Part shown: positions 1 through 64,000 of the stretch, piece after piece
Numbering within the stretch: the stretch's first letter is position 1
How the letters are laid out: every line of letters begins with the position of its first letter
NCBI RefSeq assembly: GCF_000376265.1
Contig: NZ_AQWU01000065.1
Span: 180-64,179, forward strand
Reading direction: 5' to 3'
Source: Thermus igniterrae ATCC 700962
GTDB taxonomy: Bacteria; Deinococcota; Deinococci; Deinococcales; Thermaceae
DNA length: 64,000 nt
Translations under genes and position numbers: made by a program
Notes under the pieces: model-generated
Told to the model about the DNA's origin: nothing
What the model saw: the letters and a program-made list of their open reading frames with translations, nothing else
Databases searched by the model: none

Positions 1-998
<998 letters not shown>

Positions 999-1038
999 AG
1001 TCAAAAACCCCTGCGCTCCCCTTTTTAAGGTCCTTTGG

Positions 1039-1062
1039 GGGCGCCTTCGGGCGCCCTTTTTT
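1039..1062 (+). terminator. Intrinsic terminator of the 16S rRNA unit
   Basis: A perfect 7-bp stem GGGCGCC/GGCGCCC closes on a TTCG tetraloop (1046-1049) and is followed directly by six T residues. It lies 45 bases after the 16S 3' end and shows that the rRNA transcript stops here, without a linked 23S gene. Confidence 0.9.
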
Positions 1063-1087
1063 ATTGCCAGGGGGTGAGCCGGCCAGG

Positions 1088-1564
1088 GTGCGGAGGAAGC
1101 GGCAGGTCCGGACGGCGAGGAAGCGGGTGGTCTCCGCGGGGGGAGTGGTCCTCCGTGGCCCTCTGCCTGAGGTGCTGGTGGTCTCCCTCAAGGGGGGACG
1201 GGTGGTGACCCTGCCCAAGGGCCAGGTGGAGTCCGGGGAGCGCTACGCGGAAACAGCGGTGCGGGAGGTGCGGGAGGAGACCGGGGTGGAGGCGGCGGTG
1301 CTTTCCCCCTTGGGCAAGGTGCGCTACTACTTCACCGTTCGGGACGGGGAGGAGCCGGTTACGGTCAGCAAGGAGGTCCACTACTTCCTCATGGCCTACC
1401 GGGGCGGGGAGCCCAGGCCCCAGCTTTCCGAGGTGGAGGCCGCCTTCTTCCTCCCGGTCAAGGAGGCTTTGGAGCGGCTTTCGTACCCCAACGAGCGGGA
1501 GATGCTCCGCAAGGCCCTGGTCCGCTGGCGTCCCCCGGGGGGGAGCCAGGACCCGGGCGCCTAG
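1088..1564 (+). CDS. Nudix hydrolase
   Basis: A 158-residue protein with a complete Nudix box (G-x5-E-x7-REUxEE-x-G-U) beginning at GQVESGE and continuing through REVREETGV, so it should hydrolyse a nucleoside-diphosphate-linked substrate with Mg2+. The reading frame is open back into the 16S gene, so I place the start at GTG 1088, beyond the rRNA terminator and close to a G-rich ribosome-binding segment. The N terminus is basic (RRKRQVRTARKR). The substrate cannot be read from sequence; diadenosine polyphosphates are one option, by analogy with Thermus Ndx enzymes. It converges with the MeaB gene, 7 bases away. Confidence 0.85.
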   Translation: MRRKRQVRTARKRVVSAGGVVLRGPLPEVLVVSLKGGRVVTLPKGQVESGERYAETAVREVREETGVEAAVLSPLGKVRYYFTVRDGEEPVTVSKEVHYFLMAYRGGEPRPQLSEVEAAFFLPVKEALERLSYPNEREMLRKALVRWRPPGGSQDPGA

Positions 1565-1571
1565 CCCCGGT

Positions 1572-2507
1572 TCAATCCCGGAGGAGGCGCAGGGCGGCCT
1601 CCTCCGGGGAAAGCTCCCCCCGGGCCACCTGGGCGATCAGGACCTGCCCCTCCTGGGTGCGCCGGCGCCCCCACTCCTGGATGACGCTTTCCACCTCAAA
1701 GCGGGCCCGCTCCAGGCGGTGGGCCTCCAGGAGGCCGTGGGCCAGGAGATGCCGGTGATGGGCCTCGAGGCCCTCAAAGAGGGCCTCCACCCCCTCCCCG
1801 GTGGCGGCCACCGTGGGGAAGATGGGGGGGCGCCAGCCCCCGGGTCGGGGAGGGGAGAGCTCCAGGGCGCTTTTTAACTCCTGGATGATCCTTTCCCCAC
1901 CCGGAAGGTCAAACTTGTTCACGGCGAAGAGGTCGGCGATCTCCATGACCCCGGCCTTGAAGGCCTGGACGGCATCCCCTGCCGCCGGGGTGAGGACGAG
2001 GAGGGTGGTGTCCGCCACCCGGGCAATGTCCACCTCGCTCTGGCCCACCCCCACGGTCTCCACGAAGATGCGGTCAAAGCCGAAGGCCTCCAGGAGGCTT
2101 AGGGCGGCCACCGTGGCCCCGGCCAGACCCCCCAGGGCCCCCCGGGAGGCCATGGAGCGGATGAAGACCCCGGGGTCCTGGTGGTGGCGCATCATGCGGA
2201 TGCGGTCCCCCAGGATGGCCCCCCCGGTGAAGGGGCTGCTGGGGTCCACGGCCAGGACCCCCACCCGCTCCCCCCGTTTGCGGGCCTCGAGGATGAGCCG
2301 GTCGGTGAGGGTGCTCTTGCCCGCCCCCGGGCTTCCCGTGATCCCCACCACCTTGGCCTGGCCCTGGCCCCTAAGGCGCTTGAGGAGTTCCTGGCCCAGG
2401 GGGTGGCCCGACTCCACCAGGGTGAGGGCCCGGGCCAGGGCCCGCACGTCCCCTGCCCGGAAGCGGTGGAGGAGCTCGGCCGCCTGGCTTGCCTGCGCTT
2501 CCGTCAT
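1572..2507 (-). CDS. meaB: Methylmalonyl-CoA mutase-associated GTPase (MeaB/ArgK family)
   Basis: A 311-residue G3E-type P-loop GTPase. The Walker A motif GSPGAGKST is at residues 58-66, the ETVGVGQSE switch segment at 150-158 and the NKFD base-recognition motif at 197-200. The family acts as a metallochaperone that guards loading of adenosylcobalamin into methylmalonyl-CoA mutase. The mutase subunits are not in the window. The gene is 32 bases downstream of ridA on the same strand and may be the last gene of that operon. Confidence 0.9.
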   Translation of the reverse strand: MTEAQASQAAELLHRFRAGDVRALARALTLVESGHPLGQELLKRLRGQGQAKVVGITGSPGAGKSTLTDRLILEARKRGERVGVLAVDPSSPFTGGAILGDRIRMMRHHQDPGVFIRSMASRGALGGLAGATVAALSLLEAFGFDRIFVETVGVGQSEVDIARVADTTLLVLTPAAGDAVQAFKAGVMEIADLFAVNKFDLPGGERIIQELKSALELSPPRPGGWRPPIFPTVAATGEGVEALFEGLEAHHRHLLAHGLLEAHRLERARFEVESVIQEWGRRRTQEGQVLIAQVARGELSPEEAALRLLRD

Positions 2508-2539
2508 GCCGCCATTCTACGCTTTTTTGCCAAAGGGCA

Positions 2540-2923
2540 TTATTCCGCCAGGGCGATGCAGGCTACCTCCACCCGCACCCCTCGGGGCAGGGCCTTCACC
2601 GCCACCGTGGCCCGGGCCGGGTAGGGGGGCTGGAAGTAGCGGGCGTAGATCTCGTTGAAGGCGGGAAAGTCCTCCATGTCCGCCAGGAAGCAGGTGGTCT
2701 GGACCACCTTGGCCAGACTGGAGCCCGCGGCCTCCAGGATGGCCTTGAGGTTCTCCATCACCCGCTCGGTCTGGGCACGGATGTCCCCCTCCACCAGCGT
2801 GCCCTCAGGGGTTAAGGGAATCTGCCCGGAGACGAAGAGGAGCCCTTGGGCCCGCACCGCCTGGGAATAGGGGCCGATGGCCTGGGGGGCTTTGGGGGTG
2901 CGCACCGCTTCCATGGCCCTCAT
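2540..2923 (-). CDS. ridA: RidA/YjgF family enamine/imine deaminase
   Basis: A 127-residue protein spanning the whole RidA fold, with IGPYSQAV near the start, the SGQIPL segment and the RVEVACIA C-terminal strand. Family members are homotrimers that hydrolyse reactive 2-aminoacrylate and related enamines released by PLP enzymes. ATG 2923 overlaps the TGA of the upstream kinase gene (ATGA), implying translational coupling. An internal ATG at 2914 (MEAVRTPKAP) is an equally plausible start that would give a typical family N terminus. Confidence 0.9.
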   Translation of the reverse strand: MRAMEAVRTPKAPQAIGPYSQAVRAQGLLFVSGQIPLTPEGTLVEGDIRAQTERVMENLKAILEAAGSSLAKVVQTTCFLADMEDFPAFNEIYARYFQPPYPARATVAVKALPRGVRVEVACIALAE

Positions 2924-4737
2924 CCTACGCCAAAGCGGTAAAGCCGCCCGTGGAGGTTGACCACCAGCACCTCCTGGGGCAGGGGCAGGGGGGGGACCTG
3001 CACCGCCCCTAGGCCTGTGGCCTCAAAGGCCACCTGGCCCCGGCGGTCCACCGCCAGGAAGCGGCCTTCCTCCGTGGCCAGGTAGACATGCCCTCCGGCG
3101 TAGGAGAGTCCTGCGGTTACCCGGCCCACCTCCAGGCTCCACACTTCCTCCCCCGTGGCCTGGTCCAGGGCCCTGAGGATCCCGTCCCAGGCGGCCACGT
3201 AGACCCTTTCCTCGTCCAGGGCCATTCCGCCCCAGGCCTCCCCTTCCAGGGCCACGTTCCACAGGGTCTCCCGGCTCAGGGGGTCAAAGGCGTAGACCTC
3301 CCCCTCCCAGGTGGGGATGAAGAGGAGCCCCTTGTGGGCGGCCACCGGGGCGTGGATGGGGCCCGTCTTTACCTTGTAGCGCAGGGCTCCCGTGCCCGGG
3401 TCCAGGGCGTAGAGCCAGCCGTCCTCCGACCCCAGGAGGAGGAGGCCCCGGTAGAAGGTGGGGGTGGCCGAGAGGTGCCCCCCGGCCTGGAAGCGGAAGA
3501 GGAGGCGGTCCTTCTCGTAGGCGTAGAGGGCCCCGTCCCGGCTGGCCACGTAGACCCTTGGCCCCAGCACCAGGGGGGCGGCGGTGATCTCCGCCCCCGT
3601 CTCCGCGCTCCACTCCAGGAGGTGCCCGCGCAGGCGCCGTACCTTCCCGTCCCAGCACCCCACGTACACCCCGCCCCTCACCACCGGGGGGGCGGTGACC
3701 TCCTCAGGCAGGGTCTCCCGGCGCACCTCCCCCGTGAGGAGGTCCACCTCCACCAAGCCCCGCCCCACGCCCAGGTAGACCCGGCCCCCGGCGAAGGCCA
3801 TCTCCCCCGGCCAGGGGGCATCGCCCCCCAGGTCCAGCCGGCCCTTGAGGGTGAGCCGCCGGGGGTCGGGGGCATAGGGGTAGTGGCCGCTGCGGCTGGC
3901 CCCCGCCCGCGGGGTGGCCAGGCGCAGGGCCTGGAAGTCCTGGAGGACGCTTTTGAAGAGGCTAGGGTGGGAGGGCCGCTCCTCGGGGTGCTTGGCCAGG
4001 AGGGCTAAGACCGCTTCCCCCACCCCCTTGGGCACGGCGGGGTTCAGGGCCTCCGGGGGCTTGGGGGGTTCGTAGACGTGCTGGAAGAGCACGGCCTGGT
4101 CGTTCTCCCCTTCAAAGGGGGGCTTGCCGGTCAGGGTGCGGTAGAGGACCGCCCCCAGGCTGTAGAGGTCGGCCTTGGGGGTGAGGGGCAGGCCCTTGGC
4201 CTGCTCGGGGGCCATGTAGGCGGGGGTGCCCAGGGTGTAGCCGGTGCGGGTGAGGTGGCGGCTTTCCTGCAGGAGGTAGGCCAGGCCGAAGTCCATTACC
4301 TTGGGGTGGCCCTCCCGGGTGAGGAGGATGTTCTTGGGGGTAAGGTCCCGGTGGAGGATGCCCTGGGCGTGGAGGTGGGCCAGGGCCTCCATCACCTGGG
4401 CCGCGGCCTCCAGGATGCGGTCCCCCTCGGGGCCTTCCTCAAAGGGGCCCAGGCGGTCAAAGGTGCCCCCCTCCACCAGCTCCATGACGAAGTAGGGCCG
4501 GCCCTCCTCCTCCCCCAGGTCCAGCACCTGGACGATACCCGGGTGGAAGAGGCGGGAAAGGGCCCGCACCTCCAGGAAAAACCGCTCCCTTTCCGGGGGC
4601 AGGGCCCGGGGGTGGAGGAGCTTCACCGCCACCCTGCGCCCAAGCCGCTCGTCCACCGCTCGGTAGACCTCAGCCATGCCCCCGGAGCCCAGGGGGGCCT
4701 CGAGGCGGTACCGCCCGGCCAGGACCACGCCGGTCAT
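2920..4737 (-). CDS. Cytoplasmic Ser/Thr protein kinase with C-terminal PQQ-type beta-propeller
   Basis: A 605-residue protein. Residues 8-265 form a Hanks-type kinase with glycine loop GSGGMAEV (18-25), catalytic K39, the catalytic-loop HRD at 129-131, DFG at 149-151 and APE at 176-178. The catalytic loop reads HRDLTPKN, with Thr where Lys is usual. Residues about 300-605 are repeated PQQ/WD-like blades (motifs such as VYLGVG, VYVGCWDG, VYVASRDG, VYAFDP), a likely ligand- or protein-binding sensor. No membrane segment is visible, so unlike PknB with PASTA domains it should be cytosolic. It follows a ribbon-helix-helix gene by one base and is coupled to ridA. Confidence 0.9.
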   Translation of the reverse strand: MTGVVLAGRYRLEAPLGSGGMAEVYRAVDERLGRRVAVKLLHPRALPPERERFFLEVRALSRLFHPGIVQVLDLGEEEGRPYFVMELVEGGTFDRLGPFEEGPEGDRILEAAAQVMEALAHLHAQGILHRDLTPKNILLTREGHPKVMDFGLAYLLQESRHLTRTGYTLGTPAYMAPEQAKGLPLTPKADLYSLGAVLYRTLTGKPPFEGENDQAVLFQHVYEPPKPPEALNPAVPKGVGEAVLALLAKHPEERPSHPSLFKSVLQDFQALRLATPRAGASRSGHYPYAPDPRRLTLKGRLDLGGDAPWPGEMAFAGGRVYLGVGRGLVEVDLLTGEVRRETLPEEVTAPPVVRGGVYVGCWDGKVRRLRGHLLEWSAETGAEITAAPLVLGPRVYVASRDGALYAYEKDRLLFRFQAGGHLSATPTFYRGLLLLGSEDGWLYALDPGTGALRYKVKTGPIHAPVAAHKGLLFIPTWEGEVYAFDPLSRETLWNVALEGEAWGGMALDEERVYVAAWDGILRALDQATGEEVWSLEVGRVTAGLSYAGGHVYLATEEGRFLAVDRRGQVAFEATGLGAVQVPPLPLPQEVLVVNLHGRLYRFGVG

Positions 4738-4738
4738 T

Positions 4739-4951
4739 CTATTCTTCCGGCTCCAGTTGCTTCAGGAGTTCGGCCAGGTCCTTCTTCCCCTCCTGCAACT
4801 CCTGCACAATCTTGGCGATGGCCAGGCGCACCACCTCCGACTTGGAGACCAGCCGCTCGGGGCTGGAGAGCTCGTAGGCCGCCCGGGTGAGGAGGGCGTC
4901 CTGCTCCTCGGAGATGACCACCTGCAGCCGCTTCTTCTCCTTCTTGGGCAT
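4739..4951 (-). CDS. Small ribbon-helix-helix (CopG-like) DNA-binding protein
   Basis: A 70-residue basic-then-acidic protein. The segment KRLQVVISEEQDALL is a typical RHH beta strand and first helix, followed by SKSEVVRLAIAKIV as the second helix. It is the first gene of a probable operon with the kinase and RidA; its stop is one base before the kinase start. It probably binds DNA as a dimer and may autoregulate the divergent promoter region shared with murA. The SD AAGGAG sits just before ATG 4951. Confidence 0.75.
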   Translation of the reverse strand: MPKKEKKRLQVVISEEQDALLTRAAYELSSPERLVSKSEVVRLAIAKIVQELQEGKKDLAELLKQLEPEE

Positions 4952-4968
4952 ACCGCTCCTTGGGGATC

Positions 4969-5020
4969 AGTGTAGCAAAGGGCGCATGGCCTTGACAATG
5001 TGAACCAGCCTGTATATCCT
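4969..5020. promoter_or_regulatory. Divergent promoters sharing one -35 region (RHH-kinase operon and murA)
   Basis: On the plus strand TTGACA (4992-4997) and TATCCT (5015-5020) are 17 bases apart and point at murA. On the minus strand TTGTCA (4998-4993) and TACACT (4974-4969) are 18 apart and point at the RHH gene. The two -35 boxes lie on the same near-palindromic TTGACAA, so the two polymerase complexes should compete. Confidence 0.65.
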
Positions 5021-5042
5021 CACCTTGAGTAAGGTGTGTATG

Positions 5043-6329
5043 ATGCTCACGGATACGGGGCGGCGCATTCTGCGGATTGAAGGGGGTACGCCCCTTTCCG
5101 GCGAGCTCCGGGTTTACCCGGCCAAGAACGCCGCCCTGCCCATCCTGGCGGCCAGCCTCCTCACCGCCGAGCCCATCACCCTCCTCGAGGTTCCCCGGCT
5201 TCGGGACGTGGAGGTGATGCTGGAGCTTCTGGCCCACCTGGGCACCCGCTACCAGTGGGAGGGACGCACCCTCCACCTCCACACCCCGGAGATCCGGAGC
5301 ACCCATGCCCCCTACGAGCTGGTGGGGCAGATGCGGGCCAGCTTCATCGTCTGGGGGGCCCTGCTGGCCCGGGTGGGGGAGGGGCGGATCTCCCTGCCCG
5401 GGGGGTGCGCCTTCGGGGCCCGCCCCGTGGACCAGCACGTGAAGGCCCTTAAGGCCCTGGGGGCCGAGGTGGTGGAGGAGGAGGGGAGCTTTTACGCCCG
5501 CCGGGTCCGCCCCCTTTCCGGGCGGGTGGTCTTTGACCTACCCACCGTGGGGGGAACGGAGCAGGCCATGCTGGCCGTGGCCTTGGGGGGCGAGGCCACC
5601 TTGGTCCAGGCGGCCATGGAGCCTGAGGTGGAGGACCTCGGCCGCTTCTTGGCCATGCTGGGGGTGGAGGTGCGGGGCCTGGGTAGCGCCATCCTCCACG
5701 TGCGGGGGGCGAGGCGCCTGGGGGGCGGCACCTACCGCATCATCCCTGACCGGATTGAAGCGGGCACCTACCTCTTGGCGGCCGCTGCCACCCGGGGCTC
5801 CCTCACCCTCACCGGGGTCCGCCCCGACCACCTGGACGCCCTCTTGGACAAGCTTCACCAGGCGGGGCACCGCCTGGAGGTGGGGGCCGACTGGGTGCGC
5901 CTGGCGGCCACCCCCCAGCCCCAGCCCTTCCATGTGGAGGCCCGGGAATACCCCGGCTTCCCCACGGACCTCCAGCCCATCGTCACCGCCTACCTGGCCA
6001 CGGTGCCCGGTCAGAGCGCCATCGTGGACCGGGTCTACCCCGACCGCTTCACCCACGTGGGGGAGCTGGCCCGCATGGGGGCAGAGCTCTACCTGCGGGA
6101 CCGCACCCTCCTGGTGAACGGCAAGCGCCTGCACGGGGCCCAGGTGAAGGCCCTGGACATCCGCGCGGGCGGAGGGCTGGTGGTGGCCGCCCTGGCCGCG
6201 GAAGGGGTCTCGGAGATCGAAGGGGTGTACTTCCTGGAACGGGGCTACGAGGACCTCGAGGCCCGCCTCCAGGCCCTTGGGGCCCGGGTGGGCCTGGAAG
6301 AGGCGTCCTTGGCCCTGGCGGCGGATTAG
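5043..6329 (+). CDS. murA: UDP-N-acetylglucosamine 1-carboxyvinyltransferase
   Basis: A 428-residue EPT-family enzyme that transfers enolpyruvate from PEP to UDP-GlcNAc, the first committed step of peptidoglycan synthesis. The substrate-binding Lys28-Asn29 (YPAKNA) and the catalytic, fosfomycin-sensitive Cys122 in GGCAFGARPVD are both present. The start is taken as the second of two tandem ATGs (5040, 5043), which gives better spacing to AAGG at 5031. TTG 5025 is in frame but lies at the expected transcription start. The end overlaps the convergent downstream gene by four bases. Confidence 0.95.
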   Translation: MLTDTGRRILRIEGGTPLSGELRVYPAKNAALPILAASLLTAEPITLLEVPRLRDVEVMLELLAHLGTRYQWEGRTLHLHTPEIRSTHAPYELVGQMRASFIVWGALLARVGEGRISLPGGCAFGARPVDQHVKALKALGAEVVEEEGSFYARRVRPLSGRVVFDLPTVGGTEQAMLAVALGGEATLVQAAMEPEVEDLGRFLAMLGVEVRGLGSAILHVRGARRLGGGTYRIIPDRIEAGTYLLAAAATRGSLTLTGVRPDHLDALLDKLHQAGHRLEVGADWVRLAATPQPQPFHVEAREYPGFPTDLQPIVTAYLATVPGQSAIVDRVYPDRFTHVGELARMGAELYLRDRTLLVNGKRLHGAQVKALDIRAGGGLVVAALAAEGVSEIEGVYFLERGYEDLEARLQALGARVGLEEASLALAAD

Positions 6330-6772
6330 CCGAAGAGGCGCAGGGCCTCGGGGAAGCGGAAGACGAGGCGGTTACGGTCCAGCTCGGGGCTGTAGGCGCT
6401 TTCCACGTACCCTGCCAGGCGGAGGGCCTCCAGCACCTCCCGGGCCACAGCCCGGTCCCCCTCCAGGCGAGCCGCAAGGAAGAGGACCGCTTCCTCCTCT
6501 TCATCCCCCTCTCCCACGAACTCCCGGTACTCCTGGTCCAGGGCCCGCATTAGGCCCCGCAGGTCCAGGGGTTTGGAGGTGAAGACCCAGCGGTTTTGCG
6601 CTCCCGGCAGGAAATGGGCGTAGCCCTGCGCCTCCAGGGCCTCGGCGAGCCGCACGGCCTCGGGATGGCCGTAGCCCCTTTGCATGAGGAGGGTGACCAG
6701 TTCCTCGCGTTCCCCCACCAGCCCCTGGGGGTGCTGCACGCGGAGCTCGTGGGCCAGGTCCTTCAGGTCCAT
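6326..6772 (-). CDS. Uncharacterised protein with two winged-helix-like repeats
   Basis: A 148-residue protein I do not recognise. Two halves resemble each other: ALEAQGYAHF...NRWVF around residues 45-65 and ALRLAGYVES...NRLVF around 115-140. Each looks like the recognition helix plus beta-wing of a small winged helix, so it may bind nucleic acid or protein. It has its own strong promoter (TTGACA, 17, TATGAT) and SD (AAGGAGG), back to back with the prfB promoter. The stop overlaps the murA stop. Confidence 0.6.
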   Translation of the reverse strand: MDLKDLAHELRVQHPQGLVGEREELVTLLMQRGYGHPEAVRLAEALEAQGYAHFLPGAQNRWVFTSKPLDLRGLMRALDQEYREFVGEGDEEEEAVLFLAARLEGDRAVAREVLEALRLAGYVESAYSPELDRNRLVFRFPEALRLFG

Positions 6773-6789
6773 ACGCCACCTCCTTAACT

Positions 6790-6853
6790 ATCATAAAATC
6801 TGCTTCCATCCATGTCAAATGGCCTTGAGACATCGGTGAAGGCCCGCTATACT
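6790..6853. promoter_or_regulatory. Back-to-back promoters for the 6326-6772 gene and prfB
   Basis: Minus strand: TTGACA (6818-6813), 17-base spacer, TATGAT (6795-6790). Plus strand: TTGAGA (6825-6830), 17-base spacer, TATACT (6848-6853). The plus -10 ends nine bases before the prfB ATG at 6863, so the prfB mRNA may have almost no leader. Confidence 0.8.
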
Positions 6854-6862
6854 GGGAAAGGT

Positions 6863-7961
6863 ATGGACCTGGACCTGCTCGTGAAGCGCCTGGACAGCCT
6901 CCGGGGGTATCTTTGACATCCCCGGTAAGGAAGCCCGTTTAGCCGAACTGGAAAAGCGCTTGGAAGACCCCGCCCTCTGGCAGAACCCCGAGGAGGCCCG
7001 CAGGGTGAGCCAGGAGGCGGCCCGCCTAAGGCGGAGCGTGGACACCTTCCGCTCCCTGGAGGGGGACCTCCAGGGCCTCCTGGAGCTTTGGCAGGAGTTC
7101 CCTGCCGAGGAACGCGAGGCCCTTAGGCCCGAGCTGGAGGAGGCCAGCCGGCGGCTGGAGGACCTCTACCACGAGACCCTCCTCTCCTTCCCCCACGCGG
7201 AGAAGAACGCCATCCTCACCATCCAGCCCGGGGCCGGGGGCACGGAGGCCTGCGACTGGGCGGAGATGCTCTTGCGCATGTACACCCGCTTCGCCGAGCG
7301 CCAGGGCTTCCAGGTGGAGGTGGTGGACCTGACCCCTGGAGCCGAGGCGGGGATTGACTACGCCCAGGTGATCGTCCGGGGGGAGAACGCCTATGGCCTC
7401 CTTTCCCCGGAGGCCGGGGTGCACCGCCTGGTGCGCCCCTCCCCCTTTGACGCCTCCGGCCGCCGCCACACCTCCTTCGCCGGGGTGGAGGTGATGCCCG
7501 AGGTGGACGACACCGTGGAGGTGGTGATCCGCCCCGAGGAGCTCCGCATTGACGTCTTCCGCTCCCAGGGGCACGGGGGCCAGGGGGTGAACACCACGGA
7601 CAGCGCGGTGCGCATCGTCCACCTGCCCACGGGCATCACCGTTACCTGCCAGACCACCCGCAGCCAGATCAAGAACAAGGAGCTGGCCATGAAGGTGCTC
7701 CGCTCCCGGCTTTACGAGCTGGAGTGGCGGAAGAAGCAGGAGGAGCTCCGCAAGCTCCGGGGCGAGGTGCGGCCCATTGAGTGGGGAAGCCAGATCCGCA
7801 GCTACGTGCTGGACAAGCAGTATGTGAAGGACCACCGCACGGGCCTCATGCGCTTTGACCCCCAGAACGTCCTGGACGGGGACCTCCTGGACCTCATCTG
7901 GGCCGGCCTGGAGTGGAAAGCGGGCCGCCGGCAGGCGATGGAGGAGGTGGAGGCCGACTAG
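6863..7961 (+). CDS. prfB: Peptide chain release factor 2, expressed by programmed +1 frameshift
   Basis: Reading from ATG 6863 gives 17 codons ending CTT, then an in-frame TGA (6914-6916). Shifting +1 at CTT-TGA-C continues without interruption to TAG 7961, for 365 residues. The second part carries the SPF stop-codon tripeptide (about 193-195) and the GGQ peptidyl-hydrolysis motif (about 238-240). RF2 recognises UGA, so low RF2 favours frameshifting and makes more RF2. A single uninterrupted frame would miss the first 32 residues, so the coordinates given are those of the joined product (6863-6913 plus 6915-7961). The stop overlaps the convergent DUF1801 gene. Confidence 0.96.
6902..6917 (+). 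other. prfB programmed +1 frameshift signal
   Basis: The run CGGGGGTATCTTTGAC has an internal Shine-Dalgarno-like GGGGG (6903-6907), then TAT and the slippery CTT-TGA-C (6911-6917). This matches the canonical bacterial prfB arrangement, including spacing. Confidence 0.95.
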
Positions 7962-8365
7962 GCCTTGCCCAGGGCCCGGCGGAGAAGCCCCCTTAGGGCC
8001 TCCTCCTCCTCCGGGCCCAGGTTCTTCAAGGCGAAGGCCACCGGCCACATCTCCCCCTGGTCCAGGCGGGCCTGGTCGGTGAAGCCGAAGGTGGCGTAGC
8101 GGGTCTTGAACTTGTGGGCGGGCTGGAGGAAGCAGAGGACCTGGCCCTCCCGGGCATAGGCCGGCATGCCGTACCAGAGCCGGGGGGTGAGCTCCGGGGC
8201 CTCCTGGCGGATAAGGGCGTGGAGGCCAAGGGCCAGGGCACGCTCCGGCTCGGGCCACCCCGCCACCTGGTCCAGCACCGCCTTTTCCCCCTGGGCCTCC
8301 TTCTCCTCCTGGATGCGGGCCTTCAGGGCCTTCCGCTCCTCGGGGGTTAGGCCCTTCCTTCCCAT
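7958..8365 (-). CDS. DUF1801 (YdhG-like) family protein
   Basis: A 135-residue protein with the DUF1801 signature: YGMPAYAREGQVLCFLQ around residues 65-80, a KTRYATFGF strand and LDQGEMWPVAFALK near the C terminus. An N-terminal charged helix (TPEERKALKARIQEEKEAQ) precedes the fold. The family's biochemical role is poorly defined; some members are annotated as iron chaperones. Its ATG shares a base with the phoU stop (TGATG), so it is probably co-translated at the end of the Pho-like operon. Confidence 0.8.
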   Translation of the reverse strand: MGRKGLTPEERKALKARIQEEKEAQGEKAVLDQVAGWPEPERALALGLHALIRQEAPELTPRLWYGMPAYAREGQVLCFLQPAHKFKTRYATFGFTDQARLDQGEMWPVAFALKNLGPEEEEALRGLLRRALGKA

Positions 8366-9027
8366 CAGTAGACGTCCTCGGGGGCCTTGTAGACCTCCCC
8401 GGTCAGCCAGTAGATGACCCGTTCGGCCACGTTTTCCAGGTGGTCCCCCAGGCGTTCGTAGCTCCGGGCCACCCGCATCAGGGTCAGGGCCTTGGTGAGG
8501 GTGCGGGCGTCCTCCATCATGTAGGTGATGAGCTCCCGGGTGATCTCCTCGTAGAGGCCGTCCACCTGGTCGTCCAGCTCCAGCACCCTGCGGGCCAGGC
8601 TGGCGTCCCGCTCGGCCACGGCCTTGGCCAGGACGTCCATCATCTCCAGAAGCTTCTTGCCCATCTCGGGCAGGGTGACGTAGCGCTTCAGGGGGGGTTC
8701 CTTGCTGAGCAAAAGGGCGTCCTCCGCCACGTGCATGGCGTAGTCCCCCGCCCGCTCCAGGTCGGTGAGGGCCTTGATGACGGTGAAGATGAGGCGGAGG
8801 TCGGAGGCCACCGGCTGGTGGCGGGCGATGAGGGTGATGGCCTGGTTTTCAATCTTCAGCTCCAGGGCGTCCACCTCTTTGTCGGTGGCGATGACCCCTT
8901 CCGCCTTGGCCCCATTGGCCTCCACCAGGGCTTCTGTGGCCTCCTGGGTCATCTGCCGCACCAGGGAGAGCATCCTCAGGCTTTCCTCCACCAGCTCGTT
9001 CAGGGCTTTGTCCAGGGCTTCGCGCAT
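8365..9027 (-). CDS. phoU: Phosphate-signalling regulator PhoU
   Basis: A 220-residue all-helical protein with two PhoU repeats. Characteristic segments are the helix with ALELKIENQAI, DLRLIFTVIKALTDLERAGDYA in the first repeat and TLMRVARSYERLGDHLENVAE in the second, where the D/E residues bind metal clusters in family structures. PhoU normally links the Pst transporter to PhoR; no pst genes are in the window. The start ATG 9027 has the SD AAGGAGG. It is third in the regulator-kinase-phoU-DUF1801 operon. Confidence 0.93.
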   Translation of the reverse strand: MREALDKALNELVEESLRMLSLVRQMTQEATEALVEANGAKAEGVIATDKEVDALELKIENQAITLIARHQPVASDLRLIFTVIKALTDLERAGDYAMHVAEDALLLSKEPPLKRYVTLPEMGKKLLEMMDVLAKAVAERDASLARRVLELDDQVDGLYEEITRELITYMMEDARTLTKALTLMRVARSYERLGDHLENVAERVIYWLTGEVYKAPEDVY

Positions 9028-9041
9028 GCTGCCTCCTTGCT

Positions 9042-9931
9042 CTAGTGTAGGGGAAGGAGGACGCCAAAGACGTTTTCCCCCCCTTCCCGGCGGGCGTAGG
9101 CCTCCCCCCCCTGGCCGCGGGCCAGGCGGCGGACCAGGTAGAGGCCAAGCCCCTGCCCCGTGCCCCCCTGGAAGCCGCGGTGGCGGGGGAGGAAGAGGCG
9201 CTCGTAGTCGGGGAGCGCCTCCCCGTGGTCGCGCACCTCCAGGTGGAGGAACCCCCCCTCCTGGCGGGAGACCAGGCGGATGGGGTCCTGGCCGTACTTG
9301 AGGGCGTTGTCCAGGAGGTTGAGGAGGATCTGGAAAAGGGCCTCGGGGTTGGCCAAGACGGTGTGGGGGAGTTCTACGTGCACCTGGCGCCCCGCCAGGC
9401 GTTCCTCCAGAAGCCGGGCCAGGCGGGGCCAGAGCTCGGCCAGGACCACGGGCCGCTTGGGGCCGGGTTCGCTGAAGGAGAGGTCCCGCACCAGGCGGAT
9501 GAGGCGGGCCACCTCCCCCTTGAGGAGGTCCAGGACCTCCTTTTCCTGGGGTGTCCGGGGGGTGAGGGCCTCCAGCAGGGGGCCCATGCCCGCCAGGGGG
9601 GTGCGGAGCTCGTGGGCCAGGACCTGGGTGGCCTCCTCCAGGGCCTGGAGGCGCTTTTGCCCCTCGGTCTCGTCCAGGAGGTAGAGCCGCCCGGGCAGGG
9701 CCCTGGCCCGGAGGAGGCGCCCCCTGACCTCCAGGAGCCGCTCCCCCCCGTGGAGGGCCAAGGCCTCGAGGCGGTGGTCCCGCAGGGCCAGGAGGAGGGG
9801 GCGGCCCACCACCTTCTCCCGGGCCACCTCCAGGAGTTCCGCCGCCCTTCGGTTCAGGTAGAGCACGTGGCGGTCCTGGTGGAGCAAAAACCCCTCCAGG
9901 GCCTCCTCCCAGGCCTCGGCCAGGAGCTCCC

Positions 9932-9935
<4 letters not shown>
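9042..9935 (-). CDS. phoR: Sensor histidine kinase, PhoR-like, without membrane segments
   Basis: A 297-residue kinase. Residues 1-90 look like a PAS domain (LLHQDRHVLYLNRRAAELLEV). The phospho-acceptor is His108 in LAHELRTP. The ATP-binding domain has NLLDNALKYG (N box) and GTGQGLGLYLV (G2 box), while the G1 box is reduced to RDHGEALP. No transmembrane helix is seen, so it must sense an intracellular cue or a partner such as PhoU. The GTG start overlaps the regulator stop (GTGA), giving tight coupling. The gene symbol is inferred from phoU linkage. Confidence 0.85.
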
Positions 9936-12608
<2,673 letters not shown>

Positions 12609-12647
12609 GGCACCATCCTACCCGCTGGGGCGTGGCAAGCTCTCCTT

Positions 12648-13121
12648 GTGGACCCCTACCGGGAGTATCAGGACTACGTGGTGGCCTCGAGGCTCCTGGT
12701 GGCCCTGGGGCTTTCCCGAGAGATCCTCTCCCTGGGCCAGTACGCCCGCCTGCGCCTCAAGCGGCTGGAGCTCGCCCGCCGGGTGGCCCGGGAAGGGGCA
12801 TGGCAGGCCCTGGAGAGCCTGGACCAGCGCCTGCGCTACGGTTTCTGGACCAACCCCCTGCGGCTCAGGGACTTCCTCAAGCGGGCCAAGGACGCCCCCT
12901 ACCTGGCCTCCCCCCTGGCCTTTGAGGCCCTCCTCTTCCCCGAGGAGCGGGCCCGCCTGCGGTATCCCGGGCAGGCGGGGGAGTACTACCTGGGCTGGTT
13001 GCGCCTCCCCCAGCTCCTCATGGATCCCCAGGCCTTTGAGGAGGCCCTTAGGGAACAGGAACGGCGCGGGGAGGCCCTGCCGCTTTTTCTGGATGTTTTT
13101 CATAAAAACCCTGAGGGATAA
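12648..13121 (+). CDS. Uncharacterised protein
   Basis: A 157-residue, Arg- and Leu-rich, mostly helical protein starting at GTG 12648. It has no signal peptide, membrane segment or motif I recognise. Aromatic pairs (REYQDYV, EYYLGWL) and many Arg/Glu pairs suggest a compact cytosolic helical fold. The strongly biased codon use is that of the host, so it looks like a long-resident gene. The gltB promoter starts about 20 bases after its stop. Confidence 0.55.
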   Translation: MDPYREYQDYVVASRLLVALGLSREILSLGQYARLRLKRLELARRVAREGAWQALESLDQRLRYGFWTNPLRLRDFLKRAKDAPYLASPLAFEALLFPEERARLRYPGQAGEYYLGWLRLPQLLMDPQAFEEALREQERRGEALPLFLDVFHKNPEG

Positions 13122-13142
13122 GTGCCTTCTTTCCCAAGCGCC

Positions 13143-13171
13143 TTGACCCTCCCGGGAGGGGCGTGTATAAT
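13143..13171 (+). promoter_or_regulatory. gltB promoter
   Basis: TTGACC (13143-13148), an exact 17-base spacer, then a consensus TATAAT (13166-13171). Transcription should start near 13178, leaving a leader of about 57 bases before the SD GAAGGAG and ATG 13235. Confidence 0.85.
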
Positions 13172-13234
13172 CCGGGGAACGACGCGCATATCTTTGCCTA
13201 CACCCGAACCCCTTGCCCAAGAAGGAGCCCCAAG

Positions 13235-16200
13235 ATGACCTGGAAGGAAGCCTACCCGGATATCCCCCTAGGCCAGGACGCCTGTGGCATCATCGCCATG
13301 GCGGAGAAGAGCGGCAAGCCCTCCCACCGCATCGTGCGGCGTACCCTGGAGAGCCTCTACCGCATGGCCCACCGAGCGGGGGCCATCCGGGGAGAGGGCG
13401 ATGGCACGGGCATCCAGACCGACATCCCCCGGGAGCTTTGGGCCCACTTTCTGGAGGCGGCGGGCCTCGAGCCCGAGCTGGCCTTCAACCCCCGCTTCTT
13501 CGTGGGCCACTTCTTCCTGCCCAAAAGCGCGGAGGACCGGGTGGAGGAGTTTTACGCCCTCCTCAAGCAGGAGGGCCAGGCCCTGGGGGTAAGGCCGGTC
13601 CTCTTCCGCCGGGGCGAGGTGGTGAACGAGGTCTTGGGCCCGGTGGGGCGGCGCACCGAGCCCCTTTTCCTCCAGGTGGCGGGGCTTTCCCCGGATGGGG
13701 ATGGGCCCCTCTGGGAGCTTGGCCTCAGGCTGGAGGCCCAGTTCCCCGTCCACGTGGTCTCCCTCTCCACCTACAGCGTGGTCTACAAGGTGCGGGGGGC
13801 GGCAGAGCTTTTGAAGCGCTACTACCCCGAGCTCTCCCGCCCGGAGTTCAAGAGCACCATCGCCCTGGGGCACAACCGCTACTCCACCAACACCCTCTCC
13901 ACCTTTGAGCAGGTGCAGCCCTTTGGCCTTCTGGGCCACAACGGGGAGATCAACACCATTGAGCGCCTGCGGCGGGAGCTGGACTACCTGGGCATCCCCC
14001 GCACCGGGGGGTCGGACTCCCAGGACCTCAACCGCATGCTGGAGGGGCTCATCTACCGCTACGGCCTCACCCTGCCCGAGGCCATGGACCTGGTCTTCCC
14101 CCCCATCCTGGGGGAGATCAAGGGCCTGCCCCCCGAGCTTCAGGACCTCTACATGGCCCTGCGCCAGCGCTTTGGCCCCCTGGCCCAGGGGCCTGCGGCC
14201 ATCGTGAGCCGCCACCGGGACGAGGCCGTCTTCGCCACCGACGCCATGGGCCTGCGCCCCCTCTGGCAGTTTGAGACCCCCTACGAGATCGTCTTCTCCT
14301 CCGAGCGGGGGGTGTTCAGCGCCGAGGAGTTTGTGAGCGAGCCCAAGCCCCTGGCCCCGGGGGAGAAGGTCTACTTGCGCCTGACCCCGGAAGGGGCCAA
14401 GGTCCTGCCCTTTGACCGCCACCAGCGCCTGGTGCTGGAGCGCCTGGCCGCCCGCACCCCGGTGGAGGGGTACCGGGTGCACCTGGCGGGGCCCCTTCGC
14501 CAGGCCCCGCCCCCCGTGGCCGGGGGGAGCGAGGCCCAGGTGGAGGAGCGCCCCGCCCCGCCCCCCCTGGGTCTGGAGCGGGCCTACGGCTGGGACCGCT
14601 GGGACGCCGCCTACCTGGAGGCCCTGGCCAAGACCGGCAACGAGCCCATCGGCTCCCTGGGCTACGACGGCCCCCTGGCGGCCCTGAACCCGGAGAAGCC
14701 CAACCTGGCGGAGTTCTTCAAGGAGACGGTGGCGGTGGTGACCAACCCCGCCATTGACCGGGAGCGGGAGATTGAGCACTTCTCCACCCGCACCCTCCTG
14801 GGCCGCCGCCCCTTGCCCGACGGCCGGGGCGGGGGCAGGGTGGAGGAGCTCCTCCTGCCCATCGTGCTGGAGACGGACCCGGGGCTGGCGGAGGCCTTTG
14901 GCACCCTGACCCTGGAGGAGGTGAGGGCCCGCTTCCGCACCCACACCCTGGTGCCCCAGTTCACGGTGGAAGAGGGGCTTTTGGCAGGGCTCAAGCGCCT
15001 GGAGGCCGAGGCGGTGCGGGCGGTGGCCGAGGGGGCGGAGGTCCTCATCCTCTCCGACCGCGAGGCCTTCCAGGGGGGCATCTGGATTGACATCGGCCTG
15101 GCGGTGGCCGCGGTGAACCGGGCCCTCCTGCAAAAGGACGCCGAGGGGGTGGCCCTCAGGCGGCGCACCTCCTTACTGGTCCACTCTGGGGGGGTGCGCA
15201 ACCTCCACGATGTGGCCTTCCTCCTGGGCCTGGGGGCGGAGGCGGTGGCCCCCTGGCTTCTGGAGGAGAAGGCCCGGGCCCTGGAGGGGAGGAAGGGGGT
15301 GGCCAACGCCCTCGAGGCCCTGCGCAAGGGCCTGGAGAAGGTCATCTCCACCATGGGCATCCACGAGCTCAGGGGCTACGGGCGCATCTTCAGCGCCATC
15401 GGCCTCAAGCCCGAGCTGGCCGAATACTTCGGCACCCGCAACTTCCTGGGCTCCGAGGCGGCGGGCTACGGCTTCTTGGAGCTGGAGCGCACCCTCCTGG
15501 AGCGGGAGGGCTTTTTGAGGGCGGAAAAGGTCCTGCCCGCCAAGGACTTCCGCTTCAACCCCAGGATTTACAAGGCGGCCCAGGAGGTGGCCAGCGGCCA
15601 GGCCCCCTACAGTCACTTCCAGGAGAAGGTGCGCTCCCTGGAGCGGGAAAGCCCGGTGGCGGCCCGGCAGCTTTTGGAGGTGCGCTTCCCCGAACGGAGC
15701 GAGGTGGCCCCCGAGGAGGTGGACCTCTCCGTGGGCGGCCACTCCCTGCCCTTCCTCATCAGCGCCATGAGCTTCGGCTCCCAGGGGGAGGCCTCCTTCC
15801 GCGCCTATGTGGAGGCGGCCAGGCGCCTCAACATGCTCTGCGTGAACGGAGAGGGCGGGGAGATCCCCGACCTCCTGGGCAAGTACACCCACTGGCGGGG
15901 CCAGCAGGTGGCCTCGGGCCGCTTCGGCGTCCACGCCTACATGCTCAACGCCGCCAGCGTCATTGAGATCAAGATCGGCCAGGGGGCCAAGCCCGGGGAG
16001 GGAGGGCACCTGCCGGGGAAGAAGGTGAGCCCCAAGGTGGCCGCCGCCCGCAACGCCGTCCCCGGGGTGGACCTCATCAGCCCCTCCAACAACCACGACC
16101 TCTACTCCATTGAGGACCTGGCCCAGCTCATTGAGGAGCTGAAGACGGTGAACCCCAAGGCCCTGGTCTCGGTGAAGGTGCCGGTCATTCCGGGGATCGG

Positions 16201-17713
16201 CACCATCGCCGTGGGCATCGCCAAGGCCGGGGCCGACGTCATCACCCTTTCGGGCTTTGAGGGGGGCACGGGAGCGGCCAGGCTCCACGCCCTCAAGTAC
16301 GCGGGCCTGCCCGTGGAGATCGGGGTGCGCCGGGCCCACCGGGCCCTGGTGCGGGCGGGCCTGCGGGATAGGGTGGAGCTCTGGGCCGACGGGGGCCTCA
16401 AGACCGCCTACGATGTGCTGCGCATGGTCCTCCTGGGGGCCGACCGGGTGGGCATGGCCACCATGGCCATGGTGGCCATCGGCTGCACCATCTGCCGCGG
16501 TTGCCAGCTGGACACCTGCCACGTGGGCATCACCACCCAGATTGAGACGGTGGAGGAGGCCCTGGCCCACGGCCTCAAGCGCTTCGTCCCCCAGGACCTG
16601 GAGCGGGCGGTGGAGCACCTCACCCGCTTCTTTGAGGCCAAGGCCGAGGCCCTGCGGGAGCTGGTGGCCGCGTTGGGGGCCCGCTCCTTGCGGGAGCTCA
16701 GGGGCCGTGCGGACCTCCTCTACCAGCGGGACCACCTGGAGGAACTGGACCTCAGCTACTTCTTCCAGCCCGTGGAGGAGCCCGAGTGGCTCAAGGATAC
16801 CTCGGCCCACGTGCTCAGGAAGCCCCTGAACCAGCTCACCCGCACCATCACCGAGGTGGTCATGGGGGCCTACGCCGAGGGCGGGCGGAGGCTGGTCTTC
16901 CAGGAGGGGCCGGTGAACTCCACCGACCGGGCCCTGGGGGCCCACCTGGCGGGGGAGATTGCCCGGAGGCGGCTTTACGGCAAGGGCTTTGATGCGGAGG
17001 TGGAGCTCCGCTTTGACGCGGGGAGCATCGCCGGCAACGGCCTTGCCGCCTTCAACGTGGACGGGATGCGGGTGGTGGTGGAGGGCGGGGCCCAGGACGG
17101 GGTGGCCAAGAGCGCCTTCGGCGGCCTGGTGGCGGTGCTCAAGGGCAAGAACCCCTACGGGGCCTACGTGGACGGCTCCGTGGGCAAGAGCTTCGCCTAC
17201 GGGGCCATCGGCGGCCTCCTCATCGTGGAGGGCATGGCGGACAGCCGCTTCTGCATCCGGCTTTCCGGGGCCGACGTGATCCTGGGCGGGGAGCCCGACC
17301 GGCCCCTGCGGGACGACCTGGGCAACCTGGCGGCCCGGGCCCAGGCCAAGGGCTTCGCCTTTGAGTACATGACCCGGGGCCGGGCCCTGGTCCTGGGGGA
17401 CCCCGGGCCCTGGATCTGCTCCGGTATGACCGGGGGGCGGGTCTACCTGCGCCACTGGCCGGAGATGGGCCTCACCGAGGAGGCCATGCGGCGCCGCCTG
17501 GCCAAGGGGGCCAAGGTGGCCGTGCGCCCCCTGGACCGGAGGGGGGTGGAGGACGTGCGGGAGCTCCTTTCCGCCTACCTGCGGGTCCTTAAGGAGGCCA
17601 AGCGGGAGGAGAAGGCCAGGCGCCTCGAGGCCCTCCTGGAGGACCCCGCCCTTCACTTCCGCATGGTGGAACCCGTGAACCAGCAGGTGGAGCAGGGGGT
17701 GAGCACGGAGTAG
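13235..17713 (+). CDS. gltB: Glutamate synthase, large (alpha) subunit
   Basis: A 1492-residue enzyme that makes glutamate from glutamine and 2-oxoglutarate. A 16-residue propeptide precedes Cys17, the N-terminal nucleophile of the class II glutaminase domain (CGIIAM). The central domain is followed by the FMN-binding barrel (MSFGSQGE, GEGGHLPGKK, SGFEGGTGAA). Cys1084, Cys1090 and Cys1095 have the C-x5-C-x4-C spacing of the 3Fe-4S cluster. The C-terminal beta-helix has repeated Gly motifs. ATG 13235 has a good SD (GAAGGAG). No small subunit (gltD) is adjacent, so the electron donor, ferredoxin or a distant GltD, is unknown. Confidence 0.93.
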   Translation: MTWKEAYPDIPLGQDACGIIAMAEKSGKPSHRIVRRTLESLYRMAHRAGAIRGEGDGTGIQTDIPRELWAHFLEAAGLEPELAFNPRFFVGHFFLPKSAEDRVEEFYALLKQEGQALGVRPVLFRRGEVVNEVLGPVGRRTEPLFLQVAGLSPDGDGPLWELGLRLEAQFPVHVVSLSTYSVVYKVRGAAELLKRYYPELSRPEFKSTIALGHNRYSTNTLSTFEQVQPFGLLGHNGEINTIERLRRELDYLGIPRTGGSDSQDLNRMLEGLIYRYGLTLPEAMDLVFPPILGEIKGLPPELQDLYMALRQRFGPLAQGPAAIVSRHRDEAVFATDAMGLRPLWQFETPYEIVFSSERGVFSAEEFVSEPKPLAPGEKVYLRLTPEGAKVLPFDRHQRLVLERLAARTPVEGYRVHLAGPLRQAPPPVAGGSEAQVEERPAPPPLGLERAYGWDRWDAAYLEALAKTGNEPIGSLGYDGPLAALNPEKPNLAEFFKETVAVVTNPAIDREREIEHFSTRTLLGRRPLPDGRGGGRVEELLLPIVLETDPGLAEAFGTLTLEEVRARFRTHTLVPQFTVEEGLLAGLKRLEAEAVRAVAEGAEVLILSDREAFQGGIWIDIGLAVAAVNRALLQKDAEGVALRRRTSLLVHSGGVRNLHDVAFLLGLGAEAVAPWLLEEKARALEGRKGVANALEALRKGLEKVISTMGIHELRGYGRIFSAIGLKPELAEYFGTRNFLGSEAAGYGFLELERTLLEREGFLRAEKVLPAKDFRFNPRIYKAAQEVASGQAPYSHFQEKVRSLERESPVAARQLLEVRFPERSEVAPEEVDLSVGGHSLPFLISAMSFGSQGEASFRAYVEAARRLNMLCVNGEGGEIPDLLGKYTHWRGQQVASGRFGVHAYMLNAASVIEIKIGQGAKPGEGGHLPGKKVSPKVAAARNAVPGVDLISPSNNHDLYSIEDLAQLIEELKTVNPKALVSVKVPVIPGIGTIAVGIAKAGADVITLSGFEGGTGAARLHALKYAGLPVEIGVRRAHRALVRAGLRDRVELWADGGLKTAYDVLRMVLLGADRVGMATMAMVAIGCTICRGCQLDTCHVGITTQIETVEEALAHGLKRFVPQDLERAVEHLTRFFEAKAEALRELVAALGARSLRELRGRADLLYQRDHLEELDLSYFFQPVEEPEWLKDTSAHVLRKPLNQLTRTITEVVMGAYAEGGRRLVFQEGPVNSTDRALGAHLAGEIARRRLYGKGFDAEVELRFDAGSIAGNGLAAFNVDGMRVVVEGGAQDGVAKSAFGGLVAVLKGKNPYGAYVDGSVGKSFAYGAIGGLLIVEGMADSRFCIRLSGADVILGGEPDRPLRDDLGNLAARAQAKGFAFEYMTRGRALVLGDPGPWICSGMTGGRVYLRHWPEMGLTEEAMRRRLAKGAKVAVRPLDRRGVEDVRELLSAYLRVLKEAKREEKARRLEALLEDPALHFRMVEPVNQQVEQGVSTE

Positions 17714-17756
17714 CCATCCCCTGGACGCCCCCGGGGTTTGGCGGTACATTTGTCCC

Positions 17757-18308
17757 GTGGACCCCGGGGACCTCCTTGCCCTCTTGAAGCGCCGCACCGG
17801 CTTCACCGAGGCCCATGCCGCCCTCCTCAAGGAGCTGGGCCAGGTCATGACCCCCATCGCCCCCGAGGTGGCCCTGGCCTTCTACGACTACCTGGGCCGG
17901 GACCCGGAGCTGGCGGAGATCCTCCACGCGGTGCCCGGCAGGGTGGAGCGCCTCTACGGCACCTTTGCCCGCTGGTATGCGGGGCTTTTCTCCGGGGTGT
18001 ACGACCGGGTCTACGCCGAGGGGCGGCGGCGCATCGGGCTGGTGCACGCCCGGCTGGGCATCGGCCCCAGGGCCATGGTTCCCGCCATGGGCATCGTGCA
18101 GGAACTCTCCCTGGAGCACATGCGCACCGCCCTGCGGGGCCCCGAGGTCTTCAGCGCGGTGGAGGCCTTTGAAAAGGTGCTTGCCATAGAGCTTGGGCTC
18201 ATTGAGGAGAGCTACCTCGAGGCCCTCTCCCTGGGGCTTTCTCTGGGGCATAAGGACCTGCGGCGGGCGCTTTCCGAGGGGGCGGCGGCCCTCCTCGCCG
18301 GCTCCTAG
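17757..18308 (+). CDS. Protoglobin / sensor-globin domain protein
   Basis: A 183-residue single-domain globin. The sequence RRIGLVHARLGIGPRAMVPAMG contains the proximal haem ligand His97 in the arrangement typical of protoglobins and globin-coupled sensors. The upstream segment FYDYLGRDPELAEIL is the helix pair before the haem pocket. No signalling domain is attached, so it may bind O2, NO or CO, or pass its state to a partner. Start GTG 17757 lies seven bases after a TACATT -10 (17745-17750) with TGGACG 17 bases further up, which suggests a leaderless mRNA. It converges with dnaB. Confidence 0.82.
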   Translation: MDPGDLLALLKRRTGFTEAHAALLKELGQVMTPIAPEVALAFYDYLGRDPELAEILHAVPGRVERLYGTFARWYAGLFSGVYDRVYAEGRRRIGLVHARLGIGPRAMVPAMGIVQELSLEHMRTALRGPEVFSAVEAFEKVLAIELGLIEESYLEALSLGLSLGHKDLRRALSEGAAALLAGS

Positions 18309-20932
18309 GGCTCGCGGGCCAGGTCGTTGAAGCGCACGTGGGCGGCGTGGAACTGGAGCTCCACCGTGCCCGTGGGGCCGTTGCGCTGCTTGCCCACGAT
18401 GATCTCCGCCACCCCCGCCTTTTCCGAGTGGGGGTTGTAGTACTCGTCCCGGTAGATGAACATCACCAGGTCCGCGTCCTGCTCTATGGAGTTGTGCACG
18501 ATGATGTTGTTGGCCACGAAGTTGTGGGGACCGGGAACCGTGAGGTCAAAGACCTCCTCCTCCCCGGCCGCCTCAATGGAGACCACCTTGTCCCAGTAGA
18601 TGTCGCTCGTGGCCACGTGTTCTAGGGCCTGGCAGTCCAGGGCCTTGGCCACCTGGAGGGCACGTTCACGACCGAGGTTCTGCCGGAAGAGGGTTGCCCC
18701 CGAGTAGGCGGTGCCTATGGCCCGGTACAGTTCCCGGTGGGAAAGGCCTGAGACGGCCAGGCCAGCCCGGGCCAGGGGCAACCATGCCTCGCGGGGAATC
18801 ACGTCCCGGTTGGTGTTCTCTGGGTGAGCTTCCAGGTAAGCCTCCACTTGGGCCAAAACCTGGCGCCTGCGGCTCCCTACGGCGCCAATCTCGCGAACAA
18901 AACGCAGCAGGTCGGAGCGGCCGCTGACGATGACGTGGAACTGGTCGCGCCCCTTGCCCTTTTGCGGAAGGCGTTTGATCCGGGAGTTGATGCCCAGGTA
19001 CAGCAAAAGGGTCTGCACGTCCAAGGCCAGTTGCTGGCTACTGGTGGCGAAATAGACCCGGGGGTAGGAGGCACCGCCTTGCTGTAGGTGGACGCAACCA
19101 TCTGTGGACCAAAGATGCCGTAGAAAGCGGGCGATGGCGGGGGCGGGTTGGGTAAACACCCTTTCAGGAACCCGTTTCTCATGGGAGCGCAGACCCCATA
19201 TACCCAGGGCCTCGAGCCATGCCGCTACCGGATTGCGCCTACCCGGCCCAAGCCTTTCCCTAGCGCTCAGGTAGACCTGGAACCAACCTCGCTCGGGCTT
19301 GATCCTGGGGGTGATGGCCTCACCGAACACCGCTTGGGCCAAGCTGACCACGGTTTGCGCCAGGTCAGGCTCCCGGGTGGTGTACTGCAGGGCGTGGCGG
19401 GGCAGGAGGCAACCGTCCCCGATCAGGTGGCCCAACAGGGCCAGCTCTTCTTCCCCGAGCGTCTGCTGCTGCGAGGGGATTAGTTTCCGCGGCAGGGCCA
19501 GGTAGTCGCCTACGGTGAGCTCGTCCAGCCGCTTCCAACCCCGTGCGGTGAGGAATTTGTGGTTGGCCGTTGCCCGAATGTGGCGTCCTAGCCTGGTGGT
19601 GAGGGCGAAGACGGGTTTTACGCCGGTGGAGAAGGCCCGGCTTACCCGAGCCAGCACCAGCTTCTGGGTGGCCTCGTCGAGGGCCAGCACCTCAAAGCCG
19701 CTTTTTCCCACCAGGTTGCGGATGGGCTGCCGGGAGCCATCCCCCAGCTGCACCAGGGTGTCCCCGGTAAGGCAGCCCGATTCCCTCAGGTCCGAGAGCA
19801 TGGGCCGCTTGTTGGGCCTGGCCTCCACCGCCCGCGAAAGCTGGCTTAGGGCAATGACGGGGATGGAGAGCTCTCGGGCCAGGGCCTTAAGACCTCGAGA
19901 GATAGCGGCGATCTCCTGCTGGCGGTTCTCCCCCTGCTTGCCTGCCCCGGGGCCGGACATTAGCTGTAGGTAGTCTATAATAATCAGGCCCACCGCGTGC
20001 TGGCTCCTCAGGCGGCGGGCCCGGGCCCTGAGCTCCATCAGGGTGAGGTCCGGGGTGTCGTCAATGTAGATGGGGGCCTCGGACAGGCGGCTGGCCACGT
20101 CCACCAGCCGGGAGAAGTCCCGGTCGGTGAGCTGGCCCAGGCGGACCCGGTTCATGTCTATGCGGGCCTCGGAGCACATCATCCGCAGGGTGAGCTGGGC
20201 CGCGGGCATCTCCAGGGAGTAGATGCCCACCCCCACCCCCTCCTTCAGGGCCGCGTGCTGGGCGATGGTGAGGGCGAAGGCGGTCTTACCCATGGCGGGC
20301 CGGGCGGCGATGATGTTCAGGGAGCCGGGGGCCAGGGTGCCGATGAGCCCGTCCAGCTCCTTGAAGCCCGTGCGCACCCCGGCCACCTCCCCCTTGTTCT
20401 GGAAGAGGGCCTCGATGTGCTCAAAGGTCTCGTGGACCAGCTCCCGCATGGCCCGGGCCTCGGTCTCCGTCTGGGTGAGGGCCACCTCCAGGATGCGCTT
20501 GCCGGCGCTGTCCAGGATCTCGTCCAGGCTTCCCGCCTCCTCATAGGCCAGACGCATGGCCTCGCCCGCGGCCTGGATGAGCCGCCTCAGGGTCCACTTC
20601 TCCGCCACGATGCGGGCGTAGTGCTCGGCGTAGGCGGCGGTGGGCGTGGCCTCGGAGAGCTGCACCAGGTAGCTCACCCCTCCCACCCCCTCCAGCTCCC
20701 CGCGGCGGGAGAGCTCCTCCGAGAGGGTGACCAGGTCCACAGGCTTGCCCTGGGCCCGGAGGTTCTGCATGGCGCCGTAGATCTTGCGGTGGGCCTCGGC
20801 GTAGAAGGCCTCGGGGGAGGGGAGGAGGCCTTCCAGTTCATCCAGGATGTCGGAGTCCAGGAGGATGGCCCCGAGCACGCTCTGCTCGGCCTCGAGGCTG
20901 TGGGGGGGAATACGCCCTTCCGGATAGCCCAT
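18305..20932 (-). CDS. dnaB: Replicative DNA helicase DnaB, interrupted by an intein
   Basis: An 875-residue precursor. Residues 1-386 hold the DnaB N-terminal domain (IPPHSLEAEQSVLGAIL) and most of the RecA-like motor with Walker A ARPAMGKTAFA and the IIIDYLQLM Walker B. The intein occupies residues 387-814. Residues 815-875 complete the motor (SIEQDADLVMFIYRD). Splicing would give a 447-residue helicase, the normal size. The start is ATG 20932 (MGYPEGRIPPH). The hexamer unwinds DNA ahead of the replisome. The stop overlaps the convergent protoglobin gene by four bases. Confidence 0.95.
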   Translation of the reverse strand: MGYPEGRIPPHSLEAEQSVLGAILLDSDILDELEGLLPSPEAFYAEAHRKIYGAMQNLRAQGKPVDLVTLSEELSRRGELEGVGGVSYLVQLSEATPTAAYAEHYARIVAEKWTLRRLIQAAGEAMRLAYEEAGSLDEILDSAGKRILEVALTQTETEARAMRELVHETFEHIEALFQNKGEVAGVRTGFKELDGLIGTLAPGSLNIIAARPAMGKTAFALTIAQHAALKEGVGVGIYSLEMPAAQLTLRMMCSEARIDMNRVRLGQLTDRDFSRLVDVASRLSEAPIYIDDTPDLTLMELRARARRLRSQHAVGLIIIDYLQLMSGPGAGKQGENRQQEIAAISRGLKALARELSIPVIALSQLSRAVEARPNKRPMLSDLRESGCLTGDTLVQLGDGSRQPIRNLVGKSGFEVLALDEATQKLVLARVSRAFSTGVKPVFALTTRLGRHIRATANHKFLTARGWKRLDELTVGDYLALPRKLIPSQQQTLGEEELALLGHLIGDGCLLPRHALQYTTREPDLAQTVVSLAQAVFGEAITPRIKPERGWFQVYLSARERLGPGRRNPVAAWLEALGIWGLRSHEKRVPERVFTQPAPAIARFLRHLWSTDGCVHLQQGGASYPRVYFATSSQQLALDVQTLLLYLGINSRIKRLPQKGKGRDQFHVIVSGRSDLLRFVREIGAVGSRRRQVLAQVEAYLEAHPENTNRDVIPREAWLPLARAGLAVSGLSHRELYRAIGTAYSGATLFRQNLGRERALQVAKALDCQALEHVATSDIYWDKVVSIEAAGEEEVFDLTVPGPHNFVANNIIVHNSIEQDADLVMFIYRDEYYNPHSEKAGVAEIIVGKQRNGPTGTVELQFHAAHVRFNDLAREP
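18491..19774 (-). other. DnaB intein with LAGLIDADG homing endonuclease
   Basis: A 428-residue intein inserted between RESG and SIEQD of DnaB. Block A starts with Cys1 (CLTGDTLV); block B has TANH; block F is VFDLTVPGPHNFVANN; it ends with His-Asn, and Ser is the +1 extein residue, so all splicing residues are intact. The central part carries two LAGLIDADG-type motifs (LLGHLIGDGCL and FLRHLWSTDGC) with both acidic residues. Blocks A, B and F closely resemble the cyanobacterial Ssp DnaB intein, which uses the same site. Codon use is visibly less G/C-biased than in the exteins, which suggests horizontal acquisition. Confidence 0.95.
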
Positions 20933-21040
20933 AAGCTTTACCAGGCTACGCCCCTCCCCGGGGGGTGCGCTAGGGGGCTTCCGGCGCGGTAAGGATTGGC
21001 CTCTTGTGCGCCTCTCAGGAAGCCGGGGTAGGGTGGGGGC

Positions 21041-22672
21041 GTGGGGCTTTTCCGCATGGGGTGCCTGGGGCTTTTTCTCCTCCTCTCCGCCTGCCGGGCA
21101 GGGGGGCTTCCCGAGCCCTTCGCCACCCTGGAGGGGGGCAGGGTGGAGGCGGTGCGCCAGGTGGCCCTCTCCGGGGAGGGGTATGCCCGCATGCTGGCGG
21201 GCTGGTTCTTGGTGGACCAGGAGGAGGTGCCCCTGGCGGAGCGGGCGGAGTACGCCTGGCGCTACGCCCTCTTCCTGGAAGGGGTGCGGGCCTTTGAGCC
21301 GGGTTGGGAGGCCAGGGAGGCCTGGCGCCGGGCGGCCCCCCTCTTGGAGGCTGTCCAAGACCCCCGGGCCTTTTCCGCCTGGCAAAGGCTCCTCCCGGAG
21401 CCGGAGGCGGTGGCGGCCCTGAGGCGGCTTCGGGAAGGGGAAAGGCTCTGGGAGGCCCTCTTCCGGGGCCAGGCCTACGGGGCTCTTCTGGAGGCCCTCC
21501 CTCCGGGGGCACGCCCCGACCTGCGGGCCCAGGCCCTCTACCGCCTGGGGTGGTACCGGGAGGCCCTTCCCTTCTACCAGGCCTGGGCCGGGGAGGACCC
21601 CCGGGGGTATTTGGGCCTGGGGTATGCCCTCTGGCGCCTGGGGCGGCGGGAGGAGGCCCTGGCCGCCTTGGCCCGCTACCCCCACCCGGAAAGCCGCTAC
21701 GCCCAGGGGAGGCTCCTGGAGGAGATGGGCCGGGTCCTGGAAGCGGTGGCCGCCTACCGCGGGAGCACCCCCGAGGGGCTTTGGCGGGCCACGGCCCTTC
21801 TGGAAAGGCAGGGCCTAAAGCGGGAGGCCCTGGACCTTTACCTGGAGCTTGCCCAGGGGGAAAGCCCCTACGCCGACGACGCCGCCCTGCGGGCCTACCT
21901 CCTGGCGGGGGACCTGGGCCTGGAGGCGAAGCGGGTGGAGGCCTGGGTCCGGCTCCAGGGGGGGCTTGGCCTCCTGGTGGGTAAGGCTCCCGAGCCGCCC
22001 TCGCCCCCGCCCGCGGCCCCCCTTCCCCTCGAGGCCCCCCTGGCGGAGGCCCTGGCCCGGGGGGGGAAGGAGGTCTGGGCCCGGGGGGTGGTGCGCTACG
22101 CCCTCTGGCAACACCCCCAGGACTGGCCTGCCCTGGTGCCCCTTCTCTACGCCCTGGGGGCCTACCGGGAAGGCATCCGCGCCGCCTGGCCCAGCGCCCT
22201 GGCCTACCCCCGGGCCTACCGGGCCTGGGTGGAGGGGTACGCCCAGCGGGAGGGCCTGGACCCCCACCTCCTCTTCGCCCTCCTCCACGTGGAAAGCCGC
22301 TTTGACCCCCGGGCGGTGAGCCCCACGGGGGCCCTGGGCCTGGGCCAGTTCCTCCGGAGCACCTGGGCGGACGTGGCCCGCATGCTGGGGGAACCCCCCG
22401 CCGACCCCTTTGACCCCGAGGCCAGCATCCGCTATGCCGCCCGCTACCTGCGCTGGCTCCTGGAGCGCTGCCGGGCCTTGGGCCTGGAGGGGGTGGAGGC
22501 GCTGGCCTGCGCCCTCACCGCCTACAACGGCGGTATCGGCTACACCACCCGGGGCATGGCCCGCGAGGGGGGGCTTTACCCCTTCCTGCGCTTCCAGGAA
22601 AGGGACGAACCCCGGGAGTACCTGGCCAAGGTGCTCTCCGCCTACGCCGCCTACCGGGCTACTCCCCCTTAG
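21041..22672 (+). CDS. slt: Soluble-lytic-transglycosylase-like lipoprotein (Slt family)
   Basis: A 543-residue protein. The N terminus has a lipoprotein signal ending in the lipobox LLSAC, with Cys18 as the lipidated residue. A long helical solenoid with TPR-like Leu/Ala/Arg repeats (about 30-390) precedes a C-terminal SLT domain. That domain has the catalytic Glu in HVESRFDPRAVS, then GALGLGQF, ALTAYNGG and a late YLAKVLSAYAAYR. It should cleave peptidoglycan to 1,6-anhydro-muropeptides. GTG 21041 gives a usable signal peptide; the alternative ATG 21056 would leave only 12 residues before the Cys. Confidence 0.9.
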   Translation: MGLFRMGCLGLFLLLSACRAGGLPEPFATLEGGRVEAVRQVALSGEGYARMLAGWFLVDQEEVPLAERAEYAWRYALFLEGVRAFEPGWEAREAWRRAAPLLEAVQDPRAFSAWQRLLPEPEAVAALRRLREGERLWEALFRGQAYGALLEALPPGARPDLRAQALYRLGWYREALPFYQAWAGEDPRGYLGLGYALWRLGRREEALAALARYPHPESRYAQGRLLEEMGRVLEAVAAYRGSTPEGLWRATALLERQGLKREALDLYLELAQGESPYADDAALRAYLLAGDLGLEAKRVEAWVRLQGGLGLLVGKAPEPPSPPPAAPLPLEAPLAEALARGGKEVWARGVVRYALWQHPQDWPALVPLLYALGAYREGIRAAWPSALAYPRAYRAWVEGYAQREGLDPHLLFALLHVESRFDPRAVSPTGALGLGQFLRSTWADVARMLGEPPADPFDPEASIRYAARYLRWLLERCRALGLEGVEALACALTAYNGGIGYTTRGMAREGGLYPFLRFQERDEPREYLAKVLSAYAAYRATPP

Positions 22673-23825
22673 CCGCCCGCAGACCCCGTTCGGTCCAGGC
22701 GATGAGGGGCTTCAGGGCGAAGGGGGCGAAGAGGGTGGTGAAGACCACCATGAAGAGGACGATGGCGTACTCCTCCTCGTTCACCGCCCCCGCGGCCAGG
22801 CCTAGGGCGGCCACGATCAGCCCCACCTCCCCCCGGGGGGCCATGCCCACCCCCACGGTGAGGGCGGAGCGCACCCCCTGGGTCAGGGACCCCAGGAAGC
22901 CCCCCACCACCTTGCCCAGGATGGCGATGACCGTGACCACGCTTCCCGCCACCAGGGTGGCCGGGGAGAGGAGGGCGGCCAGTTCCAGCCGCACCCCCAC
23001 CATGGCGAAGAAGATGGGGGCCAAAAAGCCCTCTATGGCGAAGATGGGCTCCTCCAGGCGGTACTTCTCCCGCACCTCGGAAAGGAGCATCCCCCCCAAA
23101 AAGGCCCCCACGATGGGGGCGAGGCCGATGGAAGCGGCCAGGGCGGCCATGCCCACCCCCAGGGCCAGGGCGAAGCCCACGGGGCTGCCCACGGGGAGCC
23201 TCTCCAGGGGGAGCCGGGCGAAGAGGGGGGAGAGGGCCACCGCCAGGCCCACGAAGGCTATGGAGAGGAGGATGAGCTCCAGGATGGCCCCGGTTTCCAC
23301 CTGGCCCGTCTTGGCCACCCCGTTGACCACCGCCAAGACGATGAGGCCCAGGACGTCGTCAATGACCGCCGCCCCCAGGATGATGCGGGCGTAGGGGCGG
23401 GAGAGGACGCCGAGCTCCTGGAGCACCCGGGCGGTGATGCCCACGCTGGTGGCCACCAAGGCGGTGCCCAGGAAGAGGGAGGGCAGGGTGGCGAAGCCTA
23501 TTTGTACGCCAAAGAGGTAGCCTCCCACGAAGGGGAAGGCCACCCCCAGCACCGCCACCAGGAAGGCCTCCTTGCCCACGGCCAGGATGTCCCGAAGCCT
23601 AGTCTCCAGGCCCACCATGAAGAGGAGAAAGATGGCCCCGAGCTCGGCCAGAAACTCCAGAATCTCCCCCTCGTGCACCAGCCCCAGGAGGGCGGGCCCC
23701 ACCAGGATGCCCGAGAGCACCTCCCCGATCACCACCGGCTGGTTCAGCCTCCGGAAGAGGAAGGCCATCACCTGGGCCGCCAGGAGGAGGTAGAAGACCT
23801 CCAGGATGTGCCCGGCTCCGTGCAT
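22659..23825 (-). CDS. napA: Na+/H+ antiporter NapA (CPA2 family)
   Basis: A 388-residue membrane protein with about 13 hydrophobic segments. The ion-binding pair Asp156-Asp157 (VIDDVLGL) and Lys305 (AILGKVVGG) fall at exactly the positions known from the T. thermophilus NapA structure. It exchanges Na+ for protons to control pH and salt stress. Its start shares a base with the stop of the upstream CBS gene (TGATG). It is the last gene of the long stress operon that begins at clpB. Confidence 0.95.
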   Translation of the reverse strand: MHGAGHILEVFYLLLAAQVMAFLFRRLNQPVVIGEVLSGILVGPALLGLVHEGEILEFLAELGAIFLLFMVGLETRLRDILAVGKEAFLVAVLGVAFPFVGGYLFGVQIGFATLPSLFLGTALVATSVGITARVLQELGVLSRPYARIILGAAVIDDVLGLIVLAVVNGVAKTGQVETGAILELILLSIAFVGLAVALSPLFARLPLERLPVGSPVGFALALGVGMAALAASIGLAPIVGAFLGGMLLSEVREKYRLEEPIFAIEGFLAPIFFAMVGVRLELAALLSPATLVAGSVVTVIAILGKVVGGFLGSLTQGVRSALTVGVGMAPRGEVGLIVAALGLAAGAVNEEEYAIVLFMVVFTTLFAPFALKPLIAWTERGLRAAKGE

Positions 23826-24277
23826 CAGCCCCTCCGCAGGATGAGCTTGAGGAAGTCGCTACGGGTGAGGATGCCCACCACCCGGTTGTGCTCGTCCACC
23901 ACCGGCAGGTGCCGGACCTCGCTGGAGAGGAGGACCTCCAGGGCCTTCCCCACGGGGTCCTCGGGGTGGACCCGGGGGATGTCCGTGCGCATCACCGCCT
24001 TCACTGGGGTCTTCTGGTAGCGGCGGTAGATGCTTTCCAGGAAGTTCCCGTCCACCCACTCCCCAAAAAGCTGGAGGGCCTCCACGTCGGAGAAGGGCAC
24101 GTTCTCGGGGCGGGGCAGGAGCTCCTCCACCTGCAAAAGCCCCAGGAGGTGCCCTTCCCGGTCCACCACGGGAAGGCTGCCGTAGCGCTTGTCCAGGATG
24201 CGCTGGGCGGCCTCCTCGAGGGTGGCCTCGGGCCCGATGGTGTCGGGGTCCTTGGTCATCAGCTCGGCTACCCTCAT
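23825..24277 (-). CDS. Tandem CBS-domain protein
   Basis: A 150-residue protein consisting of two CBS domains: VAELMTKDPDTIGPEATLEEAAQ with LPVVDREGHLLGLL, and VKAVMRTDIPRVHPEDPVGKAL with LPVVDEHNRVVGIL. Such Bateman modules bind adenine nucleotides. Direct coupling to napA (one-base overlap) suggests that it regulates the antiporter according to energy state, although that is inference. ATG 24277 begins 10 bases after the rhomboid stop. Confidence 0.88.
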   Translation of the reverse strand: MRVAELMTKDPDTIGPEATLEEAAQRILDKRYGSLPVVDREGHLLGLLQVEELLPRPENVPFSDVEALQLFGEWVDGNFLESIYRRYQKTPVKAVMRTDIPRVHPEDPVGKALEVLLSSEVRHLPVVDEHNRVVGILTRSDFLKLILRRG

Positions 24278-24287
24278 GGGCAAGAGT

Positions 24288-24920
24288 CTACCAGCGCCGC
24301 CAGCGGGGGGCAAAGCGGCGGGCCAGCAGGACCCCGAAGAGGAACCCGCCCAGGTGGGCCCACCAGGCCACCCCGGGCAGGCCCAGAAGCCCCTGGAGGA
24401 GCTGGAGGAAGGCCCAGTAGCCCAGGTAGAAGCCCGCGGGGAAGGTGACGAAGAAGGGGAAGACGAAGAAGACCAGGGAGACCACGTAGGCCCGGGGGAA
24501 GAGGGCGTAGTAGGCCCCCAAGACCGCGGAGACCGCCCCGCTGGCCCCAATCATGGGGACCTGGCTCCCCGGGGCGGAAAGCCCCTGGGCCACGGCGGCG
24601 GCCACCCCGCCCAGGAGGTAGAAGAGGAGGAAGCGCCCGTGCCCCATGCGGTCCTCCACGTTGTCCCCGAAGACCCAGAGGAACCACATGTTGGAGAGAA
24701 TGTGGAAAAGCCCTCCGTGGAGGAACATGCTGGAGAGGAGGCGGTACCCCTCCCCCAGGGGGTCCTGGAAGAAGAGGGCGGGGACAAAGCCATAGGCCGC
24801 CACCACCGCCTCGGGGCCCGCGGCCAGCTCCCAGAGGAAGGCCAGGGCGTTCAGGAGCACCAGCCCCTTCACCACCAGGGCCGGGCGGCGGGCGTGGTTC
24901 AGGTCGTAGAGGGGGAACAC
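24288..24920 (-). CDS. Rhomboid-family intramembrane serine protease
   Basis: A 210-residue six-helix membrane protein. The catalytic Ser127 is in GASGAVS and the catalytic His189 in AHLGGFLFG; the L1-loop FLHGGLFHILSNMWFLWVFG is also typical. It cleaves transmembrane substrates within the bilayer. The GTG start at 24920 is adjacent to the stop of the upstream SDH-type protease, so two membrane proteases are co-translated in the stress operon. Confidence 0.92.
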   Translation of the reverse strand: MFPLYDLNHARRPALVVKGLVLLNALAFLWELAAGPEAVVAAYGFVPALFFQDPLGEGYRLLSSMFLHGGLFHILSNMWFLWVFGDNVEDRMGHGRFLLFYLLGGVAAAVAQGLSAPGSQVPMIGASGAVSAVLGAYYALFPRAYVVSLVFFVFPFFVTFPAGFYLGYWAFLQLLQGLLGLPGVAWWAHLGGFLFGVLLARRFAPRWRRW

Positions 24921-25751
24921 CTAGCCCCTCCGGGGTTCCTGGCGGTAGGGGAGGGGTACGTACTGCACGCTGGGCTTGCCTCCCTGGGCCTGGGGGTAGA
25001 GGTCCATGAGCTCGTAGACCTCCAGGGGCATCTCCGTGCTCACCGGTAGCCCCAGGGCCCGGGCCTGGGCCACGTCAATGGGGTAGTCGTGGGTCCAGGT
25101 GCCCTGGGAGAGCAGGGTGGCCACCTCCTCCGCCTTCTCCTCGGGCATGCGCTTCAGGAGGAGGTTTTTCACCGTGGCCTTCACCTGCTTCAGGGCCTTC
25201 TCGGCCATATCCGCCAGGATCAGGGTCTGGTCGTCCACCTCGGAGAGGGGCTTTTTCTCCAATACCTTCAGGATGCTGGCCGCCGGGTACTGGCCCAGCT
25301 GGGGGTCCACGGGGCCCAGCACCGCGTTCTCGTCCATGACGATCTCGTCCGCGGCCAGGGCGATCAGGGTGCCCCCGGACATGGCGTAGTGGGGCACGAA
25401 GACCGTGACCTTGGCCGGGTGGCGCAGCAGGGCCTCGGCGATCTGCTCCGCCGCCAGGACCAGCCCTCCTGGGGTGTGGAGGACCAGGTCAATGGGCATG
25501 TTTTTGTCCGTGAGGCGGATGGCCCTGAGCACCTGCTCGGAGTCGTCAATGTTGATGAAGCGGCTGATGGGGATGCCCAGGAAGCTCACCGCCTCCTGGC
25601 GGTGGATGAGGGTGATGACCCGGCTTTTCCGCTTGCGCTCCAGCTCGGCGATCTTGCGGGCCCGGGCCCCCAGGAGCATCTGCTGTTGCAGGTAAGGGGT
25701 GAGGGCGGAGAGGATGAAGAAGAGCCAGAAAAGTTGGAAGAAGATCTCCAT
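24921..25751 (-). CDS. Membrane-anchored SDH/ClpP-like serine protease
   Basis: A 276-residue protein of the serine-dehydrogenase-proteinase (SDH_sah, ClpP-fold) family. One N-terminal membrane segment (about 3-20) is followed by a crotonase/ClpP-like domain with HTPGGLVLAAEQIA and the probable nucleophile Ser125 in YAMSGGTLIALAADEI. The neighbouring rhomboid and the long stress operon suggest membrane protein quality control. The start ATG 25751 has the SD GGAGGT. It lies 28 bases after the antiporter stop, so it can be read through from upstream. Confidence 0.87.
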   Translation of the reverse strand: MEIFFQLFWLFFILSALTPYLQQQMLLGARARKIAELERKRKSRVITLIHRQEAVSFLGIPISRFINIDDSEQVLRAIRLTDKNMPIDLVLHTPGGLVLAAEQIAEALLRHPAKVTVFVPHYAMSGGTLIALAADEIVMDENAVLGPVDPQLGQYPAASILKVLEKKPLSEVDDQTLILADMAEKALKQVKATVKNLLLKRMPEEKAEEVATLLSQGTWTHDYPIDVAQARALGLPVSTEMPLEVYELMDLYPQAQGGKPSVQYVPLPYRQEPRRG

Positions 25752-25779
25752 ATCGGACCTCCTTCCCCAAAATACAATG

Positions 25780-26916
25780 TCAGCCCCTCGGGCTCGCTCC
25801 TGCGGCTTTGCCTCGAGGTTTGGGGAAAAGGCCCCAAAGGTTTGGTGCCTGGTGGATGAGGAGGGCCCCCAGGGGGATGGAAAGCAGGACCAGGAGGACG
25901 GCCACCTGGCTCACCAGGGGGTAGCCCTGCGCCAGGGCCAGGGTCCCCAGCACCAGGTTGAACTCTCCCCGGGGCACCAGGTAGAAGGCGCTGTAGAGCC
26001 GGCGCTTGGGGGAAAGCCCCGCCCGGGCACTGCCCAGATGGTTCAGGGGGAGCTTGAGGAGGAGGCCGAGAAGGGTTAGGCCCACCCCCAGGGGGGTGAG
26101 GTCCTGCAGGAGGGGAAGGGCCTCGGCCCCCACCACCAGGAAGAAGAGGGCCACCCCCAGGTCCCGGACAGGACCGAAGAGGCTTTCCAGGCGTTCGCGC
26201 AGGCCCAAGGCGGCGGCCACCACCCCGGCCAGGAAGGCCCCCACCCCCTCGGAGGCGCCCACGGCGTGGAAGAGGAGGGCGGTGCCTGCGGTGAAGGCCG
26301 CGCCCAGGAGGAGGACCAGTTCGTCGGAAAGCGTCTCCACGAAGCGTACCAGGACAGGACCCAGGAAGCGGGCGAAGAGCAGGTAGAGGAGGGCCAGGCC
26401 CAACCCGCCCAAAAGCCCCCAGGCCCCCTCCCCCCCGAGGAGGGCCAGGAGGAGGGCCACCACCAGGTCCTCCAGGACCAGGATGCCCAGGACCACCTCG
26501 CTTTCGGGGTTGGCCGCCCGGCGCAGGTCAACGATGAGCTTGACGATGACCGCGCTGGAGCTGGCGTAGATCACGCCCGCCAGCAGGGCGGCGCCCCGCC
26601 AGTCCAACCCCGCCAGGAGGCCGAGGCCAAAGCCCAGGGGGAGGGCCAGGGCGTCGTAGCCTCCTGCCCGCAGGGCCTTGCCCGAGACCTCCCTTAGGCG
26701 GTCGGGTCCGAACTCCAGGCCCACGGAGAAGAGAAGGAGGAGAAGGCCCAAGGAGGGAAGGGGTTCCAGCTCCTCCACGGGGAGCCTTTGCCCCACCAGG
26801 AGCCCAATGAGCAGGTAGATGGGAAGGGGAGGGAAACCCAGGCGGTGCACCAGGGCCGACCCCAGGGCCAGAAGCCCCGCGGCCAGGGTGAAGGCCTCCA
26901 CCGAGGGGTGCATCAT
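25780..26916 (-). CDS. khtU: Cation/proton antiporter membrane subunit, KhtU-like (CPA2)
   Basis: A 378-residue polytopic protein of the CPA2 family, with SVGLEFGPDRL, an ASSSAVIVKLI helix, GILVLEDLVVAL (acidic pair for ion exchange) and a late LVPRGEFNLV. The preceding gene encodes a small protein with a KhtT-like N-terminal region and a TrkA-C domain. This pairing is the Bacillus KhtTU K+/H+ antiporter arrangement, so K+ (or NH4+) efflux is the likely function. Start ATG 26916 overlaps the khtT stop (ATGA). The symbol is by context and family. Confidence 0.82.
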   Translation of the reverse strand: MMHPSVEAFTLAAGLLALGSALVHRLGFPPLPIYLLIGLLVGQRLPVEELEPLPSLGLLLLLFSVGLEFGPDRLREVSGKALRAGGYDALALPLGFGLGLLAGLDWRGAALLAGVIYASSSAVIVKLIVDLRRAANPESEVVLGILVLEDLVVALLLALLGGEGAWGLLGGLGLALLYLLFARFLGPVLVRFVETLSDELVLLLGAAFTAGTALLFHAVGASEGVGAFLAGVVAAALGLRERLESLFGPVRDLGVALFFLVVGAEALPLLQDLTPLGVGLTLLGLLLKLPLNHLGSARAGLSPKRRLYSAFYLVPRGEFNLVLGTLALAQGYPLVSQVAVLLVLLSIPLGALLIHQAPNLWGLFPKPRGKAAGASPRG

Positions 26917-27383
26917 AGGCTCCGTTTCAGGGCCTCCACCGCTTCGCGGGTACCGGCCACCACCAGGGTGTCTCCCACCTCCAGGACCGTATCCGGGGCG
27001 GGATGAGGGATCAGGGGGGCCCCGGGCCGGTCCACCGCCAGGAGGTGGGCCCCTTCCGGCAGGGAGAGGCTTTCCACCCGCTTTCCCACCAGGGGCGAGC
27101 CCGGGAGGACCCGGAGCCACTCAATCACCTTCTGCCCCAGCTTGCTCTGGGTGTCCCCCACCGCCTCGGGGTGGAAAAGGACGCCGGCCAGGATGGCCCC
27201 AAGCTCCCGGGCCTCCTCGTCCGTGAGGTCCAGGGCGGCGGTGGGTTCTTCTGCCGGTCCTTCAAAGTACTGGAGTTCCCGCTTGCCGGAGTGGTGGACC
27301 ACGATGACCAGCCGGTCCCCGCTGCTCACCGTGATGGTGAACTTGCGCCCCACCCCGGGTAGGACGGCTTCCTCTACCCTCAT
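26913..27383 (-). CDS. khtT: Regulatory subunit with TrkA-C domain, KhtT-like
   Basis: A 156-residue protein. The first ~75 residues (EEAVLPGVGRKFTITVSSGDRLVIVVHHSGKR) match the KhtT N-terminal region. Residues about 85-156 are a TrkA-C/RCK-C ligand-binding domain (GSPLVGKRVESLSLPEGAHLLAV, VLEVGDTLVVAGTREAV). KhtT gates KhtU in response to cyclic di-AMP and pH in Bacillus; the same is inferred here. It overlaps both neighbours by four bases. Confidence 0.85.
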   Translation of the reverse strand: MRVEEAVLPGVGRKFTITVSSGDRLVIVVHHSGKRELQYFEGPAEEPTAALDLTDEEARELGAILAGVLFHPEAVGDTQSKLGQKVIEWLRVLPGSPLVGKRVESLSLPEGAHLLAVDRPGAPLIPHPAPDTVLEVGDTLVVAGTREAVEALKRSL

Positions 27384-27799
27384 CCTTGCCTCCTTGGGGA
27401 AAACTGCACCGCCAGGGTGCGCCCAGCCACCAGGGCCAGGATGCCCAGGGTCCAGAGGAAGAGGTCCAGGCCGTTTATCTTTTCGGCGAAGAGCAGGAGG
27501 AGGAGTTCCCGCAGGGCGAGGGCCACCCCGATTTCCAGGAGGACCTCGAGGCGCACCCGCTCCAGTTCAAAGTACTCCACGAAGACCCGCACCAGCTCCA
27601 GGACGATCACCAGGCTGAGGACGTTGGTGATGAGTTCCTTCAGCCCCAGGCGTACCGTGGGCTCGGTGAGGGTGAGGCCAAGCTCCGAGAAGGTGCGCCC
27701 CACCCCCACGAAGAGGCCCAAAAGGAGGGCCACCACCACCAGGTTGAAGACCAGGCGGGTGGCCCGGCGGTAGAGGGAGAGGAGGACGTCTTGGCCCAT
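27380..27799 (-). CDS. PsiE-family membrane protein
   Basis: A 139-residue protein with four hydrophobic helices (about 17-35, 55-75, 85-103, 111-128) and the family's ITNVLSLVIVLELVRVFVEYF and ALRELLLLLFA segments. PsiE proteins are phosphate-starvation-inducible in E. coli, but their function is unknown. Its stop overlaps the khtT start (ATGA). This places it where Bacillus has the small KhtS gene, so it could be an accessory subunit of the antiporter. Start ATG 27799 is one base after the DUF1931 stop. Confidence 0.82.
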   Translation of the reverse strand: MGQDVLLSLYRRATRLVFNLVVVALLLGLFVGVGRTFSELGLTLTEPTVRLGLKELITNVLSLVIVLELVRVFVEYFELERVRLEVLLEIGVALALRELLLLLFAEKINGLDLFLWTLGILALVAGRTLAVQFSPRRQG

Positions 27800-27800
27800 G

Positions 27801-28247
27801 CTAGAGGAGTAGGCGGAAGATCCGCTCTGCCCGCTCGTGGTGGGCGGGTTCGGGGTTCTTTAGGGCGGGGTCCAGTTCCTTAAGCACCTTGGCGTAGGCC
27901 ACCACCAGGGCGCCCGCCAGCTCGGGCAGGAGGGCCCGCACCTCCTCGGCCATCTCCAGGTCCAGGGGAGGGAGGGCGGCCATGCTTTCCAGCACCGGGG
28001 TAAGCGCCAGCCGGGTGTCCAGCCGGCGGAAGGCCTGGAGGCTTTCCTGGAGGCCCCTGGTGAGGGGCAGATCCGGCTCAGAGATGATGTCCCGCCCGTT
28101 GTACTTAGCGTTCCGCTCCGCCACCACCAGAAGGTCGTAGAGCCTGTCCCGGAGGAAATCGGAGAGGCGTTTCAGGTCGTTCTTGTCCACGTCCAGGCTG
28201 GCCGCCTGGCGGAAGAGCCTTTCAAACTCCGCCACCTGCATCAGCAT
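27801..28247 (-). CDS. DUF1931 histone-fold protein
   Basis: A 148-residue protein of the DUF1931 family, whose members (including a solved T. thermophilus structure) form a pseudodimer of two histone folds in one chain. The first fold is visible as LDVDKNDLKRLSDFLRDRL, then a long helix LLVVAERNAKYNGRD with EPDLPLTRG. The second runs from LDTRLALTPV to the end and is more divergent. Unlike archaeal histones it has few basic residues, so DNA binding is not assured. Start ATG 28247 has GAGGTGA at good spacing; ATG 28241 is an alternative. Confidence 0.82.
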   Translation of the reverse strand: MLMQVAEFERLFRQAASLDVDKNDLKRLSDFLRDRLYDLLVVAERNAKYNGRDIISEPDLPLTRGLQESLQAFRRLDTRLALTPVLESMAALPPLDLEMAEEVRALLPELAGALVVAYAKVLKELDPALKNPEPAHHERAERIFRLLL

Positions 28248-28283
28248 GCGCGCTCACCTCCTACAAGGAGCTTTGGACCGGGG

Positions 28284-28694
28284 TTAGCCTTCCTGCACCG
28301 GAATGCGCACCGGGGGCTCAGGGGGGCGCTTCTCCCGGGGAATCCTCACCTCCAGCACCCCCTTGGCCAGGCGGGCGGAGATGCCCTCCTTCTTGGCGTC
28401 CTTGGGCAGGAGGTAGGCGCGGTAGACCCGGCCGTAGACGATCTCCGAGAGGTGCTTGGTGCGCTTTTCCTCCCGCTTCTCCCCTTCAATCACCAGCTGG
28501 TCCCCCTCCAGGCGCACCTCCAAGGCTTCGGGGGAGAGCCCCGGGACCTCCACCCGCAAGAGGTAGTGGTCCTCGTGCTCGGAGAGCTCCGAGAGGGGTT
28601 CCAGCACCTCCACGTCCTTGAAGGCCTTTTCCAGGGCTTCCTCAAAGGCCTTGCGCACCCGGTTGCGCCCAAAGGGCCAAAGCTTCTCCAACAT
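28284..28694 (-). CDS. Hsp20 / alpha-crystallin small heat-shock protein (copy A)
   Basis: A 136-residue small chaperone. The alpha-crystallin domain runs from HEDHYLLRVEVPGLSPEALEV to ISARLAKGVLEVRIPRE, and the C-terminal RIPVQ is the IxI/V-type tail that links dimers into oligomers. The N-terminal arm is short and basic (FGRNRVRKAFEE). It holds unfolding proteins for refolding by ClpB and DnaK, which are encoded nearby. It follows thioredoxin by 11 bases. Confidence 0.93.
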   Translation of the reverse strand: MLEKLWPFGRNRVRKAFEEALEKAFKDVEVLEPLSELSEHEDHYLLRVEVPGLSPEALEVRLEGDQLVIEGEKREEKRTKHLSEIVYGRVYRAYLLPKDAKKEGISARLAKGVLEVRIPREKRPPEPPVRIPVQEG

Positions 28695-28705
28695 GCTTCA
28701 CCTCC

Positions 28706-29128
28706 TCAACCCAGGTAGGGCCTGAGCCGCTCCTCCAGCACCCGCTTGGGGCTTGCCCCCACCCAGGTGGCCACGGGGTTTCCCCGCTGGAAGAGGACCA
28801 GGGTGGGGATGCTCCTCACCCCGTATTGGGCCGCCAGGGAGGGGTTTTGGTCGGTGTTCACCTTCACCACCTTGAGCCTGCCCGCGTACTCCTGGGCCAG
28901 GGCCTCGAGGACCGGGGCTACCATGCGGCAGGGACCGCACCAGGGGGCCCAGAAGTCCACCAGCACCAGAGGCGCCCCCGCCACCTCCCGGGCAAACCCC
29001 TTTTCGTCCGCCTCCACCACCCAGGGCAGGGGGGCCTTGCAGGCCCCGCAGACAGGGACCTGCCCGGGCGGGGGTTCGCCGAGCCGGTTTTTGGCCCCAC
29101 ACCGGGGGCAGACCACGGTCTCCGCCAT
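28706..29128 (-). CDS. trxC: Thioredoxin with N-terminal zinc ribbon (Trx2/TrxC type)
   Basis: A 140-residue protein. Residues 1-35 form a zinc ribbon with Cys7, Cys10, Cys27 and Cys30. The thioredoxin fold has the active site WCGPC (Cys64, Cys67) and the cis-proline SIPTL. It reduces disulphides and, in the TrxC group, is linked to oxidative stress. The upstream in-frame ATG 29158 lies inside a hairpin region, so ATG 29128 with SD AGGAG is chosen. That SD lies within a small hairpin (see the regulatory entry). Confidence 0.92.
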
Positions 29129-29171
29129 GCTCCTAAGGGAGCCCCTGCGCCGGGCCAACCCGGCGCAGGGG
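29129..29171 (-). promoter_or_regulatory. Tandem hairpins between the phosphoesterase and thioredoxin genes; one covers the SD
   Basis: A perfect 13-bp GC-rich stem (29159-29171 with 29142-29154, four-base loop) stands directly after the upstream stop region. Next to it, GCTCC-CTTA-GGAGC (29142-29129) pairs the AGGAG ribosome-binding site, immediately before ATG 29128. There is no T tract, so it is not a classic terminator. It could stabilise the mRNA or act as a temperature-dependent translation switch within a heat-shock operon. Confidence 0.5.
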
Positions 29172-29173
29172 GT

Positions 29174-29860
29174 TTAGCGCACGTTCCCCGTCTCCAGCTT
29201 CCTGGCCCGGAGGTCTAGGAGGCTATACTCCCCTTCCGAGAGGTCCCCCGGCACCACCACCCAGCTTGCCCCCAGGGTCTCGTGCTTCTGCCCCTTCCCC
29301 GCCACCAGGACCAGGAGGGGGTTGTGGGTCTTGATGAGGTGGGCCACCTCGTGGGAGCCCGCCTCCCCCAGGCCCTTGTGGTGGGGCATGGTGTGGAAGA
29401 GGAAGATCTTGGGGTAGTCCTTAAGGTCCCAGAGGGCCTTCAGGTGGTACTCCGCCACCCAGGCGGGGTAGCGCAGGGCCTCCTCCTCCTCGGGCTCGCC
29501 CTCGTCGGTGATCTCGCCTCCCACCCCCGCCACCAGATAGGGCCCTTTCCAGAAGGTGAAGGTCTCGTGGACGTTGCGCATCTCGGGCCGCACCAGCTCA
29601 ATGTTGGCCGCCTCCCGCAGGTACTCCCAGATGGGAGCGTCCTGGGGCCCGGGGATGTAGGCGGTGGGCAGGTGGGCCTCGGAGAGGATGCGGAAGAAGG
29701 CGGCGTAGTCCCGGCTCTTGGCCGTCTTGGGCATGAGGTTGCCGATGAGGGCGATGGCGTCTGCTCCCGTGTCGGGGGCCACCTTCACCAGCCGCTCCAG
29801 GGCCTCGAGGTCCCCCATGGGGTTGGAGGTGGCCAGGATGTACCGCACCGTGCGCCGCAT
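29174..29860 (-). CDS. TT1561-like calcineurin-fold protein with altered metal site
   Basis: A 228-residue protein almost certainly orthologous to T. thermophilus TT1561, a structurally solved calcineurin-like phosphoesterase-fold protein of the same length. The usual DxH, GD and GNHD metal motifs appear here as TSNPMGD, GNLMP and GPQDA; the later FHTMPHHKG and AGKGQKH segments keep histidines. The canonical two-metal centre therefore looks incomplete, and catalysis may be changed or lost. It sits between an hsp20 gene and thioredoxin. Substrate unknown. Confidence 0.82.
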   Translation of the reverse strand: MRRTVRYILATSNPMGDLEALERLVKVAPDTGADAIALIGNLMPKTAKSRDYAAFFRILSEAHLPTAYIPGPQDAPIWEYLREAANIELVRPEMRNVHETFTFWKGPYLVAGVGGEITDEGEPEEEEALRYPAWVAEYHLKALWDLKDYPKIFLFHTMPHHKGLGEAGSHEVAHLIKTHNPLLVLVAGKGQKHETLGASWVVVPGDLSEGEYSLLDLRARKLETGNVR

Positions 29861-29870
29861 ACCTCACCTC

Positions 29871-30284
29871 CTATTCCACCTTCACCTGGATGCGCTTGGG
29901 CTTGGTCTCCTCCGCCCTGGGTACCAGAAGGTGCAAGACCCCGTGGCGGAAGCGGGCTTCCACCCGGGAGAGGTCAAAGGTGCTGGGCACGTTGAAGCTC
30001 CGGGCGAAGGTGCCGTAGGGGCCTTCCAGGCGGTGGTAGGCCGCTCCCTCCTGCTTTTCAAAGGGACGCTCGGCCTTCAGGGAGAGCACCCCTTCCTCCG
30101 CCACCACCTCCACCTTCTCCGGGTCCACCCCGGGGAGGTAGACCAGGAGGTGGAGCCCCTTCTCGTCCTCCAGGACGTCCACCGGGGGCGCGTAGACCCT
30201 GGGCCCCTGCTGGGGGGTGCCAAAGGCACGCGCCAGCCTTTCCTGCAACTCCTCCAGCTCCTTAAAGGGGTCAAACCGGATCAT
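29871..30284 (-). CDS. Hsp20 / alpha-crystallin small heat-shock protein (copy B)
   Basis: A 137-residue small chaperone distinct from copy A. It has the FDPFKELEELQERL N-terminal helix, an alpha-crystallin domain with EKGLHLLVYLPGVDPEKVEV, the SFNVPSTFD loop and ARFRHGVLHLLVPRAEE. Its C terminus ends RIQVKVE, an IxV-type tail. ATG 30284 is chosen because of the SD AAGGAGGTG; an upstream in-frame start at 30302 would overlap the preceding gene. Confidence 0.92.
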   Translation of the reverse strand: MIRFDPFKELEELQERLARAFGTPQQGPRVYAPPVDVLEDEKGLHLLVYLPGVDPEKVEVVAEEGVLSLKAERPFEKQEGAAYHRLEGPYGTFARSFNVPSTFDLSRVEARFRHGVLHLLVPRAEETKPKRIQVKVE

Positions 30285-30295
30285 GCCACACCTCC

Positions 30296-31480
30296 TTACC
30301 ACCTCAAGAGCGCGGCCATGCCTCCGCGCTCAAGAAGCCGTGCTTCCGCTTCGCCCCGGACAAACTCCACCTTGGCCGCGTAGCCCGCGCTCAACTCTGG
30401 CAGGACCAGGGCCAGGGGCTTGGCCTCGGGGGTTTCACAGGTGGCCAGGGCCCTCGCCTCCTCGGCGAAGTAGAGCTCGCCGCAGGCGTAGACCCGTTGC
30501 TCCAGGTGCCAGGGGAGCACCCAAAGCTCCACCCGTCCCTCCTGGACCCTTTCCAGCACCTCGGGGCCGAAGACCGCCTTAGGGTAGGCCTCCTCCAGCC
30601 GCTTGAGGAGCTCCACCTCTCCCCGGCGCTCGGCCTCCTCCAGGACGGGCTCCAGCCGCTTCAGCACCTCCCCCGGCGTGGCCCCCGGGTGGGGCAGGGA
30701 AGGGAGGAGGGCCGCTACCCTCTCCTTCAGGCGCCGGGGCAGGTAGCCCAGGAAGAGCTTGGTGTGCTCCTCCGGGCCCATGAGCACCAGCCGGGTGAAG
30801 CCGCGGGCCTCCCAGAGTTTTTCCAGCTCATGGGCCAGGGTCTTGTAGAAGCGCTCCTCCCAGGCGGCCAGGCGCTTGGCGAAGAGGTCCTGCCCCGCCC
30901 CGCCCCGGGAGATGCCTGCCAGGTTGAAGCGGCGTCCGGGGGCGTCCAGGCTGAGGCGGCGCCAGGCGTCGGTGTCCAGGGCCAGGAAGGCGTCGGAAAC
31001 CTCCTCTATTTCGCCCAGGAAGACCTCAAAGACCCGCCAGCGCTCCTGGTCCAGGTAGACCACCCCGTAGCGCTCGTACTCGTCCAGGGCGTAGGCCAGG
31101 GGGAGGAGGAAGGGTTCGCCGTAGTGGGCCAGGACGCCGTCCGTGAGGAGCCGGTTGGCCTTTTCCTCCAGGAAGGTGGTCTTCAGGGTGCTCACCAGGG
31201 GAAGCTCCACCTGGAGGAGGAGGGTCTCAAAGAGGCCCTTTCCCGCAAAGAAGACCGCGGTCTTGGCCTGGAGGACTTGGTTCTTGAGCACCTCCAGCAC
31301 CCTTTCCTGCAGGTCCTCGGGCACCCCCAGGGCCTTCATGGCGTCCTTGGCCCGCAGGGCGTAGGCCCGGCCGGCGTTTTCCGGCTTGGCCGGGTTCACG
31401 TCCAGGTAGAGGGAGAGAAGGGGTTCTTGCGTGGTCCCTAGCGCTTCCCGAATCCGCCGAAATTCTTCCCTGGAGATCAT
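30296..31480 (-). CDS. Bacterial archaeo-eukaryotic release-factor-like protein (baeRF/Balon-type), degenerate GGQ
   Basis: A 394-residue protein resembling the eRF1/Pelota-like baeRF (VLRF1) proteins. Residues 1-165 form the N-terminal domain (LLSLYLDVNPAKPENAG). A central RNase H-like/eRF1 domain 2 begins near RFNLAGISRGGAGQDLFAKRLAAWEERFY. There the catalytic GGQ loop is replaced by GGAGQ (193-197), followed by the usual basic helix. A domain with FTRLVLMGPEEHTKLFL follows. Family members such as Balon bind stalled or hibernating ribosomes and lack GGQ. A place next to ClpB and Hsp20 fits a role in translation during stress. Assignment is by motif and context. Confidence 0.72.
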   Translation of the reverse strand: MISREEFRRIREALGTTQEPLLSLYLDVNPAKPENAGRAYALRAKDAMKALGVPEDLQERVLEVLKNQVLQAKTAVFFAGKGLFETLLLQVELPLVSTLKTTFLEEKANRLLTDGVLAHYGEPFLLPLAYALDEYERYGVVYLDQERWRVFEVFLGEIEEVSDAFLALDTDAWRRLSLDAPGRRFNLAGISRGGAGQDLFAKRLAAWEERFYKTLAHELEKLWEARGFTRLVLMGPEEHTKLFLGYLPRRLKERVAALLPSLPHPGATPGEVLKRLEPVLEEAERRGEVELLKRLEEAYPKAVFGPEVLERVQEGRVELWVLPWHLEQRVYACGELYFAEEARALATCETPEAKPLALVLPELSAGYAAKVEFVRGEAEARLLERGGMAALLRW

Positions 31481-31866
31481 AGGTTACCTCCTATAAGCGT
31501 CACCACCTTGCGCACCGCCTCCTGGTTCAGCCGTTCCTCCTGCCCAAGCCGGGTGAAAAGGGCCTCGAGGTCGGGGTCGGGCAGGCTGCTCTCCAGGTAG
31601 TAGGCCCGGTCAAACCCCTCCTCGGAGAGGAGGCGGAGCATGGCCTCCCACCCCGCCTCCTCCGCCTTGGGGGTGGGGGGAAGGGGAGCCTTGAGGCGGC
31701 GCAGGGCCTCGGCCAGGGCCTCGGCGTGGGCCCGCTCCCTGGCGGCCACCTCCTGGAGCAGGGCCTTGAGGTGGGGATAGGGAACCCCCTCCGCCGCCCT
31801 TTCCGCCCGCAGGGCGTCCAGGAGCTCGTCCTGGTAGGCCTTTTGCAGAACTTCCCTCACATCCAT
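31477..31866 (-). CDS. Small ferritin-like/four-helix protein
   Basis: A 129-residue all-helical acidic protein. ALRAERAAEG, ARERAHAEALAEAL (an ExxH) and RLGQEERLNQEAV give a spacing reminiscent of a ferritin-like diiron bundle, but the full set of ligands cannot be confirmed. It may store or sense iron or oxygen, or be a structural relic of that fold. It overlaps the Balon-like gene start by four bases (ATGA) and follows clpB by 11 bases. Confidence 0.55.
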   Translation of the reverse strand: MDVREVLQKAYQDELLDALRAERAAEGVPYPHLKALLQEVAARERAHAEALAEALRRLKAPLPPTPKAEEAGWEAMLRLLSEEGFDRAYYLESSLPDPDLEALFTRLGQEERLNQEAVRKVVTLIGGNL

Positions 31867-31877
31867 CTCCGCCTCCT

Positions 31878-34442
31878 TTAGGCCTCTATGCGCTCCAGGG
31901 TCCGGAAGATAAGGCCCATGGGCCCGGCTTCCACCACCACCCGGTCCCCCTCCTTCACCTCCCCGGCCAGGATCTTCTTGGCCAGGGGGGTCTCCAGCTC
32001 CCGCCCGATTACCCGCTTCAGGGGACGGGCCCCGAAGACGGGGTCGTAGCCCCTTTCCGCCAGGTAGTCCTTGGCCGCCTCGGTGAGCTCCAGGGTGATG
32101 CGCTTCTCCGCCAGGCGGGCCCGCAGGTTGCCCAGCTGAATCTCCACAATCTGGCGGATCTGCTCCCGGGAGAGGGGCCGGAAGACCACGATCTCGTCCA
32201 GGCGGTTCAGGAACTCGGGGCGGAAGTGCCGCTGAAGCACCCCGAACACCTCCTCCCGGATCTGCTCGTAGGGCTTACCCTTTTGGATGCTTTCCAGGAT
32301 GAGCGGGCTTCCCAGGTTGGAGGTGAGGATGATGACGGTGTTGCGGAAGTCCACGGTGCGCCCGTGGGAGTCGGTGAGGCGGCCGTCGTCCAGGATTTGC
32401 AGGAGGATGTTGAAGACGTCGGGGTGGGCCTTCTCAATCTCGTCAAAGAGGATGACGGTGTAGGGGCGCCGCCGCACCGCCTCGGTGAGCTGGCCTCCCT
32501 CCTCGTAGCCCACGTACCCGGGCGGGGCCCCAATGAGCCGGGAGACCGCGTGCTTCTCCATGTACTCCGTCATGTCAATGCGCACCATGGCCTCCTCGGT
32601 GTCAAAGAGGGTGGCGGCCAGGGTTTTGGCCAGCTCCGTCTTGCCCACCCCCGTGGGCCCCAGGAAGAGGAAGCTCCCGATGGGACGGTTCGGGTCCTTG
32701 AGGCCGGCCCGGGCCCGCCTTATGGCGTCGGCCACCGCGGTGATGGCCTCGTCTTGGCCCACCACCCGCCGGTGGAGCTCCTCCTCCAGGCGCAAGAGCT
32801 TCTCCCTTTCGCCTTCCAGGAGCTTGGCCACGGGGATGCCGGTCCAACGGGAGACGATCTCGGCGATGTCCTCCTCGGTGACCTCGAGGCGCACGAAGCG
32901 GGCCTCCCGCAACCTTTCGGAAAGGGACGCCACCTCCGCCTCCAGCTTGGGAAGCTCCCCGTAGCGGAGCTCGGCCGCCCGGTTCAGGTCGTACTGGCGC
33001 TCGGCCAGCTCAATCTGCCGCCGCACCTCGTCCAGGCGTTGCTGGGCCTCCCGAAGCTTGCCCAGCACCTCCTTTTCCCGCTCCCACTCGGCCCTGAGCC
33101 TCCCGATTTCCTCGGTGAGGCTGGCGATTTCCGCCTCAATGGCCTTCAAGCGCTCCAGGGAGTCGGGGTCTTTTTCCTTCTTCAGGGCTTCCCGCTCAAT
33201 CTCCAACTGGAGCTTTTTGCGCTCCAGGGCATCAATCTCCTCCGGGGCGCTTTCCAGGGCCATGCGCAGGCGGGCCGCCGCCTCGTCCACCAGGTCAATG
33301 GCCTTGTCGGGGAGGCGCCTTTCCGTGATGTAGCGGTGGGAGAGCACCGCCGCCGCCACCAGGGCGGGGTCGGCGATGCGCACCCCGTGGTGGACCTCGT
33401 ACTTCTCCTTGATGCCCCGCAGGATGGAGATGGTGTCCTCCACGCTGGGCTCGTCCACGTACACGGGCTGGAAGCGCCGTTCCAGGGCGGGGTCCTTCTC
33501 AATCTCCCGGTACTCGTCCAGGGTGGTGGCGCCAATCAGCCGCAGCTCCCCGCGGGCCAAGGCGGGCTTCAGCATGTTGCCGGCGTCCACGGCGCCTTCC
33601 GCCTTGCCCGCCCCCACCACGGTGTGGAGCTCGTCAATGAAGAGGATGATTTCCCCCTGGCTCTGCACCACCTCCTGGATTACCGCCTTCAGGCGCTCCT
33701 CAAACTCGCCCCGGTACTTGGCCCCCGCCAGGAGGGAGCCCATCTGCAGGGAGATGATGCGCTTGCCCTTGAGGCCCTCGGGCACGTCCCCCTTGACGAT
33801 GCGCTGGGCCAGCCCCTCCACGATGGCGGTCTTGCCCACCCCCGGCTCCCCGATGAGCACCGGGTTGTTCTTGGTGCGCCGGAGGAGAATCTGGACCACC
33901 CGCCTTATCTCCTCGTCGCGGCCGATTACTGGGTCCAGCTTCCCCGCCGCGGCCAGGGCGGTGAGGTCAATGCCGTACTGCTCCAGGGCGTTGTAGGTGC
34001 TTTCCGCGTGTTCCGTCTGCACGTTTTTCCCTCCTCTCAGCTCCCAAAGGGCTTTTTTCAGGAGTTCCAGGCCGGGAAGCCCCGGGGTGGTCTCCGCCAG
34101 GGCCAGGACCAGGGTGTCCAGGGCCACGAAGCGGTCCTTGAGCTCCGCCATCAGGGCCTCGGCCCGGGCGAAGACCCCGGAAAGCCGCTGGGTAAGGTAC
34201 TGGCCGCCCTCGGCCCCCTCCACCTTCGGCAGGCGGGCCAGCTCCTGGGCCTGGAGTTCTTTCAGGCGCTTGGGGTCTGCCCCCGCCTTTTCCAGAAGGC
34301 GCCAGGCCACGCCCGTGGGGTCCTTGAGGAGCACCGTCCAGAGGTGGGCCACGTCTATGGCCTGGTGCTTCATCTGCCGGGCCAGGACCTGGGCCTGGGC
34401 CAAGGCTTCCCGGGCGGCTTGTGTCCAGCGTTCCAGGTTCAT
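31878..34442 (-). CDS. clpB: ATP-dependent disaggregase ClpB
   Basis: An 854-residue Hsp100, identical in length to T. thermophilus ClpB. It contains the N domain (1-145), AAA1 with GEPGVGKTA and pore-loop segment GAKYRGEFE, the long coiled-coil M domain (about 395-520), AAA2 with [11 protein letters not shown] and pore loop GYVGYEEGG, and arginine fingers in FLNRLDE. With DnaK it extracts proteins from aggregates. It is the first gene of a 15-gene minus-strand run. A strong promoter and SD (GGAGG) precede it. Confidence 0.97.
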
Positions 34443-34466
34443 GCCCCTTTACCTCCAGCTATTTAA

Positions 34467-34502
34467 AGCATATCACTTGATATAAGTCTTGTCAACTTGA
34501 GT
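34467..34502 (-). promoter_or_regulatory. clpB promoter with heat-shock-operator-like repeats
   Basis: TTGACA (34495-34490), a 17-base spacer and TATGCT (34472-34467). CTTGAGT (34496-34502), an exact match to the half-site of the actinobacterial HspR operator, abuts the -35. An inverted repeat ACTT-GATAT-AAGT (34475-34487) fills the spacer. The two ACTTGA copies are 20 bases apart. Confidence 0.7.
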
Positions 34503-35015
34503 GAGAAGAGGACGCGAAATAGGGGGTCCAGGAAGCCGGTTGCGAAGGGGGGAAGGAGAAGGGCTTCCTTAAGCATACCCCCGAAGTTCTGGAGATGCAC
34601 CGGATATGCGCCTACTGCCCTTGCCTTCGCTGCCTTTCCTTGCTTTAGCATTTGATAGCTACTTCCACTGTCGGAACTTGACCGACGGAATGAGCGCTTT
34701 TTCCGCTATACAAAAGCGAAGCGATTTGCAGAAGGGCATTTGAAGAATAGATTTTGACTGAGTCCAAGCTTCCAGTAAGGTGCTATAATGCAGATGTCCG
34801 AAGCCTCGGGCGGGGAGCTTGACAAGGGGTTTTTGCCTTGGGCAAGGGGAATATGCGCTTTTCCCCTCTCATCGTATGGCCCGCATGGCCGTGAGCATGG
34901 GCCTAAACCCCGCAAAATGCCCTCTATACGCCATATGCATATTCCAGACTTCATCTTTCTCACAAACCCCCCCCTCTGAGAACCCCGTCCAGGACGGTGT
35001 GGAGGAGGGGGTAGA
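34503..35015. other. Non-coding, lower-GC island with probable CRISPR leader
   Basis: About 510 bases without a convincing gene; the AT content is visibly higher than in the surroundings. It contains small inverted repeats such as GTCGG-AACTTGA-CCGAC (34670-34686) and the extended -10 promoter at 34781. Short open frames exist on both strands, but none has a ribosome-binding site, host codon bias or a recognisable product. The part from 34781 to 35015 is the likely CRISPR leader. Confidence 0.55.
34781..34789 (+). promoter_or_regulatory. Extended -10 promoter, probably for the CRISPR leader transcript
   Basis: TGCTATAAT is a perfect extended -10 element on the plus strand, 227 bases upstream of the first repeat and pointing towards it. 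No good -35 sits at 17 bases, as is common for extended -10 promoters. Confidence 0.5.
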
Positions 35016-35261
35016 GTTGCAAAAGCCTTAGCCCCGTAAGGGGATTGCTACCCGAACCGGAGGGACCAGGATCCTCACCCACAGCCCGTTGCAAAAGCCT
35101 TAGCCCCGTAAGGGGATTGCTACTCTACATAGACTTCCCACCCGTCAGTAGTCTGGACGATGGTGGTTGCAAAAGCCTTAGCCCCGTAAGGGGATTGCTA
35201 CTCAAGGGCAACAGGCGCACCCCAAACTGCCTGAACACCAAAGCCGCAAAAGCTTATCCCC
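35016..35261 (+). CRISPR. Minimal CRISPR array: three intact 36-nt repeats plus one degenerate terminal repeat
   Basis: Three identical 36-base repeats start at 35016, 35088 and 35166. Each begins GTTGCAAAAGCC, has a CCCC-GTAA-GGGG mini-hairpin and ends ATTGCTAC, a layout like Thermus type III-associated repeats. The spacers are 36 (35052-35087), 42 (35124-35165) and 41 bases (35202-35242) and are unrelated to each other. The third is followed by GCCGCAAAAGCTTATCCCC, a decayed repeat start that marks the leader-distal end. No cas genes are in the window. The array separates dafA from clpB. Confidence 0.93.
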
Positions 35262-35370
35262 AACAAACGGTTCGGTGGCCCAGCAATCTGCCCACGGCCC
35301 TGCATGGGGTGTGGCGGAGGCAAGGGAAGATAGCCGGACGGAACGCCCGGGCTTTCCGTCCTGCAAAAGG

Positions 35371-35406
35371 CCCGACCCCCTGAGGGGGGTCGGGGGAGCG
35401 GTTTTT
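35371..35406. terminator. Bidirectional terminator between dafA and the CRISPR array
   Basis: CCCGACCCCC (35371-35380) pairs perfectly with GGGGGTCGGG (35385-35394) around a TGAG loop. Read leftwards it lies 23 bases past the dafA stop and is followed by CCTTTTGC. Read rightwards it is followed by GGAGCGGTTTTTG, which could stop CRISPR transcription. Confidence 0.75.
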
Positions 35407-35416
35407 GGGGGATGGG

Positions 35417-35653
35417 CTAGCGTCCTTCCAGGATTTCTACCACCAGGGCGGCCCCGATCAGGTTGGCCCCCAGGTCCCGCCGGATGCGCTCGGCCCTGGC
35501 CATGCGCCGGACGTCCTCCTCGCGGAAGTACCAGGCGCCTTCCACCTCCAGGGGTTCCACGAAGCCGATTTCCACGTAGGCCCTCACGGCCCCCAGGGAG
35601 AGCCCGTAGGCGGCCACGGTCTCCATGGAAACCCAACCACTACGCACGAGCAT
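35417..35653 (-). CDS. dafA: DnaK-DnaJ assembly factor DafA (MerR/CbpM-like)
   Basis: A 78-residue protein, exactly the length of T. thermophilus DafA and in the same place at the end of dnaK-grpE-dnaJ. DafA binds DnaK and DnaJ in a 3:3:3 complex and blocks chaperone activity until displaced by substrate. The sequence also looks like a MerR-type helix-turn-helix ([27 protein letters not shown]) with FREEDVRRM. This is reminiscent of CbpM and of HspR, which holds the same operon position in actinobacteria. Its start overlaps the dnaJ end by 14 bases. Confidence 0.82.
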
Positions 35654-36473
35654 GGTGCACCTCCGCCAGCCGCTTCCAGAGGGCCTCCTCCTCGGGGGTG
35701 AGGCGTTCGGGGATGACCACCCGCACCTCCAGGTAGAGGTCGCCCCGGCCGTGGGGCCCGGGGAAGCCCTTTCCCCGCAGGCGCAACTTCCGCCCGGCCT
35801 GGGTTTTGGGAGGAATGGTGACCTCCACGGGGCCCTCCAGGGTGGGGGCCCGCACCTTTCCCCCCACCACGGCGATGGGCGCGGGGACGTCCAGGGTGGC
35901 GTGGAGGTCGGTGCCCTCGAGGCGGAAGACGGGGTGGGGCAGGAGCCGCACGGAAAGGAGAAGGTCCCCCGGCGGTTCCCCGGGGTTCCCCATGCCGGGG
36001 ACCCGGATCACCGCGCCCTCCTGGACCCCGGGGGGGATGCGCACGGTGATGCGCCTGCCGTTTACCTCCAGGTTCTTCTCCCCGCCGTGGAAGGCCTCCT
36101 CGAGGCTCAGGGGAAGCTCGGCCCTAAGGTCCCGGCCCCTCCTGGGCCTGGTCCGCCGGCCCCCAAAAAGCCCGCCCCCGAAGAGCTCCTGGAAGAAGTC
36201 GGAGAAGTCCTCTACCTCAAAGCCCCCGAAGTCGTAGCCGCCTGGGGGTGGGGGCGGGGGCGGGGTGGTGGTGCCGTAGGTATCGTAGATTTTGCGCTTC
36301 TCCGGGTCGGAGAGGACGGCGTAGGCCTCGTTGATCTCCTTGAAGCGCTCCTCCGCCCCGGGGCTTTTGTTGACGTCGGGATGGTACTGGCGGGCCAGGC
36401 GCTTGTAGGCCCGCTTGATCTCCTCCTGCGTGGCGTTTCTGGGGACCCCCAGGATGGCGTAGTAGTCCTTCAT
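35640..36473 (-). CDS. dnaJ: Co-chaperone DnaJ (zinc-finger-less, CbpA type)
   Basis: A 277-residue Hsp40. The J domain (1-70) has the HPD motif in [18 protein letters not shown]-rich linker with [18 protein letters not shown] follows, then two C-terminal substrate-binding domains ([31 protein letters not shown]-like strands). The Cys-rich zinc finger of E. coli DnaJ is absent, as in the known T. thermophilus protein. It stimulates DnaK ATPase. It follows grpE by three bases. Confidence 0.95.
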
Positions 36474-36476
36474 GGC

Positions 36477-37019
36477 CTACTCTAAGCCCGCCTCTTCCAG
36501 GCTCTTCTCCTCGCCCACGGCCACCCGGGCGGGGCGCACCAGGGCCTCCCCCAGGCGGAAGCCCCGCTGGAAGACCCGGGCCACCTTGCCGGGCTCCCCC
36601 GGCAGGAGGCCGATGGCCTCGTGGTAGCGGGGGTCAAAGGCCTCGCCCTCCCCCGGCACCTCCTCCACCCCCATCCCGGCCAGGATGCGGAAAAACCCTT
36701 CCCGCACCGCCTTAACCCCCTGGAGGATGCTCTCGGGGTTGGCGTGGGCGAACTCCAGGGCGCGGTCCAGGTCGTCCAGGACGGGGAGGAGGGCCCTCAG
36801 GGCCCTCAGGACCCCTTCCCGCTCCCGAGCCTTCAGCTCCTCCTCCATGCGCTTGCGGTAGTTGTCAAAGTCGGCCAGGAGGCGGAGGTAGCGGTCCTTG
36901 AGGGCCTTCAACTCCTCCTCCGCCGCCTTGAGGCGCTCCTCCACGGCCACGGCCTCCTGGGCCATGGCCTTCAGGTCCGCCTCCACCTGGGTCTCCAGGG
37001 GCTCCTTTTCCCTCTCCAT
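36477..37019 (-). CDS. grpE: Nucleotide exchange factor GrpE
   Basis: A 180-residue protein. A long acidic coiled coil (residues about 10-75, LKAMAQEAVAVEERLKAAEEEL) is followed by RYLRLLADFDNYRKRMEEEL and a C-terminal beta-wing with GEAFDPRYHEAIGLLP and ARVFQRGFRLGEALVRPARVAVG. It releases ADP from DnaK, and the coiled coil acts as a thermosensor in Thermus. ATG 37019 is chosen because of the SD AGGAGGG; a longer frame to 37049 lacks one. Confidence 0.95.
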   Translation of the reverse strand: MEREKEPLETQVEADLKAMAQEAVAVEERLKAAEEELKALKDRYLRLLADFDNYRKRMEEELKAREREGVLRALRALLPVLDDLDRALEFAHANPESILQGVKAVREGFFRILAGMGVEEVPGEGEAFDPRYHEAIGLLPGEPGKVARVFQRGFRLGEALVRPARVAVGEEKSLEEAGLE

Positions 37020-37073
37020 GTGCCCTCCTGTGGGGAAAGGGGGCCCCACCTGCCGGCGGGGCCCGCCGGGTCC

Positions 37074-38921
<1,848 letters not shown>

Positions 38922-38960
38922 AGCTCACCTCTCCTCACTAAGCCTAAGCCACCCTATATG

Positions 38961-38993
38961 CTTAAGTCAAGAGACTTGAGCTTAGTTATATCA
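38961..38993 (-). promoter_or_regulatory. dnaK promoter candidate with overlapping inverted repeat
   Basis: Reading towards dnaK, an extended -10 TGATATAAC (38993-38985) is followed at the expected start site by a near-perfect inverted repeat CTCAAGTC-TCTT-GACTTAAG (38980-38961). The repeat contains CTTGAG on the other strand, the same core as at clpB and similar to the HspR-type HAIR element. Its place over the start site suggests repression. The promoter assignment itself is tentative. Confidence 0.5.
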
Positions 38994-39046
38994 TAGTAGC
39001 CCGAGCTACCCGGAACCCGCGCCGGGCGTGTACCCTAAGGAAAGAC

Positions 39047-40924
39047 ATGTCCCGGCTTCCCTTGAACTTCTTGGTCTTCGTGTTGGGCCTGCTCCTTTTG
39101 GCCTGGGCCTTCAGCCTGGCGGGCACCACGGGCAACCCCGGCGGGGCGGTGAACTACACCACCTTCCTGGAGGACCTGCAGGCGGGCAGGGTGAAGGAGG
39201 TGGTGGTCCGGGCCGGGGATACCCGCATCCAGGGGGTCCTCACCGACGGCTCCACCTTCACCACCTACGCCGCCAGCCCCCCGGACAACCTGACCCTCGA
39301 GGCCTGGACCAAACGGGGGGTGAGCGTGCGGGTGGAGCCCCCTCAGGGGCAAAGCCCCCTGGGCTTCCTCTGGCCCCTCCTCCTGGTGGGCCTCCTCATC
39401 GGCGCCCTCTTCTACTTCTCCCGCACGGGCCGCGCCGGCCCTTCCGACGGGGCCTTCAGCTTCACCAAGAGCCGGGCCAAGGTCCTCACCGAGGCCCCCA
39501 AGGTGACCTTCAAGGACGTGGCCGGGGCGGAGGAGGCCAAGGAGGAGCTCAAGGAAATCGTGGAGTTCCTGAAAAACCCCGCCCGCTTCCACGAGATGGG
39601 GGCCCGCATCCCCAAGGGGGTCCTCCTGGTGGGGCCCCCGGGGGTGGGCAAGACCCACATCGCCCGGGCGGTGGCCGGGGAGGCCAAGGTGCCCTTCATC
39701 ACCGCCTCGGGCTCCGACTTCGTGGAGATGTTCGTGGGCGTGGGGGCGGCCAGGGTGCGGGACCTCTTTGAGACCGCCAAGCGCCACGCCCCCTGCATCG
39801 TCTTCATTGACGAGATTGACGCCGTGGGCCGCCGGCGGGGAAGCGGGGTCGGGGGCGGCAACGACGAGCGGGAGCAGACCCTGAACCAGCTCCTGGTGGA
39901 GATGGACGGCTTTGAGAAGGACTCCACCATCATCGTCATGGCCGCCACCAACCGGCCCGACGTCCTGGACCCGGCCCTCCTGCGTCCGGGCCGCTTTGAC
40001 CGCCAGGTGGCCATTGACGCCCCCGACGTGAAGGGACGGGAGCAGATCCTCCGCATCCACGCCCGGGGCAAGCCCCTGGCGGAGGACGTGGACCTGGCCC
40101 TCCTGGCCAAGCGCACCCCGGGCTTCGTGGGGGCGGACCTGGAGAACCTCCTCAACGAGGCCGCCCTCCTGGCCGCCCGGGAGGGGCGGAAGAAGATCAC
40201 CATGAAGGACCTGGAGGAGGCCGCGGACCGGGTGATGATGGGCCCGGCCAAGAAGAGCATGGTCCTCACCCCCCGCGACCGCCGCATCACCGCCTACCAC
40301 GAGGCGGGGCACGCCCTGGCCGCCCACTTTCTGGAGCATGCCGACGGGGTGCACAAGGTGACCATCGTCCCCCGGGGGCGGGCCCTGGGCTTCATGATGC
40401 CCAGGCGGGAGGACATGCTCCACTGGAGCCGCAACCGCCTCCTGGACCAGATCGCCGTGGCCCTGGCGGGGCGGGCGGCGGAGGAGCTGGTCTTTGAGGA
40501 CGTGACCACCGGGGCGGAGAACGACTTCCGCCAGGCCACGGAGCTGGCCCGGCGCATGATCACCGAGTGGGGCATGCACCCCGAGTTCGGCCCCGTGGCC
40601 TACGCCGTGCGGGAGGACACCTACCTCGGGGGGTACGACGTGCGCCAGTACTCCGAGGAAACCGCCAAGCGCATCGACGAGGCGGTGCGCCGCCTCATCG
40701 AGGAGCAGTACCAGCGGGTGAAGAATCTCCTTCAGGAGAAGCGGGAGGTGCTGGAGCGGGTGGCCGAGACCCTCCTGGAGCGGGAAACCCTCACCGCCGA
40801 GGAGTTCCAGAAGGTGGTGGAGGGCCTGCCCCTGGAGGAGGAGCGGTCCGAGGTGCGCGAGGAGAAGGAGGCCCCCCGGGTGGTGCCCAAGGCCAGGCCG
40901 GGAGGCGCCCTGGGTGGGGCCTAA
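39047..40924 (+). CDS. ftsH: Membrane AAA protease FtsH
   Basis: A 625-residue zinc protease. Two membrane segments (about 5-25 and 105-123) flank a small periplasmic domain. The AAA module has [22 protein letters not shown] and the RPGRFDRQ arginine fingers. The protease domain has HEAGH with the third zinc ligand expected in the [12 protein letters not shown] helix. It degrades misfolded membrane proteins and regulatory proteins. ATG 39047 has the SD AAGGAAAG. It is divergent from dnaK, across 125 bases of shared regulatory DNA. Confidence 0.97.
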
Positions 40925-40929
40925 ATAAG

Positions 40930-40953
40930 CCCGGGGGGCCTGAGCCCCCCGGG
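40930..40953. terminator. Hairpin between convergent ftsH and HU genes
   Basis: CCCGGGGGGC pairs with GCCCCCCGGG around a CTGA loop, six bases after the ftsH stop. Read from the HU gene it is followed by TTATTTAG, giving a weak T tract; read from ftsH no T tract follows. It probably ends both transcripts, more convincingly that of HU. Confidence 0.7.
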
Positions 40954-40965
40954 GGAAGGGATAAC

Positions 40966-41259
40966 CTACTTCTTGACCTTCTCCTTGAGGGCCTTCCCCG
41001 GCTTGAAGGCGGGGTACTGGGTGGCGGGGATCTTGATCTTCTCCTTGGTGCCGGGCTTCACGCCGGTGCGGGCCTTGCGCTTGCGCACCTCAAAGGTGCC
41101 GAAGCCGGTGAGCTGCACCTTGTTGCCCGCGGCCAGGGCCTCTTCCACCTTGGCCAGGAAGGCGTCCACCGCCGCCTTGGCGTCCTTCTTCTTGAGCCCC
41201 GCGGCCGCCGCCACCTGGTCCACCAGATCCGCTTTGGTCACCGTTTTCTTTGCTGCCAT
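40966..41259 (-). CDS. hup: DNA-binding protein HU
   Basis: A 97-residue histone-like protein with KTVTKADLVDQVA at the N terminus, the GFGTFEVRKRKART arm region and the conserved arm/saddle residues (NPxT appears as IPATQYPAFKPGKALK). It bends and compacts DNA as a homodimer. Excellent SD AAGGAGGTG before ATG 41259. Confidence 0.96.
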   Translation of the reverse strand: MAAKKTVTKADLVDQVAAAAGLKKKDAKAAVDAFLAKVEEALAAGNKVQLTGFGTFEVRKRKARTGVKPGTKEKIKIPATQYPAFKPGKALKEKVKK

Positions 41260-41293
41260 TCTTCACCTCCTTTGCCTTTTCCCTTCCGGACGG

Positions 41294-41354
41294 ACTATAT
41301 CACGCTTGGATAGCTATACGCAATACCCTGACCCATTTCTATACCCAAGTATAG
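41294..41354 (-). promoter_or_regulatory. HU promoter and upstream inverted repeat
   Basis: TTGCGT (41323-41318), 18-base spacer and TATAGT (41299-41294) point at the HU gene. Upstream, at 41339-41354, CTATAC-CCAA-GTATAG is a perfect 6-bp inverted repeat in an AT-rich stretch and could bind a regulator of HU or of the plsC-side genes. Confidence 0.55.
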
Positions 41355-41381
41355 TTATATGTGATAATGGAAGCATTGGCT

Positions 41382-42017
41382 CTAGCGGTACTGGGGGGGG
41401 AGAAGTTCCCGTACCCGGGCCTCTATCTCCCGGGTGAGGTTTTCCAGCTCCTGGTGGGAGATCCGTCCTGCCCTTGGAACGGAAATGGGTTGGCCGTAGA
41501 TCACCCGGATGCCCCGGCGCAGGCGGAAGAGCTTTTTGCCCACGGGCCAGGCCTGGTCCGTGCCCACCACGGCCACGGGGACCACGGGGCTTCCCGTGCG
41601 CAGGGCGATGGCCGCCACCCCGGTTTTGAAGGGCTGGAGCCTGCCCGTGCGGCTACGGGTGCCCTCGGGGAAGATGCCGAAGGCCATGCCCCTTTCTAAG
41701 GCGCGGATGGCGCTTTTGATGGCCGAGAGGTCGCTTTGCCCCCGCTCCACGGGGATGGCGTAGAGCCGGGGCAAAAGCCAGGAGAGGAAGGGCAGGCGGA
41801 AGACGTCGGCCCGGGCCAGGAAGCTCACGGGCCTTCGCACCCCCGCGCCTATGGCGATGGGATCCAGGATGGAGAGATGGTTGGCCGCCAGGATGACCGG
41901 GCCCTCCTTGGGCACGTTTTCCCACCCTTCTACCCGGTAGCCGAAGAGGGTGTGCAGGAGAAACCGGGCCAGGTACCAGGCGGCCCGGTACACGGGGTTG
42001 GGCCGGTGTGCGTCCAC
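41382..42017 (-). CDS. plsC: 1-acyl-sn-glycerol-3-phosphate acyltransferase
   Basis: A 211-residue membrane-associated acyltransferase. The catalytic H-x4-D is in NHLSILD and the glycerol-phosphate-binding FPEGTRSR motif follows; a hydrophobic N-terminal segment anchors it. It makes phosphatidic acid, the precursor of all phospholipids. It lies five bases after the endonuclease V gene on the same strand. Confidence 0.93.
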   Translation of the reverse strand: MDAHRPNPVYRAAWYLARFLLHTLFGYRVEGWENVPKEGPVILAANHLSILDPIAIGAGVRRPVSFLARADVFRLPFLSWLLPRLYAIPVERGQSDLSAIKSAIRALERGMAFGIFPEGTRSRTGRLQPFKTGVAAIALRTGSPVVPVAVVGTDQAWPVGKKLFRLRRGIRVIYGQPISVPRAGRISHQELENLTREIEARVRELLPPQYR

Positions 42018-42022
42018 GGGCC

Positions 42023-42703
42023 TCAGTCTAAGGCCCTGAGGGCCCGGCCCGCCTCCAGGTGGGCCAGGCGCAGGGGCTCGGGGAGGCGGTAGCGGGTGGG
42101 GAGGCTTCGCACGAAGGCCAGGGCCGCCTCGAGGCCCACCCGGTGCCCGGGGGAGACGTAGAGGGGCTTCACCCCCGTGCGGCTCCGGTAGGCGTACCCC
42201 AGGGGCCTCCCGTCAGGGGCCAGGAGGGGCACGGCGCTCCCCGCCGCCTGGGGCAGGGGCCCGGCCGGGCGGCCAAAGAGGAGGCTTTTGGCCACCCCCA
42301 CGCTGGGGAGGTTCAGGTGCACCCCCAGGTGGCTGGCGATGCCCAGGCCTCGGGGATGGGCGATGCCCTGGCCGTCCACCAGGAGGGCCTCCGGGGCCTC
42401 GGGGAGGGCTCTTAGGGCCTCCAGGTAGGCGGGGGCCTCGCGGAAGGAGAGGAGGCCGGGGATGTAGGGGAAAAGGCTCTCCTCGGGCACCAGGCCCTTG
42501 CCCACGAAAAGGGGACCCCTCTCCCGGTGGTAGAGGACGGCCACCGCCACCAGGGGCCTGCCCCGCCGGTGGGAGGCGTCCAGGGCGGCCAAAAGCCTCA
42601 CCCCCTCGAGGCTTCCCTCCAGAACCACCCCCTGGGCCAGCTGGCGCTGGAGGGCCAGGGCGGCCTCGAGGCTTGGGGGCTTGGGGAAGGGGGGGATTTC
42701 CAC
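42023..42703 (-). CDS. nfi: Deoxyinosine-specific endonuclease V
   Basis: A 226-residue protein with all EndoV motifs: the first Asp in AALDASH, PYIPGLLSFREAP with the catalytic Glu, and LVDGQGIAHPRGLGIASHLGV with the second Asp. It nicks DNA beside deaminated adenine (inosine), a lesion favoured by high temperature. The start GTG 42703 shares a base with the upstream stop. Confidence 0.94.
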   Translation of the reverse strand: MEIPPFPKPPSLEAALALQRQLAQGVVLEGSLEGVRLLAALDASHRRGRPLVAVAVLYHRERGPLFVGKGLVPEESLFPYIPGLLSFREAPAYLEALRALPEAPEALLVDGQGIAHPRGLGIASHLGVHLNLPSVGVAKSLLFGRPAGPLPQAAGSAVPLLAPDGRPLGYAYRSRTGVKPLYVSPGHRVGLEAALAFVRSLPTRYRLPEPLRLAHLEAGRALRALD

Positions 42704-43575
42704 TAGCTCACTTCCCGCAGGCGCTCCAACACCTCGGGGTCGGAGGGGTCGGTCCCGTAGAGGAGGGCCAGGTAGTAGGCGGTCCAGGCCAGGCGGTACC
42801 AGAGGGCCATGGCCTGGGCCAGGCGGCTTCCCTCGGGGGCGGGCACCTCCGCCACCGCGTCCACCCGGCTTTCCAGGATCTCCTTGGCCAGCTTCACCGC
42901 TTCCCCCTCCCCCAGGAGGACGGCGGCCAGGGGGTCCCCCTGCTCGTGGCGGGCCTCCATCCCGGTGAGGAAGAACTCCAGGGCGCTGTGGGGCGGGGTC
43001 AGGGAGAGGCTTTTGCCGATGCGGGCCAGGAGGCTTTGGGCCGCTTCCTCCAGGGGCCGGAAGGCGGGGGCATAGAAGAGGGGAAGCCGCTCCAGGAGGG
43101 TGTAGGCCAGGAACTTGGCGGGGTTTGCCTCCAGGGGTACCTCCGGGGTCAGGTGGCGCCGCTCCGCCAAGAGCGCCTCGTCCACCTCCTTCAGGGCCCC
43201 TTCCTGCCCCGTGGCCAGGAGGAGGAAGCGCAGGTAGCGGTAGGGGCTTAGGGGGCTTGGGGGGAGGTAGACCTCCACCCCGGCCCGGAAGCCCACCCGC
43301 ACCACCCGCGCCTTCCCCGACTCCGCCAGAAGGCCCATGGCCGCGGCCTCCCCCAGGTCATACCCTCCTTCCAGCACGAAGAGGGTCCCCTCCTCCGTCC
43401 AGTCGGGGAGGCCGGAGAGGAGGGCGGCGAAGCGCCCCTCCCCGTAGCCCAGGACCCCGTGGGGCCCGGGGTAGGCCTCGGGGGGCACGGGGCCCGTGCC
43501 CACCAGGTCCCGTAGCTCCAGGGCCAGGCCCCGGCGGTCGGCCAGATAGGTTTCCTCCCGGTCCAGGTCGCGCAT
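42703..43575 (-). CDS. SIS-domain phosphoglucose/phosphomannose isomerase-like protein
   Basis: A 290-residue protein. The first half is a degenerate SIS fold (VLGYGEGRFAALLSGL, TLFVLEGGYDLGEAAAMGLLAESG). The second half resembles the bacterial PGI/PMI C-terminal domain (LAYTLLERLPLFYAPAFRPLEE). A T. thermophilus protein of the same length and architecture has been solved as a glucose-6-phosphate-isomerase-like protein. Start ATG 43575 is chosen over the longer 43614 frame because it has the expected N terminus (MRDLDREETYL). It is divergent from manA, consistent with a shared sugar-phosphate role. Confidence 0.75.
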   Translation of the reverse strand: MRDLDREETYLADRRGLALELRDLVGTGPVPPEAYPGPHGVLGYGEGRFAALLSGLPDWTEEGTLFVLEGGYDLGEAAAMGLLAESGKARVVRVGFRAGVEVYLPPSPLSPYRYLRFLLLATGQEGALKEVDEALLAERRHLTPEVPLEANPAKFLAYTLLERLPLFYAPAFRPLEEAAQSLLARIGKSLSLTPPHSALEFFLTGMEARHEQGDPLAAVLLGEGEAVKLAKEILESRVDAVAEVPAPEGSRLAQAMALWYRLAWTAYYLALLYGTDPSDPEVLERLREVS

Positions 43576-43594
43576 ACCCCTTATGCTAACCCCC

Positions 43595-44368
43595 ATGCGG
43601 CCCTTTGCGCCCAAGCCCGTGGCGCGGATCTGGGGGGGAAGCGCCCTGGGCTTCGGCCCCGGGGTGGGGGAGGTCTGGCTGGCGGAAGAACCCCTCCTGC
43701 TGAAGCTCCTGGACCCGGCGGAGTGGCTTTCCGTGCAGGTCCACCCCCCGCACCCCTACGCCCTCCGGGTGGAGGGGAAGCCCGGCAAGTACGAGGCCTG
43801 GTACGTCCTGGCCCCCGGGGAGATCGTCTACGGCTTTGCCCGGGCGCTACCCCCTGAGGAGGTGCGCCGCCGGGCCCAGGAGGGAACCCTGGGTGAGGTG
43901 CTCCGCCGGGTGCGGGTGGAGCGGGGCCAGGTGGTCTACCTGCCCGCCGGGGTGGTGCACGCCCTGGGCCCCGGGGTGCGGGTCTACGAGGTTCAGACCC
44001 CTTCGGACCTCACCTACCGCCTCTATGACTACGGCCGCCCCCGGGAGCTCCACCTGGAGAGGGCCCTGGAGGTGGCCCGTCTCCGGCCCACCCCCCTTCC
44101 CCCCGTGCGCCCCAGGCCGGTGGCCGGGGGGGAGCTCCTCCTCAAGACCCCCCACTTCCGCCTCTACCGCTTTCCCTTACAGGGCGAGCGGCTTTTCCGG
44201 ACCCAAAGGCCCCTCCTCCTCACCCTCCTGGAGGGCGAGGCGGAGGTGTGCGGGGAGAGGCGGCTTCCCCCCTTCACCTTCCTCCTGGAGCCGGGGGAGG
44301 GGCTTTGCCTGCGGGGGGAGGGCCTGTTCCTCGGGGCGAGCCCCGGGGGCTCAAAGCCCCTGCAGTAG
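43595..44368 (+). CDS. manA: Mannose-6-phosphate isomerase (class I, short form)
   Basis: A 257-residue cupin enzyme interconverting mannose-6-P and fructose-6-P. Zinc ligands are visible in QVHPPHPYA, the KYEAWYVL glutamate, and GVVHALGPGVRVYEVQ. ATG 43595 is preferred to ATG 43583, because a -10-like TATGCT (43582-43587) covers the first and ends seven bases before the second, so the mRNA may be leaderless. The end overlaps the convergent regulator gene by 18 bases. Confidence 0.88.
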   Translation: MRPFAPKPVARIWGGSALGFGPGVGEVWLAEEPLLLKLLDPAEWLSVQVHPPHPYALRVEGKPGKYEAWYVLAPGEIVYGFARALPPEEVRRRAQEGTLGEVLRRVRVERGQVVYLPAGVVHALGPGVRVYEVQTPSDLTYRLYDYGRPRELHLERALEVARLRPTPLPPVRPRPVAGGELLLKTPHFRLYRFPLQGERLFRTQRPLLLTLLEGEAEVCGERRLPPFTFLLEPGEGLCLRGEGLFLGASPGGSKPLQ

Positions 44369-46957
44369 CCCCTCCACCCGGGGGGAAGGGCGCTCCTTTA
44401 GCTCCTCCCAGAGCCGGCGGCGGTAGTCCTCCAGAAGCCGGCGCGCCCGGGCCCGCTGGCCCCGGGCCAGGCACCCCTCCACCAGGGGCAGGAGGGCCTC
44501 CTCGTCCAGGGGGTCCAGCTCCAGGAGGCGCTCCAGGAACCTTGGCTCCCTCCTTTCCAGGAAGAGGGAGCGCACCCGGTGGAAAACCTCCTCCCGCCTG
44601 CGGTCCAGGAGGGGATGGTCCAGGCCGGGGAAGAGGGGCTCTTGGTAGAGGGCCAGCGCCTGTTCTGCCTCCCCCTCCGCCAGGGCCTTCTCCAGGGCCA
44701 GGAGGTCGGCCTCCACCCGCCTAAGCCCTCCCTCCTCCAGGTAGGTGGCCACCCCCCAGGGCTCCAGGAGCTTGCGCATCCGGGCCAGCCACACGTGGAG
44801 GTTGTTGAGGGCGGCCTCCTCGGGCAGGTCGGGCCAGAGGGCGAAGGCCACTTCCTCCCGGGGCAGGCCCAGGAGGAGCAGGGCGAAGACCTCCTGGGCC
44901 TTGCCCTTAAGCTCCACCGGGCCCAAGGGGCCCTCCACCCGGAAGGTGCCCAGGACCCTCACCCGCAGGGGGGGTATCTCGGAAAGGCGCAGGCGCACGG
45001 CCTCCTTCCAGCCCGAACCCAGGACCTGGGCAAGGGGATAGGCCTGGGCCAGCTCCGGGCGCTTTTGGGGAAGCTCCTCCAGGGGGACAAGGCCAGGGAG
45101 GACCCTCACCCCCGCGTCCGTGAGGGTGAGGAGGGCCTCTAAGTCCCCCTCCTCCCGCAGGAGGCGGTAGCGCGCCGCGTGCCAGTGGAGGCGCTCCTCC
45201 CGTCCCTCGGGGTAGGGGGGGAGGAGGGCCGGGTCCTGGCGAAGCAGGGCCAGGGTGAGGCGGGGCAGGAAGCCGGAAAGGCCTTCCAGGAGGCTTGGGT
45301 CCCCCCTCAGGCCTGCCAGGAGGGACCGGCCCCGCTCCACCAGGTAGGGGTTCTCCCAAAGCTCCGCCTGGGCCACCAGGCGGGCCAGCCCCTGGGCGTC
45401 CTCCTCCAGGTGGGCCAGGAGCATGCGGGCCTCGAGGGCCGCCAGGGGGTTGCCGGGGGCCTCCGCCGCCTGCTTCAGGTAGGCCCTGGCCTTTTCCTTT
45501 TCCCCCAGGAGGAGGTGAAGCCGCCCCAGGTCCCGGAGGTGCCCGGGGAGGCTGTGGAGGGCCACCTCCGGGGAGAACCTGGCCTCCTCCATAGCGGCCA
45601 CGCGCTCCAGAAGGGCCCCCTTAAGCTCAAAGCGCAGGAGGGCCAGGTTGTTTAGGGGGGCGGCCCGGAAGGGGCTTTCCGGGGGGAGGCGCCTCAGGGC
45701 CTCCTCCAGGAGGGCCAGGGCCTCCTCGGGCCTGCCTGCCTCGTAGGGCACCCGGGCGGCGTCGTTCAGGAAGCGGCCCGCCAGTTCCGGCTTCACCCGG
45801 TCCAGGAGGGCCAGGCCCCGTTCCAGGTAGGCCTGGGCCCGGAGGAGGTCTTTCCCCAGCATGGGCTCCGCCAGGTAGAAGGCCAGGTGGCCGCAGGCGA
45901 TGAGGGCCACCCCCGGGTCCTCGGAGGCGGCCAGGGGCTCCAGGAGGGCCGCTCCGTCCTGCCGCCCGCACTGGAGGAGGGCCTCCCCCAGCCTGAGCCG
46001 GGCCCTGGGCCCTCCCTGGCGCAGGAGGGCCTCCCACTGGCAGAGGCGCTCCGGGGCCAGGAGGATCTGGCGGGGGGTCTCCAAGAGCTCCAGGAGTTCC
46101 CCGTGGAGCCCGGCCCCAAAGAGGGCCTCCGCCCAAAGCTCGGGGGGAAGCCTGTCCCCGGCCTCCCGCACCGCCTTTTGCACCTGGGGGAGGAGGCTAC
46201 GCAGGGCCATCTCCCTCAGGAGCTGGTGGAGCTGGTAGCCCTCCGGGGTCTTGCGCAGAAGCCCCTTCTGGAAGAGGCCCTCCGTGGCCGGGGTGGCGTG
46301 GGCCTGGGGCAGGAGGGGCAGGGCGGCCAGGAGGAGCCCCTCTTGGAACTCCTCGGGGAGGAGGCTTTCCCGGAGGCCTTGGAGGAGGGCCTGGGCCTCA
46401 GGGGGCCTGCCGGTAAGGGCGGAGAGGAAGAGGGGCAGGGGCCAGCCCCCCGTGGCCCCGTGGGCCTCCCGCCACCCCGGCTGCCCGCCGAAGAGGGCCC
46501 TGGCCTCCTCGAGGGTGAAGGCCAGGTCCTGGGCCTGGAGGTGCACCAGCCTTCCCTCGGCCAGGAGCTTGGGGAGCTCAGGGTAGGGGAGGGGCTTGCG
46601 GCTGGCCAGCACCAGGAGGCAGGGCAGGGTGCGCAGGAGGGGGGAGAGCTCCTCCTCCCCGGAGAGGTCCTCCAGCACCACCAGGGTGGGCTCGGCCCGC
46701 AGGCTTTCCACCACTGCCCCCCAGGGGGCCTCCTCGGGCAGGCCCAGGGCCTTGGCCAAAAGGGCCCTGGGCTCCCCCAGGAGGGCGCTTCCCCAAAAGG
46801 ACCTGAAGGGAAGGCGGGCGGCGAGCTGCCCGGCCAGCACGCTCTTGCCGAAGCCCGCGGGGGCCTCGAGCCAGATGGCAAAACCCGGCTCCTCGGGAAG
46901 CGCCGCCAAAAGCCGCTGGCGCTCCAGGTAGACCGGGCTGTGCCAGGCCAGGGCCAT
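44351..46957 (-). CDS. MalT/SARP-like transcriptional regulator with ATPase, TPR and BTAD domains
   Basis: An 868-residue protein. The P-loop APAGFGKS (32-39) opens a STAND-type ATPase like that of MalT. A long helical TPR-like region spans about 290-640. The C-terminal third starts with LRVRVLGTFRVEGPLGPVELKGKAQEVFALLLL, the OmpR-like DNA-binding domain of SARP regulators, followed by a BTAD domain (LYQEPLFPGLDHPLLDRRREE). It probably binds an inducer near the TPRs and activates nearby genes; the inducer is unknown. Start ATG 46957 is the first Met with a plausible domain N terminus. Confidence 0.82.
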   Translation of the reverse strand: MALAWHSPVYLERQRLLAALPEEPGFAIWLEAPAGFGKSVLAGQLAARLPFRSFWGSALLGEPRALLAKALGLPEEAPWGAVVESLRAEPTLVVLEDLSGEEELSPLLRTLPCLLVLASRKPLPYPELPKLLAEGRLVHLQAQDLAFTLEEARALFGGQPGWREAHGATGGWPLPLFLSALTGRPPEAQALLQGLRESLLPEEFQEGLLLAALPLLPQAHATPATEGLFQKGLLRKTPEGYQLHQLLREMALRSLLPQVQKAVREAGDRLPPELWAEALFGAGLHGELLELLETPRQILLAPERLCQWEALLRQGGPRARLRLGEALLQCGRQDGAALLEPLAASEDPGVALIACGHLAFYLAEPMLGKDLLRAQAYLERGLALLDRVKPELAGRFLNDAARVPYEAGRPEEALALLEEALRRLPPESPFRAAPLNNLALLRFELKGALLERVAAMEEARFSPEVALHSLPGHLRDLGRLHLLLGEKEKARAYLKQAAEAPGNPLAALEARMLLAHLEEDAQGLARLVAQAELWENPYLVERGRSLLAGLRGDPSLLEGLSGFLPRLTLALLRQDPALLPPYPEGREERLHWHAARYRLLREEGDLEALLTLTDAGVRVLPGLVPLEELPQKRPELAQAYPLAQVLGSGWKEAVRLRLSEIPPLRVRVLGTFRVEGPLGPVELKGKAQEVFALLLLGLPREEVAFALWPDLPEEAALNNLHVWLARMRKLLEPWGVATYLEEGGLRRVEADLLALEKALAEGEAEQALALYQEPLFPGLDHPLLDRRREEVFHRVRSLFLERREPRFLERLLELDPLDEEALLPLVEGCLARGQRARARRLLEDYRRRLWEELKERPSPRVEGLLQGL

Positions 46958-47024
46958 GCTTGGGTCCCATTCTAGCCAGGGACGCCCTTGACCGGAACCG
47001 CCTCCCGCCCCGACACTAGGGGGC

Positions 47025-48314
47025 ATGGACCGGGCCCATCTGGACCTAGCCCCCTGCGGCCCCCTGCGGGGGTCCCTGCGGGTCCCCGGGGACAAGTCCG
47101 TGACCCACCGGGGGCTCATGCTCCTGAGCCTGGCCCAGGGGGAGGGCCGGCTCTTCTACCCCCTCAAGGCGGGGGACACCCTCTCCACCGCCCGGGCCTT
47201 CCAGGCCCTGGGGGCGGAGATCCTGGAGGAAGGCCCCCACTTCCTGGTGCGGGGCCGGGGCCTGCGCCTTCGGGAGCCCGAGGACGTCCTGGACTGCGGC
47301 AATGCCGGCACCCTCATGCGCCTCCTCCTGGGCCTCCTGGCGGGGCAGGAGGGGGTTTTTGCCGTTCTCACCGGGGATGCTTCTCTGCGCCGCAGGCCCA
47401 TGGGCCGGGTGGTGGAGCCCTTAAGGCGCATGGGGGCCCAGATTGAAGGCCGGGAAGGGGGTAGGCGGGCCCCCCTGGCCGTGCGGGGGGCGCCCCTTAG
47501 GGGCATGGCCTACACCCTCCCCGTGCCCAGCGCCCAGGTGAAGAGCGCCCTCCTCCTGGCGGGCCTCTTCGCCGAGGGGACCACGGAGGTGGTGGAACCC
47601 GTGCCCACCCGGGACCACACGGAAAGGCTTTTCCGCCACTTCGGCCTGCCCCTGGAGGTGGAAGGTAACCGCATCCGTACCCGCCGCACCGAGCCCTTTC
47701 CTGCCCGGGACCTCCTTGTCCCCGGGGACTTCTCCTCGGCGGCCTTCTTCCTGGTGGCCGCCCTCCTGGTTCCGGGCTCGGAGGTGGTGGTGGAGGGGGT
47801 GGGGCTCAACCCCACCCGCACCGGCCTCCTCCGGGTGCTCCGGGAAATGGGGGCCCACCTGGAGTGGCAGGTGCTGGAGGGGGAGGCGGGGGAGCCCGTG
47901 GGCTGGGTGAGGGCCCGCCATAGCCCCTTGAAGGGGGTCTCCGTGGACCCCGCCCTCATCCCCCTTATGGTGGACGAGGTGCCCATCCTGGCGGCGGCCG
48001 CCGCCTGGGCGGAAGGGGAGACCTACATCCCCAACCTGGGCGAGCTCAGGGTCAAGGAGTCGGACCGGGTGGCGGCCATCGCCCACAACCTGCGGGCCCT
48101 GGGGGTGGAGGTGGAGGAGGGGCCGGACTGGCTCCGCATCCGGGGGGGTGGGGTGCGGCCTGGGGAGGTGGAGCCCTTCCACGACCACCGCATCGCCATG
48201 GCCTTTGCCGTGGCCGGCCTGCCCGTGGGGGTGAGGGTCTTTGAGCCCCAGTGGGCGGAGATCTCCTACCCGGGCTTCTTCCAGGACCTCAAGGGGCTAT
48301 GCGCGGCATCGTGA
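47025..48314 (+). CDS. aroA: 5-enolpyruvylshikimate-3-phosphate synthase
   Basis: A 429-residue EPT-family enzyme of the shikimate pathway. [14 protein letters not shown] carries the PEP-binding Lys, [10 protein letters not shown] is the second substrate loop, and the later ELRVKESDR is the conserved motif of the last domain. A weak promoter (TTGACC 46988-46993) ends just before ATG 47025, so the mRNA may be leaderless. It overlaps cmk by 16 bases. Confidence 0.95.
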
Positions 48315-48922
48315 CCATTGACGGCCCCTCGGCCTCGGGGAAGACCTCCGTGGCCCGCAGGGTGGCCGAGGCCCTGGGGGTGCCCTACCTGAGTAGCGGC
48401 CTCCTCTACCGCGCCGCCGCCCGGCTGGCCCTCGAGGCGGGGGTGGACCCGGGGGAGGAAGGGGCGCTGCTGGCCCTGCTGGAAGCCCACCGGGTCCGCC
48501 TCCTTCCCGGGCAGGAGAACCGGGTCCTGGCGGACGGCCAGGACCTCACCCCCCTTCTCCACACCCCCGAGGTGGACCGCACGGTCTCCCAGGTGGCCCG
48601 CCACCCCAGGGTGCGGGCCTGGGTGAACGCAAGGCTCAAGGAGGTGCCCCCGCCCTTCGTGGCCGAGGGGCGGGACATGGGCACCGCGGTTTTCCCGGAG
48701 GCCCCCCACAAGTTCTACCTCACGGCAAGCCCCGAGGTGCGGGCCAGGCGGCGCACCCGGGAAAGGCCCCAGGACTATGAGGAGGTGCTCCGGGATCTCC
48801 TGCGCCGGGACGAGCTGGACCGGGCCCAAAGCTTCCCCGCCCCCGATGCCCTGGTGCTGGACACCAGCGAGATGGGCCTCGAGGCGGTGGTCCAGGCCAT
48901 CCTGGCCCACCTTAAGGACTAG
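48299..48922 (+). CDS. cmk: Cytidylate kinase
   Basis: A 207-residue P-loop kinase with [26 protein letters not shown] and [14 protein letters not shown], the CMP-specific signatures, and a lid with [10 protein letters not shown]. It phosphorylates CMP and dCMP. ATG 48299 overlaps the aroA 3' end; aroA-cmk linkage is common in bacteria. Confidence 0.94.
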
Positions 48923-48924
48923 CC

Positions 48925-49698
48925 ATGGTGCCCGGGGCCAAGGCCAGGCCGGTGCAGGAGTTTTTGAACGTCCTCCTCTTCCGCCCCCTGGCCCACCTGG
49001 TGGTCCTCCTCCTCCTGCCCACCCCGGTGCGGCCCCACCACCTGGTCCTCCTCCACACCCTCCTGGTCCTCCTGGCGGCCTGGCTCCTCTGGCAGGGGCA
49101 GGGGCTTCCCGCCGCCTTGCTCCTCCAGGTCAAGACCGTCCTGGACAACGCCGACGGCCAGCTGGCCCGCCTGCGGAAGGAGGTGACGGAGCTGGGCCGC
49201 TACCTGGACACGGAGCTGGACCTCCTGGGCAACCTCTTCCTCTTCCTGGCCCTGGGGGCCCGCACGGGGGCCTGGGAGACGGCCCTCCTGGCCTTCTTGG
49301 TCTTCACCCTGGTCCAGTCCTACGACTTCAACCTGGAGAGGCTTTACCGGGAGGCCCGGGGGGCCGTCCTCCCGGAGGACCCCCAGGACCGTGGGGAGGG
49401 GGCGCTTTGGCTCCTGCGCGCCCTCTACCGCCTCTTCTTCCTCCCCCAGGACCGGTGCATCCGCGCCCTGGAGTGCCGCCTCCAGGCCGGGCTTCGCCTG
49501 GACCCCCTGCGCTTCTGGGACGAGGCGGCCCTGGCAGGGGTGGTGAACCTGGGGCTCACCACCCAGCTCTTCTTCCTGGGGCTTTTCCTCGCCCTGGACC
49601 AGCCTAGGGCCTACCTTACCTTTGTCCTCCTCCAGGCCCTGTATCTTGGGCTCTGGTACCTATGGAGGATCGCCCGCAGTATCCCATCCCCACGGTAG
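48925..49698 (+). CDS. CDP-alcohol phosphatidyltransferase family membrane protein
   Basis: A 257-residue protein with five to six hydrophobic segments and a perfect CDP-alcohol motif, D-x2-D-G-x2-A-R-x8-G-x3-D-x3-D: Asp74, Asp77, Gly78, Ala81, Arg82, Gly91, Asp95, Asp99. It transfers a phospho-alcohol from a CDP-linked donor to an acceptor such as an inositol, glycerol or lipid. The actual substrate is unknown. It starts three bases after cmk and overlaps the next gene by 37 bases. Confidence 0.85.
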
Positions 49699-50072
49699 GC
49701 GCCCTGGTGGAGCAGGAGGGCAGGGTGCTCCTGGTGCGCACCGCCAAGTGGCGGGGCCTATGGGGGGTGCCCGGAGGCAAGGTGGTCTGGGGGGAGGCCC
49801 TGGAGGAGGCCCTGAGGCGGGAGTTCTGGGAGGAGGTGGGGCTGGTCCTCAAGGGGGTCCGCTTCGCCCTGGTGCAGGAGGCCATCTTCAGCCAGGAGTT
49901 CCACAGGCCCACCCACATGCTCCTCTTCAACTACTTCGCCCGGGCCGAAGGGGAGGTGCGCCCCAACGAGGAGATCCTGGAGTGGGCCTGGGTCCATCCC
50001 CGGGAGGGGCTTTCCTACCCCCTAAACACCTTCACCCGGCGGCTTTTGGAACTCTACCTGGAGGCGGCATGA
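49662..50072 (+). CDS. Nudix hydrolase
   Basis: A 136-residue protein with a full Nudix box GKVVWGE...[10 protein letters not shown]. The N-terminal [30 protein letters not shown] is typical of MutT-type enzymes. It is translated in another frame from inside the end of the CDP-alcohol transferase gene and is coupled to the following SDR gene (ATGA). The position suggests removal of a CDP- or NDP-linked by-product of the preceding pathway, but the substrate is not known. Confidence 0.88.
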
Positions 50073-50773
50073 GGGTAGCCCTGGTGACGGGAAGCGCCAA
50101 GGGGATTGGCCGGGCCATCCTCCTGGCCCTGGCGCGGGAGGGGTTTCACGTGGCGGTGCACTACCGCACCTCCGAGGGCCTGGCCGAGGCCACCCGGCAG
50201 GAGGCCGAGGCCCTGGGGGTGAGGGCCATCAAGGTGCGGGCCGACCTCACCCAGGAGGCGGAGGTGGCCGCCTTGGTGGAGGAGGTGCGCTACCACCTGG
50301 GGGGGATTGGCGTCCTGGTGAACAACGTGGGGGACTACCTCTACAAGCCCATTGAGGAGGTGAGCCTGGAGGAGTGGCGCTGGATTCTGGACACCAACCT
50401 CACGGCCACCTTCCTCCTCACCCAGCGGGTCCTCCCCCTCATGGTGCAGGAGGGGTATGGGCGCATCGTCAACCTGGGCTACGCCGGGGCGGCCAACCTC
50501 CTGGCCCGGCCCCACATCACCCCCTACGTCATCGCCAAGACCGGGGTGATCCTCTACACCAAGGCCATCGCCAAGCGCTTCGCCCAGGCGGGCATCACCG
50601 CCAACGTGGTGGCCCCGGGGGTGGCGGAGAACTCCGTGTCCAAGCCTCTGCAGGAGATCCCCATGGCCCGGCTGGCCCTCCTGGAGGAGGTGGCCCGGGC
50701 CGTGCTCTTCTTCGTGAAGGAGCCCTACCTCACCGGGCAGGTGCTGGAGGTGGCCGGGGGGTGGAACCTCTAG
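50069..50773 (+). CDS. Short-chain dehydrogenase/reductase lacking the usual catalytic Ser
   Basis: A 234-residue SDR with the cofactor-binding [12 protein letters not shown] and the active Tyr153-x3-Lys157 (YVIAK). The position normally held by the catalytic Ser, 13 residues before the Tyr, is Gly140 in [10 protein letters not shown] Tyr (137) nearby might substitute, or the enzyme may have changed function. The C-terminal [10 protein letters not shown] resembles the GG-containing end of FabG-like proteins. Likely NAD(P)H-dependent; substrate unknown. Confidence 0.85.
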
Positions 50774-50775
50774 CC

Positions 50776-50794
50776 CATCATGATGTGCTAAACT
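50776..50794 (+). promoter_or_regulatory. vapBC promoter region with palindrome
   Basis: A perfect 10-bp palindrome CATCATGATG (50776-50785) lies directly before TAAACT (50789-50794), which ends six bases before the vapB ATG at 50801. A palindrome overlapping the promoter is where a VapB-type RHH repressor would bind. The mRNA is probably leaderless. Confidence 0.5.
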
Positions 50795-50800
50795 TGGGGC

Positions 50801-51037
50801 ATGGGCCGGAACCTCACCCTGAGGCTTCCTGAGGACCTGGTGCGCCGGGCCCGGGAGGAGGCACTGCGCCAGGGGAAGAGCCTCAACGCCTTCGTGGAGG
50901 CCCTTTTGCGGGAGGCCGTGGGGGGCGAGGAGGACGAGGCGCTTGCTCGGCAGCTCTCCTGGATGCGCCGGGGTCTCTACCGGACTGGGGGCAAGCCCTT
51001 GCCCTCCCGGGAGGAGCGGCATGCCCGCGGGGCTTGA
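50801..51037 (+). CDS. vapB: VapB-type antitoxin (ribbon-helix-helix)
   Basis: A 78-residue protein. NLTLRLPEDLVRRAREEALRQGKSLNAFVEALLREAV is a classic RHH domain for dimeric DNA binding. The C-terminal part (LARQLSWMRRGLYRTGGK) should wrap around and inhibit the PIN toxin. It overlaps the toxin gene by 17 bases. Confidence 0.82.
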   Translation: MGRNLTLRLPEDLVRRAREEALRQGKSLNAFVEALLREAVGGEEDEALARQLSWMRRGLYRTGGKPLPSREERHARGA

Positions 51038-51440
51038 GTTTGTGGACACCAACGTCCTGGTCTACGCCTACGACCTTTCCTCGTCGGAAAAAAAGGCGCG
51101 GGCCCTTGCCCTTCTAGAGTCCCTCCTTTTGGAGCGGAGGCTGGCCCTCTCCCTACAGGTGCTTCAGGAGTTTTACGTGGTGGTCACCCGCAAGCTAGCC
51201 GAGCCCCTGGATGGGGAGACTGCCAGGCAAATCCTGGAGGACCTGGGAAAGGCCCGCCTGCACCTGCCCACCCTCGAGGATGTCCTAGCCGCATCCCTTC
51301 TCTCCGAGCGGTACGGCCTTGCCTTCTGGGATGCCATGATCCTGCAAAGCGCCAAGGCCTTAGGGGCCAAGGTGGTGTGGAGCGAAGATCTCCGCCCCGC
51401 CGCTTACGGGGGGGTGCGGGTGAAAAACCCCTTCGCGTGA
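51021..51440 (+). CDS. vapC: VapC-type PIN-domain toxin
   Basis: A 139-residue PIN-domain ribonuclease. The acidic site is built from Asp9 in FVDTNVLVYAYD, a central Glu (QVLQEFYVV), Asp in AFWDAMIL and SEDL near the end. Such toxins cleave tRNA or rRNA. ATG 51021 is inside the antitoxin gene, which gives coupling. Codon use is slightly less biased than in the neighbours, consistent with a mobile module. Confidence 0.87.
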   Translation: MPAGLEFVDTNVLVYAYDLSSSEKKARALALLESLLLERRLALSLQVLQEFYVVVTRKLAEPLDGETARQILEDLGKARLHLPTLEDVLAASLLSERYGLAFWDAMILQSAKALGAKVVWSEDLRPAAYGGVRVKNPFA

Positions 51441-51452
51441 TACCTTAGCTAC

Positions 51453-52430
51453 GTGGACGGCAACGCTCCCGAACCCCAGTACTGGGAAAAGCTGCGCCTG
51501 GTGGCCGAGGTCCTGCGGGCGGTGGAGGGGCCCATCTACATCGCCACCCACGTGGACCCCGATGGCGATGCCATCGGTAGTTCCCTGGGGCTTTATCGGG
51601 CCCTGAAGGCCTTGGGCAAGGACGCCCGCTGGGTGGCCGACCCCCCCCGCTTCCTGCGCTTCCTCCCCAAGGAGGAGGAGTACTCCGACCCCGTGGAGCG
51701 CCTGCCCATGGGGGCTACCCTGGTGGTCCTGGACAGCGCCGAGCCCAGCCGCGTGGTCGGGGTGCCCGTGGAGGGGTTCGTCATCAACCTGGACCACCAC
51801 GGCACCAACCCCCGCTTCGGCCACCTGGCGGTGGTGGACCCCTCCAAGGCGGCCACCGCGGAGATGGTGAAGGACCTCATTGATCTCCTGGGGGTGGCCT
51901 GGACGGAGGAGATGGCCACCCCGGTTTTCACCGGCATCCTCACGGACACCGGCAACTTCCGCTTCGCCAACACCACCCCCGAGGTGTTGCGCAAGGCGGC
52001 GGAGCTTCTGGGCTACGGGGTGAAGCTGGCGGAGATCACCGACCGCCTGCAGTACCGCACCCCTCACTACTTCAAGGCCCTCGGGGGGGTGCTCTCCACC
52101 CTGCGCTTCCACTTCGGGGGCCTTTTGGTCACCGCCCACCTGCCCGAGGACCTCGAGGTCCCCGAGGAGGACTCCGACGGCTTCGTGGGGGTGATCCGCT
52201 ATGCGGAAGGGGCCCTGGTGGCCGTTTACCTGCGGCGCCGGGAGGAGGGGGTGAAGGTCTCCATCCGCTCCCGGGGCGGGGTCTCCGCCCAGAACATCGC
52301 CGTGCGCCTGGGGGGCGGCGGGCACGTGCCCGCCGCCGGGGCCACCCTGAAGGGGGTGGACCTGGAACAGGCCTACGAGCGGGTCCTCGAGGCCGTGGCC
52401 GAGGAACTGCGGCGGGCTGGGTACCTCTAG
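51453..52430 (+). CDS. nrnA: DHH-family nanoRNase / pAp phosphatase
   Basis: A 325-residue phosphoesterase. The DHH domain has [22 protein letters not shown] and NLDHHGTNP; a DHHA1 domain with [24 protein letters not shown] binds substrate. NrnA enzymes degrade 2-5-nt RNAs and 3'-phosphoadenosine 5'-phosphate. The start is GTG 51453, seven bases after TACCTT, suggesting a leaderless mRNA. It converges with apgM with a four-base overlap. Confidence 0.9.
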
Positions 52431-53647
52431 GCCCCGTACTTGAGGAGCCTTCCGGCGTGGGCCAGGAGGAGGGGCATGAGCTCTACTCCTCGCAGGTGGC
52501 CCAGGCTGCCCCTAAGGGCCTCGGCCTCGGTAAAGCGCTTGGCCTCGTCCCGCCGCAGGAAGGGGGCCTTGAGGAGGAGGGGGACGGGGTGCCAGGAGTG
52601 GGCCTTGAGGGCCGCGGGGGTGGAGTGGTCACCGGTGAGGGCCAAGACCCGGGGCTCCAGGGCCAGGAGCTCGGGCAGGAGGGCGTCAAAGCGCTCAATC
52701 TCCCGCACCTTGCCCAGAAAGTCCCCGTCCTCCCCCTTGGCGTCCGTCTTCTTGAAGTGGAGGTAGAAGAGGTCAAACCGGTCCCAGTTTTCCCGCAGGG
52801 CCTTGAGCTTCCCCTGGTGGGCGTCCCCTTCCCCCTCCACGGGCAGGACCTCCATGCCCACCAGGGCGGCTAGGCCCTTGTACATGGGGTAGCTGGCGAT
52901 GGCCGCGGCCCTGACCCCGAAGACCTCCCCCATTTTGGGGAAGGCGGGCTTCCGGGAGGCCCCGCGGAAGAGGGCCCCGTTCAGGCGGGGTTCGTCCCGC
53001 AGGACCTCCCGGATGCGCTCGCTCAGGAGGTTCACCACCCGGGCGGTCTTGGCGGAAGCCGCGTCCAGGGGCTGGGCCTTTAGGGGGGGAAGCCCGGTCT
53101 TCTGCGGGTCGGTGTCGCTCACCCCGTCCCCCAGTCCCTCTCCCCTCAGGACCACCAGGAAGCGGTGCTCACTTTCCGTGTAGAAGTGGACCTCCACGTC
53201 CTCAATCCGGGAGAGGGCCGCCTGGAGCCGGGCGATCACCCGCTGGTTCTCCTCCGTGCTGGGCCGGCCAGCGCGGCGGTCCAATACGAGTCCCTCGGGG
53301 CCTAGGGTGGCGAAGTTTCCCCTTAAGGCCACGTCCCCTTCCCGGAAGTCGGCCCCCAGGCCCAAGGCGCTCAGGGCCCCCCGGCCCACCACGTAGCGGA
53401 AGGGGTCGTAGCCGAAAAGGGCCAGGTGCCCGGGGCCCGAGCCGGGGGCCAGGCCCGGGTAGACGGGGGTGAGGAGGCCCAGGGCGCTTTCCTGGGCCAG
53501 GCGGTCCAGGTGGGGAGTCTTGGCCGCCTCCAGCTCCGTGGGCCCCCCGGGCTCCAGGGGCAGGCCCCCCACGCCGTCCAGAACCACCAGCAGAATCTTT
53601 CCCTCGGCCTTCTGGTGAAGCTCCTTCAGCACGGGAAAGAGGTCCAT
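52427..53647 (-). CDS. apgM: Cofactor-independent phosphoglycerate mutase, archaeal type
   Basis: A 406-residue alkaline-phosphatase-superfamily enzyme. The metal site begins in [12 protein letters not shown], the catalytic Ser is in [16 protein letters not shown], and the C-terminal LTGDHSTP and AHSWHPVP motifs complete the two-metal centre. It interconverts 3- and 2-phosphoglycerate in glycolysis. This is the ApgM form common in archaea and some thermophilic bacteria. Confidence 0.93.
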
Positions 53648-53683
53648 GGCCCGAGTTTACCCCGGGCCACGGGGAGTGGGGCT

Positions 53684-55192
<1,509 letters not shown>

Positions 55193-55261
55193 AAATCCCT
55201 CCTCTGGCAATAAGGACGCTTGGGGCGTTGCCCGTCAAGTATACCCCGGTAGCCGGTATGA

Positions 55262-56704
<1,443 letters not shown>

Positions 56705-56778
56705 GCTTCTCGGCGCCTTCTCCCCTCTCGCCAGTCCCGGACGGGCGGGGTGGGGGATTGCGCCTTCTTGAAAGCTTC

Positions 56779-56812
56779 TTGACAGGAAGGGGGGGGGGGG
56801 GCGTGGTAACCT
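56779..56812 (+). promoter_or_regulatory. Promoter with a 13-G homopolymer in the spacer; candidate phase-variable switch
   Basis: TTGACA (56779-56784) is followed after GGAA by thirteen consecutive G (56789-56801) and then the extended -10 TGGTAACCT (56804-56812). The spacer to TAACCT is 22 bases, about five too many for normal promoter activity. Slippage in the G tract would change the spacing. It lies 22 bases before the small exported peptide gene (SD AGGGGG, ATG 56834). Confidence 0.6.
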
Positions 56813-56833
56813 CACCCTTGAGGGGGTTGAGCC

Positions 56834-57208
56834 ATGCGCAAATTCCTCTTGGTGCTGATGGCCTTTGGGCTTTTGGCCTATGCCCCGGTGGGTGCTGTCG
56901 CGCAGGGGTATGCTCTAGCTCTTGGAGTTCAGGGAAAGATCCAGGGCGCTGTTAACTTTTCCTTGCTCCAGAACCTTTCTGATGAGGAACTCTTGGATAT
57001 TGCCGGAGTTGGTGGACAACTTTTTGCTGACGCAGAGAGCTACATTTTCGGTGGCCTCTGGAGCGCAATAGGAGGTTGTTTGTGTTATGCTGCGAGCCAG
57101 GCCCTGGGTTTGAGTGGAGTAGGAGATTTTGCCTTTCAGCTTGCTGGGAATGTAGCTTGGAGTTCGCTTGGGACATGGCTTTGGAAGCAGGGGGAGATCA
57201 GTCCCTAG
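56834..57208 (+). CDS. Small exported peptide precursor with double-glycine-type leader (bacteriocin-like)
   Basis: A 124-residue protein of visibly lower GC than its neighbours. Residues 1-24 are a Sec signal peptide (MRKFLLVLMAFGLLAY, cleavage near AVAQ). Residues 48-61 read LSDEELLDIAGVGG, matching the LSxxELxxIxGG leader consensus recognised by C39 peptidases except for Val in the last position, with GG two residues later. The remaining ~63 residues are Gly/Ala-rich and hydrophobic with Cys82 and Cys84 before the... in fact inside the core (GGCLCYAAS). I know of no named family. The next genes encode a small membrane protein and a C39 peptidase, so a secreted antimicrobial or signal peptide is the best guess. 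Confidence 0.65.
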   Translation: MRKFLLVLMAFGLLAYAPVGAVAQGYALALGVQGKIQGAVNFSLLQNLSDEELLDIAGVGGQLFADAESYIFGGLWSAIGGCLCYAASQALGLSGVGDFAFQLAGNVAWSSLGTWLWKQGEISP

Positions 57209-57220
57209 GGGTGTTATGTA

Positions 57221-57412
57221 ATGCGTGTCCTAGATGGGTATACGAAGGGGGTGATTGTAGGTAGCCTGTTAGCTTCGGTTCTGATCTTTATTTACAACAA
57301 TCTGTTTTTGGGACGTGACATTAGCTACGCTTCCTGGGAAGCCTTAAAAGTTGCCATAGCTACTTTTGGAGGAGGTTTGTTGGGTAAACTAATTTTTTCT
57401 AGGAAATTTTAG
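57221..57412 (+). CDS. Small two-helix membrane protein, possible immunity protein
   Basis: A 63-residue low-GC gene 12 bases after the peptide gene. Two hydrophobic segments (about 9-29 and 43-60) flank a short polar loop (LGRDISYASWEA), and the C terminus is basic (KLIFSRKF). The size and position are those of immunity proteins in class II bacteriocin operons, but no family match is claimed. SD-like TAGGGGTG lies eight bases before ATG 57221. Confidence 0.6.
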   Translation: MRVLDGYTKGVIVGSLLASVLIFIYNNLFLGRDISYASWEALKVAIATFGGGLLGKLIFSRKF

Positions 57413-57482
57413 GCAGGCGTACGTACGGGTGACTTCTAGCAGGTCAGAGCCCGGATGAGCCCGGGTGCTATATAGGACAATT

Positions 57483-57515
57483 GGGGTGGAGCTACGAGGA
57501 GGTAGCACAGAAAGG
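57483..57515 (+). repeat. Relic of an IS right end
   Basis: This stretch repeats, with a few changes, the last codons and terminal repeat of the IS at 59680-60640: GGGGTGGAGCTA, then CGAGG in place of TGAGG, a three-base insertion, TAGCACA and AAAGG. It suggests that an older copy of the same element once ended here, between the peptide genes and the C39 peptidase gene. Confidence 0.55.
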
Positions 57516-57543
57516 CGCAGGTCAGAAGGTGGCTCGTGCCCCC

Positions 57544-58194
57544 ATGGTCCCCACATTGAAACTCGTACTTCTCTTCTGGGCGTTTTTTGGCCAAGTGGAA
57601 GCCCTATCTTCATCTTCCTACCGTACCCTCCGCTACACCCACGTCGTCGGCCAGACGGACTGGTACACCTGCGGCGCGGCGGCGGTGGCCACACTGCTCA
57701 CCTACTACTATGACGACCCGGCCACGGAAGGCGAGGTCCTAAAGGTGGCCGTGCGTGAGACGGAGGCCTCGGGGAAGGACCCGCGGGAGGGGCTTACCGC
57801 CCTTTCCCTGAAGCGGTACCTGGAGGGGCGGGGGTACGAGGTGAGGGCCTACAGGGTGAACCTGGAGCAGCTCGCTGACTACTTCCGCTGGGGCGGGCTT
57901 CCGGTCATCGGTCACGTCACCAAGCCCCAGCTCCACTTCCTGGTGATCGCGGGTCTCGTGGACCCGCCCGGGGGCGGCCCTGCCCAGGTGCTCCTCGCCG
58001 ACTCCTCGTGGGGCCGGCGCATCGTACCCATAGAGGCCCTAGTGACGGAGAAGGGCTTCTCCGGGGTCATCCTGCTGGCCCTTCCCCGGTCGGCGGCCCA
58101 GATGGGGCGGGTAAGGGCCAACCAGGAGGCGGAGCTCTCCTGGGCGCTTTCCCGGCTTCGCCGGCTGGAGGCCCTCGGGGGGAGGTGGCCTTGA
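57544..58194 (+). CDS. Exported stand-alone C39-family peptidase
   Basis: A 216-residue protein. A signal peptide (about 1-20) precedes a papain-like C39 domain with Gln37 (oxyanion) and Cys43 in GQTDWYTCGAAAV, His131 in KPQLHFLVIAGL and Asp153 in LADSSWG. No ABC transporter or nucleotide-binding domain is attached, so it acts outside the cytoplasm. C39 enzymes cut after double-glycine leaders, and a candidate substrate lies 340 bases upstream. ATG 57544 is chosen; an in-frame TTG at 57481 lies inside the IS relic. GC is host-like. It overlaps the next gene start (TTGA). Confidence 0.82.
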   Translation: MVPTLKLVLLFWAFFGQVEALSSSSYRTLRYTHVVGQTDWYTCGAAAVATLLTYYYDDPATEGEVLKVAVRETEASGKDPREGLTALSLKRYLEGRGYEVRAYRVNLEQLADYFRWGGLPVIGHVTKPQLHFLVIAGLVDPPGGGPAQVLLADSSWGRRIVPIEALVTEKGFSGVILLALPRSAAQMGRVRANQEAELSWALSRLRRLEALGGRWP

Positions 58195-58916
58195 GGCTTC
58201 TGCCCCTCTTCCTGGCCTTCGCCGCCTGGGCCCTGGCCCAGGTGGACCCCTTGCGCCCGGCGGAGGAGCCCCCCCTGGGCTACCGCCTCACCCTCTCCTA
58301 CGCCCCCTCTGCCCTCCAAGGGGTGGGGGCGGACGAACGGGGTCCCTACGCTTTCCTGCGGGTGGGGCACGGATTGAGCCTGTCCTTGGGTCTCAGCTAC
58401 CGGGTGGCTCCAGACCTCTTCCTGGAGGGCAGGCTGGGGGGCGGCTACACCCTCTTTGGGGAGAGGCGGGACTACGGGGAGGCAGGGGAAGTCCTCTGGC
58501 GAGGGGAGGGCAGGCCTTCCCTTGGGGTGGGGCTGGCCTACCGGTTTCCCGACCTCTGGGGCCGCCCCCGGGTGCGCCTGGGGCTGGGGTACCCCTGGGC
58601 CCTGGAAGGGGAGGCCAGTGGGAGCCTCCTCAGGGATCCGGTGGTGGCCACCTGGGCCCTGGGGGTCTCCTACCCCCGGGGCGGTGTGCCTCTCCTGGGG
58701 CTGGGCTTGGGCTTATCCCTGGTGGCCAACGAGGTGTGGAGCCTAGGGCTTGGGACCTCCCTCTCCCTGCCTCTGGGGCTGGAGCCCCCCGGGGGAGCCC
58801 TCCTCCTGCGGGCGGGGTACGCCCTGGACCCCGAAGGGAAGGGAGAGGTGGGGGTGCGGGTAAGGTACGGCGACGGGGGCTTTGCCCTAGGCCTGGAACT
58901 CACGGGCCCCCTCTAG
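58191..58916 (+). CDS. Outer-membrane beta-barrel-like protein
   Basis: A 241-residue protein with a signal peptide (LLPLFLAFAAWALAQ) followed by many alternating hydrophobic/polar strands (YRLTLSYAP, LSLSLGLSYRV, LFLEGRLGGGYTLF, PSLGVGLAYRF, VRLGLGY, GGALLLRAGYAL), which predicts a small barrel in the outer membrane. Start TTG 58191 overlaps the C39 stop and has GGAGG at good spacing; GTG 58185 is an alternative. It could be a release pore or receptor for the processed peptide, or an unrelated porin-like protein. Confidence 0.68.
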   Translation: MRLLPLFLAFAAWALAQVDPLRPAEEPPLGYRLTLSYAPSALQGVGADERGPYAFLRVGHGLSLSLGLSYRVAPDLFLEGRLGGGYTLFGERRDYGEAGEVLWRGEGRPSLGVGLAYRFPDLWGRPRVRLGLGYPWALEGEASGSLLRDPVVATWALGVSYPRGGVPLLGLGLGLSLVANEVWSLGLGTSLSLPLGLEPPGGALLLRAGYALDPEGKGEVGVRVRYGDGGFALGLELTGPL

Positions 58917-58918
58917 CC

Positions 58919-59662
58919 TCAGCGGAATAGGGCTTCCTCCAGGGGGAGGCTCACCTGGGCTTCCAGGGTTTCTCCCCGGGAGAAGAGGACCCACCGGTCC
59001 CCCGTCCGGAGGTAGCCCTCCGACCTCACGGGATAGCCCGCGCTCCCCTCCTTCCGAAGGTCCCGGTAGAGGGTCAGGGTCTCCATCCCGAGCACGGGGG
59101 AGAAGTGCCCCTCCCCCACCACCTTCCCTTCCTGTACGTAGACCTCTCCCTCGTAGGGTTTAGCCTCCAGCACTCCCTTGGGGAGACAGGCGTGGGACCG
59201 GCGCGCCACCCGGTAGGCCTCCGCCTCGCTGCCATCGGGGAGGGTCACTTTCCCCAGGGAAGCCACCTCGTCATAACCGAAGGCGGCCCCGGTGAAGCCT
59301 GTCTGCCAGGCGAAGATGAGCTCCAGGAAGAGGCGGTCGTCCAGGGGGGTTTCCCTGCCGTCCGGGAGGCGGAGGAACTGGCGCTCCCGGGTGTAGACCA
59401 GGGTGGCGGGCGCCTTCTCGCCCTCGGGGGCGATCTCCAGGCGAAGGCGGCAACCGCCGAGGTCAAGGTAGGTCCGGATCCGCAAGACCTGCGTTTCCTG
59501 GCCCTCGGGGGTGAAGTAGACTACCCGGTCCAGGCCCTGGTAGGTCTTGCCCCTCCAGTCGCCGAAGGCGGCCTTGAGGGCGGATTCCACCGCTTCCTTG
59601 GGGGACTGGGTGAGGGCCAACGGGCTGAACAAGGCCAGAATCAGGGCAAGGGATCGTTTCAT
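58919..59662 (-). CDS. Exported protein of unknown function (LolA-like fold possible)
   Basis: A 247-residue protein with a clean signal peptide (MKRSLALILALFSPLALTQ). The mature part is beta-rich with repeated strands (YQGLDRVVYFTPEGQETQVLRIRTYL, LRLEIAPEGEKAPATLVYTRERQFLRLPDG). Its pattern recalls LolA/RseB-type half-barrels, but I cannot assign a family with confidence. The IS lies 17 bases upstream of the ATG, so its original promoter may have been displaced. No clear SD is seen. Confidence 0.6.
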   Translation of the reverse strand: MKRSLALILALFSPLALTQSPKEAVESALKAAFGDWRGKTYQGLDRVVYFTPEGQETQVLRIRTYLDLGGCRLRLEIAPEGEKAPATLVYTRERQFLRLPDGRETPLDDRLFLELIFAWQTGFTGAAFGYDEVASLGKVTLPDGSEAEAYRVARRSHACLPKGVLEAKPYEGEVYVQEGKVVGEGHFSPVLGMETLTLYRDLRKEGSAGYPVRSEGYLRTGDRWVLFSRGETLEAQVSLPLEEALFR

Positions 59663-59679
59663 GGTATGAGCTTAACATT

Positions 59680-59693
59680 CCTTCGTGTGCTAC
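59680..59693 (+). repeat. IS terminal inverted repeat, left
   Basis: CCTTCGTGTGCTAC; it matches the complement of 60627-60640 at all 14 positions. Confidence 0.92.
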
Positions 59694-59694
59694 C

Positions 59695-60512
59695 TCATAG
59701 CTCCACCCCGGCCATCCTGAGAAGCACCCGGCTACGTATGAGGTTGTGAACAAGCAGGATGAGGTTCACACGGGCCACCAGCCCCCAGTAGGACCGGGCC
59801 TCTATCCGATGAAGCCCCAAAGACCGGACCATCACGCTGAAGCGGGTCTCTATCCAGTTCCTGACCCTCCCCATCCACTCTCTCCACCCCGTCTCCACCA
59901 CCTTCCCTCCCCTGACCCGATAGGGCGGGGTCTTGACCCCCTGGACCCAGCGGAAGCCCCGGTCCCCCAAGACCGCGGGCAGACCGTCCAGCAGGTCCCT
60001 CCCCCAGGTCTCCCGGGCGTTGCCGGGGAGAATGGCCCAACGAAAAAAGAGGCCCCGCTCGTTCATCACCGGCATGAGAACGTAGCCCGCGAAAGCCCCC
60101 AGGGGTCCCACCCCCACGGCGGCCTCAGGAAGAGAGAGGCCGTGAATCCGGTGGCCGTGAGCCAGGGGGATGGGTTTAAGGTCCACCACCTGCAGGAGGC
60201 CTTTTCCCCCGGAGAGCCTCATGGCCAGGTGAGCCAACAGCCCCTGGGCCTTCTGAAGGACCCGGTAGAAGCGAGAGCTGCTTCCCCGAAGGGGAACATC
60301 TTGGGGTGGGGGAGGGAGGGGAAGTAGGCCTTGAGGGTGGTCTTGGCGGCCAGGTAGCCTTTGGCGAGGTCCTGGCCCTGGAGGAGCAAAAAGATGGCGA
60401 GGGTCAGGAGCTCGGCCAGGGTGGCTTTCTGGTGCTTTTGCTTTGGGGGGAGCTTGAAGCCTTGGGCCTGCAGGGCCTTCAGTTCGTCATCTACCCAGAT
60501 GTAGGTAGCCAC
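59695..60512 (-). pseudogene. IS transposase, split by a frameshift
   Basis: The N-terminal part (60512 down to about 60285) encodes VDDELKALQAQGF and the helical region up to PKMFPFGE. The catalytic part is in another frame, from about SSSRFYRVLQKAQGLLAHL to the end MAGVEL. The DDE residues are plausible at VVDLKPIPLAHG, LGDRGFRWV and WIETRFSVM. The frames change near TTCCCCTTCGGGG. This may be a disabling mutation or a programmed frameshift, which some IS families use. The stop lies next to the left terminal repeat. Confidence 0.85.
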
Positions 60513-60626
60513 CAGAAGGGTCTCTGCGTCAAGATAGTAGGTCAGCCAAAGGCTACGTTCTGGGGGTGCTCACGATCTTGCCGCATGGCACCCCCTCTTT
60601 TTTCACACCCCGAGGGTCTAGGTCAA

Positions 60627-60640
60627 GTAGCACACGAAGG
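60627..60640 (-). repeat. IS terminal inverted repeat, right
   Basis: GTAGCACACGAAGG; exact inverse of the repeat at 59680-59693. Confidence 0.92.
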
Positions 60641-60667
60641 CATTAAGTGGGGTACCATGGGGGCACG

Positions 60668-62404
60668 ATGCGCGTCTTGGGGCGGAGGGTCTACTGGCGC
60701 TGGTACGGGGAGGTCCTCCTGGAGGGGGGCGTGACCTTGCGCATGACCGGGGACGTGGCCAAGTGGCTGAGGCCCGGGGATAGGGTGAGGCTTCGCACCG
60801 AGTTCAAGAAGCCCGTCCTCGGCTTTGACGAGTACGCCCTCGAGGGCGCCTTCCCCCTCTGGCCCCCCTTCGCCAAGACCCTGGAGCACGTGCGGGAAAG
60901 CCCCCTGGGGGGCGAGGCCTACCGCTACCGCCTGAGGGTGCGGGAGGCCACCTACGAGGGGGATTTTGAGGCCATCGCCGAGCTGGAGCAGTTCCACTAC
61001 GCCTCGGAGAAGGAGGTGGTGGCCCTTTGGGTGTGCACCCAGTGCCACAAGACGCTGTTGGCCAACGCCAAGCCTCTTTGCGACTGCGGCGGGGAGGCGA
61101 GGCTTAAGGAGATCCGAGGGTCCACTCCGGCAAGCCGCTTTCCGGTTTTGGAGCTTGTGGAGCGGCTTCCCTTTGAGCCCCGGATCCTGGGCTACCTGCG
61201 CCTGGACCCCCCTATCCCCCGGATGCACCGGAGGACCCCCGAAGGCGTGGAGCGGGACATCCGGGAAAGGATCTTCCCGAGGGACTGGTTCCACCCCACT
61301 TATGAGGGGGGCAGCGACTGGGAAAAGGCCTTGGATCGCGTCAAGACCGCCGCTGCCCGCATCGCCCGGGTGGTGGTCCACCCCGACTACCGCTCAGAGG
61401 GCTTCGGGGCGCTTCTCGTGCGCATGGCCCTGGAGTGGGCCAAGGAGCGGGGAGCCCCCGAGGGCAGGCGGGAAAAGCACCTGGTCTACACCATCGCCCA
61501 GATGGCCCGCTACCACCCCTTCTTTGAGAAGGTGGGCTTCCGCTACCTCTTTGACACCGCCTCGGGAAGGCCCGTGCTCTTCTATCCCCTCACGGAGGAG
61601 GCGGAAGGGTATTTGGAGCGCTTCCTCCGGGAAGACCCCTACGCCCAAGAGCACGGGGGGAGGCTTTTTAGGCCCCGGTTTGGCCGGGTGGAGGGGCTAA
61701 AGGGGCCCATCCGCCTGGAAGGGGTCCACAAGGGCTACCGGAGCCATCTGGAACTAAAGGGCCTCTCCCCGGAGGTGCGGGGGGCCCTCGAGGCCTTCGG
61801 GGTGAAGGCCCGGGTGGTGGAGCGGGCGGTGCTCCGGGGAGCAAGCCTGGAGATTCCTCCGGGAAACCTGGTGGTCCTGGCGGGGGCGAGCGGGGCGGGG
61901 AAGACCACCCTCCTTAGGCTCCTTTTGGGCGAGGCGCCCGATAGGGGAGAGGTGGCCTTGCCCCCGGGCAAGCGGGTGGCCTACATCCCGGGGGAAAGGG
62001 AAGTGGACCTCGGGGAGGACCCCATCCTGGAAAGCGCCTACCGCAAGCTTGGGGACGTGGGGGCGGCCGTTGAGGTTTTAAACCGCGTGGGCCTTTCCGA
62101 CGCCGTGCTCTACCGGGCGAGGCCCAAGGAGCTTTCCACCGGGCAAAGGGAGCGCTTCCGTCTGGCCCTATTGCTCGCTGAGCGGCCGGACCTCCTCCTC
62201 ATAGACGAGTTCGCCGCCCACCTGGACGTGCCTACGGCGAGGCGGGTGGCCCTGGGGCTGGGGAAGCTTTGCCGGGAGGCGGGGATCACTCTGGTGGTGG
62301 CCACCCACCGGCCCGAGGTCATCGCTGCCTTGGACCCGGACCTCTTGGTCTACGTGGGTTACGGGGGGCTCACCACGCTACCTCGGAGAGGTCCACGAAC
62401 ATGA
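60668..62404 (+). CDS. Fusion of beta-rich domain, zinc knuckle, GNAT-like acetyltransferase and ABC ATPase
   Basis: A 578-residue protein. Residues 1-95 are a beta-rich N-terminal region. Cys123, Cys126, Cys138 and Cys140 form a zinc knuckle (CTQC...CDC). Residues about 100-330 are GNAT-like with the acetyl-CoA loop VVVHPDYRSEGFGALLV (235-251). Residues 340-578 are a soluble ABC ATPase with Walker A GASGAGKTT (406-414), signature LSTGQ (489-493), Walker B LLLIDE (509-514) and the switch His in ATHR. No membrane segment is present. It resembles the archaeal family of ABC ATPases fused to an acetyltransferase (COG2401), of unknown function. The 3' end overlaps a convergent ASCH gene. Confidence 0.85.
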   Translation: MRVLGRRVYWRWYGEVLLEGGVTLRMTGDVAKWLRPGDRVRLRTEFKKPVLGFDEYALEGAFPLWPPFAKTLEHVRESPLGGEAYRYRLRVREATYEGDFEAIAELEQFHYASEKEVVALWVCTQCHKTLLANAKPLCDCGGEARLKEIRGSTPASRFPVLELVERLPFEPRILGYLRLDPPIPRMHRRTPEGVERDIRERIFPRDWFHPTYEGGSDWEKALDRVKTAAARIARVVVHPDYRSEGFGALLVRMALEWAKERGAPEGRREKHLVYTIAQMARYHPFFEKVGFRYLFDTASGRPVLFYPLTEEAEGYLERFLREDPYAQEHGGRLFRPRFGRVEGLKGPIRLEGVHKGYRSHLELKGLSPEVRGALEAFGVKARVVERAVLRGASLEIPPGNLVVLAGASGAGKTTLLRLLLGEAPDRGEVALPPGKRVAYIPGEREVDLGEDPILESAYRKLGDVGAAVEVLNRVGLSDAVLYRARPKELSTGQRERFRLALLLAERPDLLLIDEFAAHLDVPTARRVALGLGKLCREAGITLVVATHRPEVIAALDPDLLVYVGYGGLTTLPRRGPRT

Positions 62405-62735
62405 TCCGCCCCGGGCGCCTGGGGACCCAGAGGGGCTTCGTGTAGCGCTGGGGGTTCGCCAGCACCCAGGCGTAAAGGGGGGCTTCCCCGGCGTAGGCTC
62501 GGAGGAAGGCCTCCTCCGCCAGGTGCTTCTCGGGGTGTTTTAAGAGCTCTTCCACGCTAAAGGGGCCCTCCACCCCAATGAGGTCCACCTGGCCGATGAG
62601 CCTTCCCCCCGTGACGATGCCCAAGGGTCCCCGGTGGCGGGTGGAGCGCTTGCGGATTTCCCAGACCTTCTTCCCGTCCACGATGAGACTGGCGTAGGGC
62701 TCGCGGACGATGAGGCCGAGCTTGGGCCTTTCCAC
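62370..62735 (-). CDS. ASCH-domain (PUA-like) protein
   Basis: A 121-residue protein with the ASCH signature: LIVREPYASLIVDGKKVWEIRKRSTRHRGPLGIV, including the G-K-K-x-x-E-x-R pocket, then GQVDLIG and YAWVLANPQRY. ASCH domains bind RNA or modified nucleotides. GTG 62735 is chosen: TACAAT (62747-62742) ends six bases before it, so the mRNA may be leaderless. The gene overlaps the end of the GNAT-ABC fusion gene by 35 bases tail to tail, and the two families may be functionally linked through RNA. Confidence 0.8.
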   Translation of the reverse strand: MERPKLGLIVREPYASLIVDGKKVWEIRKRSTRHRGPLGIVTGGRLIGQVDLIGVEGPFSVEELLKHPEKHLAEEAFLRAYAGEAPLYAWVLANPQRYTKPLWVPRRPGRIMFVDLSEVAW

Positions 62736-62758
62736 CTTTCCATTGTAGATTGGGGGGC

Positions 62759-63415
62759 GTGGCGTGCCCGAAGGAGGGGCTAGAGGAAAAGAGGAAGCGG
62801 GCGAGGGCCATCCTGGAGGCCTTAAAGGAGGCCTACCCCAAGGCCCGCACCGAGCTTAGGCACGAGACCCCTTTCCAGCTTTTGGTGGCCACGGTGCTTT
62901 CCGCCCAGGCCACGGATAGAAGCGTGAACGAGGCCACCCCGGCCCTCTTCGCCCGCTTTCCCGATGCCTTCGCCCTGGCCCAGGCGAGCCCTAATGAGGT
63001 GGAGCCCTACATCCGGAGGATCGGGCTTTACAAGACCAAGGCCAAGAACCTGGTGGCCCTGGCCCAGTGCCTGGTGGCCGAGCACGGGGGGGAGGTGCCC
63101 CGGGACAAGGCGGCCCTGATGCGCCTGCCCGGGGTGGGCTGGAAGACGGCCACCGTGGTCCTGGGGGCGGCCTTCGGCATCCCGGGGATCGCCGTGGACA
63201 CCCACGTGGCCCGCGTGGCCCGCAGGCTTTGCCTCTCCCTGGCCAAAAGCCCCGAGAGGATAGGGGCCGAGCTGGAGGCCATTTTCCCCAAGGAGCGCTG
63301 GGTCTTCCTCCACCACGCCCTGGTCCTCCACGGCCGCTACGTGTGCACCGCCCGGAAGCCCAGATGCCCCGCCTGCGTCCTGGCCCCTTACTGCCCAAGC
63401 CGTCAGGAGGGCTGA
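62759..63415 (+). CDS. nth: Endonuclease III
   Basis: A 218-residue DNA glycosylase/AP lyase. The helix-hairpin-helix LPGVGWKTA contains the catalytic Lys129; Asp147 is in VDTHVARVARRL; and Cys196, Cys203, Cys206 and Cys212 give the C-x6-C-x2-C-x5-C 4Fe-4S cluster. It removes oxidised pyrimidines. GTG 62759 lies seven bases after TAGATT (62746-62751) and may start a leaderless mRNA; TTG 62750 is a less likely in-frame start. Confidence 0.95.
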   Translation: MACPKEGLEEKRKRARAILEALKEAYPKARTELRHETPFQLLVATVLSAQATDRSVNEATPALFARFPDAFALAQASPNEVEPYIRRIGLYKTKAKNLVALAQCLVAEHGGEVPRDKAALMRLPGVGWKTATVVLGAAFGIPGIAVDTHVARVARRLCLSLAKSPERIGAELEAIFPKERWVFLHHALVLHGRYVCTARKPRCPACVLAPYCPSRQEG

Positions 63416-63444
63416 GGGCCTGCAGGCCCACCAAAGGGATGGTT

Positions 63445-64000
63445 ATGAAAAATTCCCCGCTTGCGCCCGCCTATTGCTTTGTCCTGGCCAGTCTCCTCTG
63501 GTCCTTCGGGGCCAACCTGGTCTACTTCTTTCTGAACTTTCACCTCGAGGCCCTGGGCTACGGCCGCCAGGCCATCGGCCTGGCCCAGGCCCTCCTCCTC
63601 CTGGTGGGGGTGGTCTTCGCCCTGCCCCTGGCCTACCTCATCCCCCGCCTGGGGTACCTCCGAAGCCTCCACCTGGCCTTCCTCCTGGCGGTCCTGGGGG
63701 GGCTTTTGCTGGGGCTTGGGGTCTGGGTGTTTCCCGGCCTCACCGCCTACGGCCTGGCCGGCACCCTCCTCCAGGGGGCGGCCGCCCCCCTCATGGCCCG
63801 GCTGGTGCCCCCAGAGCGGCGGGTGGCCCTCTTCAGCCTGCAGGCCGCCCTCACCACCGCCTCGGGCTTCGTCTCCACGCTTCTGGCGGGCTTCCTCTCC
63901 GAGTGGGTGGGGGCGCGCTGGGTCCTCCTCTTTTCCCTGCCCTTCTTCCTCCTGGCCGTGCCCCTGGTCTTGGGCCTGCCCGAGGGGGAGGGGAGGGCCC
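63445..64000 (+). CDS. MFS-type transporter, truncated by the window end
   Basis: An open frame without a stop runs from ATG 63445 (MKNSPLAPAY) to the end of the window, giving 185 residues with about five to six membrane helices. The segment YGRQAIGLAQALLLLVGVVFALPLAYLIPRLGY resembles the first MFS loop, and SLQAALTTASGFVSTLLAGFL a later helix. AAAGGG is six bases before this ATG, which favours it over ATG 63439. Substrate unknown. Confidence 0.75.
   Translation, partial: MKNSPLAPAYCFVLASLLWSFGANLVYFFLNFHLEALGYGRQAIGLAQALLLLVGVVFALPLAYLIPRLGYLRSLHLAFLLAVLGGLLLGLGVWVFPGLTAYGLAGTLLQGAAAPLMARLVPPERRVALFSLQAALTTASGFVSTLLAGFLSEWVGARWVLLFSLPFFLLAVPLVLGLPEGEGRA

Follow-up and report, generated by a model that had tools for sequence, protein, structure and literature searches.

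A run of 13 G residues lies between the -35 and -10 boxes of a predicted promoter in Thermus igniterrae ATCC 700962, upstream of a small operon for a secreted peptide. Comparison with orthologous promoters suggests that this tract is a slipped-strand contingency element, making the promoter phase variable in the manner of porA, opc, and fetA; we put the probability of this reading at about 0.68.

An uninterrupted G tract separates two promoter boxes

The window (the whole stretch of 64,000 nucleotides that was analyzed) comes from a 2.2-Mb draft genome in 74 contigs, designated G000 here. On its plus strand, the -35 box TTGACA (positions 56779 to 56784) is followed by GGAA, the G13 tract (56789 to 56801), CG, and the extended -10 element TGG-TAACCT (56804 to 56812), giving a spacer of 22 bp between TTGACA and TAACCT. 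The promoter is a predicted one; its boxes are conserved across six genomes, and a ribosome-binding site and an open reading frame (ORF) come next. A Shine-Dalgarno-like GAGGGGG (56820 to 56826) is located 7 nt 5' of the ATG, and an in-frame TGA (56828 to 56830) interrupts the interval between tract and ATG. The tract is therefore not part of the gene's reading frame, and translational frame switching is excluded. With 13 G, the bases 17 to 18 bp 5' of the -10 box are all G, so that no alternative -35 box is available there. The original prediction, which had placed TTGACA and an extended -10 element on either side of 13 G at a 22-base spacing, was correct in coordinates and length, and its arithmetic holds, since loss of five G leaves 8 G and a 17-bp spacer. 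What it had treated as one unit downstream (56834 to 57412), however, consists of two ORFs of 124 and 63 amino acids.

Such a run is exceptional in this genome. G/C runs in the window number 126 of 6 bases, 34 of 7, and 6 of 8, followed by the single run of 13; the tract is the longest homopolymer of the window, as had been claimed, and the next longest has 8 bases. Genome-wide pattern searches identified it as the sole G/C run of at least 11 (the 11-G pattern matched at three overlapping positions, all within G13), and a run of 14 G was not found anywhere in the genome. We judged rarity from the genome's own run-length tail because a first-order Markov model yields more long G runs than T. 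igniterrae DNA contains; the chance estimate derived from that model was dropped. A G/C run of 11 is absent from 15 of 27 Thermus genomes. Several long G/C runs in other Thermus drafts adjoin N gaps and look artefactual; the drafts G009, G011, G022, and G023 (L009, L010, L021, and L026) contain many poly-C runs beside such gaps that are likely assembly artefacts. Poly-G/C runs of 7 to 8 bases have been reported to be in excess in the coding genes of Thermus thermophilus (PMC2831843). The other runs of 7 to 8 in the window, which are shorter than G13 and mostly coding, rarely show length indels between orthologues.

Tract length differs among near-identical Thermus promoters

When tract length was left free, the promoter pattern matched in 6 of 50 Thermaceae genomes, which all belong to Thermus. 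The tract comprises 13 G in T. igniterrae (G000), 12 in Thermus parvatiensis RL (G016), 11 in both G026 and Thermus sp. JCM 17653 (G020), 10 in G004, and 8 in G003. The six carriers are six species with one genome each, and the variation is thus between lineages. The promoter precedes the same gene in all six, the extended -10 element is invariant, and the -35 box is TTGACA in five and CTGACA in G003. That the tract would vary in length had been predicted and is borne out between genomes, with 8 to 13 G inside conserved flanks. G016 and G003 differ at 0 of 372 nt of the peptide gene and at 2 of 123 positions of the promoter flanks, yet they carry 12 and 8 G, respectively. The four islands with the B allele of the peptide gene (see below) are at most 6 nt apart over that gene and have four different tract lengths. 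As judged from these alignments, the tract is changing far faster than the sequence around it. Runs above about 10 G are expected to be unstable, however, so variability by itself is no proof of function.

The operon forms an island that starts directly 3' of the stop codon of proS (prolyl-tRNA synthetase; 55271 to 56704, plus strand; Pfam tRNA-synt_2b, HGTP_anticodon, and ProRS-C_1), a gene shared by all 27 Thermus genomes, the majority of them without the island. G004 is the only carrier in which the promoter does not come right after proS; an insertion sequence (IS) of ∼1.2 kb sits just upstream of its -35 box (L068) and leaves the promoter intact. Among the carriers, proS has diverged by 5 to 14%, whereas identity over the 88 bp preceding the tract is 98 to 100% in four genomes, which argues that the island moved between species recently. 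On this comparison, the tract has been altered repeatedly since that movement. Searches of plasmid and viral collections returned weak matches to Deinococcus C39 peptidases only, and the promoter was not matched.

Some further rearrangements were seen around the island. G004 and G017 share an IS insertion site 5' of the island promoter (L068; L070 and L088), and in G017 the peptide and membrane protein genes have apparently been lost beside an IS256-like transposase. In T. igniterrae, a region containing a minus-strand gene for a secreted 247-amino-acid protein and a broken IS transposase (58919 to 60512) separates the island from the gene that is next after proS in most Thermus.

Thermus promoters cluster at spacers of 17 to 18 bp

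Among 100 TTGACA-TATNNT pairs from five Thermus genomes, the spacer was 17 bp in 44 and 18 bp in 32, and spacers of 19, 20, 21, and 22 bp occurred 2, 3, 1, and 3 times, respectively; these counts are not independent, as orthologous promoters recur among the five genomes. TTGACA-TAACCT pairs outside the island in Thermus behave similarly (17 bp in 10 of 24 and 18 bp in 6 of 24), and the other four TTGACA-TANNNT pairs of the window have spacers of 17 or 18 bp. This clustering supports the earlier proposal of 17 bp as the favorable spacing. The island promoter reaches 17 to 18 bp only with 8 or 9 G. Five of the six carriers fall outside this range, and the observed lengths extend to it, 8 G corresponding to 17 bp. 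G003, the sole carrier with the ideal 17-bp spacer, is the one with the weakened -35 box CTGACA.

Several Thermus tRNA promoters have G8 to G9 within a spacer of 17 to 18 bp (L096, L097, L104, L105, and L108), indicating that a good, normal promoter can have an 8-G spacer; G-rich spacers are not in themselves peculiar to the island promoter. Other Thermus promoters with G8 in the spacer were considered as candidate switches and rejected; several of them are these tRNA promoters, whose spacing is fixed and which can serve as controls.

The promoter precedes genes for a secreted peptide, a membrane protein, a C39 peptidase, and a barrel

The first gene (56834 to 57208, plus strand) is predicted to encode a Sec-exported precursor peptide of 124 amino acids with a signal peptide, for which there are two alleles in Thermus and a third in another family. 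The precursor contains the motif (L/F)(S/G)DEELxx(I/Y)xGxG at residues 48 to 60 and, after it, a small hydrophobic core rich in Gly. DEEL and one GxG are invariant over the three otherwise diverged alleles, and the -1 residue at the canonical double-glycine register is V or E. No above-threshold match to the precursor was found in Pfam, NCBIfam (amyloid families included), or PHROGs; a match in Ruminococcus albus was rejected because it sits inside an unrelated protein. The second gene (57221 to 57412, plus strand) encodes a small membrane protein of 63 amino acids, a candidate immunity protein and the allele-specific partner of the peptide. Allele A is found in G000 and G020, and allele B in G003, G004, G016, and G026. 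Promoter and signal peptide are common to both, whereas the cores differ, and the membrane proteins (60 to 63 amino acids in allele A and 95 in allele B) are unrelated in sequence. Near-identical C39 genes lie downstream of both alleles, with a loss in G026. The pattern is, on this evidence, that of swapped effector-partner cassettes.

The third gene (57544 to 58194, plus strand) encodes a secreted, FapD-like C39 (double-glycine) peptidase (Pfam PF03412, 4e-12). Alignments to 6mpz and to a 50%-identical homologue indicated that Q37, C43, H131, and D153 are conserved, and the best NCBIfam score was to FapD (39.5 bits, far below the family cutoff). None of the island ORFs encodes a peptidase-containing ABC exporter, the hallmark sought for class II bacteriocins and microcins; a C39 peptidase with intact catalytic residues and no ABC transporter is the Nap/Fap-like arrangement. 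The fourth gene (58191 to 58916, plus strand, with an inferred start codon) is predicted to encode an outer membrane beta-barrel of 12 strands with a FapF-like fold. Its AlphaFold2 (AF2) model was built from two sequences (pLDDT 79), and the best 12 Foldseek matches in the PDB were all FapF, a likeness at the level of the fold only (TM 0.6 to 0.7, with 11 to 13% identity over aligned columns). Other Fap genes were not recognized in the island.

All six carriers retain intact peptide and membrane protein genes. When the two allele-A genomes, G000 (13 G) and G020 (11 G), were compared, dN was 0.10 and dS 0.33 for the peptide gene, and dN 0.05 and dS 0.18 for the membrane protein gene (dN/dS near 0.3). 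The low dN relative to dS implies that both genes are under constraint despite the unfavorable spacer. Such constraint would fit if tracts shorten again from time to time or if the extended -10 element sustains low expression; it is at odds with permanent silence. As for the role of the peptide, it may be killing, lysis of the cell that makes it, or fiber formation.

A T tract occupies the promoter spacer of a homologous operon from another family

A profile search with the peptide identified a homologous operon in G070, a genome from another family of the same order. Its products are a Sec-type peptide, a small membrane protein, and a C39 peptidase that closely resembles the Thermus enzyme. 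Its promoter reads TTGACA, AACTCGAC, T8, GC, and TACGCT, with an 18-bp spacer, and the T8 in this spacer is one of only six T8/A8 runs in the 1.9-Mb genome. Homopolymers of different bases in the spacers of homologous operons are hard to call an accident, and it is chiefly on this ground that we favor function over neutral slippage.

G026 contains a second, diverged copy of the promoter (TTGACA, GCAA, G10, CATGG, and TACCCC; 19-bp spacer) near position 1,321,200 of its contig C1 (L129 and L130), 5' of a peptide gene truncated by an IS. This copy lies near a gene for a CPBP-type (EExxxR) membrane protease; in G006, that CPBP gene is found next to diverged C39 and barrel genes. The G006 locus was rejected: it has no poly-G, the peptide gene is absent, and the CPBP protease gene lies upstream.

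Proposed mechanism and alternative explanations

In the mechanism that we propose, slipped-strand mispairing would add or remove G residues between the two boxes. With 8 to 9 G (spacer of 17 to 18 bp), sigma-A could use both boxes and transcription would be strong, whereas with 10 to 13 G (19 to 22 bp) the -35 box would be out of register, only the extended -10 element would be left, and expression would be low; T. igniterrae, carrying 13 G, would be in the low state. In the periplasm, the C39 peptidase would probably cleave the exported precursor at a degenerate site of the double-glycine type, and the FapF-like barrel would probably serve as its exit; protection of the producing cell may fall to the small membrane protein. 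We infer from sequence the slippage within clones, the change in expression, and the processing and function of the peptide. Transcription from a -10 element alone occurs in Deinococcus-Thermus, where a -35 element enhances such promoters (PMC12340547). Given this and the extended -10 element, graded modulation is likelier than a strict on/off switch, and we regard the modulation as probably graded rather than all-or-none; the extended -10 element could function without a -35 box at any tract length.

The same observation lends itself to neutral slippage, in which the extended -10 element alone drives the promoter, the -35 box adds little, and tract length drifts without regulatory effect. The invariance of TGG in the carriers, the documented -10-only transcription (PMC12340547), the natural tendency of long G runs to slip, and the G richness of some Thermus spacers all agree with it. 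A dispensable -35 box would hardly explain why TTGACA is retained in five of the six carriers, in the diverged copy of G026, and in the G070 operon, nor does drift account for the unrelated T8 in the latter's spacer or for the near absence of long G/C runs elsewhere in the genome. We consider neutral slippage unlikely, though the most probable of the alternatives. Far less probable is a single true tract length obscured by homopolymer miscalls. The sequencing technologies behind the assemblies are not given and the poly-C artefacts of some drafts urge caution, but the spread from 8 to 13 extends over six assemblies, no tract adjoins a gap, and other G/C runs of 7 to 8 are almost without length indels between the same assemblies.

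A decayed promoter, in which accidental expansion of the spacer silenced the operon for good, would suit the five carriers outside 17 to 18 bp and the islands damaged by IS elements; it sits badly with the intact, constrained peptide and membrane protein genes and with islands that appear recently exchanged between species, and we give it even less credence than miscalling. There is also a near-palindrome, CTTCTTGACAGGAAG (56775 to 56789, plus strand), which overlaps the -35 box and is a possible operator, so that a repressor could control the promoter and the G run be a mere spacer. It pairs at 6 of 7 positions and is perfect in G003, the genome with the CTGACA box; the motif occurs only sporadically elsewhere in the genus, however, with no regulon pattern, and a repressor leaves both the G run and the T8 spacer unexplained. 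Of these alternatives we rate it the least probable. The contingency promoter is the reading that we retain. A broader version of it, which we advance tentatively and at somewhat under even odds, is that a Fap/Nap-like export operon of the Deinococcota has recurrently acquired a homopolymer switch in its promoter spacer, built independently with G in Thermus and with T in a second family. Only a minority of the population would then produce the secreted, allele-specific peptide, which would serve kin discrimination, autolysis, or a surface fiber.

Comparison with known systems

Promoter switching by simple repeats has been studied mostly in host-adapted pathogens, and phase variation in Thermus was not reported in the open-licence papers searched. 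If the contingency reading is true, such loci also serve free-living thermophiles such as hot-spring Thermus, phase variation extends to a thermophile phylum, and a tractable, nonpathogenic model becomes available for the stochastic control of peptides directed at self or competitors.

In Neisseria, the porA, opc, and fetA promoters are phase variable through a homopolymer between the -10 and -35 elements (PMC2791445). The Thermus promoter resembles them in its uninterrupted spacer homopolymer, in lengths that differ between isolates and in part come near the sigma optimum, and in a surface or secreted product. It differs in that Thermus is thermophilic, the promoter sequence is unrelated, the variation seen is between species, and the genes under its control would serve peptide export instead of encoding a porin or adhesin. 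The comparison with Neisseria made in the original prediction thus holds for promoter architecture, and it can be extended to the regulated genes, which resemble a Neisseria peptide island. The Pseudomonas Fap system is a further relative: the Thermus C39 peptidase scores best against FapD and the barrel fold matches FapF best, but the peptidase score is far under the FapD cutoff, the barrel is only 11 to 13% identical to FapF, and the peptide has no amyloid-family match.

The nap island of Neisseria gonorrhoeae encodes bacteriocin-like peptides, the C39 peptidase NapP, the FapF-related NapF, and a candidate immunity gene, and it undergoes homopolymer phase variation (PMC11798529). Its tracts lie inside ORFs (poly-G in napR and poly-T in napC), whereas the Thermus tract is located in a promoter; GG leaders and a cationic character distinguish Nap peptides from the Thermus precursor, in which a Sec signal and a GxG-type motif accompany a noncationic core. 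Both are small, horizontally acquired islands flanked by an aminoacyl-tRNA synthetase gene, and both combine a C39 peptidase, a FapF-like channel, a candidate immunity gene, and a length-variable homopolymer, on the Thermus side as predicted from genes and models. If our interpretation is correct, the Thermus island is a parallel to nap, and the concept of the nap island can be put to the test in another, unrelated phylum.
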